Shown here in pieces: positions 1 through 64,000 of a stretch of 64,000 nucleotides of DNA. Under the pieces are notes generated by a model that saw nothing but the letters and a program-made list of their open reading frames with translations, searched no databases and was not told the origin of the DNA. The stretch's first letter is position 1; every line of letters starts with the position of its first letter. Origin of the DNA: Chlorobium sp. (lineage in GTDB: Bacteria; Bacteroidota; Chlorobiia; Chlorobiales; Chlorobiaceae); contig SZXW01000007.1 of NCBI GenBank assembly GCA_005862285.1, positions 62,001 to 126,000 of the forward strand. Reading direction: 5' to 3'. A program made the position numbers and the translations under genes.

Positions 1-325
1 TACAATCCTTGCAAAGTTCGAAACTGTCGCCATGGTCGAGGTGGAGAACGATAGGAATCGACTTGCCGAGTTCTTCCGCAAAAGCGACGGCACCTTGTGC
101 AAGATAGCGGAGAAGCGTTTCATTTGCATAACTTCTCGCTCCTTTTGAAACCTGAAGAATAACTGGAGAAGAGGTTTCAACACAGGCCATGATGATTGCC
201 TGCATCTGTTCGAGATTATTGAAGTTGTAGGCAGGAATGGCATAGCCTCCAGAGACGGCTTTACTGAAAAGCACTCTGCTGTTGCATAGTCCAAGTTCTT
301 TATAGGTGATTTTTTTCTTTTGCAT
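1..325 (-). CDS. fba: Class II fructose-bisphosphate aldolase, partial (3' end beyond window)
   Basis: Reverse-strand translation from CAT at 323-325 gives MQKKKITYKELGLCNSRVLFSKAVSGGYAIPAYNFNNLEQMQAIIMACVETSSPVILQVSKGAR...IPIVLHLDHGDSFELCKD, with the class II aldolase AIPAYNFNN and HLDHG motifs. Confidence 0.9.
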   Translation of the reverse strand, partial: MQKKKITYKELGLCNSRVLFSKAVSGGYAIPAYNFNNLEQMQAIIMACVETSSPVILQVSKGARSYANETLLRYLAQGAVAFAEELGKSIPIVLHLDHGDSFELCKDC

Positions 326-482
326 TGAAAGCTCTCCTTTTATTATTATTATGTCCGGTGATTTATTACTTCATACTGCATACCGGATACGGTGTATTCA
401 AGCGTTGAGCAACAAAATACAATTTTCTTTTTCAATTTCTGCCTGGATACCGTCTCAAAACCCTCGATCATCATTCTTTGCA

Positions 483-2549
483 ATGTTTAATAGAAGCCTG
501 CTTCTCATTATTGTTCTTTTGGGAAGTGTGTCACCGATATACGGAGCAAATACCACAACATCTACCGCTTCCGCTGCAACGGTGATCCTCAGGCCGACAT
601 CCCCGGAAGAAGAAGCCGGAAAATATATCAGCCAGTACCTCCTCCAGAAGCATTACAGAAGGGTCGCGGTCACAGACTCTCTTTCCCTGCAGATATTCAA
701 TCGTTATATCGAGAACCTTGACGCAGGAAAAAATTATTTTACTGCTGTAGAAGTCGAAAACATTAGAAGATTGTATGGCAACCGTTTTGATGACGAATTT
801 CTTGCCGGGAAATCCGATGCCGGTTTTGCCATCTACAATTTTTTCGTGAAAAGGGCCAGGGACAAAATACGCTTCATGAAAGCTGTTGCAGATACTGTCA
901 ACTTCAATTTCTCTGTTCCCGAAACCCTTGAACTCGACCGGAAAGGAAGCAAATGGCCGGCTGACATGCAGCAGCTTGTCGAGCTCTGGAAAAAAGAACT
1001 GAAATATCAGTGGCTCAATCTGAAGTATACAGGAGAGAACAGTTCAAACATCCGCGCTGCTCTTTCAAAAAGCCTGACGAGCCGACTGAGCACGCTGAAC
1101 AAGCAGCGGCCCGATGATGCCTTCCAGGCTTACATCAATGCGGTAACAACCTCTTTTGATCCGCACACCAATTATTTTTCGCCTGACGAGTATGAAAACT
1201 TTCAGATTGATATGAGTCGATCTCTTGAAGGGATCGGCGCAAAACTGCAGAGTGAAAACGAATTCACCATTGTCAACGAAGTTATCCCCGGCGGTCCTGC
1301 ATTCAGGGGTAACCTGCTGAAAAAAGGTGACAAGATCATCGGTGTGGGACAGGGACCAACAGACGAACTGGTTGATGTAACCGGATGGCGGATCAATGAT
1401 GTCGTGAAATTGATCCGCGGCAGGAAAGGGACATTGGTCCGGCTGAAAGTGCTGCCCGCAAGCCAGGGAGGCCGGGGACCGGCGAAGCTGGTTCAGATCG
1501 TACGTGACAAGATAAATCTCGAGGAACAGGCAGCCCGCAAAAGTGTGATCATGCTGGGAGGAAAGAAGATCGGTGTCATTACCATTCCCTCGTTTTACCT
1601 CGATTTTGATGGACAGGAAAAAAACACGGTTGAATATAACAGCACAACTCACGATGTGACGCGTATCATAGGAGAGCTGGCATCGGATCATGTCGACGGT
1701 ATTGTCGTCGATCTCAGGGACAACGGGGGAGGGTCGCTGGAAGAAGCAGTAAGTGTTACGGGACTCTTTATTCCTTCTGGTCCTGTCGTCCAGATCAGCA
1801 ATGTCAATGGCGGTAAAACCATACTGAGGGATGAAGACCGGCGGGCTCTCTACACTGGTCCGCTAGCCGTACTGGTAAACCGCTACAGTGCATCGGCATC
1901 GGAAATATTTGCTGCCGCTGTTCAGGATTACGGCAGGGGAGTGATTATCGGTGAGAGGACATTCGGCAAGGGCACAGTACAGAGCCTGATCAAACTTGCC
2001 GGGCCGTTCTCATTTTTTGGCAAACCTGCAGATCTTGGTGAGCTGAAGATTACAATTGCAAAATTCTACCGGATATCGGGAGGAAGCACTCAGCATAAAG
2101 GGGTAGTTCCTGATATATCGATGCCGTCGATGGTCGATACGACAACAATCGGAGAGGACACCTATACAAGCAGTCTGCCCTGGAGCAGCATTTCAAAGTC
2201 ATTTTTCCGCCCCTTGGGGGATATTACATCTGAGGATATCGATGTTCTTCGGCAGAAATTCAAGGAACGTTCCTCCAGAAACCGCCTGTACCAGTCCTAT
2301 CTGCATGACCTGGGAGTTCTTGACCAGATACGCCGTAAAAAGTCTGTTTCGCTGCAGGAAACCGCATTCAAGACCGAAACGGAAACAATAAAACAGATTG
2401 AGAAACAGTGGGTTCGTGAACCTGATTCGACAAAAGACATCAACAAGGATGTCGTGCTGAACCAGTCTGCGGCGGTTGTTTCGGACCTTGCGATATTGAA
2501 GGCCGCCCATCGGCAGACGGTCATAAGGGTAATGCCGCCGCTCAATTGA
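483..2549 (+). CDS. S41-family C-terminal processing (tail-specific) protease, copy 1
   Basis: ORF 306..2549. The likely start is ATG 483 (MFNRSLLLIIVLLGSVSPIYGA signal peptide), because the upstream part overlaps the fba 5' end. PDZ region and Ser/Lys motifs NRYSASASEIFAAA and GERTFGKGTVQS present. Confidence 0.9.
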   Translation: MFNRSLLLIIVLLGSVSPIYGANTTTSTASAATVILRPTSPEEEAGKYISQYLLQKHYRRVAVTDSLSLQIFNRYIENLDAGKNYFTAVEVENIRRLYGNRFDDEFLAGKSDAGFAIYNFFVKRARDKIRFMKAVADTVNFNFSVPETLELDRKGSKWPADMQQLVELWKKELKYQWLNLKYTGENSSNIRAALSKSLTSRLSTLNKQRPDDAFQAYINAVTTSFDPHTNYFSPDEYENFQIDMSRSLEGIGAKLQSENEFTIVNEVIPGGPAFRGNLLKKGDKIIGVGQGPTDELVDVTGWRINDVVKLIRGRKGTLVRLKVLPASQGGRGPAKLVQIVRDKINLEEQAARKSVIMLGGKKIGVITIPSFYLDFDGQEKNTVEYNSTTHDVTRIIGELASDHVDGIVVDLRDNGGGSLEEAVSVTGLFIPSGPVVQISNVNGGKTILRDEDRRALYTGPLAVLVNRYSASASEIFAAAVQDYGRGVIIGERTFGKGTVQSLIKLAGPFSFFGKPADLGELKITIAKFYRISGGSTQHKGVVPDISMPSMVDTTTIGEDTYTSSLPWSSISKSFFRPLGDITSEDIDVLRQKFKERSSRNRLYQSYLHDLGVLDQIRRKKSVSLQETAFKTETETIKQIEKQWVREPDSTKDINKDVVLNQSAAVVSDLAILKAAHRQTVIRVMPPLN

Positions 2550-2751
2550 CACCTGTTTTCTATTCCTTTCTTTGCTGTCTCCTCTCCTTGCAAATTCTCA
2601 GAGAAAAAGATTGCTTTTCAGTTCATAACGAATAGAAGTAAAGTTTATCCGCAGTGAAAAAATGTTTACTCCTTCAATCCGGATTGATCGAATCTATGAT
2701 CAGCCGTTAAAATTCACTATCAAGTTTTGAATTGATCATACAGTTTGTTAT

Positions 2752-2773
2752 CATATGAGTAAACATTCATATG
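2752..2773. promoter_or_regulatory. Putative ArsR-family operator 1
   Basis: Inverted repeat CATATGA-N8-TCATATG with perfect 7-bp arms, overlapping the annotated arsR start codon. Confidence 0.5.
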
Positions 2774-3147
2774 TAATGATCCATCAGTTCAACAACAGAG
2801 AAGAGGGCTGTCAGGAAGAGTGCTTTCATCCCGATATCGTCGATCGTATCCGAAAAGAGATGCCGGAAGAAAAGCTTCTCGAGGGGCTCGCGCAGCTTTT
2901 CAAGGTCCTTGGAGACAATACGAGGATCAGAATACTCAATGCTCTCTATCAAACCGAGCTTTGTGTATGCGATCTCACTTCGGTTCTCGGTATGAATCAG
3001 TCTGCAGTTTCACATCAGTTGCGAGTGCTGAGGGATGCTAAAATCGTGAAGTCGAGAAAAAAAGGGAAAAATGTACTGTACAGCCTTGATGACAGCCATA
3101 TTTCCGGTCTCATTCAGTTGGGGAGTGAACATGTGCATGAACAGTGA
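2755..3147 (+). CDS. ArsR/SmtB-family metal-responsive repressor
   Basis: Winged-helix pattern LAQLFKVLGDNTRIRILNAL...ELCVCDLTSVLGMNQSAVSHQLRVLRDAKIVKSRKKGKNVLYSL with ELCVCD metal motif. An alternative start at 2776 is possible. Confidence 0.9.
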   Translation: MSKHSYVMIHQFNNREEGCQEECFHPDIVDRIRKEMPEEKLLEGLAQLFKVLGDNTRIRILNALYQTELCVCDLTSVLGMNQSAVSHQLRVLRDAKIVKSRKKGKNVLYSLDDSHISGLIQLGSEHVHEQ

Positions 3148-3163
3148 TATTTTTTTTCTTTTA

Positions 3164-3185
3164 CATATGAATATATTTTCATGTG
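3164..3185. promoter_or_regulatory. Putative ArsR-family operator 2
   Basis: CATATGA-N8-TCATGTG in the arsR-permease intergenic region; same architecture as 2752-2773. Confidence 0.45.
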
Positions 3186-3216
3186 AGTATTTGTTGTTTT
3201 AAAAAAGGGGGTAAAG

Positions 3217-4386
3217 GTGCCTGATGTATTTAACATAATTTATTCTGTAATTCTTGCATCATGGAAGGTACTGCTTGATTCGGCACCTTTTGTGCTTCTC
3301 GGATTCTTCATGTCGGGATTATTGAAAGCTTTTCTTCCGGATGATTTCGTGGCAAGGCATTTGAGCGGCAGTGGAGTTGGAAGTATCTTTAAAGGCGCTT
3401 TGCTCGGGGTTCCGATTCCTCTCTGCAGTTGCGGAGTTCTGCCTGCAGCTGCAGGCCTTAAAAAGCAGGGTGCGGGTAAAGGTGCGGTCACTTCGTTTCT
3501 CATTTCAACACCTGAAACGGGCAAGGATGCCATAGCGGTTACCTATGCCCTTCTCGATCCGCTTATGGCAGTAGTGCGACCGGTCGTAGCCGTCATTATG
3601 GCGATAGGAACGGGAATATTCGTTTCTTTTTCAGAGAGGGGTAAGGAAGGCCTGGACCATTCTGAACATGATACCGGAAATGGTCATGCACAAACATGCA
3701 GTTCCTCATGCTGCACCAGTCATTCCGTCCATGAAAAGAGAACGGTATACGAAAAATTCAGGGGGGGAATGTCATTTGCATTCGGAGATCTGCTGAAGGA
3801 TGTCGCGGGATGGCTGTTTGTCGGCATCATGATTTCCGGTTTGATATCAGTTTTTATTTCGACTGAAATAGTGGAACGTTTTTTTTCTAACGAATTCTTT
3901 TCAATGATTCTGATGTTCCTGTTTTCAGTACCTCTGTATGTTTGTGCCACTTCTTCCACACCTATCGTTGCGGCTCTTGCACTGAAAGGCCTTTCTCCCG
4001 GTGCGGCTCTTGTTTTTCTTCTTGCCGGACCTGCAACAAATGCCGCTTCACTTCCGGTCATTTCCAGAATTCTCGGAAAAAAAGCCACAGTAGTTTATCT
4101 GTTGTCCATTGTCGTCATATCGATAATTTCCGGATTGCTGGTGAACGATCTTTACCGGTATCTCGGACTGGATATAAAACACTGGGTCAGCCAGGCGATT
4201 CATGAGGAAGGCGGTGTTATTCCTGTAGTATCTTCAGTTCTTCTTGTTGCACTGGTCATCAAATCATTTCTGCCGGCGAAACGCTCCTGTTGCGATACCG
4301 GGGCACATAGCCATGACGGTTCACATGAAGGACACAATGCAAAGATTCACAACGAAGATCATGTACATTGCGAGTGCGTAAAATAA
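3217..4386 (+). CDS. SO_0444/DUF318-type permease, putative Cu/Zn efflux
   Basis: GTG start. Multi-TM protein with PLCSCGVLPAAAGLKKQGAGKGAVTSFLISTPETG and internal and C-terminal His/Cys-rich segments (DHSEHDTGNGHAQTCSSSCCTSH; HSHDGSHEGHNAKIHNEDHVHCEC). Confidence 0.8.
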   Translation: MPDVFNIIYSVILASWKVLLDSAPFVLLGFFMSGLLKAFLPDDFVARHLSGSGVGSIFKGALLGVPIPLCSCGVLPAAAGLKKQGAGKGAVTSFLISTPETGKDAIAVTYALLDPLMAVVRPVVAVIMAIGTGIFVSFSERGKEGLDHSEHDTGNGHAQTCSSSCCTSHSVHEKRTVYEKFRGGMSFAFGDLLKDVAGWLFVGIMISGLISVFISTEIVERFFSNEFFSMILMFLFSVPLYVCATSSTPIVAALALKGLSPGAALVFLLAGPATNAASLPVISRILGKKATVVYLLSIVVISIISGLLVNDLYRYLGLDIKHWVSQAIHEEGGVIPVVSSVLLVALVIKSFLPAKRSCCDTGAHSHDGSHEGHNAKIHNEDHVHCECVK

Positions 4387-4409
4387 TAAAGGGCAGTGCA
4401 AGGCGCCTG

Positions 4410-6686
4410 TTACAGTTTCCTTGTTTTGAGCCGGAGTGAATTGCTGACAACCGAAACGCTGCTTCCCGCCATGGCAAGCCCTGAAAAAACAGGGTTCAGG
4501 AATATCCCCCAGATAGGGTAAAGTGCCCCAGCGGCGAGCGGAATCCCGATGATGTTGTAGATAAATGCCCAGAACAGGTTCTGGCGGATAACGTTCATTG
4601 TGGCATGAGAGAGCGTTATAGCCTGTGCAATTTTTCTGATATCGCCCTTGAGGAGGGTAATGCCTGCCGACTCGATTGCGATATCGGTTCCTGTAGCCAT
4701 TGCGATACCGACATCTGCCAGCGCGAGGGCGGGAGCGTCATTGATGCCGTCACCGGCCATTGCTACTTTTTTTCCGTTTGCCTGAAGGGCCTTGATTTTT
4801 TCAGCCTTCTCGCCGGGCATGACTTCGGAAAAAACATCATCGATCCCTGCCTGTCCGGCAATATATGCTGCAGCTGACTTGTTGTCTCCGGTCACCATGA
4901 TAACCTTCAGGCCCATGCGGTGCAGCGCGGAGATTGATTCGGCAGCATGCGGCTTTACCGTGTCACTCAGAGCGATAAGGCCTTTCAGTGTCCCGTTTTC
5001 TTCGACGATGACAACGGTTTTTCCCTGATCCTGAAGCTTTTTGATTTCAGGATTGCCTTTTTCATTGGTACCGGGTTTTCGAACGATAATCGAACTGCCG
5101 TCGATCGAGCCCGAAACCCCGATTCCTTCAAGAGCCTCGAATGACACTATCTCGCCGGGAACAAGGCCCTTCTGGCCGGCATGTTCAACGATAGCCCTTG
5201 CAAGCGGATGTTCCGAACGGTTTTCAACACTTGCCGCAAGCTGAAGCACCAAATTCTTACCGGCAGCGCCATCAAACGATATGATATCTGTAACCGCAGG
5301 GTTTCCGGTTGTGATGGTCCCGGTTTTATCGAGCACGATGGTATCGACAGCTGCAAGCTTTTCAAGGCTTTCGGCGTTACGGATCAGTATTCCGTATTCC
5401 GCACCTTTGCCGACGCCGACTATGATGGCCGTCGGTGTTGCGAGGCCGAGAGCGCAGGGGCATGCTATCACGAGAATACCGACCATTCCCATGATACCGA
5501 ATGAGAGTGCCTGCGAAAACCCGATGAAATAAGACCCGGCGGTAAGCCAGACGATCAAACAGAGTGCGGCGATAACAAGCACGGCAGGCACAAAAACACC
5601 GGCAATCCAGTCGGCGATATGCTGTATGGGCGCTTTGGACCCCTGTGCATCCTCGACCATCCTGATGATGCGGGAAAGCACCGTATCCTTGCCGACATTC
5701 GAAGCGACAAACGTGAAGGACCCCTGTTTGTTGATGGTTCCCCCGATTACTGTGTCGCTTTTCTTTTTATCGACTGGAAGGGGTTCGCCTGATACCATGG
5801 ATTCGTCAACTGATGAAAAGCCATCAGTGACGGTGCCGTCCACGGGAATTTTAGTCCCGGGTTTTACGATCACCTGGTCGCCCTTTCTTACCTGTTCGAG
5901 AGGAATTTCAATCTCCTTGCCGTTTCTCAGCACAAGGGCGGATTTTGCCTGAAGGCCGATGAGCTTTTCGATGGCTTCCCCGGTTTTCATTTTCGAGCGG
6001 GCTTCCAGATATTTACCGAGCAGAACGAAACCTATCACGACGATAGTGACATCGAAATAAGTATAATCGGGGATTCGAAGAAGCTGCTTTATTGGCGGGA
6101 CAAGCGTTATGAGGGCGCTGAAGATGAAGGCCGTCAGCGTGCCGAGACCGATCAGGGTGTCCATGTTTGCCGCTCCCGTGCGGATAAAGAGCGTTATGCC
6201 ATGAAGAAACGGAGCTCCCGTGCGGAAAACCATGTAGGTCGAAATCGCCATGGAGATGACATTGAACAGCTCCATCGGAACCGGCAGATTGGGTACGGCA
6301 GGGACTATCTTTGCCGCGATATCCCACATCATCAGCAGGAAAACAAGAAGGGCCAGAGGAAATGCAAAAAGCACCTTTGCGAGCTGTTCGTCGAGTTCAC
6401 GCTGCTTTTCTTCCTTAATCAGGGAAACATCCGCAGGAGCGGATGGGAAAACAGGGCAGGTATCACTTTCAGGATGTTCTGCAATCAGATTGTAACCATA
6501 TTTTTCGATGACATCGTTGAGGGCATTGGCGGAAAGAGCTTCGCCCTCGAATTCGATACTTGCTTTTTCCGTAGCAAGATTGACATCGACTTGTCTTATG
6601 CCCTCGACTTTCGAGAGCTTTTTCGAGATGATGGCCGCACAGCTCGCGCAGTGCATGCCTTTGACCGTATATGTTTCCTTGCTCAT
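4410..6686 (-). CDS. copA: Copper-translocating P1B-type ATPase
   Basis: N-terminal GMHCASC HMA domain, [19 protein letters not shown] and [10 protein letters not shown] motifs. Confidence 0.95.
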
Positions 6687-7321
6687 GGACAGGGGCTCAT
6701 GTCTGCAGTGTTATACCAGGATTTTCTCCATACCCTGAGAAGTGCAAGGTTTTCATGCAGGGACCGTTCGGTTTCATCGGCATTGTCGAGTATTTCCGAA
6801 CGGCCTGATTTCAGGCGGATCGCCCTTGCCATTTGTATTCCTCTTTCATGATGGGCGATCAGTGCGTTCAGGAAACGGAGATCAAACGTATGGTTGTAGG
6901 CTCCGAGATGGACAACCTGAGGGTCCTGACCGATTTTGCTGTTATCGAACCATTGTGTTTTCCATTTTTTCAACTGTTCTATTACTGCTGGTTCATTTTT
7001 GAGTATATCGGAGCACAGTTTCAGGATCTCCGGCCTTCGACTTGCTTTTGCTTCCTGTGCAAGCAGTATCGCTTCACGGTGATGAGCGATCATGTCATCG
7101 ATGTACCTGAGGTCTGTCCATTTGTCCGAGGTATTCATATCCATAACGGATTTGTCATACATCGTCATTCGATACTCGGGAGTAAGCCAGTAACCTGTTC
7201 CCGTACCGATGACGAAGGCCGCAATCATCAGGGAAATTGTCAGGGGCAACGATACTTTCTGCATGGAAGCTCTGTTATTGTTATGCTTTACGTAATGAGC
7301 CAAGAGCGCCTGTGCTTGCAT
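6683..7321 (-). CDS. DUF305-family periplasmic/membrane protein, coupled to copA
   Basis: [19 protein letters not shown] and [12 protein letters not shown] motifs; stop overlaps the copA start by 4 bp. Confidence 0.85.
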
Positions 7322-7616
7322 GGCAATTACAGGTGCTGTAATGATAACTATTAATTAAAACTTGCAGTTACGGAATTTGGTTCCGGCACTGCAAGTTATG
7401 CCGGTATGAAACAATTGTTTTCCTGCAGTCATGCAAACGAATGGCCGGTTATAAAAAATTGAAAAGAATCGTCAGGTTTTCACGTAATAACCATATAAAG
7501 GAAGATGATCGCAAAAGAGGGGTTGCGATTCCTATATTGAAAAGCGAGGATTTGTCCACATCTTCCTCTTATTAGTCCGGCAACAATGAGTCGCAAGAAA
7601 ATCCATGCGACGGGCC

Positions 7617-7715
7617 TGTCATTCTGAATGAAGTGTAGCGTAATGAAGAATCCATTTTGTTACTATAAAATAAGTTATGGATTCTTCGGCCGACTGCATC
7701 GGCCTCAGAATGACA
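7617..7715. repeat. Degenerate dispersed inverted-repeat element (TCATTCTGA/HPERSE type)
   Basis: Left arm TGTCATTCTGAATGAAG...GAAGAATCCAT; right arm ATGGATTCTTCGG...TCAGAATGACA. Confidence 0.7.
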
Positions 7716-7772
7716 AAATTGGAATTATTGTTGCTGACCAGGATGAACAGTTCTAATCGCCGGAATAATAAT

Positions 7773-9113
7773 ATGACACAAATGCAGGTACTTGTCGTAG
7801 ATGACGAGATGAACATAAGAAAGACACTTGCACTTTTCATGGAATCGAGGGGTCACAAAGTAACAACGGCAAACAGTTCACGTTCTGCGCTGGACGAAAT
7901 TGCACGGAACCGTTATGATCTCGCATTTGTCGATATCAGGCTTGGTACCGAGAGCGGACTCGATCTGGTAAAGGTTTTTACAAACACTTGCCCATCGATG
8001 AAGGTTATTGTCATAACGGCTTATGCTTCGATCGATACCGCTGTTGAAGCCATGAAACGCGGAGCCTCCGATTATCTCGCCAAACCATTTACACCCGCTC
8101 AGCTCGAAATGATGATTGAACGGCTGGCTGCGATGTGTGAAATGGAAAAAAGGATCGCATTCCTCCAGGACACGCTCGACAACATCAATCCTGAAGTAAC
8201 ATTTGTTTCCCGGGATGCGGCAATGCAGAAAACAATTGAACTTGCAAAGCAGGTTGCCTCTTCGGAAGCAGTTGTGATGCTTCGCGGACCGAGCGGCACC
8301 GGAAAAAGTGTCCTGGCCCGATCGATCCACCAGTGGAGCAAACGGTCTCATAATCCTTTCAGCATTATTTCCTGTCCATCACTAAGTCATGAATTGCTTG
8401 AAAGTGAACTTTTCGGACATGTAAAAGGTGCTTTTACCGGAGCGCTCAGGGATAATCCCGGCAGGATTGCCGCAAGCGAGGGAGGCACCCTTTTTCTTGA
8501 CGAAATAGGTGACATCCCGCTCTCAATTCAACCGAAACTGCTGCGGTTCATTCAGGAAAGGGAATATGAACGGGTAGGCGATCATCTCACCAGAAAAGCC
8601 GATGTCCGTATTTTAGCAGCGACAAACAACGATCTTGAAAAAGCTCTCGAGAAAGGGTGCTTCCGTGAAGATCTCTATTATCGTCTGAATGTCGTCCAGA
8701 TTTTTCTGCCGCCGCTTGCTGAGAGAAAAAGAGATATACCTGAACTGGCCGAAAAAACGCTTGCCGGTTTCAACGCTCAATACCACAAGAGTATCCATGC
8801 TTTCAGCAATGAAGTCATCTCCATGTTTCAGGAATATTCCTGGCCGGGAAACATAAGGGAACTCAGGAATGTAATTGAACGTGCAGTTATTCTCTGTGAA
8901 AACAACATCATCGGTAAAGAGCTTCTTCCTGATTCTATCTCGGCAAAAAGTTCACCGGTAAGAATCGGTGATATGGTTACCCTCGAGTCAATTGAAGAAA
9001 TGCATATACGACAGGTTCTTGAGAGCACAAAATCACTTCAGGAAGCGGCAAGCGTTCTTGGTATCGACCAGGCAACCCTCTGGAGAAAACGAAAACAGTT
9101 CGGCATTCTGTAA
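7773..9113 (+). CDS. Sigma-54-dependent response regulator (NtrC/AtoC family)
   Basis: Receiver domain ([11 protein letters not shown]...DIRLG), AAA+ domain with [16 protein letters not shown] and LFLDEIGD, and C-terminal Fis-type HTH. Start at 7773 ([12 protein letters not shown]) preferred over 7677. Confidence 0.95.
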
Positions 9114-9133
9114 TCACAGCTTGCAGCACCCTC

Positions 9134-9180
9134 ATTGCAAAATGCAATTTTCGATATGTCGAATAATTGCGTTTTGCAAT
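9134..9180. promoter_or_regulatory. Putative enhancer (UAS) for the sigma-54 activator: two palindromes
   Basis: ATTGCAAAATGCAAT (9134-9148) and ATTGCGTTTTGCAAT (9166-9180), centre spacing 32 bp, inside a larger inverted repeat. Confidence 0.6.
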
Positions 9181-9256
9181 CCGTCCTTTTGAACAATTTC
9201 ATGCTATCATTATTCATCTTGTTAATTTAAAATGACTTTTATGTTTTAAAGCGAAA

Positions 9257-9272
9257 TGGCACGGTTTTTGAT
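9257..9272 (+). promoter_or_regulatory. Putative sigma-54 (-24/-12) promoter
   Basis: TGGCACGGTTTTTGAT against consensus TGGCACG-N4-TTGCW: GG then N10 then GA (one mismatch at -12). Confidence 0.6.
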
Positions 9273-9420
9273 CTACCAAAAAGTCGTTTTATGGAGAGAG
9301 TGCAAGTCATGCATGAATACCTGTTATGTCCGTATGTCTGCATATCAGGATATGTAAGGCTTTCGGTTAATGCTTGCCTGTTCATTTTTCATGATCTCTT
9401 GTCAACATCAGTTACGTATT

Positions 9421-11403
9421 ATGACAGTCAAACAGCAGTTCGCGCAGGTAAAAAAATTTTTTGTAGGCGGTTCCCGCGATTTTCGTGACAGCAGAATATT
9501 TCATGCAATCTCTCTTACAGCTTTTCTCGCCTGGGTAGGGCTCGGTTCCGATGGTCTTTCATCATCGTGTTACGGCCCGGCTGAAGCCTTCAAAGCCTTG
9601 CAAAGCCATCCCACACTTGGAATTTTTGTTGCGATTGCCACAGGCCTTACCATTCTTGTCATCGCTTCCAGCTATTCACACATCATCGAGCTGTTTCCTT
9701 CCGGCGGAGGGGGATATCTGGTCGCGAGCAAACTGCTTTCACCTGAAGTCGGCGTCGTTTCAGGCAGCGCCCTGCTCATCGATTATGTCCTCACGATCAC
9801 GATTTCCGTTGCTAGCGGGGCCGATGCCATTTTCAGTTTTCTGCCTCCTTATTTACTGACCTACAAGCTCTGGTTTGCGATCGCCGGAGTCCTTATCCTG
9901 CTCATTCTGAACCTGAGAGGTATCAAAGAAGCCGTTTTGCCACTCGTACCCGTTTTCATGCTTTTCGTCCTGACCCACTTGATCGCTATCGCTTTTGCCG
10001 TCGGCTCTCATCTTATGAATTTCAGCACTGTGTATCATGAGACAGCAACGGAACTTGACCGGTCTTTTCATTCACTCGGCCTTTTCGGCGTCATGTTTCT
10101 GATTCTAAAAGCCTACAGCCTCGGTGCCGGTACCTTTACCGGTATCGAAGCGGTAAGCAATGGACTGCCTGTGCTCAGGGACCCGAAAATCCGCACGGCA
10201 AAAGTCACGATGCGTTATATGGCATGGTCGCTCTCGATAACCGTTATGGGACTTATGGCGGCCTACATCCTGCTCGGCGTACAGGACACCCCCGGCAAAA
10301 CCCTCAATGCGGTGCTGTTCGAATCGATCACGGCTTCATGGGGGCATGTGAGCGGCGTCGCATTTGTATGGATCACTCTGTTATCGGAAGCGATCCTGCT
10401 GTTTATCGCGGCTCAGACAGGTTTTCTCGACGGTCCGAGAGTTCTGGCGAACATGGCCCTTGACAACTGGCTGCCAAAGAAATTCGCCATGCTCAGTGAC
10501 CGTCTTGTCACGGAACGAGGAATTCTTGTCATGGGGCTTGCATCACTCGTCATGATGATAGTATCGAATGGTTCCGTCGATTTCCTCATCGTGCTTTACA
10601 GTATCAACGTTTTCATCACGTTCACCCTTTCCCAGCTTGGCATGGTCAGGCACTGGTGGCAGGAAAGAGGAAGCGAAAAAAAATGGATCAGCAAGATCAC
10701 GATCAACGGTATCGGCCTGGTGCTCACCACCTTCATCCTGCTTGCAGTCCTGCTGCTCAAGTTCAATGAAGGCGGGTGGATCACCATGCTTATAACCGGT
10801 TGTCTCGTCCTGTTCGCTCTTTATATCAAAAACCATTACAACAAAACATACGAAATCCTCAAGCGGCTCGATATCATTGTGGAAGCGGCTGTCCTGTCAG
10901 GCAGTGATGTCATCGCAAAAGAAAAGCCGGAGCCGGTTTACAACCCGAAAGCCAAGACGGCGGCTATTCTCGTGAACGGATTCAACGGGCTTGGCCTGCA
11001 TACGCTTTTCAGTGTCAATCGCCTGTTCGGCGGGGTTTACAAAAATTTTGTTTTTGTGGAAATCGGTGCAATCGATGCAGGCAGTTTCAAGGGCGCCGAT
11101 GAAATCGGCCATCTGAACGAGTATATCAGAAGCGAAAGCGGTAAGTATGTCGATTATATGAAAGAGAATGGTTACTATTCCGAAGCGTTTACATCGCTCG
11201 GAACGGATATCGTTGAAGAGATCAACAATCTTGTACCGAAAATCACGGAAAAATTTCCTGATATCGTCTTTTTCGGCGGGCAGCTTGTTTTTTCCAATGA
11301 ATCGCTGCTCGACAGGGTTCTGCATAACTACACCGTATTTGCCGTTCAGCAGAATCTTTACCTGCAGGGAATTCCCTTTCTCATTCTGCCGATACGGGTA
11401 TAA
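9421..11403 (+). CDS. APC-superfamily amino acid/cation permease with C-terminal soluble domain
   Basis: Multi-TM ORF (AWVGLGSDGLSSSCYGPAEAF, SGGGGYLVASKLLSP). Likely start at ATG 9421 (MTVKQQFAQ). Confidence 0.8.
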   Translation: MTVKQQFAQVKKFFVGGSRDFRDSRIFHAISLTAFLAWVGLGSDGLSSSCYGPAEAFKALQSHPTLGIFVAIATGLTILVIASSYSHIIELFPSGGGGYLVASKLLSPEVGVVSGSALLIDYVLTITISVASGADAIFSFLPPYLLTYKLWFAIAGVLILLILNLRGIKEAVLPLVPVFMLFVLTHLIAIAFAVGSHLMNFSTVYHETATELDRSFHSLGLFGVMFLILKAYSLGAGTFTGIEAVSNGLPVLRDPKIRTAKVTMRYMAWSLSITVMGLMAAYILLGVQDTPGKTLNAVLFESITASWGHVSGVAFVWITLLSEAILLFIAAQTGFLDGPRVLANMALDNWLPKKFAMLSDRLVTERGILVMGLASLVMMIVSNGSVDFLIVLYSINVFITFTLSQLGMVRHWWQERGSEKKWISKITINGIGLVLTTFILLAVLLLKFNEGGWITMLITGCLVLFALYIKNHYNKTYEILKRLDIIVEAAVLSGSDVIAKEKPEPVYNPKAKTAAILVNGFNGLGLHTLFSVNRLFGGVYKNFVFVEIGAIDAGSFKGADEIGHLNEYIRSESGKYVDYMKENGYYSEAFTSLGTDIVEEINNLVPKITEKFPDIVFFGGQLVFSNESLLDRVLHNYTVFAVQQNLYLQGIPFLILPIRV

Positions 11404-11498
11404 ATAATTCAAGTAAATGTTAAAAAAAGTATAGAGTTGAAAATATTGATAATCGGAAGAGAGTTCTGCAGGCATTAGAACCGGAGACAAATTAACTC

Positions 11499-13313
11499 AT
11501 GATCAGCATTCGGTACAAACTTGTCCTCGGGTTTGTGGGGATTCTGGCAATGATAGCGGTTATCGGCACACTGACGATAAACCAGGTCGATCAGCTCGGC
11601 AACGCCATCAATGTTATTCTGACGCAGAATTACCGCAGTGTCGCTGCCAGCCAGGAGATGAAGGAAGCGCTGGAAAAAATGGACAGCGGCATCCTTTTTT
11701 CCTTTGCCGGGCATCATGAAACCGGGCAGCGTAATATCCGTGAGAATGAAACCCAGTTTCGAAAAGCACTGAAAATCGAGCTTGGCAATATAACCATTCC
11801 GGGGGAAAAGGAAAAAGCAGATAGGATAGCTCAACTGTTTGAAGAATACGTTACGGTTCTGCATCAGGTAGTCGATGACAGAATACCTTTATCGAAAAGG
11901 ACCGAAACCTATTTTTCCACACTGTTGCCTCTCCTGACGGAAATCAAAACCCTTGCCCAGCAGGTTCTCGATATGAATCAGGCAAAAATGGATGAAGCCA
12001 ACTATTCCGCAAGGCTTCTCGGGGTTTCAGCACATAACCGGATTCTCGCTGCGATCGCGGCAAGCGCTGCATTTGCGGTGTTCTTCAGTTTTCTTTCACG
12101 CAGATGGATTCTCAAACCCATCCGGAAACTTATCAATTCCACCAATGAAATCCGGAACGGAAATCTTGACCTTGTTCTTGAAACAGAGACAAAGGATGAA
12201 ATCGGTCAGCTTTCATCGGCGTTCAATGATATGGCCCTGACCTTGCGCCAGGTCCGCAATAATGACAGGGAAAAGATCCAGAGAACCAGCAGGGCCACAC
12301 AGGAGGTAATGAACATCCTCCCTACGCCGATAGCTATTTTTGATACCGGCGGCAAGGTTGATGTGGCAACAAGAACGGCAATACGATATTTCGGGTTGAA
12401 TCCAGGGGTATCGGCAGAAAATACAGGTTATTCATGGCTGCCGTCATTGCTCCGGAAAGCAGCCCGTGAAGGCTGCGCGGTCGAAACGGAAAACGGAAGC
12501 TGCATTCAGAAATTTATCGATAACCGTGAATTTTTCTTCAGGCCTGCAGCAGTGCCCATTCCTCCGTTTTCAAACACGGAAGGTGTCAGCGGTACCGTGC
12601 TGGTGCTGCATGACATGACACAGGTTCATGAACAGAAAGAACTGAAAAGAGGTGTCGTGTCAACAGTTTCCCATCAGCTCCGTACCCCTTTGACTTCCCT
12701 GCGTATGTCCATTCATCTGTTACTTGAGGAACGGTTAGGCTTGCTGAATGAAAAACAGTGCGAGCTGCTGCAGACAGCAAAGGATGAGAGCGAACGTCTT
12801 GCGGATATTCTTGACGAACTGCTCGATCTCAACAGGATCGAAGCGGGTAGGGCCCGGCTTGATATGCAGTCATTCGATCCGGAAACGCTTGTAAGGTCAT
12901 GTCTGGAACCTTTCTACAACCAGGCAGAGGAAAAGGGCATTGCCCTGGTGGTTGAGCTTCCGGAATCGCTTCCGGAAGTTCTTGCGGACAGACAAAGTAT
13001 TCAGCATGTATTTGCAAATCTTCTTTCAAATGCTATCCGTTTCACAGGACCTGGAGGAAAGATAACCGTGACAGCTGCAGCAGGGCTTTCCGGGATCAGG
13101 TTTTCCGTGCTCGATACCGGAGAGGGTATCGCTCCGGAACATCTTAAACATCTTTTCGACCAGTTCTACAGGGTTCCCGGTCAGGACGATAAATCCGGTA
13201 TCGGGCTCGGTCTTTCGATAGCCAAGGAAATCGTCAGTGCTCATGGCGGGAGCGTCGGTGTCGAAAGCACCATCGGGAAGGGATCTGTTTTTCATTTTAC
13301 CCTTCCTGTATAA
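11499..13313 (+). CDS. Membrane sensor histidine kinase (periplasmic sensor-HAMP-PAS-HisKA-HATPase)
   Basis: HAMP-like WILKPIRKLINSTNEIRNGNLDL, HisKA VVSTVSHQLRTPLTSLR, and NLLSNAIRFT/DTGEGI/GIGLGLSIAKEIV. Confidence 0.92.
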   Translation: MISIRYKLVLGFVGILAMIAVIGTLTINQVDQLGNAINVILTQNYRSVAASQEMKEALEKMDSGILFSFAGHHETGQRNIRENETQFRKALKIELGNITIPGEKEKADRIAQLFEEYVTVLHQVVDDRIPLSKRTETYFSTLLPLLTEIKTLAQQVLDMNQAKMDEANYSARLLGVSAHNRILAAIAASAAFAVFFSFLSRRWILKPIRKLINSTNEIRNGNLDLVLETETKDEIGQLSSAFNDMALTLRQVRNNDREKIQRTSRATQEVMNILPTPIAIFDTGGKVDVATRTAIRYFGLNPGVSAENTGYSWLPSLLRKAAREGCAVETENGSCIQKFIDNREFFFRPAAVPIPPFSNTEGVSGTVLVLHDMTQVHEQKELKRGVVSTVSHQLRTPLTSLRMSIHLLLEERLGLLNEKQCELLQTAKDESERLADILDELLDLNRIEAGRARLDMQSFDPETLVRSCLEPFYNQAEEKGIALVVELPESLPEVLADRQSIQHVFANLLSNAIRFTGPGGKITVTAAAGLSGIRFSVLDTGEGIAPEHLKHLFDQFYRVPGQDDKSGIGLGLSIAKEIVSAHGGSVGVESTIGKGSVFHFTLPV

Positions 13314-13555
13314 TCTTGTACGGATATCAGCAGTGCATCGTTAACTCTTTGCATGAATTCCGTCTGTTGCCAGGGTAACTGATTACTGAAATTCAGCTTG
13401 CAGAATGCACTGGCTTTAACCATTTCTCTGATGCGGTTCCGGATTTTCAACGGAACCTTTTTTATTGCAAATTTGCGGTTGAATTTATCAGTTCATATAA
13501 ATAAATGGACGAGCAGGGGTTTTCATCAGGAGAAAAGATTGGTAACTATGTATTT

Positions 13556-14287
13556 ATGAGAAATATTCGGATAAATGTAGAGTATGACGGCACCGATTAT
13601 GCCGGATGGCAAAGGCAGCAGGGAAATATTTCGACGATTCAGGGTGAAATAGAGAAGGCGCTCGGCAGGATCCTGCAGGAAAACATATCGCTTGCAGCGG
13701 CAGGAAGAACCGACAGGGGGGTGCATGCAAAAGCCCAGGTCGCTAACTTTACAACGGCTTCCCGTCTGGAACTTTCCAGAATTGTGCATTCCCTCAATTC
13801 ACTTCTTCCCGAAACTATACGGGCAAGTTCACCCGCGGAAGAATCCGCGGATTTCCATGCCCGCTTCAGTGCAAAGGAACGGGAATACCGATATTTTCTT
13901 CTCGAAGAACCTTCGGCCATTTACGGAAGGTTCGCCGGCTGTGCATTTGGAAAACCTGATATCGGCATTATGAACGTGATCGCCGCAACGCTGAAAGGCA
14001 CGCATGATTTTTCAGCATTCTCCAGACAGGATCGCGACAGTCAGGGACGGTACTGTACTGTAAACACGTGCGAATGGTATCGATACAATCGTTATCTTGT
14101 ATTGAGAATTTCAGCGAACAGGTTTCTCAGAAGCATGGTGCGTTATCTTGCTGGAGCTATGATATCTGCAGGAAATGGGAAGTTTTCTTCAAGCGAGATT
14201 AACAGGATGCTGGAAACAGGTGATTTCAATGACATGCTGAAGCCTGCTTCGGCTAACGGGCTTTTTCTCTGGGAAGTTACATACTGA
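13556..14287 (+). CDS. truA: tRNA pseudouridine(38-40) synthase
   Basis: RINVEYDGTDYAGWQRQ and AAGRTDRGVHAKAQVANF motifs; start at 13556. Confidence 0.95.
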   Translation: MRNIRINVEYDGTDYAGWQRQQGNISTIQGEIEKALGRILQENISLAAAGRTDRGVHAKAQVANFTTASRLELSRIVHSLNSLLPETIRASSPAEESADFHARFSAKEREYRYFLLEEPSAIYGRFAGCAFGKPDIGIMNVIAATLKGTHDFSAFSRQDRDSQGRYCTVNTCEWYRYNRYLVLRISANRFLRSMVRYLAGAMISAGNGKFSSSEINRMLETGDFNDMLKPASANGLFLWEVTY

Positions 14288-14430
14288 TTATCCCCCGATT
14301 GTTTGCTATTTTACCTAAAGAGTTATTGTAATAATCAGGAACTGTTTTTATGTTATTGATACTGATACGGTGATTTTGTTTCAGCTGATGGTTTTGTGTC
14401 GGGATACTATTAAAAGAAGATGCCAACTCT

Positions 14431-16146
14431 GTGAATATCCGTTTTTTTCATAAAGGCTTAAAGGTTTTTCTGCTGGCACTGGCACCGCTTTCTCAGGCAT
14501 TGCCCTTATTTTCAGCCAGCGCACTTGCTGATGAAAAAGGAGTGGCCGTAAGGTCATCGGTATCGGATATTCTGGACAGCCTTGTCAATGTTACCTATTT
14601 CAGGGACGAGCACTTTTCTCCCGCATCAAAAGAAGCTGACAAGTACGGATTTCCTTCCAATTTCATACCCCAGTTCAGTGATTCGGTCTACGCTTCCAGG
14701 ATAGCGGCATTGCGGAGGAAAACGCCGTTCAATCTTGTCTATAACGACCACGTCAAAGGTTTTATTAAAATTTACGCTGTCGACAAAAGGAATCTTACTT
14801 CAAAAATTCTCGGGTTGACGAAGATCTATTTTCCGCTGTTCGAGGAAAAACTGGACAAATTCAATATCCCGCTCGAGATGAAGTACCTTGCCATTGTCGA
14901 GTCCGCCCTCAACCCGGCCGCAGTTTCTCCCGCCGGAGCGAAAGGATTGTGGCAATTCATGTTCGGAACCGGTAAAATGTACGGACTGCAGTCTTCTTCG
15001 TACATCGAGGACCGTAATGACCCATACAAGGCAACGATTGCAGCAGCCAGACATCTGCGCGATCTGTACAATATTTACGGGGACTGGTTCCTGGTTCTTG
15101 CAGCTTACAACGCCGGTCCGGGCAATGTGAACAAGGCGATAAGAAGATCCGGCGGTGTCAAGGATTACTGGGCGATCTGGGATTATCTGCCAGCCGAAAC
15201 GAGAGGTTACGTTCCAGCTTTCATAGCTGTGAACTATATAATGAATTATTACAAAGAACATAATATCCGTCCAGTCGAGCCGGGGTATCTCTACCAGGAT
15301 ACCGATACACTCAGGACATCGCATTTTCTTTCTTTTGAACAGATCACCGGAACTATCGGGATACCGTCGCAGGATCTTCAGTTCCTCAATCCCCAATATA
15401 AGCTCGGTATCATTCCTTCATCTTCGAGCACAGCACCGAATGTTCTCAGACTGCCGAAAAAATATATTTCCCAGTTCCAGAACCGCGAACAGGAAATCTA
15501 TGCCTACAGGACTCCCAGGACGATCGAGCAGGAAATGCTGCTGGCACGTATAGAAGGGAACAGCCAGGGAGGCAACGTTCAGTCATCCGATCAGAAAATA
15601 GAAAAAGTTCATATCGTTCAGGATGGGGAAACCCTCGGATCGATTGCTCGGATGTACCGGACCTATGTCAGTCAACTGATTGTCTGGAACAATCTTAAAG
15701 ATGCCGATGTAACTCCGGGACAGAAACTTGTCGTGTTCGGAGGAAGCGACAACACGATTTCCTTCAGCGGTCGTGGGGCCAGGAATAATGATGGGGGAGA
15801 GTCGGGTGAGACTTCCATCAGGAAGAAAATTGTTGTTCACAAGGTCGGCAGGCATGACACACTTGAAAAGATAGCCCGCAAGTATCATACCACCGTACAA
15901 AAAATTGTTTCATTGAATGGCAGCAGATCGATATCCCCGGGTAAACGCCTTAAGGTTGAGACCCAGGTTGTTGAACGCAAATCAAAATCACGCTCATCAC
16001 GTTATGAAGTTGCAGGAAAAGGGAAGCGCGGTCACGGGGTTAAAAGCTCACGAAGGTCAAGAAGCGAAGGAAAACAGCATGCCGTTCGAAAAGGGAAAAA
16101 ATCCGCAGCTTCATCAGGCGCTAAAAAAGGCAAGCGCAGGCGTTAA
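14431..16146 (+). CDS. Membrane-bound lytic murein transglycosylase D-like protein (SLT + LysM)
   Basis: GTG start. SLT domain ([39 protein letters not shown]), two LysM repeats, and a strongly basic C-terminal tail. Confidence 0.92.
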
Positions 16147-16423
16147 TTCCTTTCCCCAAAAACATTAAATCGTTACACTTTTTTCAGTCAGATCGATGCC
16201 GTCTGTTACCTGTGCTGTTATTTGAATCTTGTGGCCGGATCTTCGATTTTCCAATATCCATTTCCGAATCTTCAATACCGTTTTTTCTTCTATGGCAATT
16301 AATCGTATATCTATTCCTTTAAACAATAAATTTATTATCTTAAGCCTTTTCAAGTGAAAAGGAATGATGTTTGCTGGAAACGGCTGTATTCATTAATTCA
16401 TTAAATGAGGATCATTAAAACGT

Positions 16424-17614
16424 ATGCGTAATATCATTTTTACCGGAAAGGGCGGGGTGGGCAAAACCTCTGTCGCAGCTGCAACAGCGCTCAAAGCGGC
16501 AGATATGGGTTACAAGACCCTGATTATGTCTACCGATCCGGCACACAGCCTTGGAGATTCACTCGATATGCAGCTTGGGCCTTCACCTGTAAAAGTTGCT
16601 GAAAATCTCTGGGGACAGGAAGTCAGCGTTTTCGGTGATCTCAATCTCAACTGGGATGTTGTCCGCGAGCATTTCGCTCACCTGATGGAAGCACGCGGCA
16701 TTGAAGGTGTCTATGCAGAAGAGATGGGTGTCCTTCCAGGTATGGAAGAGCTTTTCTCTCTCTCGTATATCAAACGATACAACAACGAACAGAAGGATTA
16801 CGATCTTCTCGTCGTCGACTGTGCCCCTACCGGAGAAACACTCCGTCTTCTTTCTCTTCCCGAAACATTCGGCTGGTTCATCAAGATGATCCGCAATGTC
16901 GAAAAATACATGGTGAAGCCGGTTATAAGGCCTCTTTCAAAGAAAATCAAGAAAATAGACGACTTTGTCGCCCCTGTCGAAGTGTATGACAAGGTTGACA
17001 ATCTTTTCGCATCTACGGAAGGCATTATCGAGCTTCTGGCCGATGGCTCCAAGACAACCATGCGACTGGTCATGAACCCCGAGAAAATGGTTATCAAAGA
17101 GTCCATGCGCGCTTTGACCTACCTCAACCTTTATGGCATCACGGTTGACAGGATCACCATCAACAGGGTCATGCCTGACCAGAGCCCCGATCCGTATTTC
17201 CAGAAATGGCGTGCCATTCAGCAGAAATATATCGAGCAGATCGAGGACGCTTTCGCTCCGATCCCGATCGCCGAAGTACCCCTGTTCGATGACGAGGTCG
17301 TGGGTCTTGCCATGCTCCGCAAGGTCGGCGAGAAAGTTTACGGCGACGAGAATCCGCTCGATATCTTCTTCAAGGAAGATCCTATCGATATCAAGAAAAT
17401 CTCGGACGGCCATTACAAAGTCAGGGTCAGGCTGCCTTTCATGGAGCATATGGGACTCGAACCGAAGATCATGAAGCTTGGCGACGATCTTACGATCCGA
17501 ATCGGCGATTACCAGAAAATTGTTGCACTGCCGATATTTCTTGCCGGAATGGAATCAACAGGAGCATCCTACGAAGACAAATGGCTCAGCGTTGATTTTG
17601 CAAAGGTCGAATGA
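16424..17614 (+). CDS. ArsA-family ATPase
   Basis: [43 protein letters not shown]-loop and DPAHSL motifs. Confidence 0.9.
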
Positions 17615-17652
17615 TAATTGTTTTCAACTCTTTTCAGGCGTAGCCTGACAAT

Positions 17653-17684
17653 AAAAAAACCTGCTTTCAAGGCAGGTTTTTTTA
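17653..17684. terminator. Rho-independent terminator
   Basis: AAAAAAACCTGCTTTCAAGGCAGGTTTTTTT between the convergent ArsA and serA genes. Confidence 0.9.
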
Positions 17685-17704
17685 TTGATCGTTTTTATCC
17701 GAAT

Positions 17705-19285
17705 TCAGAGCGACACAAGATCGGCGCAGGAAACTCCATTTACGTTCCGTATTTCTTCAAGAAGAACCGGCGTTACATCTCCGTCAACGACAATTGCAGT
17801 CATCGCGATGCTTTTTTCCTCATCCCTTGACAAAGCAATATAAGCGACGTTGAGATTATGCAGCAGCAGCAGCTGGGTAACCTGTGCTATGATGCCCGGC
17901 TTGTCAATATTATTATAGATGATAATGTTGCCTTCGGGTTTGAATTCGACAAGGAACCTGTCGATCATGACAATCCGTACTTCCTTGTCTCCAAATACGG
18001 TGCCGCCGATCATCCGTTTTTCCGTTCCGTTTTCAAGTTCCAGGCTGATAAGATTGGTATAATCGGTATTTTCTTTTTCAAACCGCTGTTCAAGGCTCAA
18101 TCCGCATTCCTTTGCCTTCGTGAAGGCATTGATATAATTCGTATCTCCGGATTGCCTGATCTCGAGAAGCCCTTTGAGAGCGGCTGCCGTAATGACTTCA
18201 TTGTATTTGTGGAGAAATTCTCCTGAAGTGCGTACCGTCATCTTGTTTACATGTGCCGGAGCAAGCTGGGCCAGAGTTGCGCCGAGCTTTTCGGCAAGGG
18301 TGAGATATGACTGCACCCCAGGGGACTGGGCAAGTTCAACGGCCGAAGCATTTACCGCACCTTCAAGTTTTCCTTTCTGTTTCCACTCAACAATCTGCTC
18401 GGCGATCTGCAGTGCAACCTTTTCCTGCGCTTCGTTTGTGGATGCAGCGATGTGAGGAGTGGCAATCACCTGGTCAAGCTTGAGCAGTGGATTGTCCGGA
18501 TTGACCGGTTCAGCTTCGAAAACGTCAAGTGCTGCAGCCGCAACTTTACCTGAAGTTATGGCATCGGCAAGATCCTGTTCATTGATAATTCCTCCTCTTG
18601 CACAGTTGACGATGATCACGCCTTCCTTCATGAGATCGAATGTGTCTTTCGATATGAGATTCCGGGTCGATTCATTGAGGGAAGAGTGAATGGTGATGAA
18701 ATCGGCCCGCTTGAAGTTTTCATGCAGGGGAAGCAGTTCGATATTAAGATGTGCTGCATATTCATCCGGGATCATCGGATCGTATGCAATTGTTTTCATC
18801 CTGAATGACTGCATGCGGGTAGCAACTTCACGTCCGATTTTTCCGAGTCCGATAATAGAAAGCGTTTTACCTTCCAGTTCAACACCGGTAAATTTTTTCT
18901 TGTTCCAGTTTCCTTCCTTAAGATCTGCGGTTGCCTGGGGGATGCGGCGGGCCGCTGACAGCATCATGGCGCAGGCATGTTCGGCGGCGGATATGGTATT
19001 TCCACCGGGGGTGTTCATCACAATAATGCCTTTTCGTGTCGCAGCATCAATATCAATATTGTCCACACCCGCACCGGCTCTTCCGATAAGCTTCAGGTTT
19101 TTTCCGTACTCGATAATTTCTGCGGTTACTTTTGTTGCACTTCTGACGATAAGCTTGTCGAACTCACCGATGATCTCTTTAAGTTCTTCCTTGCTGATTT
19201 TCGGCTTTTCAGTAACTTCAAAGCCGTTCTGCGCGAGGATTTGACCGCATTGCGGATCGACGCCGTCAGTGATCAATACTTTCAT
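17705..19285 (-). CDS. serA: D-3-phosphoglycerate dehydrogenase
   Basis: GRAGAGVDNIDIDAATRKGIIVMNTPGGNT, IIGLGKIGREVA, VNCARGGIINEQDL; C-terminal ACT domain. Confidence 0.95.
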   Translation of the reverse strand: MKVLITDGVDPQCGQILAQNGFEVTEKPKISKEELKEIIGEFDKLIVRSATKVTAEIIEYGKNLKLIGRAGAGVDNIDIDAATRKGIIVMNTPGGNTISAAEHACAMMLSAARRIPQATADLKEGNWNKKKFTGVELEGKTLSIIGLGKIGREVATRMQSFRMKTIAYDPMIPDEYAAHLNIELLPLHENFKRADFITIHSSLNESTRNLISKDTFDLMKEGVIIVNCARGGIINEQDLADAITSGKVAAAALDVFEAEPVNPDNPLLKLDQVIATPHIAASTNEAQEKVALQIAEQIVEWKQKGKLEGAVNASAVELAQSPGVQSYLTLAEKLGATLAQLAPAHVNKMTVRTSGEFLHKYNEVITAAALKGLLEIRQSGDTNYINAFTKAKECGLSLEQRFEKENTDYTNLISLELENGTEKRMIGGTVFGDKEVRIVMIDRFLVEFKPEGNIIIYNNIDKPGIIAQVTQLLLLHNLNVAYIALSRDEEKSIAMTAIVVDGDVTPVLLEEIRNVNGVSCADLVSL

Positions 19286-19527
19286 GTTGGTTTGTGATGA
19301 GGATTGCTCCTGATTTTTTGAAAATACAAGCTGTTTATGCTCTTGTTTTCGCTCTTTGAAAACATAATCGGTATAATATATTTCTTTAACATGATAAGAT
19401 TAAAGAATTCTTGCCAGTATACTTTACCCAATCATCATCGAGACAGCAGCAGGTAAGGAATAAATCCGGAATCGGAGGAATTTATAGCCATACATGCTGA
19501 TTATATTATGGTTGTTTTTTATCTTGC

Positions 19528-20637
19528 GTGCGGAATTTTCAAGATGATATTATTGCGGTAAAAGGAATGGAACAGTTACATGATTTAAGAGTTTCGAGAA
19601 TTATCCGTCTTTGTTCTCCAAAGGCGCTTAAAGAAAAACTGCCTGTTGACGAGCGGGTTGCAGCAACTGTGGTCACCGGCAGACATGAAGTGGAAAATAT
19701 ATTGACTGGGCAGGATTCAAGACTGCTGGTAATTGTAGGTCCCTGCTCCATACATGATGTTGACGCTGCAAAGGAATATGCGTCTAAGCTTAAGGTTTTG
19801 CGCACGGAATTCCAGCATGATCTCTGCATTCTGATGCGGGTTTATTTCGAAAAACCGAGAACAAGCGTTGGCTGGAAAGGATTTATTAACGATCCTCATC
19901 TAAATGACACATACGATATCGAGCACGGTCTCTATCATGCGCGCAAGCTTCTGATTGAAATCAATGCGCTTGGATTGCCGACAGCAACGGAATTTCTCGA
20001 TCCGATCACTCCGCAGTATGTCGCCGATCTGGTGAGCTGGGCAGCGATCGGAGCAAGAACGATAGAATCGCAGACGCACCGGCAGATGGCCAGTGGTCTT
20101 TCAATGCCGGTCGGGTTCAAGAACTCGACGGACGGAAGAATCAATGTGGCTGTGGATGCAATCCGTTCTGCCATGCACCCGCACAGTTTTCTCGGTATCG
20201 ATCAGGAAGGGCACAGCAGTGTGATTACGACAAAAGGAAACCCTTTCGGTCATCTTGTGCTGCGGGGAGGCGAAAAACCGAACTATGATGCCCAAAATAT
20301 TGCCGTTGCTGAATCCCTGATGGAAAAAGCCGGTCTGGAACAATCGATACTTGTCGATTGCAGTCATGCAAACTCCGGGAAAAAACACGAGCAGCAGTTG
20401 AAAGTTTGGGAAAATATCCTTGACCAGAAGAAAAATGGTAATAAAAGTATTGCCGGTGTCATGATAGAAAGCAATATATGCGGCGGTAATCAGCCGTTTC
20501 CGGAAGATCCCGATAAACTGAGGTATGGTGTTTCCATAACTGATGAGTGCCTGTCCTGGAGTGAAACAGAAAGAATGCTGCGTGAAGGTGCTGAGGTCAT
20601 TAAGAAAATCAATCAAAAACCGGAAATCAGTAAATAG
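19528..20637 (+). CDS. 3-deoxy-7-phosphoheptulonate synthase (AroG/F/H type)
   Basis: [70 protein letters not shown] start at 19528 or ATG 19567. Confidence 0.95.
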
Positions 20638-20647
20638 ATAATACCGT

Positions 20648-20851
20648 ATGAATATTGATCGTTTCGTACTGGCCATTGCCGGTACATTTATTCTTTCGAG
20701 CCTTCTGCTTGCATATTTTCATAACCCCAACTGGCTTTGGTTCACCGGATTTGTAGGAGCGAACCTTCTGCAAACGTCGTTTACAGGCTTCTGCCCCCTT
20801 GTTTTCATTCTAAAGAAAGCCGGAGTCAAGCCGGGTCAGGCATTCAAATAG
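20648..20851 (+). CDS. Small DUF2892-type inner membrane protein
   Basis: 67 aa, two TM segments, [24 protein letters not shown]. Confidence 0.7.
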
Positions 20852-20954
20852 CCATATCGGGTTCAGATGTCATTTTTCAGCAGCAAGACTGTTTCGTGAA
20901 TGTTGTTTTCATATTGAATTCGGCGTTCCTCAAACAAACCAGGGAGAGATGGTA

Positions 20955-22088
20955 ATGGCTATAGAGATCCGACAGGTCAGTAATAAAAAAGAGCGGAAAG
21001 AGTTTATCAAGTTTGCATGGCAGATTTATCGCAAGGATCCTGAACTCAAAAAAAACTGGGTTCCGCCGGTCATTGACGATTACATGAAAACCCTCGATAC
21101 GGAAAAATTTCCGTTATATGACCATGCTGAACTTGCCATGTTCACGGCCTGGAAAGACGGTGTTATGGCCGGTACGATCGCTGCAGTTAAAAATCGTCGG
21201 CACAATGAGGTTCACAATGATAAAGTCGGGTTCTGGGGTTTTTTCGAGTGCATCAACGACCAGAAAGTCGCCGACGCCCTTTTTGGCGCTGCGGCAGGAT
21301 GGCTGAAGAAGAAAGGGCTCACAGCCATGCGGGGGCCGGTAAGCCCGTCCATGAACGACCAGTGCGGCATGCTGACAAAGGGATATGACAGCCCGCCTGT
21401 TTTCCTCATGCTTTATAATCCTCCTTATTACAATGACCTTGTCATAAGATCCGGTCACCATATCGGTCAGGAACTGCTGGCATGGTACATCGATCAGAAA
21501 CTTATCGATATCGGTCGCCTTCGCCGCATCGCTGATCATGTCATGAAAAGGGAGGGACTGACTATCCGAATAATTAACATGAAAGATTTCGATAACGAAA
21601 TCGAACGTATCCGCGATATCTACAACAAGGCATGGGAGAAAAACTGGGGTTTTGTGCCGATGACCAGGAAAGAGTTCGATTTTCTGGCAAAAAGCCTCAA
21701 GCCGCTTGCCAATCCTCATTATATCTATTTCGTTGAGGATCGGGACAAGCGAACGGTCGGCTTTTCGCTTTCTCTGCCCGATATAAACCAGGCGCTGAAG
21801 CATGTGAACGGCAATCCCTTCTCACCGCTTGGTCTCATCAAGTATCTCTGGTACAGCCGCAATATTTCCATGGTGCGAACCATAACGATGGGCGTACTTC
21901 CTGAATACCGAAACAAGGGAATTGACAGTATCATGAACGCGCATATTTCCGATTACGGCGGCAAGCATGGTGTCTTTGCTTCCGAAATGAGCTGGGTGCT
22001 CAAGGCGAATGAAGCCATGAGCAAGCTCGCAAAGGTTATTGGCGGTATTCCATACAAGGAGTATGTGATCTACGAAAAGGATATCTGA
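20955..22088 (+). CDS. GNAT-like N-acetyltransferase family protein
   Basis: About 378 aa (KFAWQIYRKDPELKKNWVPPV; PVSPSMNDQCGMLTKGYDSPPVFLMLYNPPYY; GVLPEYRNKGID). Confidence 0.65.
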   Translation: MAIEIRQVSNKKERKEFIKFAWQIYRKDPELKKNWVPPVIDDYMKTLDTEKFPLYDHAELAMFTAWKDGVMAGTIAAVKNRRHNEVHNDKVGFWGFFECINDQKVADALFGAAAGWLKKKGLTAMRGPVSPSMNDQCGMLTKGYDSPPVFLMLYNPPYYNDLVIRSGHHIGQELLAWYIDQKLIDIGRLRRIADHVMKREGLTIRIINMKDFDNEIERIRDIYNKAWEKNWGFVPMTRKEFDFLAKSLKPLANPHYIYFVEDRDKRTVGFSLSLPDINQALKHVNGNPFSPLGLIKYLWYSRNISMVRTITMGVLPEYRNKGIDSIMNAHISDYGGKHGVFASEMSWVLKANEAMSKLAKVIGGIPYKEYVIYEKDI

Positions 22089-22106
22089 TTGACTTTGTGT
22101 AATAAA

Positions 22107-22141
22107 CAAAAAAAGGAGCCTGAACAAAAGCTCCTTTTTTT
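22107..22141. terminator. Rho-independent (bidirectional) terminator
   Basis: AAAAAAAGGAGCCTGAACAAAAGCTCCTTTTTTT. Confidence 0.85.
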
Positions 22142-22163
22142 GTTGTAGCAGGCAACGGAAATC

Positions 22164-22823
22164 TTAGAATGATGCCATTAAAACGAGGTGGGATGCTTCA
22201 GTATCAGGATTGTAGATGAAAGAAGCCGTAAATCTGTCCTTCGATACCGAAAAACCGGTGTTGACTACTTTGAACGAGCCATCGGATGTATATTCATATT
22301 GATCACCTGCTCCGACAAAGGCTTTTGCTGAATATCCGTCTTTGTCATAGAACTTGTATCCGGCTTCAAAATATTTTGCATTTTTCACATCATTCGCTGC
22401 AATATTGACTGCTCCAAGCAGGCTGAGGTTTTCAATTGAATAACCAAGGCTCAACTCGACAGTGTTTGGACCGTCACCGGTGAAATCAAATGTTTTACCG
22501 AAATTGGGAAAATGGTAATCTGTAAGGGTAATGCTTGCATTACCGATTGGTACAGTCACGTAGGCATCAATTTCCTTGTAACGGTCGCCGCCATCATGTT
22601 CGAGGCCGTAAGAACCCCAGAATCCTACAACCACGCCGATACCGGGAAATGTATAGGAAACGGCCGGCTGGACATTGAAAGAGTTGTCAACTTCGACACC
22701 CCTCCAGATATAGCTGCTGACAAGATCAGCACCGATCTTGAAACCTTCGGCGGCATAAGCTGCGCTTCCGGTTCCAACGAAAATTGCTGCTGCAAGACAT
22801 AAGAGTTTTACTGTTTTTTTCAT
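22164..22823 (-). CDS. TorF-like putative outer-membrane porin
   Basis: Signal peptide MKKTVKLLCLAAAIFVGTGSAAYA, then beta-barrel-like GADLVSSYIWRGVEVDNSFNVQPAVSYTFPG. Confidence 0.65.
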   Translation of the reverse strand: MKKTVKLLCLAAAIFVGTGSAAYAAEGFKIGADLVSSYIWRGVEVDNSFNVQPAVSYTFPGIGVVVGFWGSYGLEHDGGDRYKEIDAYVTVPIGNASITLTDYHFPNFGKTFDFTGDGPNTVELSLGYSIENLSLLGAVNIAANDVKNAKYFEAGYKFYDKDGYSAKAFVGAGDQYEYTSDGSFKVVNTGFSVSKDRFTASFIYNPDTEASHLVLMASF

Positions 22824-23086
22824 CACTGAACTCCTGTTTCGTGTTAAAACTGTTGTGTGTTTGTTGTTTATGTTCAAGCACCCTCAAATATTTGAATTCT
22901 TTAAGAGAACTTCTTTAAGAATATAAAAATATTATTAATTAATACAAAAAAGTAAATTTATTTAGGTAAAAGCGCGATGAAGCATTAATAAACCCTCTAT
23001 TCTGTAGATTCTTTTAAGATTTGCTGACACGGCATCAGCATTGTAAATTCTCTATCAGCTCAAGATTATTGTCAAACAGAGTATTG

Positions 23087-23494
23087 ATGAAGCGCGCTGA
23101 AGTCGTTCTTACAGGCGGTTACCAGTCTTACATAGAGCTGCAGGAATTCATTGAACTTTTTGCAGAAGAATCGGGCTATGACCGTCAATTCACGGATACG
23201 CTGCAGCTTACCCTGAAAGAAGCGTATGTCAATGCAGTCAGGCACGGAAACAGGGAAAAGGATGGACTATCTGTAACCTGTTCTCTGACCGCAGGTGAAA
23301 ATCGGCTTCAGGCAGCTATCCATGACAATGGCAGTGGTTTCGATCCCGATGAATTGCCTGATCCGTCAGAGAATGGTGCTCTTATGAAACTTTCAGGAAG
23401 AGGCATTCATATTATCCGTAATTTTGCAGATATATCTGTCAAAAGGCATGATGGAAAAGGAGCGACACTTTTTTTGCGCTATCTTATCCCTTAA
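23087..23494 (+). CDS. ATP-binding protein, RsbW/SpoIIAB-like anti-sigma factor kinase
   Basis: LTLKEAYVNAVRHGNR (N box) and IHDNGSGFDPDELPDP...GRGIHIIRNFAD (G boxes). Confidence 0.85.
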   Translation: MKRAEVVLTGGYQSYIELQEFIELFAEESGYDRQFTDTLQLTLKEAYVNAVRHGNREKDGLSVTCSLTAGENRLQAAIHDNGSGFDPDELPDPSENGALMKLSGRGIHIIRNFADISVKRHDGKGATLFLRYLIP

Positions 23495-23553
23495 CAATAC
23501 CGGCACACACTTCGATAAAAGGTTTCAATCTTAAAAAGGTACAATAAAATATT

Positions 23554-25242
23554 ATGGACTTGTCTCGTAGCGCGGCATGGAGTGCTCTTGAATTTCATAA
23601 GCAGGAAATGGGAGATCTGCATATGAGAGAGATGTTTGAACTCGACAGTTTACGTTTCAGCAGGTTTTCTGTCAGGTGGGGAGAATTTTTTCTCGATTAC
23701 TCGAAAAACCGGATTATCCCGAAAACCATTGAACTTCTCATGGATATGGCACGAAATGCCGGACTTGAAAAAAAGCGCAACGACATGTTCAGCGGGAGTA
23801 CTATCAATTTTACGGAAAATCGTTCGGTGCTTCATACCGCCTTGAGGAAACCGCCCGGTTACCTGCTCGAGATTGACGGAATGAATGTCGCAGAAGAAGT
23901 TGCCGATGTTCTTGCCCAGATGAAAAGTTTCTGCAAAAAGGTTATTTCCGGATCATGGAAAGGGTATACCGGAAAACAGATGACCGATGTGGTGAATATC
24001 GGTATCGGTGGTTCCGATCTCGGCCCTTATATGGTGACGGAAGCGCTCCGGCCTTTCGCTCACGGAAAGCTCGGCGTTCATTTCGTTTCCAATGTTGACG
24101 GCTCTCATGTCAGTGAAGTCCTGAAAAAACTTGATCCTGAAACGACGCTCTTCATCATTGCATCCAAAACGTTCACAACACAGGAGACACTGACCAACGC
24201 CATGACCGCTCGCGAATGGTTTTTAGGTCATGCGGGAAATGAGTCGCATATAGCAAAACACTTTGCAGCAGTATCCACCAATCGTGACAAGGTCGTCGAG
24301 TTCGGCATCGATGAATCCAGTATGTTCAGATTCTGGGACTGGGTAGGGGGGCGATATTCGCTTTGGTCATCCATAGGGCTTTCCATCGCTCTGTATATCG
24401 GTTTTGAAAAGTTCCGGGAATTGCTCGATGGTGCCTATGCCATGGATCAGCATTTCTGTAATGAGCCTTTTGAACGCAACATTCCTGTCCTGCTTGCTGT
24501 TCTGGGGATCTGGTACAACAATTTCTTCAATGTGCCATCACATGCAGTTATTCCTTACGACCAGTACTTGCATCGTTTTCCGGCCTATCTCCAGCAGCTC
24601 GATATGGAAAGTAACGGAAAGCGCGTTGACCGGCAGGGAAATACCATCAATTATGCTACCGGCCCGGTAATCTGGGGAGAACCCGGAACAAACTCCCAGC
24701 ATGCCTTTTTCCAGCTTCTGCATCAGAGCCCGAAATTCATTCCGGCCGATTTCATTGTGCCGATGAAAACCCAGAATCCTGTCGGTGACCATCACGACCT
24801 GCTTCTTGCAAACTGTTTTGCCCAGACGGAAGCTCTCATGAAAGGTAAAACGGAGGAGGAGGTTCTAACTGAACTTGAAGCATCCGGTGCAGATAATGAA
24901 GAAATGAATATGCTTCTCCCGCACAAGGTATTTCCTGGTAACAGGCCTTCAAATACCATTCTTGTCAGCGAAATCAATCCATATACTCTGGGAAGCCTGA
25001 TCGCCATGTATGAACATAAAGTGTTTGTACAGGGAATCATCTGGGATATCAACTCCTTCGATCAATGGGGAGTTGAACTCGGCAAACAGCTTGCGAAAAA
25101 AATATTTCCCGAGCTGAAGGAAAGTGAACCGGTGGCAAGCCATGACAGCTCGACAAATGGACTGATAAACGCATGCCGCGAATTCAGGTTGAGACAGAAC
25201 CCTCCGCAGAGTCCGCAACTCTCTTTTTTTGATAAAGAATGA
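23554..25242 (+). CDS. pgi: Glucose-6-phosphate isomerase
   Basis: [52 protein letters not shown]. Confidence 0.97.
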
Positions 25243-25252
25243 CTCTTTCATG

Positions 25253-25281
25253 AAAAAAGCCGCCTGTGAAAAGGCGGCTTT
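25253..25281. terminator. Rho-independent terminator
   Basis: AAAAAAGCCGCCTGTGAAAAGGCGGCTTT between convergent pgi and the PII gene. Confidence 0.8.
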
Positions 25282-25313
25282 GAATTCGAGTCCCTGTTTT
25301 TAATGGAGTCTTG

Positions 25314-25652
25314 TTACATCACGGACGGATCGCCAATCTCACCGGTTCGGATACGATAGGAATCTTCCACGTTCAGAACGATGATCTTGCCATCACCGAC
25401 CTCACCTGTATAGGCTACTTTCATGATGCAATCGACTGTTTTTTTCAGATTAACATCCCGAACAACGATATCGAGCTGCAAACGTGAAATAAAATCAGTA
25501 TCGGAAGATCCCCGGAAAACCTCTTTCTTGTGTTTTTCATTTCCTACCCCGTAGCACTCATTATAGGAGAAGAAGTCGATATCGATAGCATGCAATGCCG
25601 CTTTGACTTCCTCAAACTTCGAGCGTCTTATAATTGCCTCTATTTTTTTCAT
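25314..25652 (-). CDS. PII-family nitrogen regulatory protein
   Basis: MKKIEAIIRRSKFEEVKAALHAIDID...VAYTGEVGDGKIIVLNVEDSYRIRTGEIGDPSVM. Confidence 0.9.
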   Translation of the reverse strand: MKKIEAIIRRSKFEEVKAALHAIDIDFFSYNECYGVGNEKHKKEVFRGSSDTDFISRLQLDIVVRDVNLKKTVDCIMKVAYTGEVGDGKIIVLNVEDSYRIRTGEIGDPSVM

Positions 25653-25777
25653 GTTAGTTTGTTTTAAGTGAAAAAGCCCTTTTCAACACGGATAACCTAC
25701 AAATAAACACAGATATTATCGAAAGGTGCATGAAAACGGGCAGAAAGCCTTACCCGTTTTCATGCAGCAGCAGAACA

Positions 25778-27319
25778 TCAGTGGTTATATGCTTCAGCAC
25801 CATGTTCAAAGACGTCAAGACCGCCGACTCCTGTTTCACCTTCCGGCTCAACACGCAGCTTGAACGGATATGGAAGCTGGTTGATCACCCACATGACGAT
25901 AAGTGCAACAAAAAGGGTTGTCAGTGTAATGATTCCGTTTCCAATCACTTGCGCGATCAATACGTCCCACCCGCCGCCATAGAACAGTCCGGTTACAGGA
26001 GCGGAATTGTCTGCACCGGTCGGAGTCGTCGCGCCATATTTTCCGCAGGCGAAAAGGCCGATAGCCCAGGTTCCGAAAATACCGTTCATGCCATGGACCG
26101 GAACAGCTCCGACAGGGTCATCGATACGAAGATACTCGAGAAGATAGATGCCAAAGAATACAATTGCGCCTGCGATAAGCCCGATAATCACCGAACCGAA
26201 AGGTGAAACCCAGTAACATGGAGCCGTAATGGCGACCAGTCCGCCCAGCAAGCCGTTAACCGTGAAACCGACGTCGAATTTACCTTTGAACGAACCGGCA
26301 TAATAAGCCAGGGTCATGGCGCTCAGGGCACCGCCGCATGCAGCGAGCGTGGTATTTGCAGCAACTCGGCCTATACCTGCGATATCCATCGCTGAAAGCG
26401 TGCTGCCAGGGTTGAACCCGTACCATCCGAACCAGAGCAGGAAAGCTCCTGTAACTGCAAGCGGAAGGTTATGCGCTGCCGGAAGACCGCCTCTTTCCTT
26501 GTCATCGGGAAGAAATACCCTTCCGATTCGTGGCCCAAGTACAATCGCACCGGCAAGAGATACTACACCGCCAATGGTGTGAACAACTGTCGAACCGGCG
26601 AAATCACGGAAACCGTTTCCAAGTTCAGGCAGGAAATTACCCTTTGTTCCCATTGTAACAAGGAATCCATCAGGTCCCCATGCCCAGTGTCCGATGATAG
26701 GATAGATGAATGCTGTCACCATAATGCTGTAAAGGATATCTCCCCTGAAGCTGGTACGGCCGATCATTGCACCGGATGTGATAGTGGATGCTGTATCGGC
26801 AAAAGCGAACTGGAATATCCAGTGAGCAAGAAGGGCAACTCCTGTTGTTTGATAGGTTTCAGGAGCTCCCTGCAGGAAAAACCAGTGCTGGCCGATGAAG
26901 CCGTTTCCTTCGCTGAACATGAAGGCATAGCCGATAGCCCAGAATGAGATACCGCAGATGGCTGTATCAAGAATACATTCAAGAAGAACGTTGACGGTTT
27001 CCCTTTTTCTTGCAAAACCCGCTTCGAGCATAACAAAACCGGCTTGCATACCGAATACGAGGAAAGCAGCTACAAGCGTCCAGACCGTGTTTATTGAATT
27101 TACAAGTTTGGTTTCCGCAGGGGTGAATGTATCAGCAGCGAAAACAGGGATACCTGTCAATCCGGTGAACAAGTTCATTGCCATTAAAACGAGAATCAGA
27201 CCGACCAATTTTCCTGAAAAAATGGTTAATCCAAGTTTCCAGTTGATCGGTTTTGAAAGATTCTCCCGTATTCGGGAAAGAGAGTGGCCCCGTGGAGGAC
27301 CGATTACTGATGGTTTCAT
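25778..27319 (-). CDS. amt: Ammonium transporter
   Basis: NTVWTLVAAFLVFGMQAGFVMLEAGFARKRETVNVL, GDILYSIMVTAFIYPIIGHWAWG, FAGSTVVHTIGGVVSLAGAIVLGPRIGR. Confidence 0.96.
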   Translation of the reverse strand: MKPSVIGPPRGHSLSRIRENLSKPINWKLGLTIFSGKLVGLILVLMAMNLFTGLTGIPVFAADTFTPAETKLVNSINTVWTLVAAFLVFGMQAGFVMLEAGFARKRETVNVLLECILDTAICGISFWAIGYAFMFSEGNGFIGQHWFFLQGAPETYQTTGVALLAHWIFQFAFADTASTITSGAMIGRTSFRGDILYSIMVTAFIYPIIGHWAWGPDGFLVTMGTKGNFLPELGNGFRDFAGSTVVHTIGGVVSLAGAIVLGPRIGRVFLPDDKERGGLPAAHNLPLAVTGAFLLWFGWYGFNPGSTLSAMDIAGIGRVAANTTLAACGGALSAMTLAYYAGSFKGKFDVGFTVNGLLGGLVAITAPCYWVSPFGSVIIGLIAGAIVFFGIYLLEYLRIDDPVGAVPVHGMNGIFGTWAIGLFACGKYGATTPTGADNSAPVTGLFYGGGWDVLIAQVIGNGIITLTTLFVALIVMWVINQLPYPFKLRVEPEGETGVGGLDVFEHGAEAYNH

Positions 27320-27859
27320 GATGTATATTTTTTGGTTGTTAAAGAATTAAGAAAACATATGCATGAAGAAATTCTCGAACCTGCCCCGAAAACTGACCGT
27401 CAAACCGGCCTGATAATCCTTTTTAAAGAGCAGTTGTAAAAGAACAGGTGACCCGATAAATTTTAAGCTACAGCTAAATATTAAAATATTTTATTAAATA
27501 AAAAACACATTTATGTAAAAAATTTAATGAAATAACGATTATTTACAATAAATACCACAATAATGAAGCTGAGAAGCTTAAAAGATTGAGGTCAGCTGTT
27601 GTAATTTGAAGTATAGAAATCAGGATATGCCGGAAGGAAAGATTGTCATGTGTTGCTCACCAAGCATGAAGATGAAGCTGAAAAGGTTATGAGTACGGTG
27701 CGTGAAATTGTAGAAATACAAAGCTTCCTTTTTTATGGAAACTCTGAATTACTCTATATTGTAACGGGCATCAAAATATTGAGGTACAGCTTTTGGCGAT
27801 CCTGTCAAACTTGCCCAACCATGACAAAATTCTGACGATCAATCATTGAGGCACATTCC

Positions 27860-29194
27860 ATGCATCATCCTCCTGTCTGGCTGATCATCCCGTTCATCTG
27901 CCTCCTCTTGATGATTTCAACAGGACCCCTTTTTTACCATCAATTCTGGGCACGACATTATGCCAGAATTGCAATCGGCCTTGGCGCTTTTGTGGCTGTT
28001 TTTTACGGTTTCATGATGGAAAACGGAGGTCAAGTGCTCATGCATACCCTGCAGGAGTATCTGTCATTCATTGCTCTGTTGTCATCTCTTTTTGTCGTAT
28101 CCGGCGGTATTTTCATAAAAATTCAGAGACAAGCCACACCGGTTGTCAACGGCATCATACTCTTTTCAGGTGCAGTCCTGTCCAACCTGATCGGTACGAC
28201 AGGAGCATCGATGCTGCTTATCCGCCCATTCCTGCGGATGAATAAAGGACGGATAAAGGCTTTTCATGTTGTGTTTTTCATTTTCATTGTCAGCAATACC
28301 GGAGGAGCGCTTACCCCTGTAGGTGATCCCCCTCTTTTCCTCGGCTTTCTGAAAGGAGTGCCTTTTTTCTGGGTAATTTCAAGGGTATGGATTCCCTGGA
28401 TGGTAACGAACATACTTCTTACCGGTATTTTCATGTTCATGGATGCAAAGAGTGGTAAAAACGAGCCCGCATCAACATCGGGCAGCGGAGGAGTGTCGAT
28501 TGCGGGAGCACAGAATTTCTTCTACCTGTTCATCATCATTGGTTCGATATTTCTCGATCCTGCGATTATCGATGGCTTTCCCAGTCTGCAGAATCTGTTC
28601 GGATTTCCTTTCGGTATCCGTGAAATTGTCATGGTCGGGGTCGCAGTCGCTGCTTATCTGACATCGGACAAGGATGCACTGAAGGGAAACGAATTCAACT
28701 TCGAACCGATAAAGGAAGTCGCATTTCTCTTCATAGGTATATTTGCAACCATGATTCCCGCTCTGGAACTGATCGGCAATTATGCGGCCAATCATGCAGC
28801 GGAATTGTCGGTAACAAAATTTTACTGGATGACGGGCTTTTTGTCATCCATACTTGACAATGCTCCGACATATCTCAATTTTCTTGCCGGTGCAGCAGGA
28901 AAATTCGGAATTGACATTGCCAGTCCTGAACAGATCAGAAATTTTTCGGGAGGTATCGTTTCCCCTGTTTCAGGCGATGTTGCATCGGATGTATACCTTA
29001 CGGCGATTTCGCTGGCATCGGTGTTTTTCGGTGCCATGACCTATATCGGTAATGCGCCGAATTTCATGGTCCGCAATATCGCAGCACAGGCAGAGGTCGA
29101 AGTGCCTGATTTTCTGGAATATGTGTACAAGTACTCTCTTCCGGTTCTTATGCCGGTTTTTCTGGTATTGTGGTTTCTGCTTTTCAATTTCTGA
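27860..29194 (+). CDS. NhaD-like / ArsB-NhaD superfamily sodium:proton antiporter
   Basis: Multi-TM; NLIGTTGASMLLIRPFLRMN, SNTGGALTPVGDPPLFLGFLKGVPF, SSILDNAPTYLNFLA. Confidence 0.85.
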   Translation: MHHPPVWLIIPFICLLLMISTGPLFYHQFWARHYARIAIGLGAFVAVFYGFMMENGGQVLMHTLQEYLSFIALLSSLFVVSGGIFIKIQRQATPVVNGIILFSGAVLSNLIGTTGASMLLIRPFLRMNKGRIKAFHVVFFIFIVSNTGGALTPVGDPPLFLGFLKGVPFFWVISRVWIPWMVTNILLTGIFMFMDAKSGKNEPASTSGSGGVSIAGAQNFFYLFIIIGSIFLDPAIIDGFPSLQNLFGFPFGIREIVMVGVAVAAYLTSDKDALKGNEFNFEPIKEVAFLFIGIFATMIPALELIGNYAANHAAELSVTKFYWMTGFLSSILDNAPTYLNFLAGAAGKFGIDIASPEQIRNFSGGIVSPVSGDVASDVYLTAISLASVFFGAMTYIGNAPNFMVRNIAAQAEVEVPDFLEYVYKYSLPVLMPVFLVLWFLLFNF

Positions 29195-29225
29195 CTATGA
29201 AACCATTTCAGACAGGAGGCAACCG

Positions 29226-30185
29226 CTATTTCTGCTCGTGAACTTCATATGCGTTGATGATATCCCGTACCAGTTTATGCCTTACAACGTCTGATTTGTC
29301 AAGGTAGACAAAACTGATTCCCTTGATGTTTTTCAAAATTTTCGGGGAATTGGTGAGTCCGGATTCGATTTCACGGGGAAGATCGATTTGCGTGACATCA
29401 CCGGTGATGATGGCTTTGGAGTTCAAACCGAGCCTGGTCAGGCACATTTTCATCTGTTTGTTGGAAGCGTTCTGTGCCTCATCGAGAATGATGAAAGAGT
29501 TGTTCAACGTCCTTCCGCGCATATACGCGAGCGGAACGATTTCAATCACCCGTCTTTCAGTGAGATATTTCAGCTTTTCGGCAGTCAGCATATCCTGCAG
29601 CGCATCGTAAAGCGGTCGGAGGTAGGGATCGATTTTCTGGGCCAGGTCACCGGGAAGGAACCCCAGACTTTCGCCTGCTTCGACGGCCGGCCTTGCCAGA
29701 ACGATTCGTTTGACCTGTTTGGATTTCCATGCCGCTACGGCAATTGCGACCGCGGTATAGGTTTTTCCCGTTCCTGCAGGACCGATAGCGAAGACGATGT
29801 CGTTTGATTTCGCTTCGGCAACCATACGGCGCTGTCCGTCAGTTTTCGCCCTGACAACATAATCCGCGGTAGAGACGATGATGTCTTCATCGCCGGGTTG
29901 CGGTGCTTTCTGCCGGGGAGCACCGGAGAACGCAAGGGAGATCAGGGCATTGAGGTCATTGTCGAGCACTTCGCCATGTTTGTCGGCCAGAAAAATCATC
30001 TCTTTGAAAATCTGTTCGAGAAGAGCAACTTCATCGGGTTCACCGCGGAATGATATCTTTGATCCACGCGCGGTAATGACGGCATTCGGAAATTCGGCCT
30101 TTATTTTCTTCAGGTTGGAATCGTAAGGCCCGAAAAGGATAACAGGCTCGATACCTTTGATTTCGATATTTTTTTCCGTGATCAA
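29226..30185 (-). CDS. phoH: PhoH-family ATPase
   Basis: AIGPAGTGKTYTAVAIAV, IVLARPAVEAGESLGFLPGDLAQKIDPYLRPLYDAL, FIILDEAQNA. Confidence 0.95.
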   Translation of the reverse strand: MITEKNIEIKGIEPVILFGPYDSNLKKIKAEFPNAVITARGSKISFRGEPDEVALLEQIFKEMIFLADKHGEVLDNDLNALISLAFSGAPRQKAPQPGDEDIIVSTADYVVRAKTDGQRRMVAEAKSNDIVFAIGPAGTGKTYTAVAIAVAAWKSKQVKRIVLARPAVEAGESLGFLPGDLAQKIDPYLRPLYDALQDMLTAEKLKYLTERRVIEIVPLAYMRGRTLNNSFIILDEAQNASNKQMKMCLTRLGLNSKAIITGDVTQIDLPREIESGLTNSPKILKNIKGISFVYLDKSDVVRHKLVRDIINAYEVHEQK

Positions 30186-30208
30186 ATCTGCGTTTTGTTA
30201 ATCTTTAT

Positions 30209-31201
30209 TTACAGAGCTGTACTGATATCTAAATAGGGATTAGCCTTGCCGAGGTAACCCTGAATATAATCCCTGACACCGTCTTCAAGAGTGGTGAATG
30301 GTTTTTCATAGCCGGCGGCACGAAGCTTCGCCATATCGGCACAGGTATAGTACTGGTATTTATCCCGGAGCGTTTCGGGCATCGGTATGTATTCGATTTC
30401 AGGTTCACGTTCAAGCGCCGAAAAAGCCGCATTCACCAGGTCCCGGAAACTTCTTGCCTTACCGCAGCCGATATTGAAAATACCGCTGACAGCAGGGTTT
30501 TCAAGCATCCAGGCCATAATGGCAGTGCAGTCCTTTACAAAAACGAAATCCCTCAGCTGCTCACCATCCTGATACTCCGGCCTGTGAGACTTGAAAAGCG
30601 TAACTTTACCCTTGTCGTGTATCTGGTGAAAAGCCTTATAGACAACGCTGCTCATGTCACCCTTGTGATATTCGTTCGGCCCATAGACATTGAAGAATTT
30701 CAGCCCGGCAGCGTGTTCAAGGATTTGATTCCGCTCTGCCCACCGGTCAAAAAGATGTTTTGAATAACCATACATGTTGAGAGGCCGAAGATTGCCGATT
30801 CCCGATATATCGTCATTGTACCCGCTGGACCCGTCTCCGTAAGTTGCGGCACTTGAGGCATAGATAAACCTGATATTATGTGCCAGGCAATACGTCGCTA
30901 TTTTTTTTGAATAGCCGTAATTGTTTTCGAGGAGATGATCGGCGTCTGTTTCGGTTGTAGAGCTGTTTGCCCCCATATGGATAACAGCTCGTATGCCGGA
31001 GAGGGAATTTTTTTCAAGCAGTCCGGGGAAATGATCTTTGGAAATGAAATCTGCAAAATGAAGACCGGAAAGGTTTCTCCATTGCCCGGTAGTTGTCGGT
31101 CCGAGGTCGTCAACGATAATGATGTTTTCTTCACCGAGACGGTTCAGTTCCCAAAGCATTGCACTTCCGATAAATCCCGCTCCGCCGGTGATAACGATCA
31201 T
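30209..31201 (-). CDS. hldD: ADP-L-glycero-D-manno-heptose-6-epimerase
   Basis: MIVITGGAGFIGSAMLWELNRLGEENIIIVDDL, YASSAATYGDGSSGY, LKFFNVYGPNEYHKGDMSSV. Confidence 0.9.
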   Translation of the reverse strand: MIVITGGAGFIGSAMLWELNRLGEENIIIVDDLGPTTTGQWRNLSGLHFADFISKDHFPGLLEKNSLSGIRAVIHMGANSSTTETDADHLLENNYGYSKKIATYCLAHNIRFIYASSAATYGDGSSGYNDDISGIGNLRPLNMYGYSKHLFDRWAERNQILEHAAGLKFFNVYGPNEYHKGDMSSVVYKAFHQIHDKGKVTLFKSHRPEYQDGEQLRDFVFVKDCTAIMAWMLENPAVSGIFNIGCGKARSFRDLVNAAFSALEREPEIEYIPMPETLRDKYQYYTCADMAKLRAAGYEKPFTTLEDGVRDYIQGYLGKANPYLDISTAL

Positions 31202-31263
31202 AGTTCCGTAAACATAAAATTATTTAAGTCATGAATGCTTAACGAATATAAAGAGAGGTCTGC

Positions 31264-31306
31264 ACGAAAACAAAGAGGCTGACTCAGAAGTAAAACCGAG
31301 GCAGCC
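31264..31306 (-). terminator. Possible rho-independent terminator downstream of the sigma-like gene
   Basis: On the minus strand: AGAGGCTGCCTCGG...CTGAGTCAGCCTCTTTGTTTT stem followed by a T-rich tract. Confidence 0.5.
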
Positions 31307-31428
31307 TCTTCAATCTATCAACCACTATAGTTCATCTGGTCCGGAAGCAGATCATTTTAAGAACCAGGGGGAGAAAAGTCTTCGACAGAATTTGAGTGTT
31401 CAAAGAGCCCCCACTGGATCAATGCATA

Positions 31429-31851
31429 TCAGGCTGATGCTTTCAGAAGACAGTCATCAACAAGAATTTTCCTTCCATGCAACAGCCATTCTCTGACTGT
31501 ATCGACCGGCTTTTCTACAATTGCAGCTATCTGGCTGTGTTTCAATCCCGAAATTTCGCTCAGCAGTACGGAAAGCTTTATGTCTGCTGCCCAGAGTTTC
31601 AGAGAATCGAGAACAGGCAGGAAACTCTTGCAGGATTTTTCGCTTATACAAAAATCGATTTTCTGACCATACCGTTCTACGTAACGTTCTCTGAAAATTC
31701 TTAAAAGATCCGTTTCCTTTCTGCCATTATCCGCATAGATATAGGTTTCCTTAACCAGGTTTCTCGATTCATCCTCGCTTCCTGTCATCCAGTAGGCAAG
31801 GCTATATATATCGTCAAGAATATCGAGGGGTGTTTTTTTTATCTGTGACAT
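31429..31851 (-). CDS. Small sigma-70/ECF-like protein (region 2-like remnant + region 4-like HTH)
   Basis: DDIYSLAYWMTGSEDESRNLVKETYIYA resembles region 2; LLSEISGLKHSQIAAIVEKPVDTVREWLLHGRKIL resembles region 4. Confidence 0.6.
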   Translation of the reverse strand: MSQIKKTPLDILDDIYSLAYWMTGSEDESRNLVKETYIYADNGRKETDLLRIFRERYVERYGQKIDFCISEKSCKSFLPVLDSLKLWAADIKLSVLLSEISGLKHSQIAAIVEKPVDTVREWLLHGRKILVDDCLLKASA

Positions 31852-32040
31852 GTTGCCTCCTTATATTGGATAAATTTTGTCCTGTTTTAATTTATAAAAA
31901 AAATGGGGATTGTAGAGATTTTTTTCATGAATTTCTTAAAAAAGATGTTTTTTATGAAAAAATGTCAGGGACAGGCGTTTTAACAAACGGTCTATGCCTG
32001 ACTGATCATAAACCATTCAACAGGAGTAAAATAACTGCTT

Positions 32041-33108
32041 ATGCAGAGAGATATAAGGAACCTGCTGAATCCTGCCCTGCGCAATATCGCTGTATACAAG
32101 GTTGAAGGGGGGCAGCAGGCGGAAATAAAGCTGAATCAGAACGAGAGTCCTTTTGACCTGCCGGTCTGGCTTAAAGAAGAAATCCTTGGAGAATTTCAAA
32201 GAGAACCATGGAACCGTTATCCCGAGATCCTTCCTTACAAGGGAATGAAAGCATATGCCGATTTTCTGGGTGTATCACTGGATTCGGTCATGATGAGCAA
32301 CGGTTCGAACGAGATGCTTTATACGATATTTCTTGCCTGTCTCGGTCCTGGAAAGCAGGTACTGATTCCCGACCCTTCGTTTTCTCTGTATGAAAAAATT
32401 GCACTGCTCCTGCAGTCGCAGATCATCAGTGTACCGATGCATCCCGGGCTTGATTTCGATACTGAAGCGATCCTTCGGACCGCAAATGATGAAAAGGTCG
32501 ATTTCATCGTCCTTTCAACTCCGAACAATCCTACATCGAAATCCCTCACGATAGACGAGATACGGTTGATTGCCGGATCGGTTGATGCCATCGTGCTTGT
32601 GGACGAAGCTTATATCGAGTTTTCGAGGCAGCGTTCCGCACTCGAACTGATCGATGAACTGCCGAATGTCATTGTTCTGCGCACCATGTCGAAGGCTCTT
32701 GCCCTTGCCGGTATCAGGATCGGTTTCGCCATTTCCAATCCCTTGCTCATGGCCGAGATTTCCAAACCGAAAATTCCTTTCGCTTCTGGCAGGCTTGCCG
32801 AGATAACATTGATGCATGTCCTGGCGAATTATTCCCTTGTCAACGATATGGTTTCATATATACTGAGCCAGCGTGATAAAATCTACGGTGAACTGCTCTC
32901 CATTGATAATATCGAAGTCTTTGCAAGCGATACGAACTTTCTCATTATCAGGGTCAAGGATGCCGTGTCCGTTTTCCGTTCGCTTCATAAAGAAGGTATC
33001 CTTGTTCGAAATGTTTCCGGGTACCATCTGATGGAAAACTGCCTGCGGTTCAATATCGGTCTTGTCGAAGAAAATCAGCGGCTGATCGACAAGCTCAGAA
33101 CCCTTTGA
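32041..33108 (+). CDS. hisC: Histidinol-phosphate aminotransferase
   Basis: KLNQNESPFDLP, NGSNEMLYTIF, STPNNPTSKSL, VDEAYIEFS, RTMSKALALAGIRIGFA. Confidence 0.93.
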   Translation: MQRDIRNLLNPALRNIAVYKVEGGQQAEIKLNQNESPFDLPVWLKEEILGEFQREPWNRYPEILPYKGMKAYADFLGVSLDSVMMSNGSNEMLYTIFLACLGPGKQVLIPDPSFSLYEKIALLLQSQIISVPMHPGLDFDTEAILRTANDEKVDFIVLSTPNNPTSKSLTIDEIRLIAGSVDAIVLVDEAYIEFSRQRSALELIDELPNVIVLRTMSKALALAGIRIGFAISNPLLMAEISKPKIPFASGRLAEITLMHVLANYSLVNDMVSYILSQRDKIYGELLSIDNIEVFASDTNFLIIRVKDAVSVFRSLHKEGILVRNVSGYHLMENCLRFNIGLVEENQRLIDKLRTL

Positions 33109-33109
33109 C

Positions 33110-33652
33110 ATGAATGAATTCAGGAAACTGCACGGTGCGGAAATGAACCGCCTGAGTGCAGATGGGTATGCCAGTGCGCGGAAGCATCCAGTCACGCTCA
33201 TGCTTCACAATATAAGGAGCATGTGGAACGTCGGTTCGATGTTCCGGACGGTTGAAGCTGCCGGTATCGAAAAAATCATTCTTTCCGGATATACGGCAAC
33301 ACCTCCCAGAAAGGAGATCGATAAAACGGCTCTCGGTGCACAGGATATCGTCATGTGGGAGTATTGTGCCGAACCAGCAGAAGCCCTCGAGTCAATGAAA
33401 AGAGAGGGGACAACAATTTTCGGACTTGAAATTACTGAAGGAAGCCGTCCTTATCACCGGATTGAAAAAAGTGATTTTCCAATCTGCCTGATTGTTGGAA
33501 ATGAAGTTGAAGGTATTGAAGATGATGTTCTCAATAGATGCGACGGGGTACTGGAAATTCCACAGTACGGGACGAAACACTCTCTAAATGTTGCCGTTGC
33601 GGCAGGCATAGCATTGTTTGAGCTGGTAAGGATTATACGAAGTGATGCGTAA
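33110..33652 (+). CDS. TrmH/SpoU-family RNA 2'-O-methyltransferase
   Basis: HNIRSMWNVGSMFRTVEAAGIEKIILSGYTATPP, CLIVGNEVEGIEDDVLNRCDGVLEIPQYGTKHSLNVAVAAGIALFEL. Confidence 0.93.
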   Translation: MNEFRKLHGAEMNRLSADGYASARKHPVTLMLHNIRSMWNVGSMFRTVEAAGIEKIILSGYTATPPRKEIDKTALGAQDIVMWEYCAEPAEALESMKREGTTIFGLEITEGSRPYHRIEKSDFPICLIVGNEVEGIEDDVLNRCDGVLEIPQYGTKHSLNVAVAAGIALFELVRIIRSDA

Positions 33653-33860
33653 CTTTTTAAATAGAGTTTTTGTTGTCTTGTTTATATTGTCGTGCTGAAG
33701 CAGGAATATCGTGAGCTTTTTTTCTTCAGACGTTGCAGGTTAAAAATCATAGATGCATATTTGATAAACGTGTAAGTTTTCCTGCAGAACCGGAAATGTT
33801 TGGTAAAACGCTTTACAGAAGTACTCTGAATTGGTCAATCAGCAATAACGTTGTTCTTCA

Positions 33861-34697
33861 ATGCTTCATTACAAGACATATGAACTGGATGATGCTCAGG
33901 CCCCGTGGGTAGTTTTTGTTCACGGCGCCGGCGGCAGTTCATCAATCTGGTTCCTGCAAATCAAGGAGTTTATCAAGCATTTCAATGTGCTGCTGGTCGA
34001 TCTAAGGGGACATGGGAAATCGAAAAGCATTATCATGCACAAGGAAGACCATCACTACAATTTTGAGGATATCACCCGTGATATCATTGACGTGCTTGAT
34101 TCCCTGAAAATAGAAAAAGCTCATTTCATCGGTATATCGCTCGGAACTATTCTCATTCGCAATCTAAGCGAACTTGCTCCTGACAGGGTCAGTTCGATGG
34201 TTATGGGAGGAGCTATCATAAGGCTCAATATCCGTGCCAAAGTGCTTGTAACCATTGGCAATATGTTCAAGCGATTTGTTCCGTACATGTGGCTTTACGG
34301 CTTTTTCGCCTGGATCATCATGCCTCGCGAACGCCACAAGAAATCCCGGCTGCTTTTTGTGAACGAAGCGAAAAAAGTTGCACAGAAAGAGTTCATGCGC
34401 TGGTTCCGCCTGACCTACGAACTGACTCCGCTCCTTAGATATTTCGAAGAAAAAGATACCGGGATTCCCACACTCTATCTGATGGGGGACGAGGACCACA
34501 TGTTCCTGCCCGCCGTCAGGCAAATCGTTATCAGGCACTCGAATTCATGGCTCGAAGTCATCAATGATTCCGGACATGTCTGCAATGTCGATCAGCCAAG
34601 GGAATTCAATGCAAGAGCGATCGTCTTCCTGAAAAAAATATCCTCCGGAAACAGCCAGCCGGTCGATATGCCCGTGGCAGGTCTGGTTGCCTGCTAA
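33861..34697 (+). CDS. Alpha/beta hydrolase
   Basis: VVFVHGAGGSSSIWFLQ, LLVDLRGHGKSK, FIGISLGTILIRNL. Confidence 0.88.
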   Translation: MLHYKTYELDDAQAPWVVFVHGAGGSSSIWFLQIKEFIKHFNVLLVDLRGHGKSKSIIMHKEDHHYNFEDITRDIIDVLDSLKIEKAHFIGISLGTILIRNLSELAPDRVSSMVMGGAIIRLNIRAKVLVTIGNMFKRFVPYMWLYGFFAWIIMPRERHKKSRLLFVNEAKKVAQKEFMRWFRLTYELTPLLRYFEEKDTGIPTLYLMGDEDHMFLPAVRQIVIRHSNSWLEVINDSGHVCNVDQPREFNARAIVFLKKISSGNSQPVDMPVAGLVAC

Positions 34698-35266
34698 ACA
34701 AGGACCTTGTTGAAGTGGTTCATCGAGTGCTCGATACCATTGATCGTAAAGTCGAGAGCCGCTTCTGCACAGAAAGGCAGCACCTTATCCATGATTTTCC
34801 GCTCATCTTCACTGAACTTTCCCAGAACGAAAGAAGAAAAGGAGTAGAGCGGTTTTTCGTCTGCTCTTATTCCTATTCTCAACCTCGCGAATTCATCACT
34901 GCCAAGACATTCGATAATGTTTTTCAGGCCGTTCTGGCCTCCAGCCGATCCTTTTGAACGAAGACGAACAGTCCCTGCGGGAAGATTCAGATCATCGCAG
35001 ATAACGAGGATGTCCTTCCTCTCGATTTTATAAAAATTCATTGCAGAAACGACCGCCTGGCCGGAAAGATTCATGTAGGTCATCGGCTTGAGCAGGATCG
35101 CCGGTTCCCGTCCATGGATGATTTTTGCCGCATGGTATTTTCCTTTACCCGCACTGAATAAGCTCCTGAAAGATTCCGCAATTTTTTCCACGACCTCAAA
35201 ACCCACATTGTGCCGGGTTCCAAGATAGCGGGATTCCGGATTTCCAAGACCGACAAGTAATTTCAT
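34694..35266 (-). CDS. pth: Peptidyl-tRNA hydrolase
   Basis: MKLLVGLGNPESRYLGTRHNVGFEVV, LLKPMTYMNLSGQAV, VICDDLNLPAGTVRLRSKGSAGGQNGLKNI; start 35266 preferred. Confidence 0.95.
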   Translation of the reverse strand: MKLLVGLGNPESRYLGTRHNVGFEVVEKIAESFRSLFSAGKGKYHAAKIIHGREPAILLKPMTYMNLSGQAVVSAMNFYKIERKDILVICDDLNLPAGTVRLRSKGSAGGQNGLKNIIECLGSDEFARLRIGIRADEKPLYSFSSFVLGKFSEDERKIMDKVLPFCAEAALDFTINGIEHSMNHFNKVLV

Positions 35267-35559
35267 GGCATTCAGCAAAAATTTTTCGAGAGGGCTTGAA
35301 GGTTTCAAGTTCCCGGATGAGTTAAAAAGAGAATAGAATATAGCAGAGTGATCAATCAATCAGGAAATGAAGATTGATGTTATCCGGTAAAACAGCCTCA
35401 TGAAACGTGCATCACGATATTTTATATGGCTGTATAATCACAAGACGACTGTAAAAAGCATATTGAGAATCGTGAAAAAAGTTGCAAATTACAGCTCCCT
35501 GCATACAACGGGGTTGTTCCTTGTAATAACTCTGCTGGAAAAATCCTTTTTCCGGTGCA

Positions 35560-35592
35560 ATGAAAAAAAACAGTGAAAAAACAGTGCAATGA
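35560..35592 (+). other. Possible upstream micro-ORF MKKNSEKTVQ* overlapping the hppA start
   Basis: ATG 35560; TGA 35590-35592 overlaps hppA ATG 35589 (ATGA). Confidence 0.35.
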
Positions 35593-38015
35593 AAAAAACG
35601 TTTAAAGTGACGTGGTGGGCCAGAGCTGTTTCGGTTCTGGGAGGCCTCGGGATTTTGCTGCAGGCGCAGAACGCCTTTGCAAGCGAGGCTGATCTTGTAT
35701 TACCGGATTTGAATTCGGTAACGTTTCTTGGGGGGATTCCGGGACATACCCTGTTGATGTACGGCCTTTTTGTATGTCTTTTTGGTGTTTTATTCGGCGT
35801 TGTACAGTACATGGGTATCCGCAACCTGCCCGTACACAGTGCCATGCGCGAGATCAGTGAGCTGATTTACGAAACCTGCAAGACCTATCTGATCACTCAG
35901 GGAAAGTTCATTCTCATCCTCTGGGTGCTTGTCGGCGCGATTATTGTTGCCTACTTCGGCTGGCTCAGCCAGTTGGCTGTAACCAAGGTCATCTTCATCC
36001 TGATATGCAGCCTGATCGGTATTGTCGGAAGCTACACGGTTGCATGGTTCGGCATGAGGATCAACACTTTCGCCAACTCGAGAACAGCCTTTGCAAGCCT
36101 CGGTGGAAAACCGTTCCCGACCTATGCCATTCCGCTCAGAGCAGGTATGAGCATCGGTATGCTGCTGATCAGCATCGAACTCTTTGTCATGCTTTGCATT
36201 CTTCTTTATGTTCCCAACGATTACGCAGGCCCTTGCTTCATCGGTTTTGCGATCGGTGAATCGCTCGGCGCTTCGGTGCTTCGTATCGCCGGCGGTATCT
36301 TCACCAAGATTGCCGATATCGGTTCCGACCTCATGAAGATCGTTTTCAAGATCAAGGAAGACGATGCCCGCAACCCCGGTGTTATCGCCGACTGTACCGG
36401 TGACAACGCCGGTGATTCTGTCGGACCTACGGCTGACGGTTTCGAAACCTACGGTGTAACCGGCGTCGCCCTGATCTCTTTCATTCTGCTCGCCATCAAG
36501 GACCCGATCATTCAGGTCATGCTTCTTGTCTGGATTTTCGCCATGCGTCTTGTCATGATCCTTGCCAGCGCTCTTTCCTACGGGCTCAATGCCGCCCTTG
36601 CCAAGGCGAAATACGGCAATGCTGACGAGATGAATTTCGAAAAGCCTCTGATCACCCTTGTCTGGCTTACCTCCATTGTTTCGATCGTGCTTACCTATGC
36701 GGCATCCTTCTACCTGATCCGTACGCTTGGCGACGGGACCATGTGGTGGAAGCTCGCATCGATCATCACCTGCGGCACGGTTGCCGGAGCCCTGATTCCA
36801 GAGCTGGTCAACCGCTTTACCTCCACCGAGTGTGCCCATGTGCGCAACGTGGTGCAGTGCTCGAAAGAAGGTGGAGCCCCGCTGAATATTCTGGCAGGTC
36901 TCGTTGCCGGTAATTTCAGCGCCTACTGGATGGGATTAGCCATTCTTGCGCTTATGGGTGCAGCATACGGCTTCAGCACGCTCGGCCTCGATGTCATGAT
37001 GCTTGCTCCTTCGGTTTTCGCCTTCGGTCTCGTGGCGTTCGGCTTCCTGAGCATGGGCCCGGTCACGATTGCAGTCGACTCCTACGGTCCGGTAACCGAC
37101 AATGCCCAGTCTGTCTATGAGCTTTCGCTGATCGAAACGCTTCCGAACGTAAAGCAGAACATCCAGAGCGAGTTCGGTTTCCAGCCCAACTTCGACAATG
37201 CAAAACGTTATCTTGAAGCAAATGATGGTGCCGGCAATACTTTCAAGGCAACGGCAAAGCCGGTGCTGATCGGTACCGCCGTGGTCGGTTCGACGACCAT
37301 GATTTTTTCTATTATCATGATTCTGACGAAAGGACTCAGCCCTGATCTGATCGGGAACCTGTCGATTCTTCATCCTCCGTTCCTGCTCGGCCTTCTTGCC
37401 GGAGGTGCGGTCATTTACTGGTTCACCGGGGCGTCTATGAATGCTGTGACCACCGGTGCTTACTATGCCGTCGAGTTCATCAAGAAGAACATCAAGCTCG
37501 AAGGCGTTATAAAAGCCTCGGTCGAGGACAGCAAGAAGGTTGTTGAGATTTGCACGAAGTTCGCCCAGAAAGGCATGATCAACCTTTTCCTTGCCATCTT
37601 CTTCAGCACGCTCGCCTTTGCCTTCCTCGATTCGTATTTCTTTATCGGCTATCTCGTCTCGATCGCCCTTTTCGGTCTCTATCAGGCAATCTTCATGGCC
37701 AACGCCGGCGGTGCCTGGGATAACGCGAAGAAGGTCGTTGAGACTGAGCTTAATGCAAAAGGCACAGAGCTTCACGACGCCACCATCGTGGGTGACACGG
37801 TCGGCGATCCGTTCAAGGATACCTCTTCGGTGGCCCTGAACCCGATCATCAAGTTCACCACCCTGTTCGGTCTGCTTGCCATTGAACTGGCCATCAAGCT
37901 TTCAGTGGATCAGAAACCCCTGGTGTTGGGTCTTGCAGTGCTCTTTTTTGTACTGTCGATGGTCTATGTCACCCGTTCCTTCTACTCGATGAGGATCAAG
38001 GTGGACGCTCACTGA
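35589..38015 (+). CDS. hppA: Membrane-bound ion-pumping pyrophosphatase, divergent clade
   Basis: KEDDARNPGVIADCTGDNAGDSVGPTADGFETYG, VDSYGPVTDNAQ, GGAWDNAKK, VGDTVGDPFKDTSS. Confidence 0.93.
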   Translation: MKKTFKVTWWARAVSVLGGLGILLQAQNAFASEADLVLPDLNSVTFLGGIPGHTLLMYGLFVCLFGVLFGVVQYMGIRNLPVHSAMREISELIYETCKTYLITQGKFILILWVLVGAIIVAYFGWLSQLAVTKVIFILICSLIGIVGSYTVAWFGMRINTFANSRTAFASLGGKPFPTYAIPLRAGMSIGMLLISIELFVMLCILLYVPNDYAGPCFIGFAIGESLGASVLRIAGGIFTKIADIGSDLMKIVFKIKEDDARNPGVIADCTGDNAGDSVGPTADGFETYGVTGVALISFILLAIKDPIIQVMLLVWIFAMRLVMILASALSYGLNAALAKAKYGNADEMNFEKPLITLVWLTSIVSIVLTYAASFYLIRTLGDGTMWWKLASIITCGTVAGALIPELVNRFTSTECAHVRNVVQCSKEGGAPLNILAGLVAGNFSAYWMGLAILALMGAAYGFSTLGLDVMMLAPSVFAFGLVAFGFLSMGPVTIAVDSYGPVTDNAQSVYELSLIETLPNVKQNIQSEFGFQPNFDNAKRYLEANDGAGNTFKATAKPVLIGTAVVGSTTMIFSIIMILTKGLSPDLIGNLSILHPPFLLGLLAGGAVIYWFTGASMNAVTTGAYYAVEFIKKNIKLEGVIKASVEDSKKVVEICTKFAQKGMINLFLAIFFSTLAFAFLDSYFFIGYLVSIALFGLYQAIFMANAGGAWDNAKKVVETELNAKGTELHDATIVGDTVGDPFKDTSSVALNPIIKFTTLFGLLAIELAIKLSVDQKPLVLGLAVLFFVLSMVYVTRSFYSMRIKVDAH

Positions 38016-38040
38016 GCGATACAAACATCGCAACCAGAAA

Positions 38041-38071
38041 GGGAGGTGCAGCAATGCGCCTCCCTTTTTTT
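38041..38071 (+). terminator. Rho-independent terminator after hppA
   Basis: GGGAGGTGCAGCAATGCGCCTCCCTTTTTTT. Confidence 0.9.
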
Positions 38072-38155
38072 ATTCCCGCCTTTTTGCTTTCATCACAGCG
38101 TTCGGTATATAGGAGGTATGGATGTCAGGAAAGCATTAAATTGTCCGGGATACCG

Positions 38156-38608
38156 ATGAAACTCTGCAGAGTGCATAAAGGCGGCGTTATGGATTTCTAT
38201 TCGGCCGACCTCTCCACCGAACTTTCCCTGCCTTTTGCCGAAACCGGCGTAGCTGCGGGATTTCCGTCGCCGGCCGACGATTTCATGGAGCTCAGCCTCG
38301 ACCTCAACAAGGCACTTATCCAGCATCCTGCAGCCACTTTTTATGCAAGGGTGAAAGGAACATCCATGACCGACGCAGGTATCGAAGACGGGGATATTCT
38401 CCTGATCGACAAGTCCCTCGACCCGAAAGACGGCGATATCGCGGTCTGTTTCCTCGACGGGGAGTTCACCGTCAAGCGTATCGCATGCAGGGAAGAGGGC
38501 CTTTTCCTGGTTCCGGCGAACAATGAGTTCCGGCCCATCAGGATCACAGATGAGAACGATTTCCTAGTCTGGGGGGTCGTGACCTACATCATCCACAAGG
38601 CACGTTAA
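38156..38608 (+). CDS. umuD: UmuD-like S24 autoproteolytic subunit of DNA polymerase V
   Basis: AAGFPSPADDFMELSLDLNKALIQHPAATFYARVKGTSMTDAGIEDGDILLIDKSLDPKDGDIAVCFLDGEFTVKRI: cleavage-site region plus Ser/Lys catalytic motifs. Start 38156 or 38189. Confidence 0.93.
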   Translation: MKLCRVHKGGVMDFYSADLSTELSLPFAETGVAAGFPSPADDFMELSLDLNKALIQHPAATFYARVKGTSMTDAGIEDGDILLIDKSLDPKDGDIAVCFLDGEFTVKRIACREEGLFLVPANNEFRPIRITDENDFLVWGVVTYIIHKAR

Positions 38609-38620
38609 GGAGGGCTCACC

Positions 38621-39901
38621 ATGTTTGCCCTGGTTGACTGCAACAATTTCTACGTTTCATGCGAGCGGGTTTTCAATCCTGCGCTCTGCGGCAGACCGGT
38701 GGTGGTGCTTTCCAACAACGACGGCTGCTTCATCGCCCGTTCGGAGGAGGCCAAGGCGATCGGGCTCGGCATGGGAGCCCCTGCCTTCAAGAGCGAGCAT
38801 TTGCTCCGCAGGCACAAGGTGGCACTCTATTCGGCAAATTTCACCCTCTACGGCGACATGTCCGCCCGCGTCATGAACACGCTTGCCGGATTTTCGCCTG
38901 ATATCGAGATCTATTCCATAGACGAATGTTTTCTCGGCCTCGATGGCTTCGGGCGCTTCGACCTCGAAGAGTATGCCCGCCGGATACGCCGGACGGTGCA
39001 CCGAAACACCGGCATTCCCGTCAGTATCGGTATAGGGCCGACGAAAACCCTCGCCAAGGCGGCAAACCGCATGGCGAAGAAAAACCATGCCCTGCAGGGC
39101 GTCGCCATACTGCGGTCCGAAGCAGATATCCATGCAGCCCTGAAAACCATGGATGTCGAACAAGTCTGGGGAATCGGTCACCGCTACGCAGCATTCCTGC
39201 AGGAGAGAGATGTTTATACCGCGCTCGATTTCGCCCGGCTTCCGGCGCCATGGGTGCGCAAACACCTGCATATCACCGGAGCGAGGGTGCAGGAAGAGCT
39301 GAACGGCCGTTCCTGCCTCGCGCTTGAACTGGTGCGTCCTGCGAAACAGACCATCTGCACCTCCCGCTCCTTCGGTTCGCCGGTAAGCGCATTTGAAGGG
39401 CTGCAGCATGCCGTGGCGCACTTCACTTCGAAATGCGCCTTAAAACTGCGGCGTGAGCATTCGAAGGCATCGCTGCTGACCGTCTTTGCCTGCACCAGCC
39501 CTTTTGCACCGAAAGAGGAGCGGTACTGGGGCACACGGACGATCGGCCTTTCCGAGCCATCGAACGATACCATCGTGCTGCTTGCCGCCGCACAGCGGAC
39601 GCTCGCCGCTCTTTTCAGGACAGGGTACGCATACAAGAAAGCCGGGGTGATCGTCGGCGGCATGGTGCCCTGCGGAAGCCCCGGGCAGACAGTGCTTCCG
39701 CTCTTCGATGAGGGAATGCTGCCGGAAAAAGAGGTTCGCTCCGGTCTGGTCATGGAGGCGATCGACCGGCTGAATGCCCGTTACGGCCCCGGCACGGTAC
39801 GCATGGCTTCGGATGTCCGGTCCGGATGGAAACAGCGGCAGGAAAGGCTTTCCCCGCATTACACCACCTCCTGGAACGACATTATCGAGGTCAGGACATG
39901 A
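38621..39901 (+). CDS. umuC: UmuC-like Y-family DNA polymerase V catalytic subunit
   Basis: FALVDCNNFYVSCERVFNPALCGRPVVVLSNNDGCFIARSEEAKAIG, YSIDECFLGL, IGIGPTKTLAKAANRMAKK. Confidence 0.96.
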   Translation: MFALVDCNNFYVSCERVFNPALCGRPVVVLSNNDGCFIARSEEAKAIGLGMGAPAFKSEHLLRRHKVALYSANFTLYGDMSARVMNTLAGFSPDIEIYSIDECFLGLDGFGRFDLEEYARRIRRTVHRNTGIPVSIGIGPTKTLAKAANRMAKKNHALQGVAILRSEADIHAALKTMDVEQVWGIGHRYAAFLQERDVYTALDFARLPAPWVRKHLHITGARVQEELNGRSCLALELVRPAKQTICTSRSFGSPVSAFEGLQHAVAHFTSKCALKLRREHSKASLLTVFACTSPFAPKEERYWGTRTIGLSEPSNDTIVLLAAAQRTLAALFRTGYAYKKAGVIVGGMVPCGSPGQTVLPLFDEGMLPEKEVRSGLVMEAIDRLNARYGPGTVRMASDVRSGWKQRQERLSPHYTTSWNDIIEVRT

Positions 39902-40902
39902 ATCTTGCGGAAAGTAGCGGAACGGAAACGGTTGCCGGGCACACCGGAAAACCATCTCATACCAGCCGGGGAAAAAAGAACATGATCATCAGTGCGAGCC
40001 GGAGAAGCGATATCCCGGCTTTTTACAGCGGTTGGTTCATGAACCGCCTGAGAGCGGGGGAGGTGCTGGTGCGCAATCCCATGCAGCCAAGGCAGGTCAG
40101 CCGGATCGAACTTTCCCCGGACACGGTCGATGGCATTGTGTTCTGGACGAAGAATCCGGCAGATTTTCTTCAGAACCTGCCGGAAATAGATGCCATGGGG
40201 TACCGGTACTATTTCCTTTTCACCATCACGCCTTACGGCAGCACTATCGAGCCCGGACTTCCCGGAAAGCAATCGGTTATTGAAACCTTCCGGCAGCTCT
40301 CCGGAATGATCGGGCCGGAAAGAACGGTCTGGCGGTACGACCCCGTTATCCTGACACCGGAACTGACGCCCGAATTGCATACAAAGGCGTTCGAGCGGCT
40401 TTCGGAAGAACTTGCAGGGTATACTGAACGGTGCATCCTGAGCTTTCTCGACGAATACCGCAAGGTGAAAGCCCGGATGCGCCATATTCCCTGGAGCCTT
40501 CCCGACAGGGCCGTCATGAGCGCACTGGCGGAACAGTTCTTCCGCACTGCGGAAGGGCATGGTATCAGGCTTTTTACCTGCAGCGAAGATATCGATCTTT
40601 CATGTTCCGGTATCGGGCACAGCCGATGTATCGACAGGGAGCTGATGGAGCGCATCGGAGGAAGAGCTTTGCAGGGCGTGAGAAAAGATCAGGGCCAGCG
40701 CAAGGCATGCGGCTGCATGGAAAGCCGCGATATCGGAACGTATGACACCTGTGCGCACGGCTGCCTCTACTGTTATGCCATATCCAGCCATCAGGCGGTT
40801 TCCCGGGCACGGCATTCGTTTGATCCTTTTTCACCAATGCTTTGCGACCGTCTGCGGGGCGACGAGGTCATCTCCGTTTATCCAAGCTGCTCGACAAGGT
40901 AG
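39898..40902 (+). CDS. DUF1848 family protein, translationally coupled to umuC
   Basis: IISASRRSDIPAFYSGWFMNRLRAGEVLVRNP and C-terminal CGCMESRDIGTYDTCAHGCLYCYA; ATG 39898 overlaps the umuC TGA (ATGA). Confidence 0.85.
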   Translation: MNLAESSGTETVAGHTGKPSHTSRGKKNMIISASRRSDIPAFYSGWFMNRLRAGEVLVRNPMQPRQVSRIELSPDTVDGIVFWTKNPADFLQNLPEIDAMGYRYYFLFTITPYGSTIEPGLPGKQSVIETFRQLSGMIGPERTVWRYDPVILTPELTPELHTKAFERLSEELAGYTERCILSFLDEYRKVKARMRHIPWSLPDRAVMSALAEQFFRTAEGHGIRLFTCSEDIDLSCSGIGHSRCIDRELMERIGGRALQGVRKDQGQRKACGCMESRDIGTYDTCAHGCLYCYAISSHQAVSRARHSFDPFSPMLCDRLRGDEVISVYPSCSTR

Positions 40903-41345
40903 TTCTGGATGCCCATCTGGCCGATCTGGTCGATCTGGGCTTCGAGCCAGTCGATATGTGCTTCCTCGTCCTTCAGGATCGATTCGAGGAGTTCACGCGT
41001 GCCGTTGTCACCGATTTCAACGGCGAGCCGGATACCGTCATTATATGAGGAAATCGCATCCTCTTCAGCCACCCTGTCGTTTTCGTGCTGCACTGCGACT
41101 TCGGAGCCGATCGATATCTTGTTCAGATTGCTGACCAGAGGAATGCCTTCGAGGAAAAGAATACGTGCAATGAGTTTTTCAGCATGCTTCATCTCGTCGA
41201 TAGCGCGCTTTTCATCAGCGGAATGGAGCTTTTCGTATCCCCAGTTGCTGCACATCTCGGAATGAACGATATACTGATTGATCGCGGTCAGCTCGTCGGA
41301 AAGAAGGCTGTTGAGCTTTTCGATCATTTTCGGGTTTCCTTTCAT
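40878..41345 (-). CDS. bfr: Bacterioferritin
   Basis: LNSLLSDELTAINQYIVHSEMCSNWGYEKL...AIDEMKHAEKLIARILFLEGIP...DEEAHIDWLEAQI ferritin-like diiron motifs; the 3' end overlaps the DUF1848 gene by 25 bp. Confidence 0.93.
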   Translation of the reverse strand: MKGNPKMIEKLNSLLSDELTAINQYIVHSEMCSNWGYEKLHSADEKRAIDEMKHAEKLIARILFLEGIPLVSNLNKISIGSEVAVQHENDRVAEEDAISSYNDGIRLAVEIGDNGTRELLESILKDEEAHIDWLEAQIDQIGQMGIQNYLVEQLG

Positions 41346-41637
41346 ATTTTTCTCCTTGGTTCTGCTTTTCTGCTATGTTGACTATCTGATAAATATTGAA
41401 TAGTAATTAAAATGACAAATCGGTTTCCTGCAACACTTTTTTCATCTCAATGTTAAACAGACAGATAAATCAGTTCTTTATTTTCAGGGAAAAATGCACA
41501 TTGTTTTCCGGCTTAACGGAATGACGGATACAATGTGATCCCTTGTTGTTAAAGCTTTATTTTTTTATTGTAAATTGTTGAAGTGAATTGCTTTGATGTT
41601 GGTATTCCGCTGAAGAGGCGATCAATCCATAACTGCC

Positions 41638-43692
41638 ATGTCCCGAAAAAATCTTCTGTTTGTTTTTATCCTGTTTCTTCTCGTAGCTCCGGCATTGGCC
41701 AGAAATATCGGGAAGCAGGCGCCCGTTACAGCCCCGGAGGCATTACTGAAACCGACCGCAGCGGAAGAGGAGGCTGAAAAGTATATCAGCCAGTTTCTTC
41801 TGCAGAATCACTTCAGAAAAGTTACCGTCAACGATTCTCTTTCCCAGGAGATATTCACCCGGTTTGTCGAGAATCTTGACGGTAACAAAAACTATTTTAC
41901 CGCAAAGGAGATAGACAGTCTACGGAACTGCTACGGCAACCGTATTAACGAAGAATTTCTTGCAGGGAAATCCGAAACCGGTTTTGCCATCTATAACTTC
42001 TTCCTGAAAAGGGCCAGGGACAAAATGAGTTTTATGAAAGCCGTTGCCGATACTATTCATTTCAACTTTACCGTTCCCGAAACCCTCGATCTTGACCGGA
42101 AAGCAAGCCAATGGCCTGCGGACAGTGAGCAACTCGTCAATCTCTGGAAAAAAGAACTGAAATACCAATGGCTGAACCTGAAGTTTACAGGGGAAAATAA
42201 GAAACCGATTCGCTCTACCATTGAAAAAACCCTGACAAGCCGCCTGAACCTGCTGAACAAACAGAAACCGGACGATGCCTTCCAGGCTTACAACAATGCC
42301 ATAACCACGTCATTCGATCCGCATACGAACTATTTCTCCCCGGACGAGTATGCAAATTTCCAGATCGACATGAGCCGTTCTCTTGAAGGGATCGGTGCAA
42401 AACTGCTTATTGAAAACGAATACACCGTTGTCAACGAGGTAATTCCTGGCGGTCCTGCTTTCAGGGGTAAATTCCTGAAAAAGGGTGACAAGATCGTCAG
42501 CGTTGGCCAGGGACAGACTGGAGAATTCGTCGATGTGATCGGTTGGAGAATAAATGATGTCGTGAAGCTGATACGCGGCAAGAAAGGCACATTGGTCCGG
42601 TTGAAAATCCTGCCTGCAAACCAGGGAGGGCGCGGACCGGCGAAGGTGGTTCAGATTGTGCGCGACAAGATCAACCTCGAAGATCAGGCTGCACAGAAGA
42701 GTGTGATCATGCAGGATGGCAGAAAGATCGGAGTTATCACAATTCCGTCTTTTTATCTCGATTTCGAAGGACAGCGGAAGAATGCCGGAGGTTATAACAG
42801 CACTACCCGCGATGTTTCACGCATCATCGATCAGCTTGTTGCGGAGCACGTTGACGGCATCGTCGTCGATCTCCGGGACAATGGCGGAGGATCGCTGGAG
42901 GAAGCGGTGAACGTCACCGGTCTCTTTATTCCTTACGGTCCTGTCGTACAGATCAGTAATCCAAAAGGTGAAAATCTCGTGCTCAAAGATACGGACAGCC
43001 GGGTGCAGTATGGAGGTCCGCTTGCGGTGCTGGTCAACCGGTACAGTGCATCGGCATCGGAGATATTTGCGGCGGCAATCCAGGATTACGGCAGGGGAGT
43101 GATCATAGGCGAGAGAACATTCGGCAAGGGAACGGTACAAAGCCTTATCAAGCTTACAAGGCCATTCACCTCTATTGGTAAAGCACCTGAACTGGGGGAG
43201 ATAAAGCTGACAATTGCGAAATTCTACCGGATTTCAGGGGAAAGCACACAGCATAAAGGAGTTGTTCCTGATATCATAATGCCTTCGATGATTGACGCAA
43301 AAACTATCGGGGAGGACACATACAAAAGCAGTTTGCCGTGGAGCACCATTCCTCCGACATTATTCAAGCCTGTAGCATCTGTCGTTCCAAACGATATCGA
43401 TATGCTCCAGCAGCATTTCAAGGAACATTCCGCGAAAAATCCCAAATATCAATCCTATCTGCATGACCTCGAGGTTCTTGATGAGATCCGCCGGAAAAAA
43501 TCCGTTTCACTGCAGGAAACTGCTTTCAAGACCGAAACTGAGACGATAAAGAATATCGAAAAACAGTGGGTTCGTGAACCTGATTCCAAAAAGGATACCA
43601 GCATGAAAAAGGATGTCAGCAAGGATGTATTGCTTAACGAAGCCGCAGCCGTGGTTTCAGACCTTGCAGTGCTTAAAGCAGGATCACATTAG
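41638..43692 (+). CDS. S41-family C-terminal processing (tail-specific) protease, copy 2
   Basis: Near-collinear and highly similar to the product at 483-2549 (TSFDPHTNYFSPDEYANFQIDMSRSLEGIGAKL; NRYSASASEIFAAAIQDYGRGVIIGERTFGKGTVQS). Confidence 0.93.
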   Translation: MSRKNLLFVFILFLLVAPALARNIGKQAPVTAPEALLKPTAAEEEAEKYISQFLLQNHFRKVTVNDSLSQEIFTRFVENLDGNKNYFTAKEIDSLRNCYGNRINEEFLAGKSETGFAIYNFFLKRARDKMSFMKAVADTIHFNFTVPETLDLDRKASQWPADSEQLVNLWKKELKYQWLNLKFTGENKKPIRSTIEKTLTSRLNLLNKQKPDDAFQAYNNAITTSFDPHTNYFSPDEYANFQIDMSRSLEGIGAKLLIENEYTVVNEVIPGGPAFRGKFLKKGDKIVSVGQGQTGEFVDVIGWRINDVVKLIRGKKGTLVRLKILPANQGGRGPAKVVQIVRDKINLEDQAAQKSVIMQDGRKIGVITIPSFYLDFEGQRKNAGGYNSTTRDVSRIIDQLVAEHVDGIVVDLRDNGGGSLEEAVNVTGLFIPYGPVVQISNPKGENLVLKDTDSRVQYGGPLAVLVNRYSASASEIFAAAIQDYGRGVIIGERTFGKGTVQSLIKLTRPFTSIGKAPELGEIKLTIAKFYRISGESTQHKGVVPDIIMPSMIDAKTIGEDTYKSSLPWSTIPPTLFKPVASVVPNDIDMLQQHFKEHSAKNPKYQSYLHDLEVLDEIRRKKSVSLQETAFKTETETIKNIEKQWVREPDSKKDTSMKKDVSKDVLLNEAAAVVSDLAVLKAGSH

Positions 43693-43715
43693 GAAAACGA
43701 AAGCATATGCCCACA

Positions 43716-43747
43716 GAAAAAGCCGGCCTCAAAACCGGCTTTTTTTT
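43716..43747. terminator. Rho-independent terminator
   Basis: GAAAAAGCCGGCCTCAAAACCGGCTTTTTTT between convergent genes. Confidence 0.88.
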
Positions 43748-43767
43748 ATTACTTGAGAAACGGCCTT

Positions 43768-45150
43768 CTACAACACTTTTCTGGCTTCTTCCAACTGAAC
43801 TGCAACGGAAGCGAATGAACAACTGCCATGTGTTTTTTTCGAGTTCACGCTGGCTTCAGGTTTCAGGCAGTCATAAATGTCATTGTCGATCACATCCGAG
43901 AATTCCCTGAACTGTCCGAGCGGAATTTTCGGCAGCGTAACGCCGTTGGATATGCTCCAGGTGACTATTTTGCCTGTGATACGGTGCGCATCACGGAACG
44001 GGATCTGTTTGCGCACCAGGTATTCGGCGATTTCCGTGGCAAGGCTCAGATCTTCAGCAGCAAGACGGGCCAGACGATCCTCTTTCAATGCGGTATTTTC
44101 CAGCATCCTGGCAAATATGATCACGCTTTGCACCGTGGTCTCGGCGCTGTCGAACAAAGGCGGCTTGTCCTCCTGCATATCCCTGTTGTAGGAAAGAGGC
44201 AGGCCTTTCATGATAGTGAGAATAGTCATGAGGTTGCCGTAGACCCGCCCGGTCTTGCCGCGGACAAGCTCAGCGATGTCAGCATTCTTTTTCTGAGGCA
44301 TGAGCGAAGAACCGGTAGCGAAAGCGTCGCTGATCTCCAGGTAGCCGAACTCGTATGAGCTCCACAGAATCACGTCCTCGGCAAAACGGGAAAGGTGCAT
44401 CATGACAGTCGCACAAGCCGAAATGAATTCGATGATGATGTCCCGGTCACTGACCGCATCGATGCTGTTCGGAAAAAGCATGTCAAAACCAAGCAGTTCG
44501 GCACTCCTTGCCGGGTTGAGCGGCAGCGTGCTGCCGGCAAATGCCGCAGCACCGAGAGGAGAAACATTGACCCGCTTCCTGAGGTCACGAAGACGCTGCC
44601 GGTCCCGGTTGAACATGTTGAAATAGGCGAGGTAGTAATGACCTGCGGAAATGGGCTGGGCCCTCTGGAGGTGCGTATAGCCGAAAATGATCGTTTCACG
44701 GTATGTTTCCGCCTTGTCGAGCAGCACTTTCATGATGCCGCCCAGCGCTTCTTCCAGCTCCGATATCTGCCGGCGCATGTACAGCCGTGTGTCGGTTGCC
44801 ACCTGGTCGTTTCGGCTTCTGCCGGAATGCAGTTTCCCCGCTACGGGGCCGATTTTTTCCTTGAGCCTGTTTTCAATGACCGTATGAATGTCTTCATCCT
44901 CCCATTGCGGGACCAGAGTGCCCTCCGAAAGCTCGACTTCTATCTCGCCAAGTCCGGTAATGATCTGCGCAGCTTCTTCCCGGCTGACGATATTTTCCTC
45001 GGCAAGCATCGTGACATGGGCAATCGAACCGCGAATATCCTCACGGTAGAGTTTCCTGTCAACATGGACCGACGATGAAAACAAGAGGGCATCCCGGTCA
45101 AACGGTAGCGAGAAGCGGCTTTGCCAGAGTAATTCTTTGTTCTTGCTCAT
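43768..45150 (-). CDS. argH: Argininosuccinate lyase
   Basis: [43 protein letters not shown]; start 45150 ([13 protein letters not shown]). Confidence 0.96.
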
Positions 45151-45243
45151 AACGGCATGGAAGGTTGAAAGAATGAAACTGCCGGAAGATAATAAAAATG
45201 AGGGGAATTCGTGCCATGCATGAACGGGGGACATAAAAGAACA

Positions 45244-45269
45244 ACGCAGGCGTTTTGATGCGCCTGCGT
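45244..45269. terminator. Strong hairpin between argG and argH (possible terminator/attenuator or mRNA processing site)
   Basis: Perfect 9-bp arms ACGCAGGCG / CGCCTGCGT with an 8-nt loop; minus-strand 3' flank TGTTCTTTTATG. Confidence 0.5.
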
Positions 45270-45294
45270 GTAGATACTCTTCTTTTAGTCGGAA

Positions 45295-46497
45295 TTATTT
45301 ACCGGAATGGACCTGGCTGAATGTCTTCAGGCCGAGACCATAGAGATGGATAAAACCGGCTGCAGCCTTGTGGTTGAAGGTGTCGGCTTCCGTGTAGGTT
45401 GCGAGCTCCTCGTTGTACAGTGAATATGGTGAATTTCTGCCGAGCAGGCTGACACCGCCTTTGTAAAGCTTCAGACGGACAAGGCCGGTAACCGGTTTCT
45501 GTGTTTCGTCGACGAAAGCGTCAAGCGCCTTGCGCATCGGAGAAAACCAGGTGCCGCTATAGATGATATTAGCATAATCCTGGCTGATGTTCTTCTTGTA
45601 CTGGAAGACGCTCTTTTCAAGGGTGAGCCTTTCGAGCTCGCGATGAGCGAAATGCAGGATGGTGGCAGCCGGCGCCTCGTAGATCTCGCGCGATTTGATG
45701 CCGACGACACGGTTCTCGATCATGTCGAGGCGGCCCACACCGTTGGCTGCTCCGATCTCGTTCAGTTTGATGATAAGATCGAGGCCGCTCATCTTCCGGC
45801 CGTCAAGCGAAACAGGGATGCCTTCTTCGAATTCGAGCTCGACCACTGTCGGAGTGTCCGGAGCTTTCTCGGGTGAAGTCGTGATCTGGTAGGCGTCCTC
45901 TGGCGGCGAAACCATCGGGTCTTCGAGCACGCCGCATTCGATGCTGATGCCCCAGATGTTTTCGTCGATGGAGTACGGGCTTTTCTTCGTTGCTGAAACC
46001 GGGATATTGTGCTCGAGCGCATAGGCGATCTCGGCCTCGCGTGACGTGAATTCCCATTCACGCAGCGGAGCGAGCACTTTCAGGTGCGGTGCAAGGGAGG
46101 CAAAGGTCACTTCGAAACGGACCTGGTCGTTGCCTTTGCCGGTGCAGCCATGGGCGAGCATGGTGCAGTTTTCCGCAAGCGCAGCATCGACAAGCGCTTT
46201 TGCAAGCAGCGGACGTCCGAGAGCGGTTGCGAGCGGATAGACATCCTCATACAGGGCGCCGGCCTTCAGGGCCCGCCAGATATACTCTTCGACAAACTCC
46301 TTGCGGAGATCGACGAACTGGAATTTGGAAGCGCCAGTGGAGATGGCCTTCGATTCGAGATTTTCGATCTCTTTCGTCTGGCCGAGGTTTCCGGTAACGG
46401 CTACGATTTCAGCATCATACTTGTCTTTCAGCCATTTGATCATGACGGAGGTGTCAAGCCCTCCGGAATAGGCCAGTGCAATTTTTTCCTTGCTCAT
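45295..46497 (-). CDS. argG: Argininosuccinate synthase
   Basis: [42 protein letters not shown]. Confidence 0.96.
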
Positions 46498-46540
46498 GCG
46501 TCATTGATTGATTGTCGGTTTAGTAAAAATAATTTATTCT

Positions 46541-46690
46541 GACGGCCCCTGCAGCCGTCATGCCGCAATCCCGCCATAAAACGGTCAATACTCTACGTGC
46601 AAAGATAAAAAAAACCGGGAATTTACTTGGATTTGAATGAACAATAAGATGTATCCAACACTCTGCGATGCTTCGTTCAGGATGACTGGA
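46541..46690. repeat. Degenerate dispersed repeat element (HPERSE type)
   Basis: Minus strand CAGTCATCCTGAACGAAGCATCGCAGAGTGTTGGAT and an opposite arm near GGATTGCGGCATGACGGC; the spurious ORF reads SSHPERSIAECW. Confidence 0.6.
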
Positions 46691-47157
46691 AAAGCTCATA
46701 CCCATCTGTGCAATCTGTAGATACAACAGGAGTAATTTCATCAGATATGGACGCTGAAGTGGGATCAGGGGTATTCTGGGTACGGGCCTACAAGGCCTGC
46801 AAAGCCCTGAAAACTATCCTCAAAGCCGAAATCAACCATGAAGCCCGGCCAACCCTCAACATCAACATTTCCCGTCCGTTCTACAAACCCTCAACAGGGT
46901 AAATCGCCGTAAGGGTTATAAATCATCCCTGGGATGAGGTTATGAAGGTGTACAGGATTTCATGAAGAATCAAATGCTTTTAGAAATGGTCTTTAACAAG
47001 CAAGAAATACTGCTTTATTGAAAAAAACCGTTGTTATGGTATCAACATGAAAGAAGATGGTTTTTCAGGATTTGATTACTTTTATTTAGTGATATTTTTT
47101 TCTGTTGCTATAGACTGACTCAAGAACAGTTTCCAAAAATCAATCGGAGATGCCTGA

Positions 47158-47673
47158 ATGATCAAAAAATTACTGCGACTTTCACTTCCGGTATTGCTGC
47201 TGGGCTTTTCTTCATCTGCTTTTGCTGCTCAAAATACTGTCGCCCCGCTCACACCGAAAGAGGTAAAGTCAAACCCCAATCTGATTCTGAAATCTGATTT
47301 GAAGGCTTCTATTACCGGCTCCTACGATCAGGCAGGGGCGAAACCCTTCCAGAATGGCGCTACGCTCGCAAGCGGAGGAGTTATTCCAACCGAATGGATT
47401 CATGTGAAAATTGAAAATCTGGGGGCCGGTGTCGCCGGTAATTTCAATACAGATGTGACCGTGACCGGGGCAAACACAACAAGTCCGTTGACTTTTCAAA
47501 CAGCATCATTGAATGCCGGTGAATCATTCCAGAAAGATATCGAGGTCATTACCAATGGGATGACCCATCATGTAACCGTTTTTGTCAAGACGGATACTGC
47601 CAACAAGGTCAATGAAACAAACGAGGGTAACAATTCCGCCAGATTCATTTACACGGTGAAAAACGTGAAGTAA
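47158..47673 (+). CDS. Secreted CARDB-like domain protein
   Basis: Signal peptide MIKKLLRLSLPVLLLGFSSSAFAA; IHVKIENLGAGVAGNFNTDVTV...VDTANKVNETNEGNNSARF-type CARDB pattern (as read: VKTDTANKVNETNEGNNSARF). Confidence 0.6.
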   Translation: MIKKLLRLSLPVLLLGFSSSAFAAQNTVAPLTPKEVKSNPNLILKSDLKASITGSYDQAGAKPFQNGATLASGGVIPTEWIHVKIENLGAGVAGNFNTDVTVTGANTTSPLTFQTASLNAGESFQKDIEVITNGMTHHVTVFVKTDTANKVNETNEGNNSARFIYTVKNVK

Positions 47674-47701
47674 GCTTCCCATTGAAGCGGCATTGTAGAG
47701 G

Positions 47702-47734
47702 GCGGTTTCTTTTTTTTCCTGAAACCGCTTTTAT
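47702..47734 (+). terminator. Rho-independent terminator
   Basis: GCGGTTTC-TTTTTTTTCCT-GAAACCGC-TTTTAT. Confidence 0.75.
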
Positions 47735-47935
47735 AAAGATTTATCGCTAGCCACCCAATTATGAGCTGCAATCGCTCGGGACTGAAAACCAGTTATCTGA
47801 AGTGTAAGGGAAGCAGGAATTGAACCCGAAAATAACAAGAGCAAGATATCTTTCATACCGCACAGTATTTTCCTGAAACGTAGTGGACGGCACGGAAAGC
47901 TCAGCAGGATTCTGAAATACGTTTCTTTACCAATA

Positions 47936-48382
47936 TCAGTTTTTTGAAACGTTCCTGTGGATGAAGGTGATCAATGCATCGATGTTGTTGATCGAAGCGG
48001 GAATGATGAGAACGGTGTCATCTCCCGCGATGGTGCCGAGAATGAGCGGACTTTTGAGTTGGTCGATGTAGGAGCCGACGCCATGCGCCCTTCCGGGCAG
48101 GGTTTTGATGATCACGGCGGTCTCGTTTGCCGTGACGGTCAGCACCTCGACGCCGACAAGCCCCTTGATGATCTTTCCTGCATGGTCTTCCGGAAATACA
48201 AGCCGGTAGCCGCCCGCTGCCCTTGTGCGGATGATGCCGAGTTCGGCACAATCCCGGGAAAGGGTGGCCTGAGCGACAACCATGCCTGTTTCCTTCAGAA
48301 GCCTGAGAAGATCATGCTGGTTCCCCACGTTGTGCCGCTGCAGGATCTCCCTGATCTTCAGCTGTCTCGCATTTTTATTCAT
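47936..48382 (-). CDS. argR: Arginine repressor
   Basis: N-terminal wHTH and C-terminal domain (KTLPGRAHGVGSYIDQLKSPLILGTIAGDDTVLII). Confidence 0.93.
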   Translation of the reverse strand: MNKNARQLKIREILQRHNVGNQHDLLRLLKETGMVVAQATLSRDCAELGIIRTRAAGGYRLVFPEDHAGKIIKGLVGVEVLTVTANETAVIIKTLPGRAHGVGSYIDQLKSPLILGTIAGDDTVLIIPASINNIDALITFIHRNVSKN

Positions 48383-48395
48383 AGCATGCGCTCCT

Positions 48396-49412
48396 TCATG
48401 CCTTTATTTTTTTTGCAGCATTCTGAAGCCGGTGGGTAAGATGGAATTTCCTGTATTCCTCATGGTTCAGCAGCTTCACCAGAAGCGCTTTCTGAACATG
48501 AAGACGGTTTTCGGCCTGATCGATGATTATGGACTGCGGCCCGTCCATCACCTCGTCGCTTATTTCCTGGCCGCGGTGCGCCGGCATGCAATGCATCACA
48601 ACAGCACCCGGTTTAGCCAATGCAAGAAGTGCGCAGTTGACCTGGAAAGGGAAGAAGATCTTCAGGCGCTTTTCTATCTCGTCCTCCTGGCCCATGCTGG
48701 TCCAGACGTCTGTATAGAGCACATCGGCATCTGCAGCGGCTACCTCAGGATCGTGAATGACCTCGATCCGGCTGATCCCGCTTTTCCTCGCAGCCTCGAG
48801 CAGCCCGTTGTCCGGGGTAAATCCTTCAGGGCAGGCAAGCACGAAATGGATTGGCAGCAATCCTGCAAGCTCGATCCAGGAATTGGCGACATTGTTGCCG
48901 TCACCGACAAAAACGACCTTTATACCTTCACGCCACAACCCATGTTCATAAAGTGTGAATGCATCCGCAAGGACCTGGCAGGGATGAGAAAGATCGGTAA
49001 GCGCATTGATGACCGGGATCGTGGAATACCCGGCCAGACCTTCGATGACAGAATGGTCATGCAGTCGAGCGACAATGGCGTCGTTGTAGCGTGAGAGAAG
49101 CTTTGCAATATCCTCGACGGCTTCACGTGAACCGAGCCCGATCGATTTTCCGTCAAGGTTTATGGCATAACCTCCGAGCTCATGAATACCGAGCTCGAAA
49201 GAGACTCTTGTCCGGAGAGAGGGTTTGCTGAAAATCATGGTGACCGTTTTACCCTGCAGCGGGAGAAACGGCAACGATGTCGGGTTTTCTTTCCTTTTTT
49301 TCTTGATGAACAGTGAATAATCGAACAACTCTATGACCTTTCCCGCATCGAGTCCCGAAAAGCCGAGAAAGTCGCGTTTCGCCTTTGTATTGTTGTTATG
49401 TGCTTCTTTCAT
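48396..49412 (-). CDS. argF: Ornithine carbamoyltransferase
   Basis: KPSLRTRVSFELGIHELGG, NALTDLSHPCQVLADAFTLYEH, VMHCMPAHRGQEI. Confidence 0.96.
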   Translation of the reverse strand: MKEAHNNNTKAKRDFLGFSGLDAGKVIELFDYSLFIKKKRKENPTSLPFLPLQGKTVTMIFSKPSLRTRVSFELGIHELGGYAINLDGKSIGLGSREAVEDIAKLLSRYNDAIVARLHDHSVIEGLAGYSTIPVINALTDLSHPCQVLADAFTLYEHGLWREGIKVVFVGDGNNVANSWIELAGLLPIHFVLACPEGFTPDNGLLEAARKSGISRIEVIHDPEVAAADADVLYTDVWTSMGQEDEIEKRLKIFFPFQVNCALLALAKPGAVVMHCMPAHRGQEISDEVMDGPQSIIIDQAENRLHVQKALLVKLLNHEEYRKFHLTHRLQNAAKKIKA

Positions 49413-49418
49413 GGCCCT

Positions 49419-50333
49419 TTAGCTGTTTAAAGTTTGTTCGCAGTCCTCTTCCGCGATGAACTGGGTGCCGACACCTTCGTGGGTGAATATTTCAAGAAGG
49501 AGCGAATGCGTCGATTTTCCGTCTATCAGGTGAACTTTCCCGACTCCGCTGTCGAGTGTTTTGAATGCCGAAAGCACTTTCGGGATCATGCCGCCGGAAA
49601 TAATGCCCTGCTCGATATAATCCGCAGCCTCGGCCTTGCAGATCGTCTTCAGAATCCTGTCGCCGACATTGATGCCTTCAACATCGCTGACATAGATCAG
49701 CTTCTCGGCCTTCAGTGCAATCGCTATGCTGCTCGCAGCGTCATCGGCATTGATGTTGTAAATATTTCCGCTCTTGTCGAACCCTATCGGAGCGATGACC
49801 GGTATCAGTCCCGCATTGCAGAGCAGATCGATATAGGGGGTGTTGATTGACTCGACATCCCCGACAAGACCGAGCTTTTCGGCATTGGGGGAGGGTACGG
49901 CACTGATTGTATCAGCGTCAAGCCCGGTCACGCCAACTGCCTTGCCCCCATGTTCGCTGATAAGCTGTACGATATCCTGGTTCACTTTTCCGGCAAGGGT
50001 CATTTGTACCACATTAATCATATCACTGTCCGTCACCCGTTTGCCCTGGAAGAAACGGGATGAAAGGCCAAGCTTTTCAGCCGTCCTGGTTATGGCGTCA
50101 CCGCCCCCGTGCACGAGAACTATCTTGATGCCCACCTTGCGAAGCAGGGTGACATTCTGGGCGAAAGTGTTCTTGAGGCAATGGTCTTTCATTGCCGATC
50201 CGCCGTATTTTATGACAAACGTTTTCCTTTCGAATTTGCAGATATAGGGAAGGGCTTCGATCAGCACCTGTCCTATTGCTGCCGGAGGAGTCGGCCTTTC
50301 CGGCTTCGTTTCACAGAACGGTATTTGTTCCAT
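49419..50333 (-). CDS. argB: Acetylglutamate kinase
   Basis: [53 protein letters not shown]. Confidence 0.96.
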
Positions 50334-50370
50334 CGAAAAAAATCATCGTTTAATTGTTATCGCTGCCATT

Positions 50371-51654
50371 TCAGCTTCTGTAACTGCCATTGATCTCGAC
50401 GTATTCCTTGCTCAGGTCACACGTCCAGATCGTTGCCTTTCCCGGGCCGTTTCCAAGGCGGAGTGTTATATCGTAAGCTTGTTTCGCCATGATAGCCGAG
50501 GCGTCTTCCTCCGAAAAATCGGCAATGAAGCCGGGCTTGAGAATGCACAGGTCATTGAAATGCAGTTCAGCTTCTTCCTGTATGAATCTGGCACCAGAAC
50601 GTCCGGCCGCGGCAATGATCCTGCCCCAGTTAGCATCTTCACCGTGAATAGCGGTTTTTACAAGGCTCGACTGCGCGATGGTCCTCGCGGCAAGTTCCGC
50701 CTCACGGTCATCCACGGCTCCTTCTACGATAATGCTCACAAGCTTCGTGGCACCTTCTCCGTCAATGACGATGAGTTTCGCAAGGAAGGTCATCAGGGCT
50801 TCGAGAGCCTGGCAGAACAGACTGAAATCTTCGCTTCCCGGCATGATCTCGACACCGAAACCGCTTGCCATGATCATTGCCATATCGTTGGTACTTGTGT
50901 CGCCGTCAACCGTTATCGCATTGAAACTCCTGCTGTTTGCCGATTCGAGTGCCTGCTGCAGCAGGTCCGGAGCTATTCTCGCATCGGTCGTCATGAATGC
51001 GAGCATGGTCGCCATGTTCGGGCAGATCATGCCCGATCCTTTCGCAATGCCGCTCAGCCTGCATTTTCCGCCTGACAGCTCGACATCGAGCGTAAAAAAC
51101 TTCGGAAAGGTATCTGTCGTCATGATGGCTTCCGCCGCATCGAGACAGGATTCGCGCTGCAAAACCAGAGGAAGTGACGAAATGCCGGCGACAACTTTTT
51201 CCATGGGAAGCAGCTGCCCAATCACTCCTGTCGATGCGACCATGACTTCTTCTGGTTCAAGGCCGAAATCGGACGCGACGGCTTCAGCCATCGCAATGGC
51301 GTCTGCCATGCCTTTTTCACCGGTCGCGGCATTGGCGTTTCCGCTGTTGCAGACAAGGGCCCGCATCATCGAGGACGACTTTTTCATCTGTTCGCGTGAA
51401 AGGATCACGGGTGCGGCACAACAGAGGTTCGTCGTATAGACGGCCGCTGTGCTTGCAGGAACATCCGCGAGGAGAATCATGAGGTCATTCCTGTCATACC
51501 GGATGGACGCCGAAACGGCCCCGGACGAAAAACCGGCTGTCCAGAACCCTTCATCGCCGTTCGAATCCCGGGACATCGGGGTGACCGTCCGAGGCCAGGA
51601 AGTTGAAGCTGAAAGCTCACGAATAACAGTGAGCCCTTTTTCAAGTTTGTTCAA
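50371..51654 (-). CDS. argJ: Bifunctional ornithine acetyltransferase/N-acetylglutamate synthase
   Basis: AKGSGMICPNMATMLAFMTTDA, ITVDGDTSTNDMAMIMASG, GEDANWGRIIAAAGRSGA. Confidence 0.96.
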   Translation of the reverse strand: MNKLEKGLTVIRELSASTSWPRTVTPMSRDSNGDEGFWTAGFSSGAVSASIRYDRNDLMILLADVPASTAAVYTTNLCCAAPVILSREQMKKSSSMMRALVCNSGNANAATGEKGMADAIAMAEAVASDFGLEPEEVMVASTGVIGQLLPMEKVVAGISSLPLVLQRESCLDAAEAIMTTDTFPKFFTLDVELSGGKCRLSGIAKGSGMICPNMATMLAFMTTDARIAPDLLQQALESANSRSFNAITVDGDTSTNDMAMIMASGFGVEIMPGSEDFSLFCQALEALMTFLAKLIVIDGEGATKLVSIIVEGAVDDREAELAARTIAQSSLVKTAIHGEDANWGRIIAAAGRSGARFIQEEAELHFNDLCILKPGFIADFSEEDASAIMAKQAYDITLRLGNGPGKATIWTCDLSKEYVEINGSYRS

Positions 51655-51675
51655 TTGAGAAGACAGTTAAAATAG

Positions 51676-52710
51676 TTAAAAAAGCAGACCGGCAGTCTGT
51701 TCGATACCAAGCATGATGTTCATGTTCTGTACGGCCTGACCGGCAGCGCCTTTCAGTAGGTTGTCGATTGCGCTCACAATGACAAGCGTTCCGTTTTTCG
51801 TGACATTGGCAATATGAACGTCACAATAATTCGTGTAAGCCACATGCCTGATTTCCGTCATGGTATCCCGCAGCCTGACAAAGGGTGCTGCACAATAAAA
51901 TTCTTTATAGAGATTGTTGATCATCTCTCCATCAGCCGGATTTTCAAGCTGTACCGCAAGGGTGCTGTAGATGCCTCTCACCAGAGGTCCGATCATCGGC
52001 GTGAAGGTGAATTCGAACGAGGGATCGGATGCGGAGGTCCCGAGCGCCTGCATGATTTCAGGTGTATGCTGGTGCGTTCCAACCTTGTAAGCCCGGAGAT
52101 TTTCGCTCATTTCCGGGAAAGAGAGTTCTGTCTTGCTGCTTCTGCCGGCTCCCGAGATACCTGAAACCGCGGTACAGCTGACACTTTTGACCTTCAGAGA
52201 AGGTTCATTTCCAAGAAAAAGCGGGGCAAGCCCGAGAATGATACTGGTTGCATAACATCCTGGATTGCTTATCGCCTTCACGGCCCGGATCTCATCGAGG
52301 AAAATCTCCGGCAGACCGTAGGTCATGACAGCTTCCGGTGACTTGATCTGCTTGTAGAACCGTTCATGTTCCAATGTGTTCTTCAGCCTGAAATCACCCG
52401 AAAGATCGATAACCATCCTGCCGGCATCGGCAAGAGCCGGAACGATATTCAGAGCTTCGCCGTGCGGAAGCGCAAGAAAGCAGATGTCACTGTCCTGTTC
52501 TCCGTTGTACTGCCGGTAAACCATGTTACAGGAAAGCGAAGGATAGAGTTCCGAAACAGTTTTTCCAGCTTGTGAGAAAGCATACAGTGCCTTAAGTTCG
52601 ACAGAAGGATGCAGGCGGAGAAGCTTTGTAAGTTCGGCGCCTGAATAACCGGATGCACCGATAATCGATACACTGTATTTCTTTGATGATGCTGACACAC
52701 TTCCCGCCAT
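51676..52710 (-). CDS. argC: N-acetyl-gamma-glutamyl-phosphate reductase
   Basis: [52 protein letters not shown]. Confidence 0.96.
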
Positions 52711-52795
52711 TTCTGTAAATTGTCTTGAAATAAATGTAAATGAAATAAAATCCGGACAGGCAATCCGGAACAGATTACGATATGTTCCCGACCTA

Positions 52796-52809
52796 TGAAT
52801 ATTTATCCA
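52796..52809. promoter_or_regulatory. Candidate ARG box upstream of argC
   Basis: TGAATATTTATCCA, one mismatch from a perfect 6-2-6 palindrome TGAATA-N2-TATTCA. Confidence 0.35.
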
Positions 52810-52975
52810 GAGAAGCGGAAATATGAAGTTTTTTTACATGATTTTCAAAGATTAAAATATTTTTTTTCAAATGCGGGAAAAGGGTTTTCTGATATAGCCA
52901 AGTTATTTATATGATTTATTTTAGCGCCTTTTCACCTGCTGCGGGACTTAAAATGAACTCCTCTTACCGGAAACC

Positions 52976-53875
52976 ATGAATATCCATGCATTAAGTAAAA
53001 AAGCATTCATGTATACAAAATTGATGCTTTTACCGTTTTCACTGCTTGTCCTTATTAACTGCTCGCAGCAGCAAACCGGTGATACCGCACGCAGCGGGGC
53101 GATGACGCTGGCTGCTGACAGTCAGCTTGAAAAAATTGCGAAAACGCAGGTGGAGATGTTCCGGAGCTACTACCCTGAGGCTAAGGTATCCATCCTTCCG
53201 ATGGCTCCTGTAAAAACCATGGAGCGTCTTCTTGACAAAAGCGCACGTGCAGCCTTGATAAGCGGCGATTTTGACGCTGCTGAAGATTCGCTTTTTTCAG
53301 AATTGAAGACACCGTTGCGTAAAGAACCCGTGGCCCTTGATGCAGTCGTCTGTATTGCCGCCCGGACAAATCCGGTAAAAACATTGTCTGTAAAGGAACT
53401 TGCCTCGCTGGTTTCAGGAAAAGGGCAGAGCCTCACGATTTTTGTCAAAAAGGATGATTACCGTCTGATTTCGGTTTTTTCGAGACTTGAAGACCTGAAG
53501 AAAAACGAGCTGCATGCCTGGTCATGCAGTAATGACATTGAACTGATCGATCGGGTTTCAGCATCGAACAATGCTTACGGGCTGCTTTTCAGCTCTTCAC
53601 TGGAAAGCGCCAGGATTTCAGGTGCTGACCTGGAAAAGATAAAATTGATCCCTGTGTCAGGAAAGTCAACGGAAAACAAAGCTTATCTCCCGGACCGGGA
53701 AAATATTTTCGAAGGGCTTTATCCTCTCGTAACAACGGTTTACTATGTATATTATCCCGGCGATGCACTTGCCGCGGGATTCGGTTCATGGATAAGCAGC
53801 GCGGGACAGAAGGCTTTTGAACGAAGCCCTTACATTCCGTTCAGGCTGACCCAGAGAACCATTATTCTGCGCTGA
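52976..53875 (+). CDS. PstS-like phosphate/anion-binding lipoprotein
   Basis: Lipobox LLVLINC; PBP-like domain (VCIAARTNPVKTLSVKELASLVSGK; YPLVTTVYYVYYPGD). Confidence 0.75.
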   Translation: MNIHALSKKAFMYTKLMLLPFSLLVLINCSQQQTGDTARSGAMTLAADSQLEKIAKTQVEMFRSYYPEAKVSILPMAPVKTMERLLDKSARAALISGDFDAAEDSLFSELKTPLRKEPVALDAVVCIAARTNPVKTLSVKELASLVSGKGQSLTIFVKKDDYRLISVFSRLEDLKKNELHAWSCSNDIELIDRVSASNNAYGLLFSSSLESARISGADLEKIKLIPVSGKSTENKAYLPDRENIFEGLYPLVTTVYYVYYPGDALAAGFGSWISSAGQKAFERSPYIPFRLTQRTIILR

Positions 53876-53887
53876 CAGTTACGAGTA

Positions 53888-55174
53888 ATGGATAACAACA
53901 AAAACAGAAACCCTTTACAGACCATCATCATAACAGGAACGCTCGGCATCCTGATTGTGATCGGTGGAACTGCGGGGTTTCTCGCCAAGCAGAAGCAACT
54001 GCTTGACAGGCTTGAGCAGAAACAGGCTTGCTTTCTCGATCTTGTTGACTTCAGGGGACGGCTTATAGAATTCGAACTGTCGCGGAAAAAAACATTCCGC
54101 AATAGCCATGCTTTTTCAAAACAGGATACCAGGGGAGAAAAAAAAGCAGCTTCGCTTCTTTTCATATATGACAAGCTTCTGACCGATATGAAAACAACCG
54201 GATTGCAGCCACTTCCTTCGCTTACGGAAAGCAGAGAAGGCCGGGTTGTCATATCCGGATTATATCTTGAAAACTTCCTCTCTGAATTGAACAAAGCAGT
54301 TGAAAAGTCAGAATCAGAAACAAAAAAAGCAACCGGAGAGCTGGTTGTCATCAATGAATTCTTTCTGTTTTTCATCCTCATAATACTTCTCACCCTGAGT
54401 ATAACTGCAGGATGGCAGCTGCACAGAAATTACCGCCGTACCCTTATTCCGCTTGCCCAGCTTGCCGCACAAATGAAACTGCTGAACAGAAACATTCCTG
54501 AAAGTATCCATGACACCGCTGAAGAAATAAAAAAAGAGCTCTCAGGAACATCGCATTCCAGCGATATCACGCAGATAACCGAATCAATCGTGGAATTTTT
54601 TACCGAGATCGAGGCGAAGAACAAAAAACTCGATGAAGTGAATATCAGGGATGAAAAAACAGGCCTTTTCAATTACCGGCATTTCAAAGAGCATCTCATT
54701 ATTGAGACCGAACGCACAAAACGTCAGGGCAACAAGGTTTCTCTCGCCATGATCGATATCGATCACTTCAAGGAGTACAATGACAGAAACGGTCATCTGG
54801 CCGGAGACCAGGTACTGAAAACGCTTGCGGAACTGATCAGCAACCTGTGCCGTTCTTCCGACATACCTTCGAGGTTCGGAGGAGAGGAATTCGCCGTTCT
54901 TTTTCCGAATACCGATTCCGGAACAGCAAGGGAAATTGCGGTACGACTGCGCAGGGCAATAGCCTCAGAGCCTTTTGAAAACGAAGAATATCAGCCTTCC
55001 GGCCAATTGACGGTCAGTATCGGTGTTGCGACTTTTCCTTGCGATGCCGATGACTGGCATGCACTGATTGAAAATGCCGACCGGGCGCTCTATTCTGCGA
55101 AATCATCCGGAAGGAACAGTGTCGTGACCTTCGCTTCAATCGAAAAAGCCGAGCCCTCCCGTAATGAAACCTGA
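53888..55174 (+). CDS. Membrane-anchored GGDEF diguanylate cyclase
   Basis: RDEKTGLFNYRHFKEHL...IDHFKEYNDRNGHLAGDQVLKTLA...RSSDIPSRFGGEEFAVLFPNT: intact GGEEF and an RxxD I-site five residues upstream. Confidence 0.93.
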   Translation: MDNNKNRNPLQTIIITGTLGILIVIGGTAGFLAKQKQLLDRLEQKQACFLDLVDFRGRLIEFELSRKKTFRNSHAFSKQDTRGEKKAASLLFIYDKLLTDMKTTGLQPLPSLTESREGRVVISGLYLENFLSELNKAVEKSESETKKATGELVVINEFFLFFILIILLTLSITAGWQLHRNYRRTLIPLAQLAAQMKLLNRNIPESIHDTAEEIKKELSGTSHSSDITQITESIVEFFTEIEAKNKKLDEVNIRDEKTGLFNYRHFKEHLIIETERTKRQGNKVSLAMIDIDHFKEYNDRNGHLAGDQVLKTLAELISNLCRSSDIPSRFGGEEFAVLFPNTDSGTAREIAVRLRRAIASEPFENEEYQPSGQLTVSIGVATFPCDADDWHALIENADRALYSAKSSGRNSVVTFASIEKAEPSRNET

Positions 55175-56429
55175 ATTTTACCTGGCAAAACGGTTTGCCT
55201 TCAACAAGCGGTCGGCATCAAAACCAACGTTCATCGTCATGGTGGCAGTAATCGGAATCGCTGTCGGAACTGCCGCACTTATTCTCACCCTTTCTATCGT
55301 CAAGGGTTTTGCTGACAGTATCGAAAGCAAACTGATCGGTTTCAGTACACACATGCAGATCCGTCAGCCGGATGACCGGCTTTTCCCGGAACGCCGTACC
55401 GACCTTGCAATGATAACCGGCAATGGTAACGTAGAGAACGCTTTCCCTTTTCTTGAAAAAAGTTTTGTCATACGAAGTCGTATTGCAGACGGCAGTTACC
55501 GCAGCAAACCCGTTATTGTAAAAGGAATCACCGGACAGCAGAGAACGGCATTCCTGAAAAACTACCTGAGGAACGGCACGACTCAATATGAGAGCAACAT
55601 AAAAGAGCTCTCGCTTTTTGCCGGCGGGACCCTTGCCGAAAACCTGCATCTCACAACAGGTAAAAAAGTGCTGTTGATAGGACTCGGAAACGGATCCGAA
55701 GGAACGAAGCTCATAACAGAGAACAAAAACATGGTTGATCTGCTCTCCTCGCTCAATATCGAGGTCGGGATCATACGTGGTATTTATGATACGGGACTGC
55801 AGGAGGGATTCGACGATTCGGTCCTGTTGTGCGACCTCGACCAGTTGCAGGAACGCTTCGATCCGGCGAAGATCAGCGGTTATGATGCAAACGTTCGAAA
55901 TCTGGCCTATCTGCCGGCTACCGTCAGGAGCGTCACGGAAAAACTGGGTTATCCATTTTACGGCTATACGGTTTTCGAACGTTATGCCAATCTTTTCGAG
56001 TGGCTCAAACTTCAGAAAAATATCATGCCGCTGCTTATTGTAACGATTACGGTCGTGGCTGTTTTCAATATCATTTCAACGCTTCTTGTCCTGATTATCG
56101 AAAAGACCAGGGAAATAGGCATGCTCTGCGCATTAGGGCTCGAACCCCGGAAAATCAGCATGGTTTTTTTATCACAGGCTTTTCTGATTTCGCTCATCGG
56201 CATCGCGGCGGGAAATATGATAGCTCTCTCTTTTTCCCTGTTCGAACAGCGTTTTCATCTTATAACTCTGCCTGAGAAAAGCTATTTCATCAAATATGTC
56301 GCGATCCTTATCGATCCTCTTGACTATGCCTCAGTATCTCTCGCTGTTCTGGCCCTGACCCTGTTTTTTGCATTCATACCGGCAAGGATAGCTGCATCGC
56401 TCAAACCGGGAACCGCTCTCGGAACTTAA
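55164..56429 (+). CDS. LolC/LolE-like (FtsX/MacB-type) ABC transporter permease 1
   Basis: N-terminal TM, periplasmic domain, three C-terminal TMs; LLVLIIEKTREIGMLCALGLEPRKISMVFLSQ. Confidence 0.85.
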   Translation: MKPEFYLAKRFAFNKRSASKPTFIVMVAVIGIAVGTAALILTLSIVKGFADSIESKLIGFSTHMQIRQPDDRLFPERRTDLAMITGNGNVENAFPFLEKSFVIRSRIADGSYRSKPVIVKGITGQQRTAFLKNYLRNGTTQYESNIKELSLFAGGTLAENLHLTTGKKVLLIGLGNGSEGTKLITENKNMVDLLSSLNIEVGIIRGIYDTGLQEGFDDSVLLCDLDQLQERFDPAKISGYDANVRNLAYLPATVRSVTEKLGYPFYGYTVFERYANLFEWLKLQKNIMPLLIVTITVVAVFNIISTLLVLIIEKTREIGMLCALGLEPRKISMVFLSQAFLISLIGIAAGNMIALSFSLFEQRFHLITLPEKSYFIKYVAILIDPLDYASVSLAVLALTLFFAFIPARIAASLKPGTALGT

Positions 56430-56441
56430 CGGAATGGTCCT

Positions 56442-57692
56442 ATGAAAATCGGTTTATGGATTGCGCGACGTTTCAGCTTCGCACGGAAGAGGTTCAGGAT
56501 TATCAATGTGATATCCGCCATCAGCCTTGCGGGAATAGTCATCGGCGTCAGCACTCTTCTTGTCGTGATGAGCGTACTGAACGGTTTTCAGAAAATTGCC
56601 CGCGATCTCTTTATCACCATCGAAAGCCCGGTACAGATCATCTCTGCCAATGGAAACAAAGTGGCAGTGCCCGATAGCCTTCTTCATGCCATCAGGGCTA
56701 TCGGAGGTGTTTCGATCGCCGAACCTTTTGTGGAAGGGGAAGCCGTCATCGCGAGCGGAAACAGAAGCGAGCTTGTTATGGTGAAAGGCATCAGCGATTC
56801 AGCGCAACGGAAGCTCATGTCAGACACTCACACATCCAGACCATATTTTGATGATAATACAATTTCGGCGGGGGAAATGCTGTCCGCAAGAACACGCCTG
56901 CACGTATATGATCAGGTCAAGATTTTCAGTCCGGAACTGATTTCCCTCGGGCTTGAAAGCCTTTCCGAACCGTATTTGCTGCCTGCGCTCAATATTCCTG
57001 AAACGACGGTCTATTCGATATTTTCACTGCAGAGGATTTTTAACGATCGATATGTGCTGACCTCAGGAAATTTTGCCCAGAAAATTCTTCTTCATGAAAG
57101 GGGAGAGTATTCAGGAATCGATATATGGGGCAAGAACGGACGACAGGACAAAAAACTCGAGCATGAAATCAGGAAATGGCTAGCGCAAAGCCCATGGAAA
57201 AACACCTGTCGGGTCAGAACGCTCGAAGAAAAATACAAAAATGTGTTTATGGTTATGCAGCTTGAAAAATGGGTCACGTTCAGCGTGCTCATGCTGATTA
57301 TTCTTGTAGCCGCGCTCAGCCTGACCGGAGCTCTCGCCATGACGGCGATCGACAAACAGCGGGAGCTGTTCTACCTGCGCTGTCTTGGCATGGAAAAACC
57401 GCAGTTCATGTCGATTTTCATCATTCAGGGAGGTATGACCGGTGTTGCCGGTACGGCTGCGGGATCGATCATTGCATGGGGAATATGCAGGCTCCAGGAA
57501 CTATACAAGATTGTCAAACTGCCATCACAAAGCGCTTTTATCATTTCCTCATACCCGGTCAGTATGCATCTCGAGGATTTTATCGTTGTGGGAGTTACGG
57601 CCGTCCTGTTCTGTTTTGCCGTAAGCCTCTATCCGGCAAGAAAAGCCGCATTGATCGCAACGAGCCGTTCCCTCGAACTGAAAACCAACTGA
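56442..57692 (+). CDS. LolC/LolE-like (FtsX/MacB-type) ABC transporter permease 2
   Basis: [79 protein letters not shown]. Confidence 0.85.
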
Positions 57693-57697
57693 AGCGG

Positions 57698-58147
57698 TCA
57701 AGTGATGAGTTTTCTGAAAACAGCCATCCCTGAACGCAAAAAGCCTCGTGAAATATAAAACTGCTGGCCTGTTTCATTGTCATGATCGGTCAGCAGGGTA
57801 ATACGCCTGATTCCGGAACTCCTGGCAAAATCAATGGCACGATCGATGAGCCGGGAACCGTATCCCTTGCCCCGGTAAGCCGGAGCTACGATCATATCCT
57901 CCAGCAAGGCAACCTTCTCGCCGAGGTAAGTACTCACAGTAAAGAGCAGCATGACCATTCCCTGAATGCTGCCGTCTACCTCACAGACGAAAACCCTGCC
58001 TATCTCCGGATTGCCTATAACCATGCCGAGAGCTTTCGACTGGTTTGTTCTGTCGGCCGAAAACTCATGCTCCTGGCTGAAGAGAATCCCAAGAAGTTCA
58101 ACACAGCGAGCTATGTCTTCAGGTGTTGCCGTTCGGATAATGGACAT
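57698..58147 (-). CDS. GNAT-family N-acetyltransferase
   Basis: EDMIVAPAYRGKGYGSRLIDRAIDFARSSGIRRITLLTDHDNETGQQFYISRGF. Confidence 0.92.
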   Translation of the reverse strand: MSIIRTATPEDIARCVELLGILFSQEHEFSADRTNQSKALGMVIGNPEIGRVFVCEVDGSIQGMVMLLFTVSTYLGEKVALLEDMIVAPAYRGKGYGSRLIDRAIDFARSSGIRRITLLTDHDNETGQQFYISRGFLRSGMAVFRKLIT

Positions 58148-58419
58148 GTTCCGATAAAATGATTTTTCGTTGAGAAGGTACTTTTATATGACAATTCGGA
58201 CCAAACAGGATTACTACTTTTTAATCGCTGGAGTAATTACCAGCATATCATTTCATTTCGGATAATCAAAACTGACAGATTGTCCATTTTCCTGGGAAAA
58301 AACAGGAAAATGCCTGATACAGGAGCCTGTCCCGTGCTGTGCTTTTTTATTTGTACATACCCGTGGATTGCCCTATACTTGTGCATTCTTGAACATTCAT
58401 CCAACCTGTATCACCATCG

Positions 58420-59067
58420 ATGGACGCATTCTGGCTCTCACTCGTGATAATTTTTCTTGCCGAGCTTGGAGATAAAACCCAGCTTGTAGCCCTGACCCTT
58501 GCAACCTGCTACAATACCGGTGTCGTGCTGTGGGGAATTTTCTGGGCAACGCTTGCCGTCCACGTTTTTTCTGCAGGAATCGGCTGGTTTATCGGCGGGA
58601 AGCTGCCGGTCGAATGGATCAAATTCATCGCCGGAGCCGCATTCATCGCTTTCGGGTTCTGGACCCTCCGCGGGGATCATCTCGATGAAGATGAAAAGAG
58701 CTGCAAAACGGGCATAAACCCTTTCTGGCTTGTGTTTTCAACGTTTTTCATGGCCGAACTTGGGGACAAGACAATGCTTTCCACCATCACCCTCGCATCG
58801 ACAAAACCTTTCCTCCCGGTCTGGCTCGGCTCGACGGTCGGCATGGTTATTTCGGATGGACTGGCAATAATCGTTGGAAAAATGCTCCATACGCAGTTGC
58901 CTGAAAAAGCTGTCAAGATCGGAGCATCGATCATCTTTTTCCTGTTCGGTATCTTCAGTATGTATGAAGGCGGATCAGGGTTCAGCTTCGTTATCTGGGC
59001 AATCGCTGTTCTGGTTGTCCTGCTTACCGGCTATCTTTTTCTCAGAAAACCGTCAATCAATGCCTGA
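58420..59067 (+). CDS. TMEM165/GDT1 (UPF0016) family cation transporter
   Basis: Duplicated ELGDKTQL / ELGDKTML motifs in six-TM architecture. Confidence 0.92.
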
Positions 59068-59103
59068 TGAACAGAGCCCGGCTCATAATTGATGTGCCCA
59101 AAA

Positions 59104-59952
59104 TTACACCACTTTTGCTCCCGATCGCTTCATGCTGAAAAATATGACACCGCTTGCAACGATCATGAGGAAACAAAGCACCTGTCCCATTGAAAAATTC
59201 AGAAAGACAAACCCGAGCTGCGCATCCGGTTCGCGGAAATATTCGATAAAAAAGCGGAACAGACCATAACAGAAAAGATACATGGCTGACAGAAATCCGG
59301 TGAACGGGGATTTTTTGCGGAAAAGCCAGAGAATCGAAAAGAGCACGATGCCTTCAAAAAGTGCTTCGTAAAGCTGCGAAGGATGCCTGAGCTCATGGGT
59401 CGGAGCAGAAGGAAAATACATGCCGATTGCCGCAGTGGTCACTCTGCCGTACAATTCACCGTTGATGAAATTGCCGAGACGGCCAAATGTATAGCCAAGA
59501 GGCACCGAAGCTATGAACAGGTCGAAGGTTTCGAAAAAACCTTTTTTCCGTGATCGTGAAAAAGCCCACAGGGCAATGATGGTACCGATAATCCCCCCAT
59601 GGTATGACATACCGGTGATACCCGTAAAACGGCAAGTGCCGGAAGATGATGCCCAGGGCAGAAGCATGCCGAGGGGATCGCTCATAAACGATTCCATACC
59701 ATAAAAGATAATATATCCGATCCGGCCTCCCAGAACGACACCCGCCATTGCCCAGGTTAGTGCATCCCCGATATAGGAGCGTTCGAAATGCAGTTTCTCT
59801 GTTTTCAGGCGATAGAGGGACATGACATAAACAACGGCAAATGCAACGATGTACATCATACCGTACCATCGGATCGGAAAATTGCCGATTGTAACAATCA
59901 CAGGATTCATCCGGGAAGGCAAATGCTGCCACCAGAGAAGGAAATCGTTCAT
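59104..59952 (-). CDS. lgt: Prolipoprotein diacylglyceryl transferase
   Basis: RWYGMMYIVAF, GGRIGYIIFY, MSYHGGIIG, GRLGNFINGELYGR, HPSQLYEALFEGIVLF. Confidence 0.96.
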   Translation of the reverse strand: MNDFLLWWQHLPSRMNPVIVTIGNFPIRWYGMMYIVAFAVVYVMSLYRLKTEKLHFERSYIGDALTWAMAGVVLGGRIGYIIFYGMESFMSDPLGMLLPWASSSGTCRFTGITGMSYHGGIIGTIIALWAFSRSRKKGFFETFDLFIASVPLGYTFGRLGNFINGELYGRVTTAAIGMYFPSAPTHELRHPSQLYEALFEGIVLFSILWLFRKKSPFTGFLSAMYLFCYGLFRFFIEYFREPDAQLGFVFLNFSMGQVLCFLMIVASGVIFFSMKRSGAKVV

Positions 59953-60093
59953 AAATGAATTATTTCTATGGTTTTTTCGCCCGTAAAAACGGACAGAGTG
60001 TTGGATTATATTAAAATATAGTTAATTTGAAACCTTGCGCATTTCCGTTTTCCGTTTTTCATACCCAATAACATAATAAACCCGTAATAGAGT

Positions 60094-61290
60094 ATGGCTA
60101 AAATACTTGAAGGGCCCGCTATGAAGTTATTCAACAAATGGGGCATTCCTGTGCCTAATTATGTTGTCATCATGGACCCTAACCGTCTCGAACAGCTTGG
60201 TGAAGCTAATAAATGGCTGAGAGAATCAAAACTTGTCGTTAAAGCCCATGAGGCTATCGGCGGCCGTTACAAGCTCGGTCTCGTCAAACTCGGTCTGAAC
60301 CTTGAAGGTGCTCTCGAGGCCGCAAAGGAAATGATCGGCCACAGGATCGGCACTTCTGTTGTGCGCCAGGTCATTGTCGCAGAGATGCTTGACCATGATG
60401 AGGAATATTATGTATCCATCGCCGGAAACCGGGACGGAGCCGAACTTCTTCTTTCAAATAAAGGTGGTGTCGATATCGAAGACAACTGGGATACCGTAAG
60501 GCGCCTTTTCATCCCGCTCGATGAAAATCCGACCATCGAAAGACTGACCGAAGTTGCAGAAGAAGCCGGTTTTACTGGGGAAGTAGCCGAGCGTGTCGGC
60601 AAAATCGCTTCACGCCTGATTCTCTGTTTTGATAACGAAGATGCGCAGTCTATCGAGATCAACCCGCTTGTCATCAGGAAAAGTGATATGCGTTTCGCCG
60701 CACTTGATGCCGTCATGAACGTGGACTGGGATGCCCGGTTCCGTCATGCCGACTGGGATTTCAAACCTGTTTCTGAAATAGGTCGCCCTTATACCGAGGC
60801 GGAACAGCAGATCATGGATATCGATGCCCGTATCAAGGGTTCCGTAAAGTTTGTAGAGGTTCCCGGCGGAGATGTCGCACTTCTTACCGCTGGCGGCGGA
60901 GCATCGGTTTTCTATTCGGATGCTGTCGTTGCAAGAGGAGGCACTATCGCCAATTATGCCGAATATTCGGGTGATCCCCCCGACTGGGCAGTGGAAGCGC
61001 TTACAGAAACCATCTGCATGCTGCCGAACATCAAGCATATCATTGTCGGAGGCGCCATAGCCAACTTCACCGACGTGAAAGCGACGTTCAACGGTATCAT
61101 CAACGGTTTCCGTGAAAGCAAATCCAAAGGATACCTTGAAAATGTCAAAATCTGGGTCAGACGTGGTGGCCCGAATGAAGCCCAGGGTCTCGCCATGATG
61201 AAAAAGCTGCAGGAAGAAGGGTTCGATATCCATGTCTACGACCGCAGCATGCCAATGACAGATATCGTCGACCTTGCGATGAACTCGTAA
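60094..61290 (+). CDS. aclB: ATP-citrate lyase small subunit
   Basis: About 398 aa, ATP-grasp-like N-terminus (KILEGPAMKLFNKWGIPVPNYVV; VKAHEAIGGRYKLGLVKLGL), directly upstream of the large subunit. Confidence 0.93.
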   Translation: MAKILEGPAMKLFNKWGIPVPNYVVIMDPNRLEQLGEANKWLRESKLVVKAHEAIGGRYKLGLVKLGLNLEGALEAAKEMIGHRIGTSVVRQVIVAEMLDHDEEYYVSIAGNRDGAELLLSNKGGVDIEDNWDTVRRLFIPLDENPTIERLTEVAEEAGFTGEVAERVGKIASRLILCFDNEDAQSIEINPLVIRKSDMRFAALDAVMNVDWDARFRHADWDFKPVSEIGRPYTEAEQQIMDIDARIKGSVKFVEVPGGDVALLTAGGGASVFYSDAVVARGGTIANYAEYSGDPPDWAVEALTETICMLPNIKHIIVGGAIANFTDVKATFNGIINGFRESKSKGYLENVKIWVRRGGPNEAQGLAMMKKLQEEGFDIHVYDRSMPMTDIVDLAMNS

Positions 61291-61351
61291 GACCGGACTT
61301 GTCTGAAAAACCCTATAGAGATATTTCCAAACTTATTAAACCGAAACAATC

Positions 61352-63184
61352 GTGAGCATATTAGCAAATAAAGACACACGAGCGGTCATCATTGGCGGTG
61401 CAGCCGGTTTGAATGCGGCAAGACGGATGGCTCAGTTCGATTTTCTCATCAATCGGCCTCTTACCGTACAGGCTTTCGTGTATCCTCCCGAAGAGGGACA
61501 GCAGAAGGAAATTTACCGCGGCGGCGAGTTGAACAACGTTCACGTGTATGCATCGCTTGAAAAAGCGCTGGAGGAAAATCCGCAGATCAATACCGCGCTT
61601 ATTTACATAGGCGCATCGAGGGCATACCAGTCGGCCAAGGAAGCCATCGAGTCAAAAAATATCAAACTTGTCTCGATGATCACCGAAGGTGTCCCTGAAA
61701 AGGATGCGAAAAAACTGTGTAAAATCGCCTTAACTAACGGCAAGATTTTTAACGGACCATCCTCGATAGGAATCATGTCGGCAGGGGAGTGCCGTCTTGG
61801 CGTTATCGGAGGCGAGTACAAAAACCTCAAGCTCTGCAACCTATACCGTCCCGGTTCGTTCGGCGTCATCACCAAATCCGGCGGACTTTCGAACGAAACC
61901 ATGTGGCTTTGCGCACAGAACGGCGACGGCATTACTTCAGCCGTGGCGATTGGCGGCGATTCCTATCCCGGTACCGATTTCGTCACATACCTTCAGATGT
62001 TTGAAAATGACCCGGATACGAAAGCCGTCGTCATTGTCGGTGAAGTCGGCGGAACGCTCGAAGAGGAAGCTGCTGATTGGCTGAAACAGGAAAAACGCAG
62101 GATCAAGGTAATTGCCGCAATCGGCGGTACCTGCCAGGAGGTGCTTCCTCAGGGTATGAAATTCGGCCATGCCGGCGCCAAGGAAGGAAAGAAAGGACTC
62201 GGCTCCGCACGTTCGAAAATCAATGCTCTTCGTGAGGCGGGTGCTCATGTTCCTGATACTTTCGGAGGGTTGAGCAAAGCAATCAAACAGGTTTACCAGG
62301 AACTCATCGCGAACGGCGTGATCAAGCCGGAGGCGGAGATCGACGAAAAACTGCTGCCCGCACTGCCGCCAAGCGTACAGGAAGTCATGAAGCAGGGTGA
62401 AGTCATCGTCGAACCGCTCATCCGCACCACGATTTCCGACGATCGCGGAGAAGAGCCTCGCTACTTAGGCTATGCTGCTTCCGAGCTCTGCGAAGAAGGA
62501 TATGGCATCGAGGATGTGATCGGCCTGCTCTGGAACAAGAAACTCCCGACAAAAGAAGAGTCTGAAATCATCAAACGCATCATTATGATCTCGGCTGACC
62601 ACGGCCCGGCGGTATCAGGAGCATTTGGCGCCATTATCGGGGCTTGTGCCGGCATCGACATGCCTCAGGCAGTCTCGGCAGGTATGACCATGATCGGACC
62701 AAGGTTCGGCGGTGCCGTTACCAATGCGGGCAAATATTTCAAATTAGGTGTCAAAGAATATCCGAACGATATCGCAGGCTTCCTTGCATGGATGAAACAG
62801 AACGTCGGCCCGGTCCCGGGTATCGGTCACAGGGTCAAGAGCGTAAAAAATCCTGACAAGAGGGTAAAATACCTCGTAGAGTATGTAAAACACCAGACAT
62901 CGCTGCATACTCCTTGCCTTGATTACGCTCTGGAAGTCGAAAAGATCACGACAGCCAAAAAAGACAATCTTATCCTGAATGTCGATGGTACAATCGGCTG
63001 TATTCTTGTCGATCTCGATTTCCCGGAGTATTCACTGAACGGGTTCTTCGTTCTTGCGCGAACAATCGGCATGATCGGGCACTGGATCGACCAGAACAAC
63101 CAGAACTCACGCCTTATCAGATTGTACGATTACCTGATCAACTATGCCGTAAAGGAAGAACGTCCTGTTCCGGCAAAGAAGTAA
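61352..63184 (+). CDS. aclA: ATP-citrate lyase large subunit
   Basis: GTG start, 610 aa; FGHAGAKEGKKGLGSARSKINALREAGAHVPDTFGGL (catalytic GHAGA) and C-terminal citrate-synthase-like region (ADHGPAVSGAFGAII; PGIGHRVKSVKNPDKRV). Confidence 0.95.
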   Translation: MSILANKDTRAVIIGGAAGLNAARRMAQFDFLINRPLTVQAFVYPPEEGQQKEIYRGGELNNVHVYASLEKALEENPQINTALIYIGASRAYQSAKEAIESKNIKLVSMITEGVPEKDAKKLCKIALTNGKIFNGPSSIGIMSAGECRLGVIGGEYKNLKLCNLYRPGSFGVITKSGGLSNETMWLCAQNGDGITSAVAIGGDSYPGTDFVTYLQMFENDPDTKAVVIVGEVGGTLEEEAADWLKQEKRRIKVIAAIGGTCQEVLPQGMKFGHAGAKEGKKGLGSARSKINALREAGAHVPDTFGGLSKAIKQVYQELIANGVIKPEAEIDEKLLPALPPSVQEVMKQGEVIVEPLIRTTISDDRGEEPRYLGYAASELCEEGYGIEDVIGLLWNKKLPTKEESEIIKRIIMISADHGPAVSGAFGAIIGACAGIDMPQAVSAGMTMIGPRFGGAVTNAGKYFKLGVKEYPNDIAGFLAWMKQNVGPVPGIGHRVKSVKNPDKRVKYLVEYVKHQTSLHTPCLDYALEVEKITTAKKDNLILNVDGTIGCILVDLDFPEYSLNGFFVLARTIGMIGHWIDQNNQNSRLIRLYDYLINYAVKEERPVPAKK

Positions 63185-63213
63185 AGAAGGAATTGTTCAA
63201 GGGCCAATCACTC

Positions 63214-63247
63214 AAAAGAGCGGGGAAAGTCAAACCCCGCTCTTTTA
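63214..63247 (+). terminator. Rho-independent terminator after aclBA
   Basis: AAAAGAGCGGGGAAAGTCAAACCCCGCTCTTTTA. Confidence 0.88.
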
Positions 63248-63350
63248 GTTTGGAATCCGTATTTGTTGTATAATATATATTATGTATAGTAATAAGATAA
63301 AATGAAACCTCTTCATGATAATCTCTTTGTCGCTATACGGAAAGTCATGT

Positions 63351-63539
63351 TCATGTATTGTTTTCGATCAGCATGATGAAGGCATCTTCAATCCCTGGAT
63401 CGGCTTTTTTTACCAGAGCATCTGTAATGCCTTTCGAAACGAGCCATGTCTTGATCTCACAGGGATCAGGCCCGGGACGGCTGTCAGAATAATGCATTTC
63501 GGAACCGAAAACATTGACCGATACGGCATAAGGTGATTT
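63351..63539 (-). pseudogene. C-terminal remnant of an ABC transporter ATP-binding subunit
   Basis: Manual minus-strand translation KSPYAVSVNVFGSEMHYSDSRPGPDPCEIKTWLVSKGITDALVKKADPGIEDAFIMLIENNT*. The end resembles the regulatory tail of ABC-type ATPases; no nucleotide-binding core upstream in this frame. Confidence 0.55.
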
Positions 63540-63799
63540 CGCCAGGTTCGCTGGAGAGTGACATAAAGGTTGATAAACAAAGCCCCTGAAACTGCAGCAA
63601 TCGATCTGGCCATGATATTCCTGTTGATATTCATGCTCCGATTTTCACTTGAATATAATTTTTCTATACGTTACCGTAATACATTGGGGCATCATGAAAG
63701 GCCTTATTTTGCCCCCGACGAACCATGAATTGCTGAGAAATGCAGCATTCCTGTTCAACTTTATTTTATAAAATTCACCCACTAAACAATAGAGGCCTG

Positions 63800-64000
63800 A
63801 TGAAGCTGGAAATAATTTCCGCAACCAGACATTCCAAAGAAGAATTCTGGAAAAGCAGTGCGCTGGGTATTTCACTGAAAAGACTTGCTTATGATAAACG
63901 CCTGAATCCGCTCATCTCGACTGAAAACCGGAATGGGCTCTCTGCAGTCTATAATGAGCGTATTACGATGGCTGACGAGGGAAGCATTCTTGTTTTCATG
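63800..64000 (+). CDS. Glycosyltransferase-like protein, partial (5' end only)
   Basis: Open frame from ATG 63800 to the window end: MKLEIISATRHSKEEFWKSSALGISLKRLAYDKRLNPLISTENRNGLSAVYNERITMADEGSILVFM. Confidence 0.55.
   Translation, partial: MKLEIISATRHSKEEFWKSSALGISLKRLAYDKRLNPLISTENRNGLSAVYNERITMADEGSILVFM

Follow-up and report, generated by a model that had tools for sequence, protein, structure and literature searches.

The region between an NtrC-family response regulator gene and the gene of a KimA-type K+ importer (kimA) in the window, the whole 64,000-nucleotide stretch of Chlorobium DNA analysed here, is best explained as part of a sigma-54-dependent unit, with a switch of promoter class at the same place in relatives (a probability of roughly 0.7, judged from sequence comparison). 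We are confident that the window copy represents a standard sigma-54 enhancer unit, which would serve the K+ importer and, probably, its kinase. It is reasonably likely that in relatives a housekeeping promoter has taken over at these operator sites, with decay of the sigma-54 contact loop of the regulator. The odds look about even for the fullest version, in which within one genus a two-component operon swapped a sigma-54 promoter for a class-II housekeeping promoter at the same two operators, intermediates (type B1, below) use the regulator both ways, and decay of the loop sets in once the operon has lost its last sigma-54 promoter. Regulator binding, phosphorylation, the start sites, the sigma factor used, the direction of change, and activation as opposed to repression in the switched loci are all predictions of this comparison. 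Loci with a sigma-54 promoter before kimA are termed type A (14 loci: the window, its congeners G072 and G073, and 11 loci of a second genus), and those with TATGTT before kimA are termed type B (24 loci, all in the genus of the window).

The regulator gene (7773..9113, + strand) encodes 446 residues comprising a receiver, an AAA+ domain and a Fis-type helix-turn-helix (HTH). Pfam matches to Response_reg (1.5e-26), Sigma54_activat (7.2e-65) and HTH_8 (6.5e-9), together with the orthologue alignment, confirmed the initial annotation of this gene as an NtrC-family activator with GAFTGA. The AAA+ sigma-54 interaction domain possesses both the GAFTGA and the Walker motifs; GAFTGA, the sigma-54 contact loop, occupies codons 219-224 (8427..8444, + strand) and in the orthologue alignment is intact in type A and altered in part of type B. 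The C-terminal Fis-type DNA-binding region (8973..9107, + strand) is accompanied by paired predicted binding sites upstream of the promoter. These two palindromic elements, box 1 (ATTGCAAAATGCAAT, 9134-9148) and box 2 (ATTGCGTTTTGCAAT, 9166-9180), neither assigned to a strand, have centres at 9141 and 9173, 32 bp apart, which correspond to about -142 and -110 relative to a start predicted at 9283 (+ strand) from the usual sigma-54 spacing. The -24/-12 element (TGGCACGGTTTTTGAT, 9257-9272, + strand) begins with the TGG at 9257, with 76 bases between it and box 2. The boxes, their positions and spacing, the -24/-12 element and the flanking genes are thus as first described. The pattern ATTGC-N4-TGCAAT has three matches in the 2.61-Mb genome, two of which are boxes 1 and 2, compared to 0 control matches. 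The third copy (L001:1501-1515) is unpaired and overlaps a 162-codon ORF on the opposite strand.

Further analysis of the element at 9257-9272 revealed GG at -25/-24 and TTG ending at -12 at the fixed spacing; however, the canonical C after TTG (TTGC) is absent. The -12 element instead reads TTGA, which is fixed in 14/14 type-A promoters and was taken as a tolerated variant because the remaining promoter sequence is conserved. As a positive control for the method, the nifH promoters of relatives were recovered in 12/12 cases, 99-108 bp upstream, with TTGC in 11 of the 12 and TTGA in one nifH-type promoter. The element is unique within the window at 0-2 mismatches, and genome-wide the consensus TGGCAC-N5-TTG-N-W is no commoner than the control in these pattern-based regulon searches (12 versus 12), so the call leans on position and conservation rather than on the motif alone. 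The genome-wide count and the TTGA would both suit a chance match with the kimA promoter elsewhere, but this is extremely unlikely, as the same element lies 76-80 bp past box 2 in 14 loci amid otherwise poorly conserved sequence. The proposed -24/-12 element is present and, in type A, conserved, though with a non-canonical -12. A TATGTTT at 9240-9246, 59 bp past box 2, was taken as a chance occurrence; it is absent from the 95%-identical G072.

The gene downstream of the promoter (9421..11403, + strand) encodes 660 residues from this ATG, with a further in-frame ATG upstream at 9370. Phmmer search matched it to 6s3k (E=3.3e-66), and it shares ~36% identity over 389 aligned positions with KimA of Bacillus subtilis, a member of the KUP family. 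For KimA, nine residues have been assigned to the K+ site, the gate and the tunnel (PMC6994465), and all nine (D36, Y43, D117, Y118, T121, S125, T230, E233 and Y377) are conserved in the window permease. The label of APC permease could thus be narrowed to KimA-type K+ importer, for which K+ uptake is predicted; compared to that of B. subtilis, this importer has a linked two-component control. The third gene of the conserved cluster (11499..13313, + strand) encodes a membrane-type histidine kinase with HAMP, HisKA and HATPase domains, the probable partner of the regulator. No promoter-like -24/-12 was found in the 95 bases between permease and kinase genes in the window, which fits co-transcription and the earlier suggestion that the kinase is probably under the same control. 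In the proposed mechanism, the kinase probably phosphorylates the regulator, which would bind the two boxes as an enhancer and loop to the -24/-12 element; its GAFTGA loop would then open the promoter, and kimA and the kinase gene would be transcribed as one operon from near 9283.

Two features lie beside this operon. Genes for an ArsP-type permease, a heavy-metal P-type ATPase and a DUF305 protein at 3217-7321 form a metal-handling neighbourhood. Directly upstream of the regulator, 7617-7716 contains an imperfect inverted repeat (TGTCATTCTGA...TCAGAATGACA) that folds far above shuffles (z -5.4); it resembles a small mobile or REP-like element, with no second copy within the window.

Within the family, 48 of 86 genomes, from both genera, encode the permease, compared to 0 of 12 searched genomes from other families of the order; many of the compared genomes are metagenome bins. 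Most fetched neighbourhoods have the gene order regulator-kimA-kinase, and both boxes are kept downstream of the regulator in every locus of the family where it adjoins kimA. The box spacing is 32 bp nearly always, with 31 in G053 and G026 and 42, one extra turn, in G079 and G039. A 45-bp double-box pattern with the 32-bp spacing matched 37 of the 86 genomes (control 0), mostly in regulator-kimA intergenic regions plus a few beside paralogous regulators. The expected conservation of the intergenic region in orthologues therefore stood for the boxes, but the -24/-12 is missing in the 24 type-B loci. In the kimA tree, types A and B are split by one fully supported branch, so the change of the kimA promoter may be a single event. 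An older origin of the regulator-kimA link was also sought beside more distant kimA genes and not found: the loci examined outside Chlorobiaceae, several of them on short contigs, have neither an adjacent close regulator homologue nor the box pair.

In all 14 type-A loci, the box pair is followed 76-80 bp past box 2 by TGGC-N7-TTGA, and the interval is otherwise poorly conserved. The G[AS]FTGA motif is intact in 11 of the 11 readable type-A regulators; in G064 and G066 the regulator is a degraded remnant, and the boxes and promoter are retained. A matrix built from these promoters scores 16.4-25.2 on type A, its own training set, compared to 10.4 at best in the regions upstream of kimA in type B. 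The sigma-54 reading of the window proposed in the initial annotation is supported by this co-conservation of boxes and -24/-12 in 14 loci of two genera, by the intact GAFTGA, Walker A and HTH, and by the presence of rpoN. In two genomes of the second genus (L082 and L120), an extra small ORF of ~75 codons (MSQERIVIEWDG... in L082) lies between the promoter and kimA.

In type B, the -24/-12 upstream of kimA is absent from all 24 loci. Instead, YTATGTT begins exactly 22 bp past the box 2 13-mer in 24/24 type-B loci with a regulator, and this distance is also held in both loci where box 1 is shifted by 10 bp. If TATGTT is a housekeeping-type -10, the centre of box 2 would lie at about -42 and that of box 1 at about -74 (-84 in two loci). 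A centre near -42 is the usual position of a class-II activator. The box-promoter spacing takes five values in type A versus a rigid one in type B, which would fit looping and direct contact, respectively. The -10 was identified solely by position and conservation, because TATGTT has no recognisable -35 and neither the E. coli-type consensus (TTGACA-N16-18-TANNNT) nor the Bacteroidetes-type consensus (TTTG-N18-20-TANNTTTG) is enriched in the genome of the window. We propose that the regulator at box 2 would act as a class-II activator of a housekeeping-type promoter, so that across relatives one box pair would serve two promoter classes.

Repression of kimA by the type-B regulator, with box 2 overlapping the -35 position and the bound protein blocking RNA polymerase, is conceivable though rather unlikely. 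Box 2 does abut the -35 position; however, no -35-like hexamer lies 17 bp from TATGTT, which suits an activator-dependent promoter, as does the class-II position of box 2. In favour of the repressive reading, sigma-70 promoters can be repressed by TyrR-like regulators that lack GAFTGA (literature cited in PMC3162934).

It is very unlikely that type B is still driven by sigma-54 through a divergent -24/-12 missed by the consensus. rpoN occurs in all genomes searched, and 60 bp past box 2 lie TGTTCCGGTTTTTGG in G069 and a sequence similar to it in G047. Nevertheless, only two of 27 type-B regions beat shuffles at p <=0.01, in none of the 27 does the -24 GG stand in register, and GAFTGA contains Pro in 11 regulators. 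A fossil -24/-12 was likewise looked for in the type-B regions and rejected; the scores are low and mostly no better than shuffles, so a fossil lends no support to the direction from A to B.

We also regard as unlikely that only the ordinary part is real, with a sigma-54 unit in type A and, in type B, a constitutive housekeeping promoter beside a regulator that is a relic or acts elsewhere. Consistent with it, three type-B-like loci (G086, G057 and G092) have a short degraded remnant of the end of the regulator, and the boxes are kept, TATGTT is changed and kimA persists; furthermore, kimA in G055 and G071 (L093 and L101) has neither boxes nor regulator and retains the promoter core TTTTGTTATGTTTG. 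In the 24 type-B loci, however, the box pair and the HTH are kept nearly unchanged and the spacing to TATGTT is rigid, including in those that have lost GAFTGA. A relic would not hold boxes, HTH and spacing in this way. Upstream of kimA in L098, L103 and L121, a degraded remnant of the regulator C-terminus is seen with both boxes still present.

Type A and a clade of type-B regulators with a T-to-P change in GAFTGA (the T-to-P clade) have a short gap, or one devoid of a promoter, between kimA and the kinase gene; in the other type-B loci, this gap spans 117-234 bp. In seven of these (G009, G037, G059, G027, G096, G079 and G039), it contains a second box pair and TGG[CT]AC-N5-TTG, and such loci are termed type B1. 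The boxes of this module are mostly spaced by 32 bp, and TGG follows ~54-55 bp further. The same module, a box pair with a -24/-12, precedes the kinase in most kinase-only loci. The -24 GG of the kinase promoter is lost in G021, G080, G081 and G032, and reads CGG in G046. Type B1 has both an intact GAFTGA and, ahead of the kinase, a sigma-54 module; in the other type-B loci, no sigma-54 promoter of the operon is intact, and most of them have a damaged GAFTGA and an unchanged DNA-binding region. A recurrent TTTTC-rich block with TTRAT or TTGAT was seen in the kimA-kinase gap of L109, L111, L113 and L119, ~20 bp upstream of the kinase -24, and is possibly a site for a bending protein.

Comparison of the regulators showed that all seven loci in which the kinase promoter is intact also encode an intact GAFTGA. 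In type B2 regulators, GAFTGA is changed and the DNA-binding domain is kept; Chlorobium ferrooxidans DSM 13031 (L178) belongs to this type. The Thr is replaced by Pro in 11 type-B regulators forming one clade, by Ala in G046 and by Ser in G021, and the first Gly by Val in G081; the T-to-P change may represent one event. According to a literature survey, activity is mostly abolished by single changes in GAFTGA, chiefly those at F and T, and apparent non-sigma-54 family members favour Pro as the replacement (PMC3162934). The survey accepts Ser in place of the Thr as functional (PMC3162934), so G021 is weak evidence. In the T-to-P clade, otherwise invariant sites are changed in 41/737 cells of AAA+, 3/325 of the receiver and 0/165 of the HTH (15 invariant positions). 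The AAA+ changes concentrate at T222P and V307G, both in all 11 regulators, seven of which also have S211R, a change at H216 and a Walker A of GTGKN. The type-A clade has AAA+ changes in 31/720 cells, a similar overall rate with milder kinds of change.

Among 40 loci, promoter and motif are both intact in 24, only the promoter in 1, only the motif in 4 and neither in 11 (Fisher p ~6e-6, with rows related by kinship). On the regulator tree, the independent promoter contrasts number only five, averaging 1.8 concordant, 0.1 discordant and 3.1 uninformative, which is too few for significance in a phylogeny-corrected test of promoter loss against motif loss, and the link is therefore suggestive, short of proof. 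The exceptions are G080 and G032, which keep GSFTGA beside a degenerate kinase promoter; G017, which keeps GAFTGA with no recognised promoter in the regulator-kinase gap; G040p, with CGG; and G013p, with GAFTSA next to an intact promoter. As rpoN is present in 61/61 searched genomes of the order, loss of sigma-54 itself is not the cause of these promoter and loop changes.

The window system resembles the enhancer-binding proteins of the NtrC, ZraR and AtoC type in its receiver, AAA+ domain with GAFTGA, Fis-type HTH, paired palindromic upstream sites and -24/-12. However, the regulator falls below every NCBIfam equivalog cut-off (the best being AtoC, 393.7 versus 714), the target is a KimA-type K+ importer and the -12 is TTGA. 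To our knowledge, the NtrC-type regulators known to have abandoned sigma-54 are isolated end points. Such NtrC-family proteins, with the sigma-54 loop lost and acting at sigma-70 promoters, include the GAFTGA-less NtrC of Rhodobacter capsulatus and Caulobacter, VpsR, TyrR, HupR and DhaR (PMC10274813, PMC3162934). The loop is mostly deleted in the NtrC of Caulobacter and Rhodobacter, whereas here point changes occur within one genus, and the motif persists together with the same boxes and a sigma-54 promoter in close orthologues. A single NtrC-family protein, FleQ of Pseudomonas aeruginosa, has been described at promoters of both the sigma-54 and the sigma-70 class (PMC10723142); type B1 regulators would similarly serve both classes, in one operon, although FleQ itself functions together with FleN and c-di-GMP. 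Searches of the open-access literature turned up no paper on this case and nothing usable on Chlorobiaceae start sites.

The close orthologues look like successive states, from sigma-54 only through a mixed operon, loss of the sigma-54 promoter with a damaged loop, and a regulator remnant with boxes, to loss of the boxes. Such a series would allow testing how an enhancer protein turns into a promoter-proximal activator, and in which order the changes occur. In addition, a green sulfur bacterial two-component system without a name gains a likely target and a likely signal area, potassium supply. Paralogous regulator-kinase pairs (L131-L133 and L137) have differing boxes, e.g. TTGAATTTTGCAC / GTGCAATTTACAC, and their HTH also differs at otherwise invariant positions, suggesting a possible divergence of binding specificity.
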